Assembly (NCBI GenBank): GCA_014859085.1
Contig: JACUUY010000004.1
Location: forward strand, 1 to 45,310
Reading direction: 5' to 3'
From: Caldifarciminota bacterium
Lineage (GTDB): Bacteria > Hydrothermota > Tepidihabitantia > SM23-42
DNA length: 45,310 bases
Both the position numbers and the translations under genes were made by a program. The notes beneath the pieces are model-generated. The model had not been told where the DNA came from, ran no database searches, and was given only the letters and a program-made list of their open reading frames with translations. Positions 1 to 45,310 of the stretch are shown here, piece by piece (positions within the stretch are counted from its first letter, which is position 1; the number at the start of each line of letters is the position of its first letter).

Positions 1-1
1 T

Positions 2-1252
2 GAATTGATCAGCCGGATCAATGGCAAGTACAGCACGATCGGCTGGATGCCGATATGGTACCTGTACCGTTTCCTGCCTTTCAAAAACCTGGTGCCCCTG
101 TACAACGTCGGCGACGTTGCCCTGGTCACGCCGATCAGAGACGGCATGAATCTCATCGCGAAGGAGTATATCGCCACCAGGAAAGACAAGACCGGAGTCC
201 TGATCCTCAGCGAGATGGCCGGGGCATCCAAGATACTTGGTGAAGCCATCGTGGTGAACCCGAACGATAAAGAGGAAATGGCCGACGCGATCAAACAGGC
301 ACTGGAGATGCCCGGGCAAGATCAGATAAGAAGGAACGAAGCAATGCAGAAGCGGCTCGAACGCTACAATGTGGAAAGGTGGGCGCACGATTTCATGGAC
401 AGCCTCACGCACGTCAAACAGAAACAATCCGCTCTCGCCGAGAAGAATCTGCATCAGGAAATGCTCAGGAAGATTCTGCAGCACTACAGAAAGAGCGAAA
501 CGAGACTGATGCTGTTCGATTATGACGGCACGCTCGTATCCTTCGCCGATGAACCGGATAAGGCGGCACCGGACAAGGAGATAATCAAGATCCTTAAGAA
601 ACTCTCCGCCAATGCCCGGAATGAGCTTGTAATATTGAGCGGCCGCGACCGCCAGACGCTCGACCGGTGGTTCGGAGATATCGGGATCGGGCTGATCGCC
701 GAGCACGGCGTGTGGCTGAGAGAGAAGAACGGCACATGGTCCATGATCAAACCCCTGAAGAACGATTGGAAGGACCAGATAAAACCGGTCCTTGAGCTCT
801 ACGTGGACCGGACACCGGGTTCGCTTGTCGAAGAAAAGGATTATTCGCTCGTCTGGCACTACAGGAAATCCGACCAGAGGCTCGGCGCGCTGCGCGCGAG
901 CGAATTGAAAGAACGGCTTCTCGATATAACGACCGCCCTTGGTCTCAGCGTACTCGAAGGGAGCAAGGTACTGGAAGTGAAGAACAGCGGCATTAACAAA
1001 GGGATCGCGGCAAGAAAGTACATTAATCAGAAGGACTGGGATTTCATCATCGCGATCGGCGATGACTGGACGGACGAGGATATCTTTGCCGCAGTCCGGG
1101 AATCCGCGTACTCAATCAAAGTGGGCATCGGTTATACCAAGGCGAGATTCACGATCCCGTCTTCCAGGGAGGCCCGGCAACTGGTCAAGAATCTCAGTAA
1201 CCAGCAGCAGAGCAGCATTAGAAGGGAGCGATATGAGAAGAAGCCTGAATGA
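2..1252 (+). CDS. Bifunctional trehalose-6-phosphate synthase/phosphatase, C-terminal part (gene enters from the left edge)
   Basis: GT20 C-terminal motifs (ALVTPIRDGMNLIAKEY, GVLILSEMAGASKILGEAIVVNPND) followed by HAD-type phosphatase (LMLFDYDGTLVSF ... AIGDDWTDEDIF). Confidence 0.9.
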   Translation, partial: ELISRINGKYSTIGWMPIWYLYRFLPFKNLVPLYNVGDVALVTPIRDGMNLIAKEYIATRKDKTGVLILSEMAGASKILGEAIVVNPNDKEEMADAIKQALEMPGQDQIRRNEAMQKRLERYNVERWAHDFMDSLTHVKQKQSALAEKNLHQEMLRKILQHYRKSETRLMLFDYDGTLVSFADEPDKAAPDKEIIKILKKLSANARNELVILSGRDRQTLDRWFGDIGIGLIAEHGVWLREKNGTWSMIKPLKNDWKDQIKPVLELYVDRTPGSLVEEKDYSLVWHYRKSDQRLGALRASELKERLLDITTALGLSVLEGSKVLEVKNSGINKGIAARKYINQKDWDFIIAIGDDWTDEDIFAAVRESAYSIKVGIGYTKARFTIPSSREARQLVKNLSNQQQSSIRRERYEKKPE

Positions 1253-2444
1253 TTACCGGACTATCGTTGGCGACAACGTGATCGGCGGGATCTACAAGAA
1301 AGCAAGACGCCTGCACGGTAAGAGCGTCGTCCATGTGAATTCGACCTATTACGGCGGCGGCGTAGCTGAGATCCTCAGCGCTCTTGTACCCCTGATGAAT
1401 GATGTGGGAGTGGTCGCCGGCTGGCGCATGCTCCGGGGGACACCTGATTTCTTCGATATCACAAAAAAATTCCACAATGCGCTGCAGGGTGATCCCGTGA
1501 ACCTGAGCGACATCAAGAAGAAATTGTACGTCCAGGCAAATGAGGATTTTTCGACCTATTGTCACATATCGCATGACTGCGTGATAGTTCACGATCCGCA
1601 ACCATTACCCATGATCCAGTTCTACCCGCGGCGGCAACCCTGGGTCTGGCGGATCCACATCGACCTGTCAAATCCCAACAAAGAATTATACGAATACCTC
1701 AAAGGGTTCATCCTCAAATACGACATCGTGATCATCTCAAGCGAAGAATACCGGTTGCCGGATGTGCCGGTCGAGCAGCACGTGATACAGCCGGCGATCG
1801 ATCCGCTGTCCCCCAAGAACATGATGCTCGCGCCCAGAACCATCGCCAAGTACCTCAAGAAATTCGATATTCCCACGGATAAGCCGATCGTGACCCAGAT
1901 CTCCAGATTTGATAAATTCAAAGACCAGGAACAACTGATCGATATCTACCGCATGGTCAAACAACAGATCGACTGCCGCCTGGTCCTCTGCGGAAGCAAT
2001 GCGCTCGATGATCCCGAGTCACAGCAATACTACGAGCGAACAAAACGGCGGGCGAACAATCTCATCAAAACCGGTGACGTGATCATGATAACGAGTGAGA
2101 ACAACATCCTTGTGAACGCACTGCAGCGGTCGTCGAGCGTGATCGTGCAGAAATCACTGCGTGAGGGTTTCGGACTGACCGTGACCGAAGGAATGCTGAA
2201 AGGGAAGCCGGTCGTCGCCTCAAGAGTCGGGGGCATCCCGCTCCAGATCACTGACGGCGAGACAGGTTTCCTCGTTGAACCCGATGACATGGAAGGATTT
2301 GCGCGAACTATCGTCTCTTTACTCAGGGATAAAGAACTGGCGAGAACGATCGGCGGCAAAGCAAGCGAGTACACGAAACACAAGTTCCTCATTACCAGAC
2401 TGCTCGTCGATTACCTCGACCTGCTGCGGGATCTGATCGCATAA
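1233..2444 (+). CDS. treT: GT4 glycosyltransferase, trehalose synthase (TreT)-like
   Basis: HVNSTYYGGGVAEILSALVPLMNDVG N-terminus and SLREGFGLTVTEGMLKGKPVVASRVGGIPLQI motif; internal ATG at 1233 after GGGAGCG and overlapping the upstream stop is preferred over 1062. Confidence 0.8.
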   Translation: MRRSLNDYRTIVGDNVIGGIYKKARRLHGKSVVHVNSTYYGGGVAEILSALVPLMNDVGVVAGWRMLRGTPDFFDITKKFHNALQGDPVNLSDIKKKLYVQANEDFSTYCHISHDCVIVHDPQPLPMIQFYPRRQPWVWRIHIDLSNPNKELYEYLKGFILKYDIVIISSEEYRLPDVPVEQHVIQPAIDPLSPKNMMLAPRTIAKYLKKFDIPTDKPIVTQISRFDKFKDQEQLIDIYRMVKQQIDCRLVLCGSNALDDPESQQYYERTKRRANNLIKTGDVIMITSENNILVNALQRSSSVIVQKSLREGFGLTVTEGMLKGKPVVASRVGGIPLQITDGETGFLVEPDDMEGFARTIVSLLRDKELARTIGGKASEYTKHKFLITRLLVDYLDLLRDLIA

Positions 2445-2505
2445 AACACCATTCCGACATGTATCTCAGAGACGTGCAGATCGCGCCTTTCGTCTGGTTC
2501 TGTCG

Positions 2506-3147
2506 ATGAAGATCATGGCGCTGACCGATATCCACGGCCGGACCGGTCATTCCACAGAAGCGCGCGACCATCTGCAGCACGCCGACCTCGTGCTCGTCGC
2601 CGGTGATATCACCAATTTCGGCGGCTGGGATGATGCGAAGCGCGTCCTCGGGAACATCGCGGCGCTCAATAAGAATATCCTGGCCGTGTCCGGCAACTGC
2701 GATCGCGACGAGGTACGCCAGGCACTCTGCACCGGGCAGATGGACCTGCACGGAGTTGTCAGGATCATCGATGGCGCCATGTTTTATGGTGTCGGAGGGT
2801 GTAACACGACGCACTTTCACACGCCGCAGGAATACAGCGAAAAGGAAATAGCGGCCATATTGGCAAGGTTCCCTGATCCCTCGGGTGCGAGGCACACGAT
2901 CCTGGTCAGCCACGCGCCGCCGCATAAGACAAAACTCGACCGGATGTTCCTCGGCCTCCACGTCGGCAGCAAAGCGATCCGCACGTTCATTGAGGACGTT
3001 CAGCCTGATCTTGTTGTCTGCGGGCACATCCATGAAGCGCGCGGCGATGACCGCATCGGCCGGACGCTGATCCTCAACCCCGGCCAGTTTCCAAAACACT
3101 ATGCGCTGATCGAGGTCGACGAGGGCATCGGGTTCACTCTGTATTGA
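2506..3147 (+). CDS. Metallophosphoesterase (calcineurin-like)
   Basis: TDIHGR, AGDITNFGG, SGNCDR, VSHAPPH, CGHIHEARG motifs. Confidence 0.88.
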   Translation: MKIMALTDIHGRTGHSTEARDHLQHADLVLVAGDITNFGGWDDAKRVLGNIAALNKNILAVSGNCDRDEVRQALCTGQMDLHGVVRIIDGAMFYGVGGCNTTHFHTPQEYSEKEIAAILARFPDPSGARHTILVSHAPPHKTKLDRMFLGLHVGSKAIRTFIEDVQPDLVVCGHIHEARGDDRIGRTLILNPGQFPKHYALIEVDEGIGFTLY

Positions 3148-3162
3148 TCCCGGCGCGGAACG

Positions 3163-4146
3163 TCAGGCGTAGATACCCGGATTGACGATATTCGGCGGTT
3201 TCTTCTGATCGATCAGGACGGCAATAACATTGCCGGCAGCCATCAAGGCCATCTTCGTCCGGGTTTCGATCGAGGCCGAACCGATGTGCGGGACGAGCAC
3301 CACATTGTCCATGCCGAGCAGCCCGGTCGTGATTGCCGGCTCATTTTCGTAGACATCCAACGCGCAGCCCGCAATCTGCCCGCTTTTGAGCGCATGGACC
3401 AGTGCTTTTTCATCGATGATGGGACCGCGCGCCGTGTTGATCAAGAATGCCGTCCGCTTCATTCCCCGGAATTCTGCCGCTGATATGAGATGGTGCGTTT
3501 GAGCGTTGAGCGGCGCGTGTACCGACACGAAATCGGATACATCGAGAAGATTGTTGAGCGGACAATATTCGACGCCGCATCCCTTCTCATCAACCGCCGA
3601 CAGGGGTTGGACATCGTAGTACAGAACCTTCATGTCAAAACCCCGCGCGCGCCGCGCCACTGCCCTGCCGATCCGCCCCATGCCGATGATGCCCAGGGTC
3701 TTGTTGTGCACATCGATCCCGAGCATGAGCTCGGGCGCCCAGCCTTTGAATCCGCCCGCGCGCAGGAATCGGTCCGACTCAACGATGCGCCGGGCGATCG
3801 AGAGCAACAAGCCGAATGCCAGGTCAGCCGTCGTTTCGGTGAGGACGTCCGGCGTGTTCGTGACCGGTATCTTGCGCTTCGACGCCTCGGCAAGATCGAT
3901 GTTGTCGTACCCGACCGCATAATCGGCAATGATCTTCAGGCGCGTTGCACCCGCGATCACGGGTCGGTCGATACGGTCGGTCAGAAGGCAGATCAGACCG
4001 TCCTTGTCCTTGACCTTCTCGACCAGAACCCCGTGCGGCATAACGCGATTTTCGCGGTTGGCATCGAGTTCGAAATGTTTTTCAAGGACTTCCATGGATG
4101 CTCCAGGAAGCATGCGCGTAAGCAGCACCTTTGGTCTCGCACTCAT
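3163..4146 (-). CDS. D-isomer-specific 2-hydroxyacid dehydrogenase (glyoxylate/hydroxypyruvate reductase-like)
   Basis: LGIIGMGRIGRAVARRARGFDMKVLYYD, NTARGPIIDEKALVHAL, VLVPHIGSAS. Confidence 0.9.
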   Translation of the reverse strand: MSARPKVLLTRMLPGASMEVLEKHFELDANRENRVMPHGVLVEKVKDKDGLICLLTDRIDRPVIAGATRLKIIADYAVGYDNIDLAEASKRKIPVTNTPDVLTETTADLAFGLLLSIARRIVESDRFLRAGGFKGWAPELMLGIDVHNKTLGIIGMGRIGRAVARRARGFDMKVLYYDVQPLSAVDEKGCGVEYCPLNNLLDVSDFVSVHAPLNAQTHHLISAAEFRGMKRTAFLINTARGPIIDEKALVHALKSGQIAGCALDVYENEPAITTGLLGMDNVVLVPHIGSASIETRTKMALMAAGNVIAVLIDQKKPPNIVNPGIYA

Positions 4147-4207
4147 GCGCTATTCACTCCTCGCACCCAGCATGCCGGAGAATACGCATGGAAATATTGG
4201 TGGCAAT

Positions 4208-4624
4208 TCACATCTTCCTGCACCACAGTTCACCCATTGGCGCGCGCAGTACTTTGCGCGCGGCCTCCTTTAGGTCTTTCTGATGCAGACAAAGACTCCA
4301 TGAATAGGGGGTCATCCGGTAGGTCAGTTTTCGCCTGCCCGCCTGCACCACGACGATTATGCAGCCACTGCGGCATCGGACCGCCGAAATGTTGCCTTTG
4401 CCAAAGGTGGCAAGGGTCGAGCACTGCAGGCCATCAAGAATGCAGCTGTACGGTTTCTCGATCTTCGCCCTCAGCAAGATTCGCAGCCCCATGATCCCCT
4501 TCGGTTTGAACTCCTTGACCAGGTGCCTACCCAGGCGATAACCCAAAGCCAGGAAAGGTCCGTCATGACCGTGAAAACGCACGGTTTCTGCGTAAGACAA
4601 GGGTTTTGGCTTCTTGAGCTCCAT
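4208..4624 (-). CDS. FmdE-family (formylmethanofuran dehydrogenase subunit E-like) protein
   Basis: FHGHDGPFLALGYRLG ... CSTLATFGKGNISA; start ATG at 4624 preceded by AGGAGAT. Confidence 0.75.
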   Translation of the reverse strand: MELKKPKPLSYAETVRFHGHDGPFLALGYRLGRHLVKEFKPKGIMGLRILLRAKIEKPYSCILDGLQCSTLATFGKGNISAVRCRSGCIIVVVQAGRRKLTYRMTPYSWSLCLHQKDLKEAARKVLRAPMGELWCRKM

Positions 4625-4776
4625 CGTGGTCGATCTCCTTTCCAGATCATTCAGCACGTGCACTTATGATCGCGATGACACATTATACCTCAGCCAACGC
4701 GCACGTCAAGCAGAACACAACAGCGTAGCCGCAACGCGTTTGCGTCTGCTTATGCGGTGATCCCGACGTCTTACTA

Positions 4777-4804
4777 TTGATTGTCGCGCGTATCTGATTA
4801 TAAT
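4777..4804 (+). promoter_or_regulatory. sigma70-like promoter TTGATT-16-TATAAT, likely leaderless
   Basis: TTGATT 4777-4782, TATAAT 4799-4804; ATG at 4815. Confidence 0.6.
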
Positions 4805-4814
4805 AGACGTGATT

Positions 4815-5030
4815 ATGAACGAGATAACAGCGGACACGCATATCGACGAGCTGCTGGTCGAATACCCTTCCCTGTCCAAGACGTTCATAGAATTCGGCAT
4901 GCCCTGCCTGGTCTGCGGCGAACCTTTCTGGGGTACGATCGCAGAAATGAGCAAACAGCATAGAACCGATATTGAAAAGTTGGTTAACCAATTGAATCAA
5001 AGAAAGGCTCAAATCGATGCGAAATCATAA
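4815..5030 (+). CDS. DUF1858-domain protein
   Basis: MNEITADTHIDELLVEYPSLSKTFIEFGMPCLVCG typical of DUF1858; GTG at 4809 is an alternative start. Confidence 0.75.
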   Translation: MNEITADTHIDELLVEYPSLSKTFIEFGMPCLVCGEPFWGTIAEMSKQHRTDIEKLVNQLNQRKAQIDAKS

Positions 5031-5877
5031 CTTTTGTCCATTATGTAAAACCAAGTTATCAATCAATAAACTGAACGGTACCCAACGCCTTTCATGCACT
5101 CAGTGCGGCTGGGTTCATTATGGCAATCCATTGCCCAGCGCGGTCGCTTTCGTGCGCAATGAGAAGAACGAGGTCCTCCTCATCAAGCGGGGCGTTCAGC
5201 CGGGCAAGGGCAAATGGGCATTGCCTTCCGGCTTTGTCGAAGCGGACGAAATACCGGAACAGGCCGCGCTTAGAGAATTACAGGAAGAGACCGGGATAAG
5301 GGGCACGGTCACCAGTCTGATCGGCGTCTATGCCGAGCCGACAAGGATGTACGGCAATGTCATTCTCATTGCTTACGACGTGAAGTCTATCAGTGAAAAG
5401 ATCTGTGCCGGCACCGACTCGATGGAAGCCAGGTTCTTCCATGTCAACAGGATACCCAGGATACCCTTTTCCAGCCACCGGTCGGTCATCCAGGATGCGC
5501 TCGCAAAGCATGCGACAAGCAGCATGAATCTGACCGTGCTCAAAGCGAAGATAACTGAAGCAAGAATAACCCACACGCGCCTGCGCTACAAAGGAAGCAT
5601 GGGCATCGATGGCGCGATCATGAAAGCAGTCGGCATATTGCCGGGCGAAATGGTGCATGTGCTGAACTACGATAATGGAGAGCGGCTTGAAACCTATGCC
5701 ATAGAAGAAAGGGCAGGTTCCGGGAGAATGGTATTGTACGGACCGGCATCGCTAAAGGGCGAGGTTGGACAGAAGCTCTGCATCTTGTCTTATGCGTCAA
5801 TGAACCCCGGGACCGCGGAAAAATTCAAGGCGAAAGTCGTCACGCTCAACAAGAAAAACAGGATCAAGCGCCACTAA
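5017..5877 (+). CDS. Zn-ribbon NUDIX hydrolase fused to aspartate 1-decarboxylase (PanD) domain
   Basis: CPLCKTKL...CTQCGWVHYGNPLP Zn ribbon; NUDIX box GFVEADEIPEQAALRELQEETGI; C-terminal VLKAKITEARITHTRLRYKGSMGID...NGERLETYAIEERAGSG...VGQKLCILSYASM aligns with PanD including the G-S self-cleavage site. Confidence 0.85.
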   Translation: MRNHNFCPLCKTKLSINKLNGTQRLSCTQCGWVHYGNPLPSAVAFVRNEKNEVLLIKRGVQPGKGKWALPSGFVEADEIPEQAALRELQEETGIRGTVTSLIGVYAEPTRMYGNVILIAYDVKSISEKICAGTDSMEARFFHVNRIPRIPFSSHRSVIQDALAKHATSSMNLTVLKAKITEARITHTRLRYKGSMGIDGAIMKAVGILPGEMVHVLNYDNGERLETYAIEERAGSGRMVLYGPASLKGEVGQKLCILSYASMNPGTAEKFKAKVVTLNKKNRIKRH

Positions 5878-5883
5878 CTGAAT

Positions 5884-6849
5884 GTGCCTTACGTGAACGC
5901 AGGCAAACCGAAGCACAAACATACATACGGTCCCGTTCCCTCTCGCAGATTGGGGTTTTCGCTCGGCATAGATATCGTGCCTCACAAGATCTGCAGCTTT
6001 GACTGTATCTACTGTCAGCTCGGGAGGACGACCGGCAAGACGGTTGCACGCAAGGATTACACGCCGGTGCACGAGATACTCGATGACGTCAGGCTCGCCC
6101 TGCAGAGTAAGGAGCAGATCAACTACCTCACATTTGCCGGCTCTGGTGAGCCAACCCTGCACAAAAGTGTAGGTCACCTTATTGCCGAGGCAAAGAAAAT
6201 GACGGATATCCCGGTTGCCGTTCTGACCAACGGCTCAATGCTGATCTTCCCCGATGTCCGGAACGATCTCGTGAACGCCGATGTTGTCATCCCCACCCTG
6301 TGCACGACCGATCAGTCGATCTTCGAGAGGATCCACCGCCCCCATGCTTGCATCGAAATCGAAGAAGTGATCAGAGGCTACATTGAATTCAGGCGGATCT
6401 TCAAGGGCCGGATCTGGCTCGAGGTAATGCTCATGAAGGATGTAAATGACAAGCCGGAACAGATCAAGGAACTGCGGACCGTGATCGAGAAGATCGCTCC
6501 GGACAAGATCCACCTCAACACAGTCGTGCGGCCGCCAAGCGAGGAGTACGCAAAGCCAGTCGATGTGGAAATGTTGCGACGGATCAGTGAAATGCTGGGC
6601 GAGAAAGCCGAGGTCATTGCGGATTTCAGCCGGCAAAAAACACAGCCGTCTCAGGATGAACACGCCGGATCGATCCTGTCAATGATCCGGCGCAGACCAA
6701 TTACCATAAATGATCTGGTCAGCACGTTGGGTCTCCACGAGAACGAGATCATTAAAATAATTGAGCATTTGATCGCACAGAAAGAGATTGCGGTATCGAG
6801 ACACGATGGCAAAGATTACTACGAGGTCAGAAGGAGGTCGAATGATTGA
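5884..6849 (+). CDS. Radical SAM protein, COG0731/TYW1-like family
   Basis: KHTYGPVPSRRLGFSLGIDIVPHKICSFDCIYCQLGRTT; GTG start; C-terminal winged-helix-like tail. Confidence 0.82.
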   Translation: MPYVNAGKPKHKHTYGPVPSRRLGFSLGIDIVPHKICSFDCIYCQLGRTTGKTVARKDYTPVHEILDDVRLALQSKEQINYLTFAGSGEPTLHKSVGHLIAEAKKMTDIPVAVLTNGSMLIFPDVRNDLVNADVVIPTLCTTDQSIFERIHRPHACIEIEEVIRGYIEFRRIFKGRIWLEVMLMKDVNDKPEQIKELRTVIEKIAPDKIHLNTVVRPPSEEYAKPVDVEMLRRISEMLGEKAEVIADFSRQKTQPSQDEHAGSILSMIRRRPITINDLVSTLGLHENEIIKIIEHLIAQKEIAVSRHDGKDYYEVRRRSND

Positions 6850-7351
6850 ACCAAAAGACTTGAGCAAGGAGGAACTCCTGGATCTACTGGCTGACTCGGC
6901 AAAGAACTGGTTGGCCCATGATGGTTTGTGGTTCCAGGCCGTGGAGCAGGAATTCGGCATGGAATCAGCGATCGAACTCGACGGCAGAGCATGGGAGAAG
7001 TTCACCCAGATCGAAGCCCAGCGCATAATGAAGCGCCTCGGCATACAACCTGGCGGCGGCATCCCGGCGCTCATGCAGGCGTTCAGGTTCCGGCTCTATG
7101 CTTACATCAACAAGCAGGTGATCGTTGAGTCGTCGGACAAACACTGTATTTTCAGAATGGAGTCGTGCCGGGTACAGGACGCCCGGAAGAGAAAGAACCT
7201 GCCCGATTTCCCCTGCAAGCCGGTGGGCATCCTTGAATACACGTACTTTGCGAAGACGGTCGACCCGCGCATCGAAACGCGATGCCTTTCATGTCCTCCT
7301 GATCCCCATCCTGAAGAATACTACTGCTCGTGGGAGTTCAGGATAACATAG
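6842..7351 (+). CDS. DUF6125-like Cys-rich protein
   Basis: LSKEELLDLLADSAKNWLAHDGLWFQAVEQEFGM and C-terminal RCLSCPPDPHPEEYYCSWEF; AAGGAGG upstream of ATG 6842; overlaps upstream stop. Confidence 0.65.
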   Translation: MIEPKDLSKEELLDLLADSAKNWLAHDGLWFQAVEQEFGMESAIELDGRAWEKFTQIEAQRIMKRLGIQPGGGIPALMQAFRFRLYAYINKQVIVESSDKHCIFRMESCRVQDARKRKNLPDFPCKPVGILEYTYFAKTVDPRIETRCLSCPPDPHPEEYYCSWEFRIT

Positions 7352-7352
7352 G

Positions 7353-7904
7353 TCACCAGAATTTCACGGTACTGACCCGGCCATGCCGGTCAAACTCAAT
7401 ACCTTCCAGTTCGAGTAATTGTTTTTTCATATCAGCGCCGCCGGCATAACCACCCGGCGACCCGTCGCTTCTCACCACACGGTGGCACGGGATAATAACG
7501 GGAAACGGGTTATGCGCGAGCGCTCCGCCCACAGCCCGGGCCGCGCCGGGACAATGCAGTTTTATGGCGATCCTGGCATAGGTGCTGACCATCCCGCGCG
7601 GGATCCTGCTTTCCATCCTCAGGACGCGTTCCTGAAAACGGGAGGTCATTGACCAATCGAGAATATTCAAATCAAGATCGGCCGGCTTACCCGCCATCAG
7701 GCGCGTAATCTTCCGGCATAAATTCGCGATCGTTCTCGGCGGTGCTGCCGTGAAGACGGCAGAACCGAAAGATGACCGCTTGAACATACCCCGCTGCGCT
7801 GGAAGGAAAATGCGCACCACGTTGTTCCCAGCGCCACACCACACAACGATCAATTCTCCGAACTCGGACTGCACGCTGCCTGCCCTGGGGTCAAATCTAA
7901 ACAT
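7353..7904 (-). CDS. ogt: Methylated-DNA--protein-cysteine methyltransferase (MGMT/Ogt-like)
   Basis: IPRGMVSTYARIA, RAVGGALAHNPFPVIIPCHRVVRSDGSPGGYAGG active-site motif. Confidence 0.92.
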   Translation of the reverse strand: MFRFDPRAGSVQSEFGELIVVWCGAGNNVVRIFLPAQRGMFKRSSFGSAVFTAAPPRTIANLCRKITRLMAGKPADLDLNILDWSMTSRFQERVLRMESRIPRGMVSTYARIAIKLHCPGAARAVGGALAHNPFPVIIPCHRVVRSDGSPGGYAGGADMKKQLLELEGIEFDRHGRVSTVKFW

Positions 7905-8018
7905 TTGACATTAATTCAGCCTGCCAGAATACCAGCACACCCGCGCTGTACTAATATCACTGCAGAGTAGTTCATTGTGGATGAGTCTCATCTTGTTAAG
8001 TGTTTAGATTTGACCCCA
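7886..8018. mobile_element. MITE/REP-like element with 25-bp terminal inverted repeats
   Basis: TGGGGTCAAATCTAAACATTTGACA (7886-7910) vs reverse complement of 7994-8018 TGGGGTCAAATCTAAACACTTAACA: 23/25 identical, outer 18 perfect; internal palindrome GATGAGTCTCATC 7980-7992. Confidence 0.7.
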
Positions 8019-9042
8019 TAGCCATGGATGCCTTACGGCAGGACAGGACGTTGTTATCACCGGCGAATTCGACAGGCAGGAATTTCTGAACGACCCAGAT
8101 GCTGGTCTGCGCGTGTTTCGTCATCAAAGGTACTCTCACTTCAGAAGCCGCGGACGTGCTGTTCGCTGCCAACGCCATGAACGGGATCAGCTGATCGACC
8201 ATCCACTCATCGACCGATGCGTACGAATCGATCGCTTCCCGGAGATTATTTGCCGCTTCCATCCCCACCTGCTCGGCCGGTGTTCCCCGTTTGCCAAGTG
8301 CACCGGCGCCGAGCACGCCATTACTATACCGCGCGCAAGCGGTAATGAAACAACCGGGCGAGACCGCATCCACGTACTGGCACTGGGCGTCTACATCTTC
8401 GATCACCCGGTTGAATCCGCCTACCATTCTCTCTCCAACCTTTGCATCTTTGAGGTGGCGCGAGGCGCACGACCACACTCTTACTTCTTCAGGTTCACCA
8501 CGGTCTTTCATGCTCAGCGATTTCAGGTCCGAAGGGAAGATCTTGACACAGACCTCTCCGCCGCCGCCTGGATTGAAACCATGGCGCCTGACTTCAATCT
8601 CTAAAGCTACGCCGATCATTTTCAGTATCGGCAAGAATACATGGAGAAAATATCCGATCGTCGGGCTGAAGGGCACTGCCGTGCCGCCCCTGACCGTGAG
8701 CTCGAGCGGCGCACTGACACAAACGCCGATCGGCACCAGTGTCTGCAGGATGAGCGTGACCGAACCTGCGGTTCTGGCATCGATCTCGTACTTACCACCC
8801 TTGATCTTTCCTGGAACGAATGTCATTTCGGTCGAGTTCATTTTCAAACCATCGATTTTGGCATCGCATATTTGTCCGGCGGCGGCGATTCCATGAAGGT
8901 GCTGCGGTCTTAAACCGGGTTTGTCCCTTCCCTTTCTGATATTGAAAATGTGCACGGAATTGTTGGTTATTGCCGAAAGTGCAACCGCAGTCCTCAGAAT
9001 CTGACCACCACCTTCAAAATAAGAACCATCAACATCGATCAT
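7996..9042 (-). CDS. rtcA: RNA 3'-terminal phosphate cyclase
   Basis: DGSYFEGGGQILRTAVALSAIT, IRKGRDKPGLRPQHLHGI, HGFNPGGGGEV. Confidence 0.93.
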   Translation of the reverse strand: MIDVDGSYFEGGGQILRTAVALSAITNNSVHIFNIRKGRDKPGLRPQHLHGIAAAGQICDAKIDGLKMNSTEMTFVPGKIKGGKYEIDARTAGSVTLILQTLVPIGVCVSAPLELTVRGGTAVPFSPTIGYFLHVFLPILKMIGVALEIEVRRHGFNPGGGGEVCVKIFPSDLKSLSMKDRGEPEEVRVWSCASRHLKDAKVGERMVGGFNRVIEDVDAQCQYVDAVSPGCFITACARYSNGVLGAGALGKRGTPAEQVGMEAANNLREAIDSYASVDEWMVDQLIPFMALAANSTSAASEVRVPLMTKHAQTSIWVVQKFLPVEFAGDNNVLSCRKASMAMGSNLNT

Positions 9043-9047
9043 ACCAC

Positions 9048-9578
9048 CTACTCAATGAGTATCACCGCGTTATACGAACAACAAGCATCTTCGGTTCTCA
9101 CTACTTCCAGTTCGAAACCGTTGTTTCTCACTGTTTGATATACATCGATACCACACGCCTCCATCGCCGGTCTTGCCTGCTCCGGATGTATGCACTCTTT
9201 CTTGGTGTTACACGTTCGACAGAATCGGCAAGGACCTGAAGCCATACCAAATGCCTTGTAATACCCGTCAAGGAAGATGTCGCGCTCAAGAACGGCCACG
9301 ATATTTTTCAACTTCCTGCTCATCGTGCGTTCCTTTCCCGACTGTATACCCGTGATCTGTATTAGCAGCGCCTTTGAGTATTCACCCAACATTTTCTTCG
9401 TGTACTCCGGTGTCGGCGAAAACGGCGGACAGGTTAGGTGTTTGCCATGACCACTGCAACCATACTGGCATTTAAGCCTGACCCAATTGCTCACGACAAT
9501 AGTCTTTGTATCAACTACCTTTGCTTTAGTGATCCCCATCGATATAGACTTCATCACATATTTTTCAAGATTAGACAT
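9048..9578 (-). CDS. DUF2284 predicted metal-binding protein
   Basis: CQYGCSGHGKHLTCPPFSPTPEYTKKML, CRFCRTCNTKKECIHPEQARPAMEACGIDVYQTVRNNG; GGAGG SD. Confidence 0.85.
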   Translation of the reverse strand: MSNLEKYVMKSISMGITKAKVVDTKTIVVSNWVRLKCQYGCSGHGKHLTCPPFSPTPEYTKKMLGEYSKALLIQITGIQSGKERTMSRKLKNIVAVLERDIFLDGYYKAFGMASGPCRFCRTCNTKKECIHPEQARPAMEACGIDVYQTVRNNGFELEVVRTEDACCSYNAVILIE

Positions 9579-9625
9579 ATCTTTCCTCCAATTCTTTGCA
9601 ACATAGCTAACGTCACAGACAAAAT

Positions 9626-11164
9626 CTACTGAATATCGGTCAAAGCGATTCGGGATAATTTTTCCAGGTCCATTATGGTATTGATATCTTTCGCAGTTTT
9701 GTCGTTTCGTATCCGCTTCACGCGCGCGAACCTGAGCGCGACGCCTGAATCGTATTTCGGACTCTTCTGGACTTCGTTGAAAGCGATTTCAACAACAACC
9801 TCGGGTTTGACATAGACGGTCCATTTATCTTCATGCACCTTATATTGTGGAAGGTTATTGGTCACCCATTGCAGCATTTTGTCAGTCAGTCCCTTAAACG
9901 TCTTGCCGACCATCAGGTACTTTGTCTTTGTTTCATCGAGAATACCCAAATGCAGATTCGATAACAAACCATGCCTCCTGCCGTGTCCCCATTCGGCCGC
10001 CAGCACCACGCAATCGGCCGTATGGCTGCCCTTTATCTTGAACCATAGATTCCCTCTTTTACCAGGGCGATACGGGGAATCGAGAACCTTTACCATGACA
10101 CCTTCGTTGCCACACTCGATGGCTTGCTCGTAGAAGGCAATCGCGGCACTTTTGCTGACCGGCTTTGTCCGTGCTGCCAGGTATTCCTTCTTACGGACGA
10201 TTCTGCCAAGCACTTTTCCGCGTTCTGTGTAAGTCTGGCCGGTTAGGTCGTTACCATCGACGTACAGAGCATCGAAGAACTGCGGCAGCACGGGAACTTG
10301 TTTCTGCATTCTGGCGATGTCCTTCTTCCGTGTAGTACGGCGCGCGAGGACCTGAAAGGGAACTGGTCTACCTTTGTCGTCGATACCGATCGCTTCACCA
10401 TCAAGAATGAATTCATTCACCGAAAGCTCCATGGCGGTCGCTACTAATTCCGGAAAGTGAACGGTGATATCCTTCAAGTGTCTGGAAAATATCCTTACTT
10501 CATCTCCCTTGCGGTGGACTTGAATTCTGATACCATCCAGCTTGTGCTCCAGGGCAAAATCATCGTACTTTTCGTAAACCTTGTCCATTGATTCCGCAAT
10601 CTGCGCCAGCATCGGCTTCAGCGGGCTAAAAATCCTTGTTCCAAGGTTATCTAATCCTGTCTTCCCATGTTCCAGAATAAACGTAAATAGCTCGGCAATG
10701 TCCGGCTTTTGCAGGTATGCCCGTTCAAGACTATCCTGTGACAATTTGAAGAATTCGTCAATTGCCAGCTTCACCAATCCCTCGCCTGCGCCTTGATGAA
10801 CCTCCCCGATGATCAGCGAAACGAGATGCCTGCGTTTTGCCTTGCTGAGTCGGCTAAACAATGGTGCCAGGACTTCGATTTTTGCCCTTCCCCGTGCTGT
10901 GCTGGCTTCATTGAGAAAATCGTGCACTTCCATCAACTCCGGTGATGCGCCTCTATGCTGTGGAGTCAGGAGTAGTTCAGACAATCCTTTCCACGTTATG
11001 CTGATCTTGCCCTGCATGATCTTACCAGAAATATAAGACACGCCAATTCCAGCTTCTCCTTTCTTCAGCCTGCGCAGGAAATCGAGGATCACACCAATCT
11101 TCTCATTCCTTGAATTCACTCTTCTCAATCGTTCTGAATATTGAACCAACACTTTAAATTGCAT
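9626..11164 (-). CDS. lig: ATP-dependent DNA ligase, archaeal-type
   Basis: FALEHKLDGIRIQVHRKG (KxDG motif), EFILDGEAIG, EGVMVKVLDSPYRPGKRGNLWFKIK. Confidence 0.93.
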   Translation of the reverse strand: MQFKVLVQYSERLRRVNSRNEKIGVILDFLRRLKKGEAGIGVSYISGKIMQGKISITWKGLSELLLTPQHRGASPELMEVHDFLNEASTARGRAKIEVLAPLFSRLSKAKRRHLVSLIIGEVHQGAGEGLVKLAIDEFFKLSQDSLERAYLQKPDIAELFTFILEHGKTGLDNLGTRIFSPLKPMLAQIAESMDKVYEKYDDFALEHKLDGIRIQVHRKGDEVRIFSRHLKDITVHFPELVATAMELSVNEFILDGEAIGIDDKGRPVPFQVLARRTTRKKDIARMQKQVPVLPQFFDALYVDGNDLTGQTYTERGKVLGRIVRKKEYLAARTKPVSKSAAIAFYEQAIECGNEGVMVKVLDSPYRPGKRGNLWFKIKGSHTADCVVLAAEWGHGRRHGLLSNLHLGILDETKTKYLMVGKTFKGLTDKMLQWVTNNLPQYKVHEDKWTVYVKPEVVVEIAFNEVQKSPKYDSGVALRFARVKRIRNDKTAKDINTIMDLEKLSRIALTDIQ

Positions 11165-11225
11165 GCAGAACTCTCTTTTTATCGGTAAAATCTGAACATA
11201 CGTATATCTTTCAGTTGCTTCCCTT

Positions 11226-11462
11226 TTATCTGCATTTAGGACAGTAAAAGGTGTCGTGCCTGGAAAAACTCACGGTCCTGATAATATCCCCGCATTTCGG
11301 ACAACTCGAACCCTTCTTCCCGTGGACATTGAGGAAACCCCTTTTTTCTAATCTAATTGGCCCGCCCTGCTGACCTGTTCGATCGCCCATGAGAATACCT
11401 CGATTATTGATTGCTGTCAACATGCACGGAAAAACGCCTGCTAACGCGGAATTACCAGTATA
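11226..11462 (-). pseudogene. C-terminal remnant of a formamidopyrimidine-DNA glycosylase-like protein (FPG/IleRS-type zinc finger only)
   Basis: HGKKGSSCPKCGDIIRTVSFSRHDTFYCPKCR at the terminus; open frame limited by an upstream in-frame stop at 11463-11465; no catalytic domain in the frame. Confidence 0.6.
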
Positions 11463-11522
11463 TCAGATGTCCTCGGTCTTACAATCGACGTGATCAATCG
11501 ACCCGCGCTAACTGCGCGATCC

Positions 11523-11762
11523 TTACACTGACCTGTTCAGGATCGTATGATTTTCCGTATTTGTTAGGTTTTCCCACGACTTATCACTCCAGCAAAAAAC
11601 GCGCTTCAAATTGCATCCACAGCAATCAGCTGAAGCAATGCCACCATACCATCGACCGGGCATTGATAACCGATAATGTTTGCACTCAATCCCATGTACG
11701 ACAACATCCGCTATCTCATTTGCTTTCGTGATGGGATCAAACAGGTGCATCGCGCAACGCAT
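11523..11762 (-). pseudogene. N-terminal remnant of a radical SAM protein
   Basis: MHLFDPITKANEIADVVVHGIECKHYRLSMPGRWYGGIASADCCGCNLKRVFCWS resembles a radical SAM N-terminus (ARFYGGIATADCVGCNLRCxFCWS) with the middle Cys of CxxxCxxC lost (CNLKRVFC), truncated soon after. Confidence 0.5.
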
Positions 11763-11791
11763 TATCCAGCATAACAGGTATGATACCTACA

Positions 11792-12718
11792 CTAGTAATT
11801 CAGCGCCCCAGCCACGCCCGCCCGAAAGCCAAATTTCCGCTGATTTGCTGTAAAAAGAACACTTCTGAGAATTAACGAAAACGCCCCCAATCGACGGTCA
11901 TAGCCAATGCTGATACCGGCGTACGAACCGTACGTAGGCGGACCACCAGGCGAGTACTCGACCCCTACTGTGCGTGGGCGAAATAATCGGTAAAAAGCAG
12001 AAGGATATTTACCACTAAGCCGTTCATCAGGAGTCACCTCCTCGCCATGACCGAGTGCAATTCCAAATTGGAAATGGGAGAAAGCAAGAAATTTGCTGGT
12101 AAATATTACTTCTTCTCTATCTCCATCAGAGGTAAACGGATTCAGCCGTCCGGCCATGATAGGACTGTGAGTCTCAATGATAATGACACCCTCAAACGGC
12201 GGGAACATTTTCTCAAAAGCAAACAAACCAAGATTTATTGTCCCGAGAAACATATCGGTTTGCGTGTCGGGACTGTTGAACATACGGTCGAGAGCCGAAG
12301 TGTAGGCTGCGTTTTCGGATTCAAACCAATAATACTCCCATATCTCACTTAGAATAATGCCCAGACCAAATCCCACGGCGACCGATAGTCGCAATCGATG
12401 CCTGTGCCACCACTCATCTGGGAGAACTTTGTCAGCATGATAATAGAGCACTTCCGCGAATAGCCTCGCCGGGACATAATGCTCTGCAACTGTATATTCA
12501 CCCAGGAACAAGTTTACTACTCTGTCAATATTGCTCTCATAATCTGCCGTGACAGTCATATTTGTATACATTGGTAAGTTCGGCGCATTAACAACATTGC
12601 AGTATGATTCAATCGAATTGCTGATATGAGCTGAAACGCAACAGCGCACCATGTGTGATTGTTGGATACTACAGTTGGAATCAAGTAGGATTAGTATTAC
12701 AATAACTGAAACCATCAA
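11792..12718 (-). CDS. Hypothetical protein, possibly membrane/outer-membrane
   Basis: Long ORF with hydrophobic N-terminus and aromatic/Gly-rich C-terminus; no family recognised. Confidence 0.45.
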   Translation of the reverse strand: MMVSVIVILILLDSNCSIQQSHMVRCCVSAHISNSIESYCNVVNAPNLPMYTNMTVTADYESNIDRVVNLFLGEYTVAEHYVPARLFAEVLYYHADKVLPDEWWHRHRLRLSVAVGFGLGIILSEIWEYYWFESENAAYTSALDRMFNSPDTQTDMFLGTINLGLFAFEKMFPPFEGVIIIETHSPIMAGRLNPFTSDGDREEVIFTSKFLAFSHFQFGIALGHGEEVTPDERLSGKYPSAFYRLFRPRTVGVEYSPGGPPTYGSYAGISIGYDRRLGAFSLILRSVLFTANQRKFGFRAGVAGALNY

Positions 12719-12831
12719 ACCCCCACATTAACTTATATTGCAATAATATATTATATATTACGGTATTACCGTGTCAAGAAATATCGATAAGAGCAGAACA
12801 GTTTTACAATTAGATATGAAAGAGAATCGAA

Positions 12832-15723
12832 TTATTTTACAACCACGATTTTCTCAACAAAATTACATTTCTTACCTCGGATCTTCACGAAATAGATGCC
12901 CTGCGCAACAGCCCGTCCGTTCTCATCTTTCGCATGCCAGATGATCCGCTCTGTATCAGTATCGATATCCCTGTACCGTTTGACCAATCTTCCAGCAGCA
13001 TCGTATATACAGATTTCATCGAGCCTCGTGCCGCCAAAGACTATGTTGAAATTCGTTCGGCCGATCTTCGGAAATACCGCCAGGTCCAGCGTTTCACGGT
13101 CTTTGTGGCCGGCGATCCCCACTCCCGGTACTCCGCCGCAGAGTGCAAAGAAACGACCGACCGTAGTCAAACCCTGAGTGCCGACGAGCACGTCCTGGTG
13201 CCCGTCAAAACTGATATCGTCAACCGCACGCACCGAGTAGATGAGCTTTCCCTCAAAGTGCGACCAGATAATACTGCCGTCAGCGCCGCTGAAACAATAG
13301 ACCATGCCCGGGGTCTGGTTACCTGCCACGACATCGCACTTGCCGTCACCGTCCAGATCTTCGATCGCATCCACGGTCCAGACACTACTGCCGATCGGAT
13401 AGGACCAGTGAACGCTGCCGGTCGCAGCGTTGAGCACCTGGAAAGAAGACCCCCAGTGAGCCACGGCGATCCCGGGTATGCCCGGCCCTATCAGGTCCGG
13501 TATTTGCGCGACTTTGGTAACGTGGCCGCCGACATATGTCGCCCAAAGCCGCGCTCCGTTCGCGCCGCTCAGACAGAAGACCGAGTCACTCCAGGCACCG
13601 GCAATTACCTCGTGTTTTGCATCTCCGTTCTGGTCCGGTATCGTAATGACGGATTGGATGTCGCCGCCGCAATGATACGACCACAAAGGCGTGTAGACCA
13701 TGCCGCTCGACGCGCCGCTCACGCAATAGACCTTCCGGTCATAATTGTTACCCCAGGCACCGCAGATCGCATCCGCGACGTTGTCGCCGTTCACATCCGG
13801 TATCCAGTTGACCGAACCGACCGCATCGTTGATGCGCAGCTGCCACAGGATCTGCCCGTTTGCGCCCGAGAAACAGTACATGGAGCGCGGTCCTCCGGAC
13901 ACCAGGGAATTGCCTCCGATACCAGCGAGGACCTCACCGACATTGTCGCCGTTGACATCGGGCATCGGCTTGACCGAATATACCCAGCCGCCCTCGCCGT
14001 CATACCAGTGGCTGTCATAATACCAGATGATACTGCCGGTGAGCGCATCGACCGCGTAGACCGACCGGTCTCCCCAGGCCGTGCCGAGAAGAATGTCATC
14101 CACGCCGTCCCCGTTGTAGTCGTCGCCCCGGATAAGGCAATCATCACCGTAGCCGCCTCGGGTGGTGTCATCGCCAAAACCCCACTGGACGACGCCGTGG
14201 CTTGAACTGTTGCCCCAGAATGTGTTCAGGTGTTTTAGAATGGGCGCGCCCGCGTCATATGCTTCGCACGCGACGTCATTGATACCGTCACCGTTGATGT
14301 CGGCGATCCCGGCAACGCAGACGACGTTGTCCGGGAAATCGTACGACCAGAGCAGATCGCCGGCCTGCGGAACGATCGTGTCGCCGGTCGCGCTCAATGA
14401 AATGACGGCCGGGCTGACCGGGTCATTCGAATGGACGGACATCAGGCCGCTGTACGTGCCATAATCAACCGGTCGCGTGATCACCTGGATGACGACGGTG
14501 TCGAGGCATTGAACCGTGACCGGCAGCGCCGTGCTTCCGAGGAAGAAATGTATATTGTCGAACGCAACGCTGTCCAGCACCAGTAGTGGATAACCTTGAT
14601 TGACTATCTGCAGACCCCAATCGTCCACACAGTTGATTCGCACGTTGCCGAAATTATAAGCCGTAGCATGCGGCACAAGATAGGGATCCGGGTATACGCC
14701 GCGGCCGCTCAACCAAACGTATGTCGTTTCGTTGACCGGATCATTGCTCACGATCATTAAACTTGCTGAATGGTAGTTGAACGTGTCCGGCCCGAAGAAG
14801 ACCTGGATGTTCGTGTCCGCCCCGTCCGCGACATTGAAGGGAAACGACAGCGGTGTAGTATAGAATGCCGGATCCGGCGAGAATATCGTGTCGATCGTGA
14901 GAGCGGCGTCACCGACATTGGCAATACTGAGCAGGAACGAAAAAGACGTATCGAACGGAACAAAGCCGTAGTTGTAGCTGGCCGGCGTCACGTGTATGTC
15001 CGGCGTGCCGCCGCCCTGCAGATCGATCTGGTAGGCAACGAAGCCGGTCGGTGACGTGCCGCGCGCGATGACCCAGAGGTAACTGCCGTCCCAGGCCAGA
15101 CCCCATGGACGGTTGCCCGGTGAGTCGAGCGAATCGACGATCTGCTTGAGCACGACATCGATCTTGTATATCCGGTGCGCGCCACCGTAGTTGCCGTCGT
15201 TGCACACCCACAGATACTGACCGTCCCAGGTCGCGCCCCAGGGTTGGGGCAGGGCTTGTATGTCTATGCTGTCGAGCGCTGCGCCGTTTGACTTCTGGAT
15301 CTTATATGCTCTATTGCTTATATCTGGATAGTACGCGCAGATCCAGAGATCGGTCCCGTCATTGGCCAGACCGGCCATGTACTCTCTGAGCGCGGGGAAC
15401 GACTGGAGGTGAGCTCCGGTCATCGTATCGATCCTGTATACCGTGTCGACACCAGTCAGGTGATCGTTAACCCAGAGATCACCTTGGTCATATGCCAGGC
15501 CATAACTGTCGGCACTGAGACGCCACCTTAATCTCTTGAGGATATTGCCGTTTGCCGGGTCCAACTTGTATATCGTATCGCCGTTCACACCATAGGCACC
15601 GCACCACAGGTAATTGCCGTCCCAGGCAAGGCCCGAAGCATTGACCGGTGCGGGAATGGCATTAATGACACTCTGCCCATATGATAAGCTCAAAAGCATG
15701 CATAAAACGACTAAGCACTTCAT
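12832..15723 (-). CDS. Secreted protein: NHL-like N-terminal repeats, HYDIN/ASPM-like Ig domain, FG-GAP/PQQ-like repeats, C-terminal FlgD/T9SS-like domain
   Basis: Signal peptide; repeated DVNGDNVGEVLAG motifs; terminal IYDAAGRLVKRY...GIYFVKIRGKKCNFVEKIVVVK; GGAGG SD. Confidence 0.82.
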   Translation of the reverse strand: MKCLVVLCMLLSLSYGQSVINAIPAPVNASGLAWDGNYLWCGAYGVNGDTIYKLDPANGNILKRLRWRLSADSYGLAYDQGDLWVNDHLTGVDTVYRIDTMTGAHLQSFPALREYMAGLANDGTDLWICAYYPDISNRAYKIQKSNGAALDSIDIQALPQPWGATWDGQYLWVCNDGNYGGAHRIYKIDVVLKQIVDSLDSPGNRPWGLAWDGSYLWVIARGTSPTGFVAYQIDLQGGGTPDIHVTPASYNYGFVPFDTSFSFLLSIANVGDAALTIDTIFSPDPAFYTTPLSFPFNVADGADTNIQVFFGPDTFNYHSASLMIVSNDPVNETTYVWLSGRGVYPDPYLVPHATAYNFGNVRINCVDDWGLQIVNQGYPLLVLDSVAFDNIHFFLGSTALPVTVQCLDTVVIQVITRPVDYGTYSGLMSVHSNDPVSPAVISLSATGDTIVPQAGDLLWSYDFPDNVVCVAGIADINGDGINDVACEAYDAGAPILKHLNTFWGNSSSHGVVQWGFGDDTTRGGYGDDCLIRGDDYNGDGVDDILLGTAWGDRSVYAVDALTGSIIWYYDSHWYDGEGGWVYSVKPMPDVNGDNVGEVLAGIGGNSLVSGGPRSMYCFSGANGQILWQLRINDAVGSVNWIPDVNGDNVADAICGAWGNNYDRKVYCVSGASSGMVYTPLWSYHCGGDIQSVITIPDQNGDAKHEVIAGAWSDSVFCLSGANGARLWATYVGGHVTKVAQIPDLIGPGIPGIAVAHWGSSFQVLNAATGSVHWSYPIGSSVWTVDAIEDLDGDGKCDVVAGNQTPGMVYCFSGADGSIIWSHFEGKLIYSVRAVDDISFDGHQDVLVGTQGLTTVGRFFALCGGVPGVGIAGHKDRETLDLAVFPKIGRTNFNIVFGGTRLDEICIYDAAGRLVKRYRDIDTDTERIIWHAKDENGRAVAQGIYFVKIRGKKCNFVEKIVVVK

Positions 15724-15994
15724 GATTCATCCTCCTGCTGTCTGGATTATAAATGGCAATTGCCGTATGTCAATCCGGATGAATCGTTCACTCAGCCTGG
15801 TTTCTGCGAGTATGCCGAATGGCATTCTTTCAGGTATTGACAATTCGCTTTTTTTTATTACCATGTATGTGATACTCGGGACGATAAGGATGATAACCAA
15901 CGTAGTGTACCGAGTGGCTGTTATTTCGTGGAATTGCGATCGGGAGAAAGCATTGACGTACGAAAAGTCATTCTCCTGAGATAGGGAGTATGTT

Positions 15995-17452
15995 ATGAAA
16001 AGATTCGTGGCGACATTCGTATATCTTTGCGTATTGTCAATTGCATTCGTCTCCGCTGATCCGCTTGAAGCGGCGCCACAGATACATGATGTCGGAGTCA
16101 CGAGGATCCTGAGCCCGCCAGAAGGTGGCATACCGCCCGGCACTTATGATTTTACGGCACGCATACAAAATCTCGGTGACTACGTTGAAAGCTTTGACAT
16201 TGTAGCAAATATATGGGACACTGTCTGCATGGTACCTATATTTATAGGATACCACACGATCAGCGATTTCCCAGCAGGAGCAGATACGGCCCTCCAATTT
16301 GCGTCAGACATATTCTTCATACCAATGGAGGCATATGTGGGAGAGGTTATTATTCTAATCAGTGACAATAATCCAGCAAACGATACGGCATATACTAACT
16401 ACTTTGTACCAGAAAGCCTCGGCCAGCTCATATACTGGATAGACGCGCAAACGCCAACCGGCAGCATGGCCCTGCACGGCGTGGAATTCGACGGTGAGTA
16501 CTTCTACCTTACGGGCATGACTGCGATAAACGAAACGAAAATATTCGTGCTTGATACGTTGGGCAACTTGATGTGGACCATTAATCAGCCTGCCCACTGT
16601 ACAGGCTGGGGTTGGAGAGATATGGCATTTGACCGGGTTCATGTCGGACCGGACCGCATTGACACGCTCTATGCAAGCTACACTGCCGAAGTCGACAGAT
16701 TCGGCATCAACAAAGCCGCCGGGACACTCGACTACTATGGTTCATTCCAGGGGGCGACAGACCCCAACCGGTCGCTCGCATACCTGCCTGAGAGCCTCTA
16801 TTTTTTCACCGCCGATATGTTAAATATCTATAAATTCATGAAAGACGGGCCCATTCTTTATCAAGATACTACACCCTGGGTAATGAGAGGCGCGGCTTAT
16901 GATCATGATACTCTGGGTGGCGGATCCGTATGGTGGAGCAGCCTGGACAGTGCTGATCAAATAAAAGAGTACGATCCTAATGCGCTGTGTTTCACCGGTA
17001 CAAGTTTTGGCTGCGACTACCCTGCCTCAGGACTCGGCTTTGCACAGGACTTCAGAGATATGGATGTGCTCTTTGCGGTTGTGAATGATCCGCAAGCCGA
17101 CCATATCTACGGCTTTTTTCTGCGATGGGGTGATTCAACCGGTGTCAGAGAGCACACTCCATCGATCAGACATACTGAATTCGGCTTTGTATCGGTCACG
17201 CCCAACCCGGTCCGAAGAGGTACGCAGATACCCTATGCTCTGCACGAAGAATGTTCAGTTACGCTAAGCATTTATGACATTACGGGCAGACTGCTGACGT
17301 CCTTCACAAACCCTGTTGAATCGGCTGGAAACCACAAACTGGTATGGACGGGCAAGGATGACGCAGAAAACGAACTTGCTTCAGGAGTATATTTCATTAA
17401 ACTGGACGCAGCAGAGGAGTCAGCTACAAGAAAGATCGTCTTTGTTAGGTAA
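15995..17452 (+). CDS. Secreted protein with C-terminal FlgD/T9SS-like domain
   Basis: Signal peptide; SIYDITGRLLTSF...LVWTGKDDAENELASGVYFIKLDAAEESATRKIVFVR. Confidence 0.8.
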   Translation: MKRFVATFVYLCVLSIAFVSADPLEAAPQIHDVGVTRILSPPEGGIPPGTYDFTARIQNLGDYVESFDIVANIWDTVCMVPIFIGYHTISDFPAGADTALQFASDIFFIPMEAYVGEVIILISDNNPANDTAYTNYFVPESLGQLIYWIDAQTPTGSMALHGVEFDGEYFYLTGMTAINETKIFVLDTLGNLMWTINQPAHCTGWGWRDMAFDRVHVGPDRIDTLYASYTAEVDRFGINKAAGTLDYYGSFQGATDPNRSLAYLPESLYFFTADMLNIYKFMKDGPILYQDTTPWVMRGAAYDHDTLGGGSVWWSSLDSADQIKEYDPNALCFTGTSFGCDYPASGLGFAQDFRDMDVLFAVVNDPQADHIYGFFLRWGDSTGVREHTPSIRHTEFGFVSVTPNPVRRGTQIPYALHEECSVTLSIYDITGRLLTSFTNPVESAGNHKLVWTGKDDAENELASGVYFIKLDAAEESATRKIVFVR

Positions 17453-17528
17453 AGCATCCATTCTTCCTTTCCTTACATTCATAACATTGACAGCACAAAT
17501 GAAGAATGGAGATTCGGGCCGGTTCAGG

Positions 17529-19940
17529 TTAGCGAAAGACGACCGCGCCCTTTTCCAGATCCACTTTTACCACAGCACCTTTAGTGAAGCGCTTGCTCAG
17601 TATTGCCTTTGACAGGGGGTTCTCGATCAACCGCTGGATCGTCCGGCGCAAGGGCCGCGCTCCGTATACCGGATCAAACCCTTCGTGCGCCAGATGTTCC
17701 TTGACTGCGTCCGAGAACTCCAATCCATATCCAAACTCGGAAATGTTCTTGACGAGCTTCTTCAACTCGCGCTCGACAATACCCTTGATTTCATCGAATC
17801 CCAGAGGTTTGAAAACGATCACTTCATCGATGCGGTTCAGGAACTCGGGCTTCACGCTGCGCTGCAGTATCTGGTAGACATTCGCCTTGCTCTGCTCATA
17901 ATCGAACTTGCCGTTCTGCAGGCTCTCGGTAATGACCTCGCTGCCCAGATTTGAGGTCATGATTATGATCGTGTTTTTGAAATCGACGGTTCTGCCCTGA
18001 CCGTCGGTCAGCCGTCCGTCGTCGAGCATCTGAAGGAGTATGTTGAAGACATCCGGGTGCGCCTTTTCAAACTCGTCGAAGAGGAGAACGCGGTAAGGCC
18101 GTCTGCGGACCGCCTCGGTGAGCTGGCCGCCCTCTTCATACCCGACATAGCCGGGCGGCGCGCCGATCAACCGCGAGACCGTATGCTTCTCCTGGTATTC
18201 GGTCATGTCGATGCGGACCATTGCCTCTTCGGTATCAAAGAGGAATTCGGCGAGCGACTTGGACAGCTCGGTCTTACCCACGCCGGTCGGGCCGAGGAAT
18301 ATGAACGAACCGATCGGCCGGTTCGGATCTTTCAGGCCGGCGCGAGACCGGCGTATCGCATCGCTGACCGCGGTTACGGCATCCTCCTGGTCGACCAGCC
18401 GCAGGTGAATGCGTTCTTCCATCTTGAGAAGTTTGTCCATTTCCGATTCCATCATCCGGGCAACCGGTATCCCGGTCCAGGTCGACACGATGTGCGCGAT
18501 ATCTTCTTCGGTCACCTTGTCGTCGATGCCCCGCTGTTTCATCCAGGCCGCACGTTTCTCTTTGTACTCCTTCTGTAATTTTTCGGACTCATCCCTCAAT
18601 TCGGCGGCCTTCTCATAGTTGCGCATGTCGACCGCTTCTTTACCTTCGGTCGTGAGTTTCTCGAGTTCCTTTTCCAACTTTTTTAGGTCATCCGGCATCG
18701 AATATACCTCGATGCGGGCGCGCGCGCACGCCTCGTCGATCAGATCGATCGCCTTGTCCGGAAGGAAACGCTCGGTAATGTAGCGTTCCGAGAGTTTTGC
18801 CGCGGCTTCAATGGCGCTGTCGTCAATGACCACGCCATGGTGCGATTCGTACCTGCTCTTCAGCCCTTCGAGGATCTTTATCGTATTTTCGATCGACGGT
18901 TCGCCGACGAATACCGGCGCGAATCTCCGCTCCAGGGCCGCGTCCTTCTCCACATATTTGCGGTATTCGTTGAGCGTCGTGGCGCCTATGCACTGCAGTT
19001 CGCCGCGCGCCAGAGCGGGTTTGAGCATGTTCGAAGCATCGATGGCACCCTCGGCCGCGCCGGCGCCCACGATCGTGTGGAGCTCGTCAATGAAAAGTAT
19101 TATCTCGCCTTTACCCTTCCTGATCTCATCCATGACCGATTTAAGCCGTTCCTCGAACTCACCGCGGTATTTGGAGCCGGCAACGAGGTTGCCCATGTCC
19201 AGGGCGAGTATCCGCTTATCCTTCAGTATCTCGGGCACGTTCTTGTCGGCGATCATCTGAGCCAGGCCTTCAATAATGGCGGTCTTGCCGACGCCGGCGT
19301 CGCCGATCAATACCGGGTTGTTCTTCGTTCTACGGGACAAGACCTGGATCACGCGCCGGATCTCGTTGTCGCGGCCGATCACCGGGTCCAGCTTGCCCTG
19401 CTTTGCCAGGGCCGTGATATCCCGGGCAAAACGCTCCAGAGCCATGTACTTACTCTCAGCGTCCTGATCAGTCACCCGCTGTGACCCGCGCATCGCCTGC
19501 AATGCCTGGTAGATCTTCTCTTTGGTCAACCCGAACTCTCTCAATACCTTGCCGGTCTCGCCTTCGCGTTCTTCGGAGATGGCAAGGAGGATGTGCTCGG
19601 AACCGACATATTCGTCCTTCATCCTCTCGGCTTCGGCCCGCGCCAGGGCAAGCAGTTTCTTCGTTCTCGGGGTGATGTACATCTGCGCGGTTGCCCCGCC
19701 GTACACCTTGGGCCGCACGTCGAGCGAACCCTGGAGCCGGCGCATCATCGCGTCAGGCATGACATCGAGACGCTGGAGTATCTTGGGCACCAGACCGTCT
19801 TCCTGCCTGAGCAGGGCAAGAAAGACATGTTCCATATCGAGTTCCTGATGATTGTACTCATCGAGGATCTCCTGAGCCGCGGCCAGTGCCTCCTGTGCCT
19901 TTTGGGTAAATTTATCGAATCTCATACGAAATTTAGACAC
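17529..19940 (-). CDS. clpC: ClpC-type AAA+ chaperone/ATPase with UVR motif
   Basis: Clp_N repeats, [16 protein letters not shown] and [17 protein letters not shown] Walker A motifs, UVR-like [17 protein letters not shown]. Confidence 0.94.
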
Positions 19941-19967
19941 AAAAGCACACTTTTTGTTTACACTATC

Positions 19968-20002
19968 TTGATACTATACTCTGGATTCTAGATACTGGAT
20001 AC
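19968..20002. repeat. Heptad repeat family TRGATWC, five units
   Basis: TTGATAC TATACTC TGGATTC TAGATAC TGGATAC. Confidence 0.7.
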
Positions 20003-20042
20003 CCAACATGAGCCCCGGAGAAACGACGCAACGGAGCCTCGG

Positions 20043-20061
20043 AGCTTTCACGCTGAAAGCT
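20043..20061. repeat. Perfect 8-bp inverted repeat AGCTTTCA-CGC-TGAAAGCT
   Basis: Direct reading of the clpC/pgsB divergent intergenic region. Confidence 0.7.
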
Positions 20062-20097
20062 TTGCCCTACCTTCACAATGTGCGGGATTTTGTCATT

Positions 20098-20143
20098 AGG
20101 AATTTGAATTTGTTCAGGATTTAGAATTTGGGATTTGTGATTT
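20098..20143. repeat. Heptad repeat family RGRATTT
   Basis: AGGATTT AGAATTT GGGATTT GTGATTT (20116-20143), preceded by related AGGAATTTGAATTTG. Confidence 0.65.
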
Positions 20144-20185
20144 TTCAGTCAGGCCTCCGTGTCCCATAAGGAATGTGGGTGAGTA

Positions 20186-20214
20186 TTGACATCTGCCGTC
20201 CAATTCGGTATACT
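20186..20214 (+). promoter_or_regulatory. sigma70-like promoter TTGACA-17-TATACT for the pgs operon, likely leaderless
   Basis: TTGACA 20186-20191, TATACT 20209-20214, ATG at 20224. Confidence 0.7.
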
Positions 20215-20223
20215 GAAGATGAT

Positions 20224-21402
20224 ATGTTTCTGAGCATCTATGCGGTGTCAATCTTAATAGGGCTCTATGTGCTCTTTCTCAGGATTGAGAAGGTAAACCA
20301 CGAGAAAAGAGTCAAGTCGATCCCGATCCGCATCTGGGTCAATGGAAGCCGCGGCAAATCATCGGTCACCCGTTTGATCGCGGCCGGACTGAGAGGCGGC
20401 GGCAAGAGGGTCATTGCCAAGACAACCGGTACCAAAGCAAGTTATATCACTGACAACCGGAGTGAACAACCCGTAACGCGCCTCGGCATGGCGAACATCC
20501 GGGAGCAGGTCGAGATATTCAAAAAGGCAGTAGCCGAGAAACCTGAAGCGATCGTGCTGGAGTGCATGGCGCTGCGGCCGGACCTGCAATATTCCGAAGC
20601 CGCAGGAATCGTCAAGCCCAGTGTCGTGGTCATCACGAATGTCCGCGCCGACCACCTCGATGTAATGGGACCGTCGGTCAAAGACGTCGGCCGGTATCTC
20701 CTGAATTCTATACCGCAAAATGCCATGCTATTCCTTGGTGACGAGAGCATAGTGAGGGACCACGGCTTGGTCATACGGACAAAAGGCGGACGCGTGAGAG
20801 TATCGAATGAGAAAGAGATCACTGATCTCCAGATCAACGGATTCCCTTATATCGAGCACAAGGCGAATGTCGCCCTCGCACTCGAAGTCTGCCGGTATCA
20901 CGGAGTGGGCGATAAGGATGCCCTGAACGCGATGCGGAATGCGACCCCGGACCCGGGCGTGCTCCGGCGGCACAGCGTACGTCTGGGGGATAAAAGGGTT
21001 ACGATAGTCAATGCCATGGCCGCGAACGACCCGGATTCAACCTTTGTGATATGGCAGATGATAGACAAGAATTTTTCTGAACTGAACATCCTGATTAACT
21101 GCCGTGACGACCGTATCGACCGGTCGTTCCAGATGGCCGATCTGATTCGCGACCGGCTGCAGGGCGACCGGTACATCCTTACGGGCCGCGCGACCGGCGT
21201 GCTGGCAAGAAAACTCAGGCGGATCGTCGACCGGAGGAAGATCCTCGACCTCGGGGATAAGGACCCGGTTGAAGCAGTCAGTATTGCCGCCAGTCGCGTG
21301 GCGGATGAGAGCCTGATATTCGCGATGGGCAATACGGTCGGTTACGGAGAAGAATTAATGGAGCAGTTCCTGACAAAGAGAGGATTCGATGCTACTCATT
21401 GA
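20224..21402 (+). CDS. pgsB: Poly-gamma-glutamate synthase PgsB/CapB
   Basis: IRIWVNGSRGKSSVTRLIAAGLRGGGKRVIAKTTGT, ECMALRPDLQ, VITNVRADHLDVMG; ATG 20224 chosen because 20173 lies upstream of the promoter. Confidence 0.9.
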   Translation: MFLSIYAVSILIGLYVLFLRIEKVNHEKRVKSIPIRIWVNGSRGKSSVTRLIAAGLRGGGKRVIAKTTGTKASYITDNRSEQPVTRLGMANIREQVEIFKKAVAEKPEAIVLECMALRPDLQYSEAAGIVKPSVVVITNVRADHLDVMGPSVKDVGRYLLNSIPQNAMLFLGDESIVRDHGLVIRTKGGRVRVSNEKEITDLQINGFPYIEHKANVALALEVCRYHGVGDKDALNAMRNATPDPGVLRRHSVRLGDKRVTIVNAMAANDPDSTFVIWQMIDKNFSELNILINCRDDRIDRSFQMADLIRDRLQGDRYILTGRATGVLARKLRRIVDRRKILDLGDKDPVEAVSIAASRVADESLIFAMGNTVGYGEELMEQFLTKRGFDATH

Positions 21403-21841
21403 AGCGGTCGGCATCGGTATGTTCCTGAGTCTCATCCTTACAGAGACGATAGGGCTTGCCGCCGGCGGCATTGTCGTGCCGGGTTATATCGCTCTTGTCC
21501 TGCACCACCCGGTCCAGGTCATCGCTACGGTCCTTGCCGGTCTGGTGACCTATCTGATCATCAAGGTGCTGTCGTCTTACATCATCATTTATGGCCGGAG
21601 ACTGTTGATCATATCGATACTGATGGGTTACCTGATCGCCTATCTGACGCGCATCTCCCCCACACTGACCATGAACGACCTCAGCCTTAATATCCAGACC
21701 GTCGGCTTCGTGATCCCCGGGCTGATCGCATACTGGATCGCACGCCAGGGAATACTACCGACCATTGCGGCAATGATCATCGTTTCAAGCCTCGTCCGTT
21801 TGATCATCATCATCATCCACAACGGGATCGTGCTGCCATGA
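21389..21841 (+). CDS. pgsC: Poly-gamma-glutamate biosynthesis protein PgsC/CapC
   Basis: Membrane protein with GLAAGGIVVPGYIAL; overlaps pgsB. Confidence 0.88.
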   Translation: MLLIEAVGIGMFLSLILTETIGLAAGGIVVPGYIALVLHHPVQVIATVLAGLVTYLIIKVLSSYIIIYGRRLLIISILMGYLIAYLTRISPTLTMNDLSLNIQTVGFVIPGLIAYWIARQGILPTIAAMIIVSSLVRLIIIIIHNGIVLP

Positions 21842-22914
21842 AGAGACGCGAAGGCAAGATATCTATCCTCTCATTGTCGATCGCAACCGTGGTCACCATC
21901 ATGCTAATGACCGTGGTCCTGAATTCAAAAACGAGGGTTCGGTCGAAATACTACACAGAGAAAATGGCCGCGGCGCTGACCGCGCAGAGTGCGTTCAGTG
22001 CGGTTAAACAAACCGTAAATGAAATGGGTATACTGATCGACCGGATAAATGATCCCAACGAAACCGGCCTGATCGGCATCCAGTATTCGCCGATCACCAC
22101 GGCGCGTGGCGACCTCGACCCAAAACTGACCTCGACCAATCCCAACTTCGCCGCATCGGTCGTGCATCTGCTGAAACAAATCGGCCTCCGAAAGAACGAC
22201 TCCGTGGCCGTGCTTCTGACCGGTTCCTTCCCGGCGCTCAACATAAGCGTGATCAGCGCCGTCCAGGCATTGGAACTCGAACCGGTCATCATCACCTCGG
22301 TCGGTTCCTCGATGTGGGGAGCGAATTTTCCCGAGTTCACATACCTCGACATGGAAACCATGCTCATGGACCGGGGAATATTCAGAAGCAATTCCGCCGC
22401 CGCCTCAATGGGCGGCGAGGATGGCATCGGACGGGGATTGAGCCCGGCTGGACGCGAACTGATCATAGGCGCGGCTTCGAGGAACAATGTGCCAATGCTC
22501 AATGCGGCAAACCTCGATGAAATGATCGCTAAGAAGATCGACCTCTACACCGCTGGCGGCAGAATCAAAGCGTTCGTCAATGCCGGTGATATAACGTCCG
22601 CACTCGTCGGGACAGAAGCAGGCAACGGTCTCATCCGGCCCCATATTGTGAAGAGCGGACCTGGGCTCGTTGCATTGTTCTCGAAGAGTGGGGTCCCCGT
22701 GATCAACTTGGTCGACATCGTGCAATTCGCGCGGGAGAACGATCTGCCGGTCGCTCCAATACCACTACCCGTACCGGGAGAGGGACGAATTTACAATGAA
22801 TACAAATACTCGGTGACCATGGCGGTCATCGCCGCCCTGATAATCGTTGCCATCCTTTTTGTAGTATTGCGGTTCGATATTGACCACTATTTGAAAGGGA
22901 GCAAGAATGATTAA
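21838..22914 (+). CDS. pgsW: Poly-gamma-glutamate system protein PgsW-like
   Basis: TM-anchored protein directly after pgsC with ATGA overlap; LTGSFPALNISVISAVQALELEPVIITSVGSSMWGAN. Confidence 0.75.
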   Translation: MKRREGKISILSLSIATVVTIMLMTVVLNSKTRVRSKYYTEKMAAALTAQSAFSAVKQTVNEMGILIDRINDPNETGLIGIQYSPITTARGDLDPKLTSTNPNFAASVVHLLKQIGLRKNDSVAVLLTGSFPALNISVISAVQALELEPVIITSVGSSMWGANFPEFTYLDMETMLMDRGIFRSNSAAASMGGEDGIGRGLSPAGRELIIGAASRNNVPMLNAANLDEMIAKKIDLYTAGGRIKAFVNAGDITSALVGTEAGNGLIRPHIVKSGPGLVALFSKSGVPVINLVDIVQFARENDLPVAPIPLPVPGEGRIYNEYKYSVTMAVIAALIIVAILFVVLRFDIDHYLKGSKND

Positions 22915-23737
22915 TCTAATGATCGCACTGTGTCTTGTCTCACAACTGAAAGAAATACAGCCCGCGAAGAAAATGGAGATCGAGATCGTCACGAAACAGA
23001 CCGACGAGTATCTGCTCTTGACGAAGAACGAACCGGTTTCGTTCTCGGTCGAAGGACCGACCTATCTGCGGGTTTATACGCGGATCATCTGGCCCAAGGG
23101 CAACCTGGGAAGCCAGATCTACAAGTTGATACTGCAGGAGAACAAGCGCGATGAAAGCATCATCACCCTCGAGTCCGAAGAGTCCGTTGTTTCCAAGGAC
23201 AATAAGGGCAGAACGATAAGTAAATGGCGCACTTTCTACATCGAGGTACCCGAAGGGTCGAACCATTACCGGCTCACACACTGGTCTTCACCGAATGACA
23301 CGATCCTCGTGAAATTCGCCTACGAATCGCCTAAGAAATGGACCGAGGTACACGCCACCGAGTATAACGCAACGATCGAAGCCGTAGAAGAAGAGAGGAT
23401 ACTGAAGTACTACGAACTCAAGAAGAACGAGGAAATCACCCTGCGCATCAACGGACCAGCCCGCCTCCGTGTGATCTCCAGGCTCAACTATGACGAAAGG
23501 ATGATCGGTGACCAGAACTACACGATCCTTGTCGAAGACGGCGGCACGACCGAGAAATTCGCTCTCAAGGGCTACAAATCGCAGATAATAACTTACAAGG
23601 ATAGAAGGAATATCGTACCGTCGAACGCACGCAGTTTCCATATGAACCTGAAGGAAGGAACGCATGTACTGAGATTCACTCTAACCGGCACCGTGGCCGA
23701 AAGCGCTGCATTGCGATTCCTGGTCGAATCACGATGA
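22907..23737 (+). CDS. Periplasmic protein with two tandem copies of a ~115-aa beta-rich domain
   Basis: Copy 1 TKNEPVSFSVEGPTYLRVYTRI...YKLILQE...WRTFYIEVPEGSNHYRLTH...; copy 2 KKNEEITLRINGPARLRVISRL...YTILVED...ARSFHMNLKEGTHVLRFTL... Confidence 0.65.
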   Translation: MINLMIALCLVSQLKEIQPAKKMEIEIVTKQTDEYLLLTKNEPVSFSVEGPTYLRVYTRIIWPKGNLGSQIYKLILQENKRDESIITLESEESVVSKDNKGRTISKWRTFYIEVPEGSNHYRLTHWSSPNDTILVKFAYESPKKWTEVHATEYNATIEAVEEERILKYYELKKNEEITLRINGPARLRVISRLNYDERMIGDQNYTILVEDGGTTEKFALKGYKSQIITYKDRRNIVPSNARSFHMNLKEGTHVLRFTLTGTVAESAALRFLVESR

Positions 23738-24726
23738 TATTCCTCCTTCTCATAGCCGTCTGGGATTACTCGTATGAAACTGATATCGATTTCGGGTACG
23801 ATAACAATATCTACGCGTATTCGCAGCCGTATATTGACGACTTCCTGAACGGGGTGCGTCCGTACCGCTTCCCCTTCGAAACATACGATGATCTGGTGAC
23901 CTCGGTCGATTTCCAACTTCTGCTGCGAAACCGGTTCTTCGGCCGGCGCACGACGACCTTCAATTTCGACGTGAGCAGCAACAATTACCTCGTGAATAAC
24001 CAGAAGAATTTCCAGAGGTACACCTTCGGACTGCGCCAATCGCTCGGCCGGTCTTCGATTAAAGTCTCCTACCAGATGATCCCGGGCTACCTCATACGGT
24101 ACTACCGGAACCCCCAGGGAACGGCCACTGATTATATTGACTGCGAGGCGGCATACCACACGGTATCCGGGAAATTGTCGTATACGACTGCAAATGATGT
24201 CACGATAAGCGCCGTTTACGGCCACAGATGGGATGACTACATCAAAGAATTCAACAGATACGATGCCCGGGGTCATGTGATAGACCTGGGTATCGCGAAG
24301 AAACTGTCAAGGTACCTGGATCTCGAATTCGGTTACACATACCGGATTTCGAGGAGCGACTCTGCCGGTGCGGCGATGATCGATACTGTACTGACACCTG
24401 ACGGTTCATTCTACCAGCATTCGCTGAACGGCAATCTCAGGTTACAGACCGTCATTATCACACCTACGATACTGCGATGCTCGTACGGGTATGGCATGCG
24501 TTACTACACTTCATCAGACACCGACGATATTCTCCATTTCGGACGCCGCGACCACCGGCATCGGATCAGCATCAGCAGCCAATCGCGCATCCTTACCGGC
24601 GTGAGGTTAAAGTTCTTCTTCACGTATCAGTGGAGGAAATCTCATTCCGATGTATTCCCGCCCATTGCTGAGATAAAAGACTATAATAAGTACCAAGCAG
24701 GAGCAGGTCTGCAATTCTATCATTAG
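23734..24726 (+). CDS. Putative outer-membrane beta-barrel protein
   Basis: Signal peptide followed by alternating aromatic/polar strands (SIKVSYQMIPGYLIRYYRN, LDLEFGYTYRISRS, YQAGAGLQFYH); ATGA overlap with upstream gene. Confidence 0.55.
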   Translation: MIFLLLIAVWDYSYETDIDFGYDNNIYAYSQPYIDDFLNGVRPYRFPFETYDDLVTSVDFQLLLRNRFFGRRTTTFNFDVSSNNYLVNNQKNFQRYTFGLRQSLGRSSIKVSYQMIPGYLIRYYRNPQGTATDYIDCEAAYHTVSGKLSYTTANDVTISAVYGHRWDDYIKEFNRYDARGHVIDLGIAKKLSRYLDLEFGYTYRISRSDSAGAAMIDTVLTPDGSFYQHSLNGNLRLQTVIITPTILRCSYGYGMRYYTSSDTDDILHFGRRDHRHRISISSQSRILTGVRLKFFFTYQWRKSHSDVFPPIAEIKDYNKYQAGAGLQFYH

Positions 24727-24734
24727 GGGGTTAT

Positions 24735-25706
24735 GTGGGATATTTGAAATACTTTGGATTAGTTTTCCTTGTCTTGTCTTTCTGCGGCCGGCCTGAGGTC
24801 ACGGAGCCGGAAACGAACTTCGTTATAATCGGGGGGTGCCCGCTTCCAGGTTATGCCAAGAAAGTCGAGCTCGCGGGCGGTCTGGCCTACGTGGCAAATG
24901 GACAGGGCGGGTTGCAGATCGTCGATATCAACGACCCGGATTCGGCGTTTATCGTCGGCAGCTATGAACCCGACCGCGATGTCGGCGGCGTTGCCGTGCG
25001 GGACACCTTCGCCTTTCTCGCCCTCGCCTCGTCGACGAGCGGCGGCCTCGTGATCCTGAACGTCAGCGACCCGGCAAACCCGCTATTTGTCGGGCAGGAT
25101 CCATCGATATACGGATACGACGTTGCGGCTCCGCCGGCCGATACAATGTATGTCTACATTGCAGCAAGCTACTGGTTCATTATCGAGGATGTGTATTCAT
25201 ATCCTCAATATCCGTCTTTTGCCCGCCGGTTTTCGACCCCGGGTAATGTCCGCCATGTGTTCATGGCAGGTCAGATGGCATACCTGGCGTGCGAGCAGAT
25301 GGGGCTCCAGTTGGTTGACCTTTCGAGACCAGACAGCACGGCCCTGGCCGGCTGGATCGACACGCCGTCCAATGCGCGGAATGTCTTTGTCACCGGCGAC
25401 TATGCTTACGTGGCAGACGGCCGCGCCGGACTCATTATCATCGATGTATCGAATATCGACCATCCTGTTCTTGTGGGCCAGTATGATACGCCCAGGTACG
25501 CGAATGGCGTCCACGTATCGGGCAACCTCGCCTACGTGGCTGACGGTGAAGGTGGGCTGCAGGTGATCGACGTCACTGACCCGGCAGATCCTGAATTGTA
25601 CGGCAGAATAACGACCCCCTACGCAAACGGCGTCTACGTGCGCAACGATACGGTCTATATCGCGGATCGCGATATGGGACTCGTGATAATCGTGGAGGAG
25701 CAATGA
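24735..25706 (+). CDS. LVIVD-repeat lipoprotein
   Basis: Lipobox-like FLVLSFCG; repeats AYVANGQGGLQIVDINDPDS, AYVADGRAGLIIIDVSNIDHP, AYVADGEGGLQVIDVTDPADP. Confidence 0.85.
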   Translation: MGYLKYFGLVFLVLSFCGRPEVTEPETNFVIIGGCPLPGYAKKVELAGGLAYVANGQGGLQIVDINDPDSAFIVGSYEPDRDVGGVAVRDTFAFLALASSTSGGLVILNVSDPANPLFVGQDPSIYGYDVAAPPADTMYVYIAASYWFIIEDVYSYPQYPSFARRFSTPGNVRHVFMAGQMAYLACEQMGLQLVDLSRPDSTALAGWIDTPSNARNVFVTGDYAYVADGRAGLIIIDVSNIDHPVLVGQYDTPRYANGVHVSGNLAYVADGEGGLQVIDVTDPADPELYGRITTPYANGVYVRNDTVYIADRDMGLVIIVEEQ

Positions 25707-28700
25707 TTCTGTTAGCAATGCTCCTCATCAGCGCCGCGGTCCAGGATGAGATCCAGATCATAGCAAGCACGCCATCGATGCTTTCTTTTCGCCTGGAATT
25801 CTCCGATTTCAGACAGAGCGAGCAGGTCCCGATCACGAGATTCATCATTTCGGAAAAAATGCCCACTTATGAATATACCGCAGCACAGATCGACTCTTCG
25901 ACCGACGCGGAGGGATCGCCCGATACCGGGCCGGTAATGATCGGGGATCCGGTCCCCTTCGGAGATGTCACACTCTACCCTGTTACCATTCAGCCTTCTT
26001 ATGTCAATAACCAGGTCAAGCGTTATGTAAAAACTGCTGAGGTGCGGCTGGATTTCATCCCAAGCCCGCGGCAGCCTCAGCTCAGCCCGTCCATGAGTTC
26101 TGTATTCAGGTCGCTGATCCTCAATTTTCGCCAGACCGGTAACGGCAAACCCATGGGCTATCTCATTATCACACCCGAGGCCTACCTCAGCACGATCCAA
26201 CCCCTGGCAAGGTGGAAAGAAAAGAAGGGCTGGCATGTCGAGATCAGAACACTGTCACAAACCGGCAGCACGGCCGTCCAGATCAGGAACTATATCGCAG
26301 GCGCTTACAGCACCTGGTCGCCCCGACCCGAGTACGTCCTGCTTGCGGGTAACGATATCCCGGCCGCCGCGAACATCACGCCGCCGGGCGCGACGGACCA
26401 TCCCTACACCCTGATCCAGGGTGACGATTTTCTCAGCGAACTCCTCATCGGCCGGCTGCCCGCAGCCAACGAACTGGAGCTGGCAACCATGGTCGCCAAG
26501 ATTATCGGCTACGAAACAAACCCGTTTGCGGCTGGCACATCATGGTACACGCGCTCGCTCATGGTCGGCGCAAACGAGCCGGCGAACATGACAACGCCTC
26601 TGCCCACGAAACGATTCGTGCGGGACAAACTGATTTCAAAGGGTATTACGAATGTGGACACGGTGTTCTTTCCGATGCCCGCTTCGGAGATCGCAAACTC
26701 CGTAAATCAGGGTGCACTATTCGTGAATTACCGCGCTGGTCAAGGCCTATGGGGAGGATGGCCTTTCCCCTATTTCATAAATAGTGATGTACTGGTGCTC
26801 GAAAATGGATGGAAATTGCCGGTAGTTACGAGCATAACCTGCATGACCGGCAATTTCACCAATAACGCGTGCTTCGGCAAGAACTGGTTGGTGGCCGGAA
26901 ATCCGGTCACACCCCGAGGCGCAGTCGCATTTATCGGTGCATCCGCAACATCAACATCGAGCCGGTGGAACAACTGTTTGGACTACGGGATCTACTGGGC
27001 GATCTGCAACGAAGACATTCACAGCATAGCCGCGGCGCTGTATCGCGGCAAAATGGAAGTGTACGCGAACTTCCCCGGTGATACGACATGGTTGTCGGGC
27101 AGTTCGTTCTACTTCCACACCTACAATCTGCTCGGCGATCCGTCGCTGGAGCTCTGGACCGGCGTACCCGATTCATTCATCGCAACTCATGCATCATCGA
27201 TGCCGGCCGGCACCAATTCATTCTCGGTGCATATTGCAAACAGCGCGTCGCAACCGGTTAGCGGAGCGATGGTCAGTCTCTACAAGGTAAGTGAAGTCAA
27301 GGAAGTCGGGTACACGGACGCTTCCGGCAATATTGAATTCAACTTCGCGACGTCGACCCAGGACACGATGTTCGTGACCGTAACCAAGCACAATTTCAAA
27401 CCCTATCGCGGATACGCCATGGCCACGAGTTCGGCCGTTTTTGTCGGTCACCATTCCCATGCGGTCAATGACCCGTCCGGCAACAACAATGGCGAAGTCA
27501 ACCCGGGCGAGACGATCGAATTCGGTGTGACGCTCAAGAACTATGGCACTTCGACCACGGCGACCAATGTTACTGCGCGCCTGTCGATCGATAACGCCAA
27601 TGTGACGATCACTGATTCGATCAAGTCTTATGGAAATATTAACCCCGGCGCCACGGCGGCCGCTACGCCGTTCATCTTCAATGTTTCGACGAATGCGCAG
27701 CACAATGAAATGCTTGAATTCGACCTCAATATCACGTCGGGACAGGGTAACTGGTCAGGAACGCTCTGGGTGCCGGTCAAGGACGCCGAACTTATCTATG
27801 AGGCCCATCAGGTGCAGGACGCCAACGGCATCCTCGAACCGGGCGAAACGCGCGACCTGCTCGTTTCGGTAAAGAACACCGGCGGGCTCGCGGCAGGCAA
27901 TGTCTGGGGGGTCCTCCGTTCAGCAAATAGCGGGTTGACCGTAACCGACTCCACTGGTTATTTCGGCAATGTCGCGGTAGGCGGGTCAGCAACGAACAGT
28001 TCAAATTATTTCACTCTGTCAGCCCACCCGCAGCTGACACCAGGCACTATCGTTCGCTTCTCCCTGATCCTGACCGGTGACAATGGACTGGTCGACACAA
28101 CCGGGTTCCGGCTTACCCTCGGCATCGTCGATTCAAGCATACCCCTCGGACCTGATGCGTACGGATATTATGCCTATGACGACACGGACGCGGGATATCT
28201 CGAGACCCCGGTATTTGACTGGATCGAGATCGACCCGGCGCACGGCGGACCCGGGGACACGATCAGCCTCGGGCATGACGAGACCAAGACCGTCGGGCTG
28301 CCTTTCAATTTCAAATTCTACGGCAACTGGTACAACCGCGTCTCGATCTGCTCGAACGGCTATATGGCCATGGATTCAACCACGATCGCCGACATGTACA
28401 ACTGGCGCATACCGGCCGCTGGCGGACCGCCCCTGTTGATCGCGCCGTTCTGGGACGACCTGAGCCCCAATATCACGGATTCGAGCGGCAATGTCTGTTA
28501 CTGGCATGATGCCGCAAACCACCGCTTCGTTATCGAATGGTCGCGGGTCCAGCACATTCATGATCCAACAAATCCGACCCCGGCTGAGCTTCAGACATTC
28601 CAGGTCGTGCTTTACGATCCGCAGTACTATCCGACTCTGACCGGCGATGGCGAGATCCTGTTCCAGTACCTCGAGATCACGAACGACGACGTCTGGCACA

Positions 28701-29155
28701 ACTACGCAACCGTCGGCATTGAGAACTACGGCCACACGACCGGCATCGAATACACTTATGCGAACACGTACCCGCCGGCTGCGGCGCCCCTGGCAAACGG
28801 CCGCGCGATAAAATTCACGACCAGCCCGCCGGACACATTCACGGGCGTAGCCGAATTCAACACGACCCCCGTTGCCGGAATTTCACTGCAGGTATCGCCC
28901 AATCCCTCTTCGAAATTGGTCAGTATCAATTTCAGCATAGAGCAGAGCGCAAAGAGCATAGGGTTAGATATCTATAATGCAGCCGGCCGTCTGGTGAAAC
29001 ACTTTCACTGCGCTATGCCCCATGCCCCATGCGCTATGCAGGTAGTGTGGGACGGCACGGACAATACCGGCAGACGAGTTCCGGCCGGCATATATTTCGT
29101 AGTCTTGAAATCAGAACACCATTGTAGCACCAGGAAAGTGGTCCTCGTAGATTGA
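25703..29155 (+). CDS. C25 (gingipain-like) family protein with FlgD/T9SS-like C-terminal domain
   Basis: GYLIITPEAYLSTIQPLARWKEKKGWHVEIRTL...IRNYIAGAY...PEYVLLAGND...SITCMTGNF; CTD IYNAAGRLVKHF...WDGTDNTGRRVPAGIYFVVL. Confidence 0.85.
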   Translation: MILLAMLLISAAVQDEIQIIASTPSMLSFRLEFSDFRQSEQVPITRFIISEKMPTYEYTAAQIDSSTDAEGSPDTGPVMIGDPVPFGDVTLYPVTIQPSYVNNQVKRYVKTAEVRLDFIPSPRQPQLSPSMSSVFRSLILNFRQTGNGKPMGYLIITPEAYLSTIQPLARWKEKKGWHVEIRTLSQTGSTAVQIRNYIAGAYSTWSPRPEYVLLAGNDIPAAANITPPGATDHPYTLIQGDDFLSELLIGRLPAANELELATMVAKIIGYETNPFAAGTSWYTRSLMVGANEPANMTTPLPTKRFVRDKLISKGITNVDTVFFPMPASEIANSVNQGALFVNYRAGQGLWGGWPFPYFINSDVLVLENGWKLPVVTSITCMTGNFTNNACFGKNWLVAGNPVTPRGAVAFIGASATSTSSRWNNCLDYGIYWAICNEDIHSIAAALYRGKMEVYANFPGDTTWLSGSSFYFHTYNLLGDPSLELWTGVPDSFIATHASSMPAGTNSFSVHIANSASQPVSGAMVSLYKVSEVKEVGYTDASGNIEFNFATSTQDTMFVTVTKHNFKPYRGYAMATSSAVFVGHHSHAVNDPSGNNNGEVNPGETIEFGVTLKNYGTSTTATNVTARLSIDNANVTITDSIKSYGNINPGATAAATPFIFNVSTNAQHNEMLEFDLNITSGQGNWSGTLWVPVKDAELIYEAHQVQDANGILEPGETRDLLVSVKNTGGLAAGNVWGVLRSANSGLTVTDSTGYFGNVAVGGSATNSSNYFTLSAHPQLTPGTIVRFSLILTGDNGLVDTTGFRLTLGIVDSSIPLGPDAYGYYAYDDTDAGYLETPVFDWIEIDPAHGGPGDTISLGHDETKTVGLPFNFKFYGNWYNRVSICSNGYMAMDSTTIADMYNWRIPAAGGPPLLIAPFWDDLSPNITDSSGNVCYWHDAANHRFVIEWSRVQHIHDPTNPTPAELQTFQVVLYDPQYYPTLTGDGEILFQYLEITNDDVWHNYATVGIENYGHTTGIEYTYANTYPPAAAPLANGRAIKFTTSPPDTFTGVAEFNTTPVAGISLQVSPNPSSKLVSINFSIEQSAKSIGLDIYNAAGRLVKHFHCAMPHAPCAMQVVWDGTDNTGRRVPAGIYFVVLKSEHHCSTRKVVLVD
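28934..29040. repeat. Heptad inverted repeat, copy 1 (arms 28934-28961 and 29013-29040)
   Basis: AGCATAG AGCAGAG CGCAAAG AGCATAG / 51-nt spacer / CTATGCC CCATGCC CCATGCG CTATGCA. Confidence 0.8.
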
Positions 29156-29220
29156 AATGGTCATTAAGATCAACTGCAGCATGGTAATGAGTACTGTGTT
29201 GCGGTCATCAAGGGGGCATC

Positions 29221-30501
29221 ATGAAAGGTTTGTTGATATTTATTGCGTTCTCTTCGGCGGCATTTGCCACAAACTACCACGGCTGCGCGCTGGCGCCGGA
29301 CGGATTGAACGGCTGGGTCGTCAGTCTTGACACGGCGCTGATCCTGCACACGACCGACGGCGGCGTGACATGGACGCCGCAGCAGGTACCGCCCGACACT
29401 ATCGGTCGTAAGTTGTGGGATGTTACGTGTTACGACGGCATGAAGGCATGGACCACCGGTTTGCACGAACTTCACACCGCGGAAATACTGCATACTGCTG
29501 ACGGCGGCAGCCACTGGCACCGGCAGTACGCCGGATTTTCCAAGTACGGCACCCGGATCGAGTTCTCCAACGAGTACTACGGCCTGTCGGTCGGCGGGAA
29601 CGGTGCACTGGCACGCACTACCGACGGCGGTAATTACTGGGAACAGGTATTCACCGACTGGTTTCAGGCCGAGTACTACGGCGTATCGATCGTGAACCAG
29701 TGGGACAGCTGGATCTGCGCGGGCTGGCCCGATTCAATCGAAACCGGGCAGGGCTATATCGTCCGGACCTACGACGGCGGGATCACCTGGGACACGCTCA
29801 ACGGGTACCGCGCTCCCGGTTACGAAGATTTCTTCGATATCCACATGTTCAATGTCTTCGAGGGGATCGTGGTCGGCGGTTATGATGGCACGTATGAACC
29901 GATCATATGGAAGACCACGGACGGCGGCGCGACCTGGAATCCAATAACCCCACCAGCCGGCGCTTATTATCTCCGGGCCGTTGATTTCGTAGAGCAGGAA
30001 GGATGGGCAGTCGGCAAATCCGGCACCATCATCCATACAACGAACGCCGGTAATACCTGGACCATCCAGACCAGCCCGGCCGATAGCACGCTTTTCGATG
30101 TTGACTTCAGAAACCACCTGCACGGACTGGCATGCGGCTACAACTATATCCTGCTCACCACAGACGGTGGACAGAACTGGCAGCACGTGGGTGTTGAAGA
30201 GCACGATACCGGTGTTCCGACCGGCATCGCGCTCACCGCAAGCCCCAATCCCTTTTCGAAATTGACGAACGTCAATTTCAGCATAGAGCATGGCGCAGAG
30301 CGCATAGAGCTGCGCATCTACGATGCGACCGGCCGACTGGTCAAAGACTTACATCACGCTATGCTCCATGCTCCATGCGCTATGCAGGTGTTGTGGGACG
30401 GCACTGACGAACGCGGCCGGTTCGTGCCGCAGGGGGTCTATTTCATACGGCTGCAGGCGCCGGATATCGTCCGAACGATCAAGACGATCCTGCTCCGGTA
30501 G
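29221..30501 (+). CDS. YCF48/BNR-repeat (photosystem II stability factor-like) secreted protein with FlgD/T9SS-like C-terminal domain
   Basis: Repeated TTDGGxxW motifs; CTD IYDATGRLVKDL...LWDGTDERGRFVPQGVYFIRL. Confidence 0.85.
   Translation: MKGLLIFIAFSSAAFATNYHGCALAPDGLNGWVVSLDTALILHTTDGGVTWTPQQVPPDTIGRKLWDVTCYDGMKAWTTGLHELHTAEILHTADGGSHWHRQYAGFSKYGTRIEFSNEYYGLSVGGNGALARTTDGGNYWEQVFTDWFQAEYYGVSIVNQWDSWICAGWPDSIETGQGYIVRTYDGGITWDTLNGYRAPGYEDFFDIHMFNVFEGIVVGGYDGTYEPIIWKTTDGGATWNPITPPAGAYYLRAVDFVEQEGWAVGKSGTIIHTTNAGNTWTIQTSPADSTLFDVDFRNHLHGLACGYNYILLTTDGGQNWQHVGVEEHDTGVPTGIALTASPNPFSKLTNVNFSIEHGAERIELRIYDATGRLVKDLHHAMLHAPCAMQVLWDGTDERGRFVPQGVYFIRLQAPDIVRTIKTILLR
30259..30278. repeat. 8-bp palindromic hairpin AAATTGAC-GAAC-GTCAATTT just 5' of heptad copy 2
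   Basis: Direct reading; weaker cognates precede copies 1 and 3. Confidence 0.6.
30280..30386. repeat. Heptad inverted repeat, copy 2 (arms 30280-30307 and 30359-30386)
   Basis: AGCATAG AGCATGG CGCAGAG CGCATAG / 51-nt spacer / CTATGCT CCATGCT CCATGCG CTATGCA. Confidence 0.85.
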
Positions 30502-30605
30502 CCGCCGCTGCTGCCCCGCACCGGTCTATTGACTCGTCGCATAATCAGATTATAATTAAAGCCATAGGAAGTGTCTGACATCCACCAGATACAAAGGAGA
30601 CAAGC

Positions 30606-33600
30606 ATGAAAAGGTTCATGTTTTTGATTTTGCCGGTCTTGCTAAGCGCGCAGGTCCCGGACGGTGCCCGGTACCTGATCATCACCCATGACAATTTCTA
30701 CAACGACGTCAAGTCCCTTGCCGAGTGGAAACACAAGAAGGGCATGCAGACGAAGATCGCCAAACTCTCGGAGACTGGTTCGAGTTCCACGCAGATCAGG
30801 GATTACATCGTCAATGCCTACAATACCTGGACCGTGCAGCCCGAATACCTCCTGCTCGTGGGCGCCCCGAACCTGCTGCCCTGGGGACAGTCGTCTCCAT
30901 ACTCGGACAACCCCTACATGAACATGGACGGCGATATCTTCAACGAAATCCTGGCCGGCCGGCTGACCGTGCACAACAGCGATGAAGCGCAGACCGTGAT
31001 CAACAAGATTCTTCTATACGAGCGTACGCCGTACATGACCGATTCACTATGGATGCGCAACGCGTGTCTAATCGTGCGCGAGGACAGTTATGCATATCCA
31101 CCCAACCCGGGCACTGACGACTATATCTACTGGGGGGATTCCAGGCATGCATACGGCCTGATGCTGGCGCATGAATACAACCGAATGGATACATTGTCAA
31201 GACTGCTTGGCCATAACACTAACAGTGTTTACCAATCGGTTAACAGCGGTGTCGGGTTCGTCCAGTTCCGGGGCCAGGGCGTCGGCAACTGGTGGTCACC
31301 ATTCGATGTCAGCCCGGATGCGACGGCCAATGGCAGCATGCTGCCGATCGTGCTCTCGATAACCTGCTCGACCATCGGCAGCGGCTCGACACCGGCAACC
31401 GCCGAGCGCTGGCTCTTGACCGGCACGCCCACGAGTCCGCGCGGCGGCGCCGGCTATTTTGCAACAACGACAACCCGAAGCGGCGTCGCTCACATACGGA
31501 GCGCAGTATCAAGAGGCTTCTTCACCGGTATCTTTACCGATAGAAAAAGAACTTTTGGTGAAGCGTGTGAAGCGGGGAGATTGAATTTGTACAACCTGTA
31601 CAGCGATGCGTACGACTACAAGGGGTTCGCGACGCTCGGTGATCCTGAAATGAACATCTGGACCGCAACGCCCAAGCAGATAAATGTGGAGCATGTGCCC
31701 TCGCTACCCACCGACGCCGACTCGGTCCTCGTGACCGTAACCATCAATAATAACATACCGGTCGAATCGGCCCAGGTGTGCATCGTCCTCGACACGACGG
31801 TCTACGCGTACGGCTTCACCGACAGCAACGGCCAGATAGTATTCCAGCTCGGCTATCTCCATCCCGGACAGATAAGCGTTACGGTGACGGGCAGAAATCT
31901 CTACCCTCACGAGGGAACGATGGAGATCGTCGGCACCAGTGCTTACCTCCAGTACCAGAGCCACACGATAAGCGATTCACTGGGGAACAACAACGGCACG
32001 CCCGAGAACGGTGAGACGATCCTGCTCACGGCGATGATCCGCAACATCGGCGTCATCACCGCGACCGGCGTCCAGGCGATACTGACCTCGAACGACACCT
32101 TCGTGTCGATCATCGACAGTCTTTCGTATTTCGGCAATATTCCGCCGCAGGACTCAGCCGCCAATATCAGTCCGTACGTCATTGCCATTTCGAACATGTG
32201 CCCGGATAACCACATCGCGGGTTTCACGCTTGTCATGGAAGATGCCGGAAACAACGAATGGACCGGTGTCTTTTCGATGGTCATCAGCAATACGTCTTCG
32301 GGTGCGTACGTCGGCCCGGATGCGTACGGCTACTACATGTACGATGATACGGATACCCTGACCGGTTACGCGCCGGCATTCAACTGGTACGGCGGCGCAA
32401 TGGATATAGTAGTTGAGATCACCAATGAGGATGCGGACACGGTCACCTACCCCCTGCCATTCGTCTTCCCTTTCTACGGCATCAGCTACAACACGGTCGG
32501 CCTGTGCTCGAATGGCTTTCTGGAGATGGGCGCATCGACGTACCGGTTCGGCGACAACGGCCCGATTCCCTCGCCGGCCGGGCCGAGACGTTTGATCGCG
32601 CCTTTCTGGGATGATCTCGATCCGAGGCCTGAGCCGACCGGGACCGGGAACATCTACTACGCGCACGACGTGGCGAACAACCGCTGGATACTGGAATTCA
32701 GGAGCGTGGGATATTACGACGTAACGAGTCAACGGCAGACATTCCAGGTCCAGCTCCTGGACCCGCAATACTACACGACGCCTACGGGCGACGGTGAGAT
32801 CCTTTTCCTCTATGACACGGTCATGAACGCCACCGGCAACACGGTCGGGATCGAAGACCACACGCAAACCGTCGGCCTGCAGTACGTGTATAATAACAAT
32901 TATCATCCGAACGCAGCGCCGCTGGCCAACGGCCGCGCCATATTGATCACGACAAAAGTCCCGGTCGGCATATGGCTGCACACGGTCAATTACTCGTTCG
33001 ACGATTCGAACACCGGTAACAATAACGGCATGATCGAGCCCGGAGAAACCATAGAGGTGTATGTGCAGATCAATAACGGCGGCAATGCCGGCGCCAGCAA
33101 TGTGATCGCGACGTTGCGGACCGGCAGTCCGGATGCGGCGATCACGGACAGCACCGCAGACCTCGGTTCGATACCCGCTGGAGCGACCGCCGGGAACGAA
33201 AGCGACCCGTTCCTGGTCGAGATCAGCCCGACTGCGACCGACACGACGATCGGTTTCGTTCTTCACTTGAGCAGCAACCAGGGCGCGTACGAAAAGTCCG
33301 ATTACTTCACGCTCTATCTGTACGGCTTCCCGGGCGTGGCCGAACACAAGACCGCCGTTACGCCGGCCATCACCCTGTCCGCTCACCCCAATCCTTTCAC
33401 AAAATTGACGAACATCAATTTTGGCATAGAGCATAGCGCAGAGCGCATAGAGCTGCGCATCTTTGATGCCACCGGACGATTGGTCAGACACATGGATCAC
33501 ACCATGCTCCATGCCCCATGCGCTATGCAGGTGGTGTGGGACGGCACCGACGACCGCGGCCGGCACCTGCCCAATGGTGTGTACTTTGTCAACCTCGAGT

Positions 33601-33644
33601 ATGCCGGCAAGGTCGAAAAGACCAAGGTGATACTGGTCAAATGA
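30606..33644 (+). CDS. C25 (gingipain-like) family protein with FlgD/T9SS-like C-terminal domain, paralog of 25703-29155
   Basis: RYLIITHDNFYNDVKSLAEWKHKKGMQTKIAKLSETGSSSTQIRDYIVNAYNTWTVQPEYLLLVGAPN; SITCSTIGSG; CTD; AAAGGAGACAAGC SD. Confidence 0.85.
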   Translation: MKRFMFLILPVLLSAQVPDGARYLIITHDNFYNDVKSLAEWKHKKGMQTKIAKLSETGSSSTQIRDYIVNAYNTWTVQPEYLLLVGAPNLLPWGQSSPYSDNPYMNMDGDIFNEILAGRLTVHNSDEAQTVINKILLYERTPYMTDSLWMRNACLIVREDSYAYPPNPGTDDYIYWGDSRHAYGLMLAHEYNRMDTLSRLLGHNTNSVYQSVNSGVGFVQFRGQGVGNWWSPFDVSPDATANGSMLPIVLSITCSTIGSGSTPATAERWLLTGTPTSPRGGAGYFATTTTRSGVAHIRSAVSRGFFTGIFTDRKRTFGEACEAGRLNLYNLYSDAYDYKGFATLGDPEMNIWTATPKQINVEHVPSLPTDADSVLVTVTINNNIPVESAQVCIVLDTTVYAYGFTDSNGQIVFQLGYLHPGQISVTVTGRNLYPHEGTMEIVGTSAYLQYQSHTISDSLGNNNGTPENGETILLTAMIRNIGVITATGVQAILTSNDTFVSIIDSLSYFGNIPPQDSAANISPYVIAISNMCPDNHIAGFTLVMEDAGNNEWTGVFSMVISNTSSGAYVGPDAYGYYMYDDTDTLTGYAPAFNWYGGAMDIVVEITNEDADTVTYPLPFVFPFYGISYNTVGLCSNGFLEMGASTYRFGDNGPIPSPAGPRRLIAPFWDDLDPRPEPTGTGNIYYAHDVANNRWILEFRSVGYYDVTSQRQTFQVQLLDPQYYTTPTGDGEILFLYDTVMNATGNTVGIEDHTQTVGLQYVYNNNYHPNAAPLANGRAILITTKVPVGIWLHTVNYSFDDSNTGNNNGMIEPGETIEVYVQINNGGNAGASNVIATLRTGSPDAAITDSTADLGSIPAGATAGNESDPFLVEISPTATDTTIGFVLHLSSNQGAYEKSDYFTLYLYGFPGVAEHKTAVTPAITLSAHPNPFTKLTNINFGIEHSAERIELRIFDATGRLVRHMDHTMLHAPCAMQVVWDGTDDRGRHLPNGVYFVNLEYAGKVEKTKVILVK
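33423..33529. repeat. Heptad inverted repeat, copy 3 (arms 33423-33450 and 33502-33529)
   Basis: GGCATAG AGCATAG CGCAGAG CGCATAG / 51-nt spacer / CCATGCT CCATGCC CCATGCG CTATGCA. Confidence 0.82.
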
Positions 33645-35122
33645 TGCTCCTGCTTTTTCTGTTTTCGATCGATCCCCGTTACCACACACAGGACGAGATC
33701 GCGCATGAACTCGATTCGATCGCCAATCACTATCCGGCGATCACCAAGCTCGACACGATCGGTTATTCAACACTCGACTCATTGCCGATCTTCGCCTTGA
33801 AGATATCGGATAATGTGATGTTCGATGAAGACGAACCGTCAGTGCTCTATATCGGCGGGCATCATGCCGAGGAACTCCTCGGCGTTGAGATCTGCATGTA
33901 CATGATCTCTGACTTGATAAGCAAGTACGGCATCGATTCCGCGATTACGTACTGGGTTGACAATCGGGAGCTATGGTTTGTCCCCCTGATGAATCCTGAG
34001 GGGCACGGCGTGGTGATGTCGCACATGGATACTATATGGCGCAAGAATAAGCGGGATAATAACAACAACGGCGTCTTTGACCTGGACTACGACGGAGTGG
34101 ATCTCAACCGCAATTATGATTTCTACTGGAGCCGGGGCGGCAGTTCCGACCCGTCAGACGAATTCTACAGGGGACCCTACGCCTTCTCCGAAAACGAGAA
34201 CCGGGCGATGCGGGACCTGGCGCTCAGCCAGAATTTCGCATTCTGCATAACCTACCACTCGGCGCGGTACGGACTCACCGAGGTCATCTACTACCCCTGG
34301 CACTGGTCTGGCGGATATTCGGCCGATTATCCCTTCATCCGCACGGTGGCTGATTCGCTCTCCAAAAGGATACTCAAAGATTCTGGCGTAGGTTATTACA
34401 CAGCCCTGCCCGGCCAGGGACTCCAAGGAAACGCCCGCAACTGGTTCTACGGCATCTGCGGAACATTCACCTTCTGCGTCGAGGTGAGCACGACCACGAT
34501 CCAACCCGGCTGGATGGTCGACGATATCTGCCAGCGAAACCTGGCCGGCGCGTACTATCTTCTGGAACGGGTTGAGCAGAGCGGAATAACCGGATGCATC
34601 TACGATTCCCTGACCGGCGAACCATTGAGCGCCGAGGTGATAGTCCAGGGTTATTACGATCCGACCCTGCCTCCCCGGAGAAGCAACGTAGGGTATGGAC
34701 GTTTCTTGCGAATCCTGAAGCCGGGCACATATAACCTCGAGATGCGCAAACACGGCTACGTGCCGATAACCTTCGATGGCATCGAAGTCACCCAGGAACA
34801 AATGACCGAGTTGAACGTCATGATGACCCGAATGGGTGGTGAAGACCCGGTCTCAGAAAGCCAAAAAAAAATCGAAGTGAGCCCGAACCCGGGCCGCAAT
34901 AGCGTGGTCATTCAACTCCATCCTGAGATCGCCTCTCTGGACATATACGACACCTGCGGGAGACTGGTGAAGAGGTTCAATAATCCAGCCGGCTCAGTAG
35001 TCTGGCCGTGCGTGGACGAGCAGAACCGCGCTGTTGCTGAGGGTATCTATTATCTGTCAGGACGGAGCGGGCGAGAAAGTACAATGGAGAAGATCGTCAT
35101 CATCAAGAACTCGACCAACTAG
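33641..35122 (+). CDS. M14-family zinc carboxypeptidase with FlgD/T9SS-like C-terminal domain
   Basis: GGHHAEELLGVE (HxxE), DLNRNYDFYW, TYHSARYG, FCVEVSTT; ATG 33641 overlaps upstream stop. Confidence 0.88.
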   Translation: MMLLLFLFSIDPRYHTQDEIAHELDSIANHYPAITKLDTIGYSTLDSLPIFALKISDNVMFDEDEPSVLYIGGHHAEELLGVEICMYMISDLISKYGIDSAITYWVDNRELWFVPLMNPEGHGVVMSHMDTIWRKNKRDNNNNGVFDLDYDGVDLNRNYDFYWSRGGSSDPSDEFYRGPYAFSENENRAMRDLALSQNFAFCITYHSARYGLTEVIYYPWHWSGGYSADYPFIRTVADSLSKRILKDSGVGYYTALPGQGLQGNARNWFYGICGTFTFCVEVSTTTIQPGWMVDDICQRNLAGAYYLLERVEQSGITGCIYDSLTGEPLSAEVIVQGYYDPTLPPRRSNVGYGRFLRILKPGTYNLEMRKHGYVPITFDGIEVTQEQMTELNVMMTRMGGEDPVSESQKKIEVSPNPGRNSVVIQLHPEIASLDIYDTCGRLVKRFNNPAGSVVWPCVDEQNRAVAEGIYYLSGRSGRESTMEKIVIIKNSTN

Positions 35123-35142
35123 CAGCAAGGGCCGAACCACGT

Positions 35143-36012
35143 TCAGGCCGTAATCAGTATCAAAACACACGCCAGGATCCAGCCGAGGAGACATGCCTGC
35201 AAAGGCAGATCCCGGAACAAAACGCGTTCCGGGCTACCGGCGTGCCGCTCCTGATAGGTTATGTACAGATACCGGAACAGACCGTAGATGACGAACGGAA
35301 CGGTGAATACGAGGTTCTTCGTGCCGAACTTGGCAACCGTCTCGGGCGCAAGCGTATAGAGGCAATAAGCGACTATGCAGGATGCGGTGACGATCGCGAT
35401 CATCTGATCCAACAAGGGCAAGGAATAATCTGCCAGGATCCTGCGGTGCCCTGCCGCGTTCCCGCCGAGGATCAAGAGTTCGGTCCGCCGTTTTGCTACG
35501 GCAAGAAAGAGCGCGATCAGCAGCGTGCAGATCAGCAACCACGATGATATTTCCACTCCTATCACAAAGGCACCGGCGATGGCCCGCAGCACATAGCCAA
35601 AGGCAACAAACATAACATCGAGAAGCACGATATGCTTGATCGCCGTTGAATAAAGAACCATGCACACGGCGTACACCACACAGACATGGAAGAAACTCCG
35701 TTCAAGCAGGAATGCGGCAACGAGCGAGCAAACAATAAGCACCGCGGCAATGACGGCTGCCCTTGCCGGCCGTATCGTGCCCGCGGCAATTGGTCTCTTT
35801 GATTTGGAGGGGTGGGCGATGTCATCTTTGCGGTCGATAATATCGTTGAATATATATCCACCGCTGCTCAGCAAGGAAAATATGATGAATGCAAGCGCGC
35901 TGTCAACGATGCTCCCGGGATCGAGGAAATGCCGGCTGAAGATGAGACCGGCGAAGATGAAAACATTCTTCAGCCATTGCCGGGGCCTGAGCAGAATCAA
36001 ATAGTCAATCAA
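35143..36012 (-). CDS. UbiA-family prenyltransferase (decaprenyl-phosphate phosphoribosyltransferase-like)
   Basis: LLRPRQWLKNVFIFAGLIFS, GGYIFNDIIDRKDDIAHPSKSKRPIAAG. Confidence 0.88.
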   Translation of the reverse strand: MIDYLILLRPRQWLKNVFIFAGLIFSRHFLDPGSIVDSALAFIIFSLLSSGGYIFNDIIDRKDDIAHPSKSKRPIAAGTIRPARAAVIAAVLIVCSLVAAFLLERSFFHVCVVYAVCMVLYSTAIKHIVLLDVMFVAFGYVLRAIAGAFVIGVEISSWLLICTLLIALFLAVAKRRTELLILGGNAAGHRRILADYSLPLLDQMIAIVTASCIVAYCLYTLAPETVAKFGTKNLVFTVPFVIYGLFRYLYITYQERHAGSPERVLFRDLPLQACLLGWILACVLILITA

Positions 36013-36046
36013 TGCACCGCCTCACATCCCGCAACCGCGCGCCCGC

Positions 36047-37411
36047 TCAGAATTCGGTAGCGCTTGTGAAATGAAAGTCGCGCACCTTGATCGCGGGCAC
36101 GACGGTACCCGTCGCGAACCGTGCGCCGTAACCGGGGTCATCGGCCACTAATTCCTGCTTGGCGGATATATCCTCAAGCCGGTTCAGCACCTCGATGATG
36201 TTCTCGGTGAAGCGGAGATTCTTCACGCCTTTAGTTATCTTTCCATCCTCAATCAGGAACGTGCCGTCCCTTGTCATACCGGTAAAGACCAATTTGTGCG
36301 GGTCGATCACGTTCGTATAGTGGAAACGCGTCACCAGCACCCCCCGTTCAGTTTCACGGATCATTTGATCAACACTCTTCCGGCCGGGTTTCATCACGAT
36401 GTTCAGGGGCACGGGGCCGAAGAAGCCGGGCGCGCCGAGCGAGTGACCGGTGGATTTTCTTCTTTCCTTGTGCGCAGTCATCGAATCATAGACCACATTC
36501 TTCGCGGTGCCTTTCTCGATGAGCACGAGCCGCTTCTTGGGCACGCCTTCAAAATCGAACGGGAAAGCAAAACCCATCCTGTTGTAAGGGTCGTCGATCA
36601 GCGTGATCCGCTCATCTATGATCTTCGAACCAAGTTTCTGTGTAAGGAACGAACGGCCTTCCTGATACATCTTTCCGTTGAATGCGTAATACGCCATGAA
36701 TGACAGGAATTCGCTCGCGGCAAGCGGCTCGAATATCGTCGTGTACCTACCCGGCTTCAGATCAACCGGGTGCGCGGAGACCAGTGCCTTATTGGCGGCC
36801 TTCTCCGCGAGTCCCCTGAAATCAGCCGCGCCCGCATCGCGCGTCCCCGTCTGGGAGAAACCTGTCGAATCACTGGCCGACATGACAATATTGCAGTATA
36901 GATCGTCACAGACTGAATAAGCAAAAGTGCCCAGGGAATTGGCAACACAGATCTCGGCCGTGCCGTTGGACACCGAGCCGAATGAATTGAGGCCATTGCG
37001 TCTGGCAACGCCAATGATCTCCTTGACTGCTTCTGCCCGGGCACGGGCACTGAAATCCTCGGTCCGCTTCACGTGGAGCTTGTGGCGGCGGTTATTACCA
37101 GGACGCGCCTTCGGCAACGACACGAAGTCTTTGTTCTCCTTCTGCAGATGAGCGATCTTTTCCGCCCACTCGACCGTGTCCTTGATCTTCTTTGTCTCAA
37201 CCGAATTGGTCGAAGCAATGCCCAGTTTCTTCCCGAAAGCGACCCTCACCGTTATGCTGCTATTCGACTCGCTGACGTTTTGATGGATATAATTGTTCGC
37301 GAACCTGGTAAGCGCCTGCTTATGATTCAAGATCGCGACTTCCACCTGGTCTGCAGCTGATTGCCGGATAACGAAATTAACAAGTCTCCTAGCTTCTCTC
37401 TTTCCGATCAT
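36047..37411 (-). CDS. TldD/PmbA-family metallopeptidase-like protein
   Basis: RFANNYIHQNVSESNSSITVRVAFGKKLGIASTN; C-terminal VVPAIKVRDFHFTSATEF; start 37411 after AGGAGT. Confidence 0.82.
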   Translation of the reverse strand: MIGKREARRLVNFVIRQSAADQVEVAILNHKQALTRFANNYIHQNVSESNSSITVRVAFGKKLGIASTNSVETKKIKDTVEWAEKIAHLQKENKDFVSLPKARPGNNRRHKLHVKRTEDFSARARAEAVKEIIGVARRNGLNSFGSVSNGTAEICVANSLGTFAYSVCDDLYCNIVMSASDSTGFSQTGTRDAGAADFRGLAEKAANKALVSAHPVDLKPGRYTTIFEPLAASEFLSFMAYYAFNGKMYQEGRSFLTQKLGSKIIDERITLIDDPYNRMGFAFPFDFEGVPKKRLVLIEKGTAKNVVYDSMTAHKERRKSTGHSLGAPGFFGPVPLNIVMKPGRKSVDQMIRETERGVLVTRFHYTNVIDPHKLVFTGMTRDGTFLIEDGKITKGVKNLRFTENIIEVLNRLEDISAKQELVADDPGYGARFATGTVVPAIKVRDFHFTSATEF

Positions 37412-37531
37412 GCGACTCCTTTGTCGTGAATATTCTACATGGGAAAAGCACAAAGTCAATGAGCAAAGACGCCCGTGGGTTCGAGTGCCCACCTGAATAA
37501 GGCAATGTATGGCATGAGCCCACGCAGGGTT

Positions 37532-38089
37532 TCAGAACATGTGATCGAGCAACGTCTTAACACCGATTGCGATGAGAATGACACCACCCAGGAACCGCAC
37601 CCTATTTCTGAAGAAACGTCCCAGGCCGCCGCCTATGTGATAGCCTGCAAATGACAGCAGGAAAGTGACCAATCCGATCGCGATCACGGTCTGCATAATG
37701 TCGATCTCGATGAACGCAAAGCTGAATCCCGCAATGAGTGCATCGACACTCGTTGCAACGGACAGTATTACCAGAACGCGCCAGCGAAGGATATCAAAGT
37801 TGCGCTGTTTGCGTTCCGGCTTTGCGGACTCGTAGATCATGTGAATACCGATGGCACTCAGCAAGATGAACGCGATCCAGTGATCGACGTCGCTGAGCGC
37901 ATGTTCCAATGTCGACCCGGTTGCCCAACCAATGACCGGCATTACCGACTGGAAAGCGCCGAAGAATGCCGCGACCCTGAACGCATCAGACGTGCGTATG
38001 CGTGTCGCGCTGAGTCCGCTCGAGACCGAAACCGCGAAGGCATCGAGTGCAAGGCCCAAGGCGAGCAGTAATGTCACAACGAGATTCAT
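37532..38089 (-). CDS. mntP: Manganese efflux protein MntP
   Basis: LALGLALDAFAVSVSSGL, VATSVDALIAGFSFAF. Confidence 0.9.
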   Translation of the reverse strand: MNLVVTLLLALGLALDAFAVSVSSGLSATRIRTSDAFRVAAFFGAFQSVMPVIGWATGSTLEHALSDVDHWIAFILLSAIGIHMIYESAKPERKQRNFDILRWRVLVILSVATSVDALIAGFSFAFIEIDIMQTVIAIGLVTFLLSFAGYHIGGGLGRFFRNRVRFLGGVILIAIGVKTLLDHMF

Positions 38090-38095
38090 GGAGAA

Positions 38096-38800
38096 TCAAG
38101 GGACACGATGATGCTCCCGTCGCTTCCCATGCACGGTAAGAACGAAGAACATGCTCGATCCATCTACTTCTTCAATCCTCAGTTCGGCCGGGATACCTTC
38201 CACCAACCCTCTGAACTCCTCCGGGCTGACCGTCGTCGCCGTGAAACCATCCTTGCACACAATCGTGCCATCGCGGGTTTTCTCTTGATCGATCTCGCCG
38301 ATCACACCAGCCCGACTCTGCAATTCAAACCATCTCAGCCGATCATGCCATATCCGGGGCGAATAACTCGAGAAGAATACGACGCCCGATTCTTTTGTGG
38401 CCCGGACACTCTCGCGGATCAATATCTTTCGGTCAACGTGGAAAGCAGAAATGCCATTTTGAATACAGACGACACAGTCAAAAGTACTGTCCGTAAAACC
38501 TATGTTCGCAGCATCCATCAGCAGCATGTGACAATTCACAGCATCCTTGATCGAACGCACCGCGCATTCAATGTTCACTGGTGAAGTATCAATACCTACG
38601 GTGAAACCGGCTTTCATAGCGAGCCTCTGCAAAACCCGTCCGTACCCGCAGCCAAGCTCCAGAACAGAACAGTCGGGACGTATCCTCTCGGCCACGTACT
38701 CTACCTCTGCGGCCAGATACTGCCGGATGCGGGGCGGCGCAAGATCATAGCAGCGCTTCAGCAGATCGCTGTGCAGATGGTTACGGTAGTAGTCGCGCAT
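38096..38800 (-). CDS. Class I SAM-dependent methyltransferase
   Basis: SVLELGCGYGRVLQRLAMKAGFTVGIDTS. Confidence 0.88.
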   Translation of the reverse strand: MRDYYRNHLHSDLLKRCYDLAPPRIRQYLAAEVEYVAERIRPDCSVLELGCGYGRVLQRLAMKAGFTVGIDTSPVNIECAVRSIKDAVNCHMLLMDAANIGFTDSTFDCVVCIQNGISAFHVDRKILIRESVRATKESGVVFFSSYSPRIWHDRLRWFELQSRAGVIGEIDQEKTRDGTIVCKDGFTATTVSPEEFRGLVEGIPAELRIEEVDGSSMFFVLTVHGKRREHHRVP

Positions 38801-38846
38801 TTATCGGTGAGATCCCGAGTGCAGAATACTCCCTGTCTTTATCCTA

Positions 38847-39974
38847 TCAGGTCTGGTTCATTTCATCCAACCAGCCGCTCGTCCGGTCCAGCCTGCGTCT
38901 GAAGAATTTATTGGCATCACCCGGATCTTTCGCCTGATGATACTTGAAGTACATGTAGCCGTTCAAGACACCCAATATCTCGATCTTGCCGGTGCGGTGG
39001 GACATGATATACCGGAAGGACTTGCTCGGGCCGCTCAGCAGCTCCTTCGTATCTTCCACCACCCTCAGGCCACGGTACAGGGGCAATTGAAACTTCTGTT
39101 TGGCCATCTTTACCGGACGGCACTGAAACACGTAGTAAGGATGGACCCCGACCTTCAGCAGGCTCATTTGGAGTGCGGCCAGGATCTCCGGCGTGTCGTT
39201 CACGCCCTTGAGAAGCACGGCCTGGTTGCTGACCACGATCGAAGCGCGCTTGAGCGCGGCGATCGCCGCAACCGTCTTCCTGCTTAACTCGTGCGGATGG
39301 CATATGTGTGTCACGAACACAATGGTCTTATGGTGCAGGGTATACTCCCTGAGAATGTGCAGGAGTTCCTGATCCTGCATGATCCTATCGGGCAGGCTGA
39401 CTGGGACCTTCGTGCCGAATCTGATGAAGCGCAGGTGATCGATCTTCGATAATTTTTCCAGAAAATGTTCAATGACATCAGTGGCAAGAGTCATCGGATC
39501 ACCGCCGCTGATCAGGACATTCGTGATTTCCTCATGCGCCTCAATGTACCTGACCGCGTCTTGAAAACGGTGCAGGATCTCATCGGTCTTGAGACCGACC
39601 AGCCTTTTCCGGAAACAATACCGGCAATAGGTCGCGCATCGATTCGTGGCAAGGATAAGCGCCGTTTGCGCATACTTGTGCTGGAGGCCGGGCATTCTGG
39701 TGTTGGCAAGCTCGCCGCTCGTGTCGTACTGGCCGAGCGGGTTGAGCTCGTCGGCGGACGGCACGATCATCTTTCTAAGCGGGTCATCCGGATCACTCTG
39801 GTCGATCAAGGACAGATAATGATGCGTGATGCGCATTGGGTGCTTCTCGATGATCTCAGAAATATCATCTCTCTCCTGCCGGGTGATCTTCAAATGCCTT
39901 TCCAGATGCTCCACGGTGCGGATGCTCTCTTTCAGCTCGCGCCGCCAGTCATTGTCGATAAAACAAACTCCCAT
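38847..39974 (-). CDS. KamA-family radical SAM protein (lysine 2,3-aminomutase-like)
   Basis: ATNRCATYCRYCFRKRLVG, VLISGGDPMTLATDVIEHFLEKL. Confidence 0.88.
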   Translation of the reverse strand: MGVCFIDNDWRRELKESIRTVEHLERHLKITRQERDDISEIIEKHPMRITHHYLSLIDQSDPDDPLRKMIVPSADELNPLGQYDTSGELANTRMPGLQHKYAQTALILATNRCATYCRYCFRKRLVGLKTDEILHRFQDAVRYIEAHEEITNVLISGGDPMTLATDVIEHFLEKLSKIDHLRFIRFGTKVPVSLPDRIMQDQELLHILREYTLHHKTIVFVTHICHPHELSRKTVAAIAALKRASIVVSNQAVLLKGVNDTPEILAALQMSLLKVGVHPYYVFQCRPVKMAKQKFQLPLYRGLRVVEDTKELLSGPSKSFRYIMSHRTGKIEILGVLNGYMYFKYHQAKDPGDANKFFRRRLDRTSGWLDEMNQT

Positions 39975-39985
39975 AGAATATGCCC

Positions 39986-41899
39986 TTATGTGCGGAGAGC
40001 GATCTCAAAGGTCGTGCCCTCGTTCCTCCGGCTTACGATATCGATCTCTCCGCCATGATCTTTGATTATCTTCTGTGCGATGTATAAACCAAGTCCGGTC
40101 CCGCTCTTCTTCGTTGAGAAATACGGGCTGAATACGCGATTCTTCTCCTGCTCGTCCATTCCCGTGCCGTTATCGGCGACGCTGATCCTGACACCATCCG
40201 GAGTCCTCGCGAGATCCACGCTCACTTCGCGCGCGCGCCCGGTAACGGCACGCACCGCGTCTATTGCATTAAGCAGGATGTTCAACACCGCCCGGCGAAA
40301 GTCGTCCGCATTGCCGACGATTCGGGCATCGCTTTCTATATTCCAGCGCAGTTGCACATCGTATTCCCTGATCTCATGTTCGATCAGGGGCTCCACGTCG
40401 TTCAGGATCTGCGCAATGCTGAACGGTGCCGGGCTCCGCATCCGGGGTCTTGCCAGGGTCAGGAAATCATTCACGCTCTTGTTGAGCACATCGATCTCTT
40501 TCTTGATACTTTCCACGATACGCATGTATTCCTCATCCGCGGACGGGAACTCCTTAAGCAACCGCTGGGTCCCGATCGAAAGCCCGTTCAGGGGGTTCTT
40601 CATCTCGTGCGCAAAGTTCGCCACGAGATTGCCAAGGAACACAAGCCTCTCTGCCTCTTCACGCTCTTTCTCGAAATCCCTGATTCTGGTCACATCATGC
40701 AGGACCGTAATGACACCGGACATCTTCTGTTTCTCGTCAAATACCGGATAAGTAGCATATTGCAGGGCCCGGCCAAACAGCCGCTTCTCATCAGCGATCT
40801 TCTTACGCGTGGCACTTACTTTGCTGACATCGAACGGGTCCCCGGGAAAGACCTTGCCGTACTCGTTACCCGCAAGCAGTTCATATTCAGTCGCGCACAG
40901 ATTGCAGAATGCATCATTCACCGCGCTGATCGAATGCCGACGGTCAAGGAGCAGAACACCATCCTCTATCGCGCTCAGGGTCCTGCGAAACAACTCCTTG
41001 ATACTGGCATACGACTGGTAATTCATGAACAGGAGAAAGAGGATGAAGCTCGTGCCAAAAAGGATCAGGAATAGAACAATAAGCTGGACCTCAGTTTTGC
41101 GCACATGACCGTAGTAACTATCGAGACTGAAGCCGATCCTGAATATGCCCAGCAGTTCGTCCTCTACAATGAAAGGACGGACCAGTTCAAGAACACTCCG
41201 GTCATTGAATTTCTCGATCCTGCTCACCACGCTACGCTGCTCCATTGCCCGGGCCAGAACCGAATCGTCTTCGATCCTGCTGATCGTCTCGACATTCGGC
41301 GTGGCGGAGATTATACCCTGTTTGTCCTGTAATACGAGGTACTTAACCATCGGATTCACCGCGATCTGATTCATTATCTTGTTGATACCGAATTCGGTCC
41401 GGAACTCCTGGATCTCATCGGCCGACAATTCGACCTGGTATACGCGTTCGGTAAGAACATAGACGAAACGCATCATCATCCTGTTGCCCAGGTCGAAATA
41501 TTCGAACGAGATCGGCATCTGCTGATCCAAAACATCACTGCTGACACGGACCGGCGCGCCCGATGCAATGGTCCTCGTCCTCGTTCTTCGGTCGAAAACC
41601 ACGACCGAGTGAAAACCGAAACTGTTTCTCACATTATCGATGCTGCGCCTGGTCAGATCCCCATCGAGAGTGTTGCATGCACCGATCAGCCGGTCAATGT
41701 ATTCATCCTCGAGGCGCGCTTCCGCAAAGATGAGATTCTCCTGAGTCGAAGCAACGACCGAAAGAAAGGACCGTGCCTGCTCCTTGATCAAATCCAACAT
41801 GATCCGCCGGCCGCTGACCAGGCCAACCGCCAGGAAAGTGCCGAGCAGCAGCAGCAAGATGATAGCCAGTACTGAATAGCGCCTGATATTCGTTTTCAT
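39986..41899 (-). CDS. PAS-containing membrane sensor histidine kinase
   Basis: NFAHEMKNPLNGLSIGTQRL H-box, ADNGTGMDEQEKNRVFSPYFSTKKSGTGLGLYIAQKI; start 41899 inferred from promoter position. Confidence 0.9.
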   Translation of the reverse strand: MKTNIRRYSVLAIILLLLLGTFLAVGLVSGRRIMLDLIKEQARSFLSVVASTQENLIFAEARLEDEYIDRLIGACNTLDGDLTRRSIDNVRNSFGFHSVVVFDRRTRTRTIASGAPVRVSSDVLDQQMPISFEYFDLGNRMMMRFVYVLTERVYQVELSADEIQEFRTEFGINKIMNQIAVNPMVKYLVLQDKQGIISATPNVETISRIEDDSVLARAMEQRSVVSRIEKFNDRSVLELVRPFIVEDELLGIFRIGFSLDSYYGHVRKTEVQLIVLFLILFGTSFILFLLFMNYQSYASIKELFRRTLSAIEDGVLLLDRRHSISAVNDAFCNLCATEYELLAGNEYGKVFPGDPFDVSKVSATRKKIADEKRLFGRALQYATYPVFDEKQKMSGVITVLHDVTRIRDFEKEREEAERLVFLGNLVANFAHEMKNPLNGLSIGTQRLLKEFPSADEEYMRIVESIKKEIDVLNKSVNDFLTLARPRMRSPAPFSIAQILNDVEPLIEHEIREYDVQLRWNIESDARIVGNADDFRRAVLNILLNAIDAVRAVTGRAREVSVDLARTPDGVRISVADNGTGMDEQEKNRVFSPYFSTKKSGTGLGLYIAQKIIKDHGGEIDIVSRRNEGTTFEIALRT

Positions 41900-41908
41900 T
41901 TGCATTCT

Positions 41909-41937
41909 ATAATACACAGAACCGCGAAACAAGTCAA
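41909..41937 (-). promoter_or_regulatory. sigma70-like promoter TTGACT-17-TATTAT for the histidine kinase, likely leaderless
   Basis: Minus strand: -35 at 41937-41932, -10 at 41914-41909, ATG at 41899. Confidence 0.6.
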
Positions 41938-41995
41938 CCACATTGCCCCTCCGCCCAGCAGGCGCCATGCCCCCCGGAATCCCGGCGGTAAATAA

Positions 41996-42023
41996 TTGAC
42001 TTTGCTACAAAGATGGCTATTAT
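41996..42023 (+). promoter_or_regulatory. sigma70-like promoter TTGACT-16-TATTAT for argF
   Basis: -35 41996-42001, -10 42018-42023, then GGAGG and ATG 42040. Confidence 0.6.
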
Positions 42024-42039
42024 TAACGACGGAGGTACG

Positions 42040-42942
42040 ATGAAAAGAGATTTGATCACCATGTTCGACTTGAAACGCGACGAGATATTCGAGATATTCG
42101 ACCTGACCGCTAAACTGAAAGAATCGCAGAAAAAGGGGATCGAGCAGCACTTATTGAAGAACAAAACCCTGGCCATGGTCTTTGAGAAACCATCGCTCAG
42201 AACCAGGGTAACATTCGAGACCGGCATGACCCAATTAGGCGGTCATGCAATATACCTTGCGCCGCCCGATATCCAGCTCGGCAAACGCGAGACCATACCC
42301 GATGCCGCGAAGAACCTTTCACGGTGGGTGGACATCATCATGGCGCGCGTCTTTGCCCATAAGACGGTTGCAGAGCTGGCGGAGAATTCCACGATACCGG
42401 TCATCAACGGCCTATCCGACCTTGAACATCCCTGCCAGATCATGGCCGACCTGTTCACCGTACTTGAAAAGAAAAGAACTCTCTCCGGGGTCACGATCGC
42501 CTACATCGGGGACGGGAACAATGTGTGTAACTCGCTGATCGCAGCATCGACAATAACCGGCTTCAGGCTCAATGTCGCCACACCTGCCGGGTATGAACCC
42601 GACAAAAATTACGTGTCGCAGGCAACGAACATGTCACTGGTTAACGATCCCGGAGCAGCGGTCCACGATGCCGATGTAATATACACTGACGTCTGGGCTT
42701 CCATGGGCCAGGAACAGGAAGCCGAGAATCGGAAGAAAATCTTCAGCAGCTTCCAGATCAATGCTGATCTGCTGAGATCGGCGCAGAAAGAATATCTGGT
42801 AATGCACTGCCTGCCCGCGCACCGCGGAGAGGAAATAACGGATGAGGTCATCGATGGAAAGCACTCGATCGTCTTTGACCAGGCAGAGAACCGCCTGCAT
42901 ATCCAGAAGGGCATAATGGTCTGGCTCAGCAATGTGAACTGA
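42040..42942 (+). CDS. argF: Ornithine carbamoyltransferase
   Basis: FEKPSLRTRVTFE, LEHPCQIMADL, MHCLPAHRGEEI; start moved to 42040 (GGAGG) because 42013 precedes the -10. Confidence 0.92.
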   Translation: MKRDLITMFDLKRDEIFEIFDLTAKLKESQKKGIEQHLLKNKTLAMVFEKPSLRTRVTFETGMTQLGGHAIYLAPPDIQLGKRETIPDAAKNLSRWVDIIMARVFAHKTVAELAENSTIPVINGLSDLEHPCQIMADLFTVLEKKRTLSGVTIAYIGDGNNVCNSLIAASTITGFRLNVATPAGYEPDKNYVSQATNMSLVNDPGAAVHDADVIYTDVWASMGQEQEAENRKKIFSSFQINADLLRSAQKEYLVMHCLPAHRGEEITDEVIDGKHSIVFDQAENRLHIQKGIMVWLSNVN

Positions 42943-42949
42943 CCCTGCG

Positions 42950-44221
42950 ATGTCGCTCGAGCAGATAGTTTGCCTTGTCATCTTCATCACAACCTATCTT
43001 GCCATAATTCTGTTCCACCGGTACAAATTCATCATTGTCTGGATCGGCGTCGCCCTAATGCTCGTCTTTGGCATCATCTCTCCTCCAAAGATCCTGGAAT
43101 TCATCAACTGGAATATTCTGGGCATCTTCTGGGGAAGCCTCGTCGTCGCCGAACTCTTCATCCACTCAAGGATACCCGCCTATCTCGCGGAGATAATAAT
43201 CGACCGATCGAAGAATCTCGTTTGGGCAATCATCTGGCTCTCTGCATTCAGCGGCATTATCTCGGCGTTTGTCGAGAATGTCGCCACGGTGCTAATCGTT
43301 GCGCCGATCGCCTTTGAGGTATCGAAGAAGCTGAAGGTCTCGCCGATGCCGTTCATCCTGGGGATCTGTCTCTCCTCCAATCTCCAGGGCACGGCGACCC
43401 TGGTCGGCGACCCGCCAAGCATGATTCTGGCCAGCTACACGCGCATGACCTTCAATGATTTCTTCTTCATGAACGGCCGGCCGGGCCTCTTCTTTGCCGT
43501 TGAGGTGTCTGCTATTGTCTCGCTCATCGTCCTTTATTTCCTATTTCGCAAGCACAAGGAACCCATCGAACCGATCGCGCCGGAGAAGATCGTCAGTATA
43601 TTCCCCGGCCTGCTGCTGGCCGGGTTGATCCTCGGACTGGCAGTTGCGTCCTTTTTCGGCGGGTTCATGGATTATCTGGGGGGTCTCGTATGCCTGGTGT
43701 TCGGCGTGATCGGCATCATCTGGAGCTATGTCACCGTCAGGATCAAGACCTTCCACGTCCTCAAGGATATGGACTGGGAAACGCTCTTCTTCCTCGCCGC
43801 GATCTTCATCATTGTCGGTTCCCTGACTGAAACGAACACGACGAACTATCTGGCTCATGCGGTCGGCCGGATGACCTCGGGCAACCTGCTCGCCACCTAT
43901 CTCATCCTGGTCGTGTTCTCGGTCCTCATCTCGGCATTTGTGGATAATGTGCCCTACTTCACGGCAATGGTCGGTATAATCCCGATGCTGGCATCCACCT
44001 ATGGGTATTCAGTGCACCTCCTGCTCTTCGGCACCATAATCGGCACGACAATAGGAGGTAATATCACGCCGATCGGCGCGTCCGCGAACATCGTCGGCGT
44101 GGGGTTACTGAAAAAACAGGGGTATCCGGTCAAGGTCATGGACTTTGTCAGGGTCGGTCTGCCGTTCACGCTGTTCGCGGTTGGAGCGGGAGCGCTCTTT
44201 ATCTGGATATTCTGGTCGTAG
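42950..44221 (+). CDS. ArsB/NhaD/SLC13-type anion permease
   Basis: Multi-TM with NVATVLIVAPIAFEVSKKL, SSNLQGTATLVGDPPSMILA, GGNITPIGASANIVGVG. Confidence 0.88.
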   Translation: MSLEQIVCLVIFITTYLAIILFHRYKFIIVWIGVALMLVFGIISPPKILEFINWNILGIFWGSLVVAELFIHSRIPAYLAEIIIDRSKNLVWAIIWLSAFSGIISAFVENVATVLIVAPIAFEVSKKLKVSPMPFILGICLSSNLQGTATLVGDPPSMILASYTRMTFNDFFFMNGRPGLFFAVEVSAIVSLIVLYFLFRKHKEPIEPIAPEKIVSIFPGLLLAGLILGLAVASFFGGFMDYLGGLVCLVFGVIGIIWSYVTVRIKTFHVLKDMDWETLFFLAAIFIIVGSLTETNTTNYLAHAVGRMTSGNLLATYLILVVFSVLISAFVDNVPYFTAMVGIIPMLASTYGYSVHLLLFGTIIGTTIGGNITPIGASANIVGVGLLKKQGYPVKVMDFVRVGLPFTLFAVGAGALFIWIFWS

Positions 44222-44273
44222 GCAGCATGAACCGGACTCTTTCGGCATCACGAACAGCCGATTCGTATCGCGC

Positions 44274-44301
44274 TTGATTTATCATCGGCGATATGTATAA
44301 T
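44274..44301 (+). promoter_or_regulatory. sigma70-like promoter TTGATT-16-TATAAT, likely leaderless
   Basis: TTGATT 44274-44279, TATAAT 44296-44301, ATG 44309. Confidence 0.6.
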
Positions 44302-44308
44302 TGACTTG

Positions 44309-45220
44309 ATGCTCTACCGTATCCTTTCCTTCATTACCAGCGATCCAATAAGAAAGATCTTCGCCATAATCTTCGCCTTCGGACTCTGGATCTATGTCGC
44401 GATCGGAAACAACTACACATATCAACGCGAGATAGAGGTGTCTTATGCCAACCTCCCGGACTCTCTGATCATGGTTGACTCTGTGCCAAGCGTAACGGTT
44501 GCATTCACGGGCCGCGGCGGGGCACTGTTCACGATATGGGCGGCACCACCCAAGGCACTGTGCGATCTAAGTCAGACAAGACCGGGCACGGTAAGAATCC
44601 CGGCACGCGACTTGAAAACTACGGTCGGTTACGGTCCAATGCGGATCGACTTCGAGACGCCGGTACTCACAATATCAGTCGACCGGATGATCGAAAAGGA
44701 CGTCGCAGTCGGCGTCCCGGTAAAAGGCACGCCAAGACAAGGCTACGCCATCGACACAATAAGTATACCTGACAAGATGAATGTTTCCGGCCCCCAGAGG
44801 ATGCTTGAACCAGTAAATGAATTATCGACCGAGACACTCAGTGTCAGAAACCGGGCCGAATCCTTTGAACGAGATCTGAAACTGATCCTCGCATCGCCGC
44901 TTATCAAAACAGCCCAGTCAAACGTCAAAGCAAACGTGCGGATCGATCAAACGGCGATTCAGACCCTGACCAACATACCGCTGGTGATCATTCACTCGGG
45001 TGATCAGCGAGCCCGCTCGGACAAGATCAAGCTGGACACCCTGATCGTGGAAGGAACCGCGCGCCGCGTAAAAAACCTCAGCGCGCGGGATATAGCAGTA
45101 CGGATCAACGTAACTGAACTCGCGCCTGGGAACCACGACCTGCCGGCCGAGATCATCCTGCCGCCATACATTACACCCGTAAAGTCTGTGCCGCAGAGAT
45201 TCAACATTACGATCGACTGA
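44309..45220 (+). CDS. YbbR-like domain protein (CdaR-like)
   Basis: KIFAIIFAFGLWIYVAIGNNYTYQREIEVSYANLPDSLIM; YbbR-type repeats. Confidence 0.8.
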   Translation: MLYRILSFITSDPIRKIFAIIFAFGLWIYVAIGNNYTYQREIEVSYANLPDSLIMVDSVPSVTVAFTGRGGALFTIWAAPPKALCDLSQTRPGTVRIPARDLKTTVGYGPMRIDFETPVLTISVDRMIEKDVAVGVPVKGTPRQGYAIDTISIPDKMNVSGPQRMLEPVNELSTETLSVRNRAESFERDLKLILASPLIKTAQSNVKANVRIDQTAIQTLTNIPLVIIHSGDQRARSDKIKLDTLIVEGTARRVKNLSARDIAVRINVTELAPGNHDLPAEIILPPYITPVKSVPQRFNITID

Positions 45221-45229
45221 CCACAACAA

Positions 45230-45257
45230 CCGATTCCTGATACTAGATTCTTGACAC
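45230..45257. repeat. Heptad repeat family TRGATWC, four units
   Basis: CCGATTC CTGATAC TAGATTC TTGACAC. Confidence 0.6.
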
Positions 45258-45310
45258 TACTGATTTCGGCATTAATCAATTGTCAAATAATTGTAGTTGC
45301 CCACCTGCTC

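Follow-up and report, generated by a model that had tools for sequence, protein, structure and literature searches.

Results

Three paired heptad arrays in the C-terminal domains of adjacent secreted proteins

The window, by which we mean the whole 45,310-nt stretch of DNA analyzed, contains three adjacent forward-strand genes for secreted proteins (g1 and g2 assigned from their ORFs and Pfam/NCBIfam matches, g3 from its ORF and Pfam). Genes g1 (25703..29155) and g3 (30606..33644) encode Peptidase_C25 proteins and g2 (29221..30501) encodes a YCF48/BNR-repeat protein. Each product ends in a C-terminal domain (CTD) that is a T9SS C-terminal/FlgD Ig-like domain; the three FlgD_ig matches have E values of 3e-9, 4e-7 and 2e-10, the predicted fold resembles those of FlgD (3osv), PorZ (5m11) and PorU (6za2), and Pfam, NCBIfam and fold comparison are concordant.

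Each CTD hosts one element of 28 + 51 + 28 nt (arm, spacer and arm), located at 28934-29040 in g1, 30280-30386 in g2 and 33423-33529 in g3, all on the forward strand. In element 1, the left arm (28934..28961, loop V1) consists of the heptads AGCATAG AGCAGAG CGCAAAG AGCATAG, and the right arm (29013..29040, loop V2) of CTATGCC CCATGCC CCATGCG CTATGCA. The left arm of element 2 (30280..30307, V1) falls in the β2-β3 loop of the predicted fold and its right arm (30359..30386, V2) in the β4-β5 loop, while the 51-nt spacer (30308..30358) encodes a conserved core around IYDATGRLVKDL; the arms of element 3 are at 33423..33450 (V1) and 33502..33529 (V2). Both word-bearing loops connect strands in the predicted fold, and strand order would put V1 and V2 at one end of the sandwich. 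Directly 5’ of the V1 heptads lie short forward-strand palindromes, AAATTGGTCAGTATCAATTT at 28913..28932, AAATTGACGAACGTCAATTT at 30259..30278 and AAATTGACGAACATCAATTT at 33402..33421, the first of them noted as part of a larger cassette. This 255-nt loop cassette (family D1) is common to g1, g2 and g3 (28843-29097, 30189-30443 and 33332-33586, forward strand), and similarity among the three copies is confined to it; it surrounds both arms, falls short of the whole domain and is followed by differing tails.

The sequence-only reading had described three copies with four heptads per arm and a 51-nt spacer, placed in the C-terminal domains of three secreted proteins. Recomputation reproduced this geometry exactly, with 20/28, 22/28 and 20/28 Watson-Crick pairs in elements 1, 2 and 3, respectively, and with fewer than 18 pairs everywhere else when the same arrangement was scanned through the window; all three copies are in frame, within domains that match FlgD_ig or Por_Secre_tail. 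In-register GCANRG triples occur 12 times in the window and in none of 200 dinucleotide shuffles. The arms pair because their units share one consensus: arm-to-arm covariation at the variable unit position was looked for in all three elements and was absent, since position 1 of the unit is mostly mismatched between arms. An Rfam scan of the window gave no match.

The heptad is dispersed in the genome and flanks a subfamily of four-helix-bundle genes

The (GCATRGN)n heptad does not belong to the sorting domain as such. Many solo arrays, intergenic copies included, are scattered in its own genome, where the word is found about 19 times outside convincing genes (coding and intergenic counts are based on stretches of genome and ORF inspection, not on annotation). 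It is also present in frame in the linker of a Wzc-like kinase, so that one word occurs both between genes and in frame in unrelated proteins. Array length varies, reaching 14 units. These copies agree with the earlier proposal that a heptad element was propagated in coding DNA, and the coding versus intergenic tally that it called for reveals intergenic copies. The same reading held that a motif restricted to CTD paralogs, lacking intergenic copies and diverging at codon level like the surrounding domain, would reflect ordinary domain duplication; instead, the word extends beyond CTD paralogs and lies between genes, and the arms diverge less at codon level than the domain DNA around them.

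In the same genome, a gene of the S23/23S-rRNA-IVP four-helix-bundle family (profile TIGR02436/PF05635) sits between inverted heptads (C190:788-1223). It belongs to a subfamily that we refer to as 4HB-A, for which the nearest solved structure is XCC0516 (2gsc). GCATRG arrays upstream together with CYATGC arrays downstream flank 25/30 4HB-A genes, drawn from several phyla, as compared to 0/86 other four-helix-bundle genes (Fisher p ~1e-20, although this and the permutation tests overstate significance, given the non-independence of sequences from one family). Among 4HB-A genes that had not been chosen for heptads, 9/14 are flanked by word arrays. The CTD arms are in-frame copies of a dispersed word that is itself the flanking inverted repeat of 4HB-A. 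The sequence-only reading could not have revealed this tie between the heptad and an S23/IVP subfamily.

This arrangement extends to the wider family, as most four-helix-bundle genes examined sit between a short-word array and its inverted copy, and other subfamilies have their own, different words. The inverted-flank score of 96 distinct four-helix-bundle genes averages 18.7, compared with 9.9 ± 0.33 for permuted flanks, and 72% of the genes exceed the 95th percentile, as compared to 4.9% of 246 control ORFs. A word is mostly common to genes above ~45% protein identity and is not common to those below. Across 297 genomes, the heptad is present in 10/13 that contain a close 4HB-A gene and in 22/284 that do not (p ~1e-8); the latter count against the coupling, as do G003, G004 and G007, which have words but no such gene. 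One four-helix-bundle clade has no arms, and the sole four-helix-bundle gene found with word family B (L418) is in the opposite orientation. No rRNA genes were present at the 18 4HB-A loci examined.

Words occupy the same two loops in other CTDs

Loop composition was compared in 75 parsed CTDs, the set matched by the loop pattern. In other CTD copies the same two loops are filled by other words, mostly as inverted pairs of one family, and matches between V1 and the reverse complement of V2 within a CTD exceed permutation (0/10000), whereas in the same test V1 and V2 in direct orientation show no significant match. GCATRG words occupy V1 and a different word family occupies V2 in 17/75 parsed CTDs, and 23/75 are word-free. 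Word-bearing and word-free CTDs are nearly equal in length, and the 51-nt spacer recurs in most copies with A-family words in both loops. The sorting domain does not require heptads, as the earlier reading had proposed from the sequence: most CTDs of its own genome are without them, as are the g3 orthologs of five relatives, and two loops with word arrays are no feature of the T9SS/FlgD_ig family.

The g3 orthologs bear on the proposed exchange. They share 65-72% identity with g3 before the CTD and differ from it mainly in the loop segment, while frame and tail still align. Genes g2 and g3 have only the loop segment in common; their tails differ, and that of g3 resembles the tails of its own orthologs. 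Ortholog pairs from different species also exist in which orthologous loops carry different words, and in some pairs the arms diverge fast. A 465-aa ORF in G005 was considered as a g2 ortholog with other words, but its alignment is limited to the CTD, so this claim was dropped and g3 is the firm case. At the DNA level, where the amino acid is the same, the codon is also the same at fractions of 0.74 and 0.82 in the arms, as compared to 0.40-0.49 in the core and outer flanks. This high synonymous identity may stem from recent acquisition, from conversion or from selection at the DNA level, among which the data do not discriminate.

Discussion

Weighing explanations for the paired arms

One account, that a CTD which happened to hold a repeat unlinked to anything else was duplicated, is suggested by the close mutual matches of three copies in adjacent genes and by the constant spacer of most copies with A-family words in both loops. 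We consider it quite unlikely. The word also occurs outside CTDs and borders 4HB-A genes in several phyla, the arms exceed the adjoining domain DNA in synonymous identity, and other words fill the same loops. Intergenic copies and four-helix-bundle flanks refute duplication as a complete account, leaving it only as a route of cassette copying. The earlier alternative of duplicating an arm-carrying CTD therefore stands insofar as a loop cassette was exchanged between genes, and falls insofar as the whole domain was not copied, given the differing tails and the agreement of the g3 tail with its orthologs. There is as little likelihood that the inverted arms are kept for a functional mRNA or DNA hairpin near the 3’ end of each gene, a role that the sequence-only reading had raised. 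Such a role would fit the excess complementarity of V1 and V2, the additional small palindrome 5’ of V1, the high third-position identity of the arms and the z values of -4.3 and -2.6 for two of the bare elements, which fold better than their shuffled versions. However, the RNA folding z of element 1 is -0.8, most mismatches between the arms of each copy fall at the unit's variable position, and the word-free CTDs and g3 orthologs manage without heptads; moreover, in CTDs that combine a GCATRG array in V1 with an unrelated V2 word, the arms lack complementarity and cannot pair. The evidence accordingly speaks against plain domain duplication and against a hairpin requirement alike.

Generic heptamer slippage, in which STRR-like arrays arise independently at many sites and inverted copies form by template switching within one gene, is unlikely, though somewhat less so. 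Several bacterial groups are known to carry heptamer arrays (PMC4679880, PMC4692102), array length does vary, and template switching would explain why a second, inverted arm lies near its partner; but slippage alone does not predict that one consensus flanks one protein subfamily in several phyla, or that word family tracks protein subfamily. Slippage may still be the source of length changes and of V2 from V1. Diversification by a relative of the accessory protein of diversity-generating retroelements (DGRs), with words next to its gene as templates for rewriting two secreted-protein loops, is very improbable. PF05635 proteins do resemble the Avd protein of DGRs (PMC10053308), the variable segments lie in 3’-terminal domains of secreted proteins, in inter-strand loops that by strand order would share one end of the sandwich, and words at orthologous loops change between species. 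Against this, the arms consist of repeats rather than of variants mutated from a single template, words are missing from many CTDs, and neither a reverse transcriptase nor a template/variable repeat pair was identified in the regions examined.

We consider it likely that the arms stem from an IVS/REP-like element family, whose word arrays entered two tolerant loops in frame and then spread as cassettes exchanged between genes. Support comes from the identity of the word, its coupling to a gene subfamily, its dispersal, the local replacement in g3 and the DNA-level similarity of the arms, and the predicted fold places the arrays in two inter-strand loops. The four-helix-bundle protein, or the RNA or DNA of the element, would make or move words; an array would enter a coding loop, such that two loops of the T9SS/FlgD-type β-sandwich accept a forward word, the core and an inverted word in frame. 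The loop segment would then pass between genes by local conversion or recombination, and its spread would leave orthologs with different words or none. At the protein level, the arms probably amount to loop filler that the domain tolerates, and a hairpin function is not needed.

Arrays of 7-9 nt words, met here in genomes of several phyla, have had no accepted origin. As each word is tied to an S23/IVP four-helix-bundle subfamily, the repeats gain a cognate gene and a testable origin. Scattered short repeats are thereby linked to a gene family of no known function, and this orphan family gains a likely nucleic-acid target. This is also a case in which repeat DNA reshapes proteins: fixed loops of a secreted-protein domain take up words into coding sequence, and genes exchange them. 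A broader proposal, which we regard as possible but doubtful, is that uncultured bacteria harbor a large class of mobile DNA that has no known transposase and is served by S23/IVP proteins as dedicated agents, each specific for its word; secreted-protein loops would be recurrent targets, and exposed extracellular loops would be rewritten. In the literature covered, which excluded preprints and most subscription journals, we found no link between PF05635/TIGR02436 genes and dispersed words, so the novelty of the link is not assured.

Comparison with known repeat systems

Rickettsia palindromic elements (RPEs) lie in and between genes, insert in frame and are translated, and they are single palindromic units of ~100-150 bp. 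The heptad resembles them in being one repeat found both between genes and in frame in unrelated proteins. It differs in that two separate arrays lie on either side of a 51-nt stretch encoding the conserved host-domain core rather than forming one contiguous block, the loops are used by several word families, and the repeat has a cognate gene subfamily.

The REP/RAYT system (PMC2817692, PMC3116915) is similar in that a short repeat, dispersed in the genome, flanks a small gene as two inverted copies, gene subtype is matched to repeat type, and the presence of repeat and gene is correlated. However, the gene described here encodes an S23/IVP four-helix bundle and not an IS200/IS605-like tyrosine (HUH) transposase, and copies also occur in frame in coding loops. 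The repeat differs as well: REPs are palindromes with a GTAG- or CGTC-type tag (PMC2817692, PMC3733652), whereas the repeats here are tandem arrays of degenerate 7-9 nt words, and by inspection the NGCATRG arrays have no such tag.

Intervening sequences of 23S rRNA with an S23 ORF place the same protein family inside stem-forming terminal inverted repeats; that of Coxiella has a terminal stem of 28 bp, and tandem heptamers (GACAGAT) directly precede its S23 start codon (PMC4990558). Unlike these, 4HB-A elements lie outside rRNA genes, solo word arrays are dispersed, and word families differ by subfamily. The TAACTGA direct repeats of Beggiatoaceae are likewise dispersed intergenic heptamer arrays in uncultured bacteria, and the paper describing them does not mention S23, four-helix or intervening sequences (PMC4679880); in our set, a word resembling TAACTGA (GATAACTG) flanks one four-helix-bundle gene (L337).

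Heptad words occupy two loops of the C-terminal domain

The window contains three elements (28934-29040, 30280-30386 and 33423-33529), each of which is formed by four heptads, a 51-nt spacer and four inverted heptads, with 20, 22 and 20 of the 28 positions Watson-Crick paired, respectively; a sequence-only reading had described them in exactly these terms, and its observation is confirmed. No other site of this geometry with at least 18 paired positions is present in the window, and in-register GCANRG triples occur 12 times within it, as compared to 0 in 200 dinucleotide shuffles. The elements are positioned in frame in three adjacent genes encoding secreted proteins (two Peptidase_C25 proteins and one YCF48/BNR protein), all of which end in a FlgD_ig / T9SS-type C-terminal domain (CTD), and the DNA common to the three copies is a 255-nt segment (28843-29097, 30189-30443 and 33332-33586). 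The arms show codon constraint, as units read in the frame GCA NAG are GCAGAG or GCAAAG and not GCATAG, which would give a stop codon there. In the predicted fold of the CTD (mean pLDDT 86.5), whose nearest solved structures are FlgD, PorZ and PorU, the left arm is located in the β2-β3 loop (V1) and the right arm in the β4-β5 loop (V2).

A survey of 75 parsed CTDs from eight genomes, in which words (the short units of tandem arrays) were classed by simple patterns that leave a few assignments doubtful, shows that both loops carry words. In addition to the heptad word (family A, GCATRGN, inverted CYATGC), family B is present as GATACTCG... in V1 and ...ATCAAGTATC in V2, family C as CAGATAAC... 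and ...TTATCAG, and families D (CACTTCTTA) and E (GACTATC) in V2 only. Same-family V1-V2 pairs are A-A (13), B-B (10) and C-C (3), mixed pairs are A-B (11), A-D (3), A-E (2) and A-C (1), and the one-loop or wordless domains are A-none (6), none-B (3) and none-none (23). V1 matches the reverse complement of its own V2 with a score of 8.16, as compared to 6.36 ± 0.31 when V2 is permuted among CTDs (0 of 10000 permutations); among the parsed CTDs there is no excess over permutation in the direct orientation or in word-free domains. Thus, the words tend to be same-family inverted pairs, like the flanks of four-helix-bundle genes, and by inspection C-, D- and E-like words also flank such genes (loci L337, L377 and L343/L334). 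The arrays are probably tolerated by the host protein.

Heptad words flank a subfamily of four-helix-bundle genes

Heptads are not a property of the CTD. As the sequence-only reading had held, the domain does not require them, since only about six of the 98 CTD matches in the window's genome (252 contigs) contain them, and the genome-wide search that it proposed located about 19 (GCATRGN)n arrays outside convincing genes, a count derived from ORF inspection of fetched stretches. These intergenic arrays often adjoin other word-like repeats (e.g. AGAAGGTA, AAATCCG, GATACTCG and ATTCGTG) and are often close to contig ends, as expected for dispersed repeats.

On contig C190 of the same genome, a small gene of the S23/23S_rRNA_IVP four-helix-bundle family (PF05635, TIGR02436; subfamily 4HB-A) is located between inverted GCATRG arrays (C190:788-1223; L083, 786-1223). 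The upstream array contains the start of its longest reading frame, and the words may thus form a translated N-terminal extension. When the upstream flanks of 96 distinct four-helix-bundle genes, taken from many genomes, are matched to their reverse-complemented downstream flanks, the mean score is 18.7, as compared to 9.9 ± 0.33 (maximum 11.8) after flanks are permuted between genes and 10.0 for other ORFs of the same loci; 72% of these genes score above the 95th percentile, versus 4.9% of control ORFs. The word follows the protein, as gene pairs above about 45% identity mostly have a common word and pairs below it have different ones. GCATRG is tied to 4HB-A (FRFQDLxIW...): upstream GCATRG and downstream CYATGC arrays bracket 25 of 30 4HB-A genes, some of which came from genomes selected for heptads, and none of the 86 remaining four-helix-bundle genes is so bracketed. 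Among 297 genomes sampled without regard to heptads, both arms are found at 9 of 14 4HB-A genes, and the word occurs in 10 of the 13 genomes that have a close 4HB-A gene as compared to 22 of the 284 that lack one (Fisher p about 1e-8). The 4HB-A source genomes include Desulfobacterales, other Deltaproteobacteria, Nitrospirae, Omnitrophota, KSB1 and the window's own genus, and no rRNA gene is present at the 18 loci examined. These data show that the word is the flank of 4HB-A genes and that words are dispersed. The larger result is that repeat words are coupled to four-helix-bundle subfamilies, with the window's elements as their coding-sequence offshoots.

Most S23/IVP genes have inverted arrays of their own (L326-L425, many genomes), with words that include AAATCCG/GGATTTCG, ATTCGTA and GAAGTTA. 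A clade with the sequence HFTDLRVWQK... (L354, L355, L359, L373, L374 and L382) has no word arms, and is possibly a domesticated or immobile form.

Replacement of the loop segment and proposed origin of the elements

Orthologs with and without the insert were compared, as the sequence-only reading had suggested. Five relatives encode orthologs of the third host protein (gene 30606..33644) that are 65-72% identical ahead of the CTD, and all five are without heptads. The alignment holds through the frame surrounding the loops and in the C-terminal tail; the V1-V2 segment itself has been replaced. Loop words also differ in other ortholog pairs (e.g. none versus A, A-A versus A-B, and B-B versus C-C), several of which offer just 80-120 aa of body to compare. 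The loop cassette is shown to be locally replaceable. Synonymous divergence, another comparison raised by that reading, differs along the domain: in 13 A-A-type domains, same-amino-acid codons are identical in 74% (V1) and 82% (V2) of cases versus 40-49% for the core and the outer flanks; at the amino-acid level, identity is similar across these parts. Third-position identity in ortholog pairs L264, L266 and L275 is 0.73-0.91 in the arms versus 0.38-0.62 in the core and tail; L269/L282 is the opposite case, with arms diverging faster than the core. Judged from codon and third-position identity, the DNA-level similarity of the arms is real, but the data do not separate conversion, recent acquisition and DNA-level selection.

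Duplication of a CTD that already carried the element is a partly correct account, valid for the loop cassette; it is not a complete one, as the words are dispersed and flank 4HB-A genes. A hairpin role, also proposed from sequence, is not supported. Folding is possible, with z values of -0.82, -4.28 and -2.61 for the three bare elements and -1.7, -5.6 and -5.2 when a small palindrome 5' of V1 is added. However, mixed V1-V2 pairs that are unable to pair are common among the 75 CTDs, word-free orthologs exist, and arm-to-arm covariation is absent at the variable unit position, all of which speak against a required hairpin. The added palindrome is a 20-nt coding sequence (AAATTGACGAACGTCAATTT and variants) directly 5' of the V1 heptads (28913-28932, 30259-30278 and 33402-33421), with 6.1/8 positions paired in A-type domains versus 2.8/8 in others; it was not found beside the intergenic arrays inspected. 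Its copies differ by compensating changes (AAATTGA/TCAATTT versus AAGCTGA/TCAGCTT).

We infer that a four-helix-bundle element, acting as protein, RNA or DNA, may generate or mobilise the words. A first array would have entered V1 or V2, its inverted partner either coming along with it or arising by template switching, and later recombination between CTDs would have spread and mixed the loops.

Relation to known systems and additional heptad sites

In the 23S IVS of Coxiella, an S23 ORF is accompanied by a 28-bp terminal stem and by tandem GACAGAT heptamers immediately upstream of the start codon (PMC4990558), and the classical IVS thus looks like one member of the word-flank pattern. The system most similar in logic is that of RAYT genes flanked by inverted REPs (PMC2817692), but the four-helix-bundle elements are not classed with it because the protein family differs. 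PF05635 resembles Avd of DGRs (PMC10053308), and cas loci can also contain a member of this family, with one example lying between cmr genes (PMC3936711). Within the part of the literature covered, no link between PF05635 genes and dispersed words was found.

Heptads also occur in other settings. A Wzc-like tyrosine autokinase contains in-frame CYATGC units (L083, about 3440-3470) in the gap between two profile-matched stretches, and a tRNA-Pro gene lies in about 480 bp between inverted arms of heptad and GATACTGG-type words (L081, 3009-3028 and 3510-3536). The left heptad arm of one CTD contains an extra in-frame palindromic insert (GTCCTTGAAGGACGAGAATCCTCGTC...; L086, 3075-3125).
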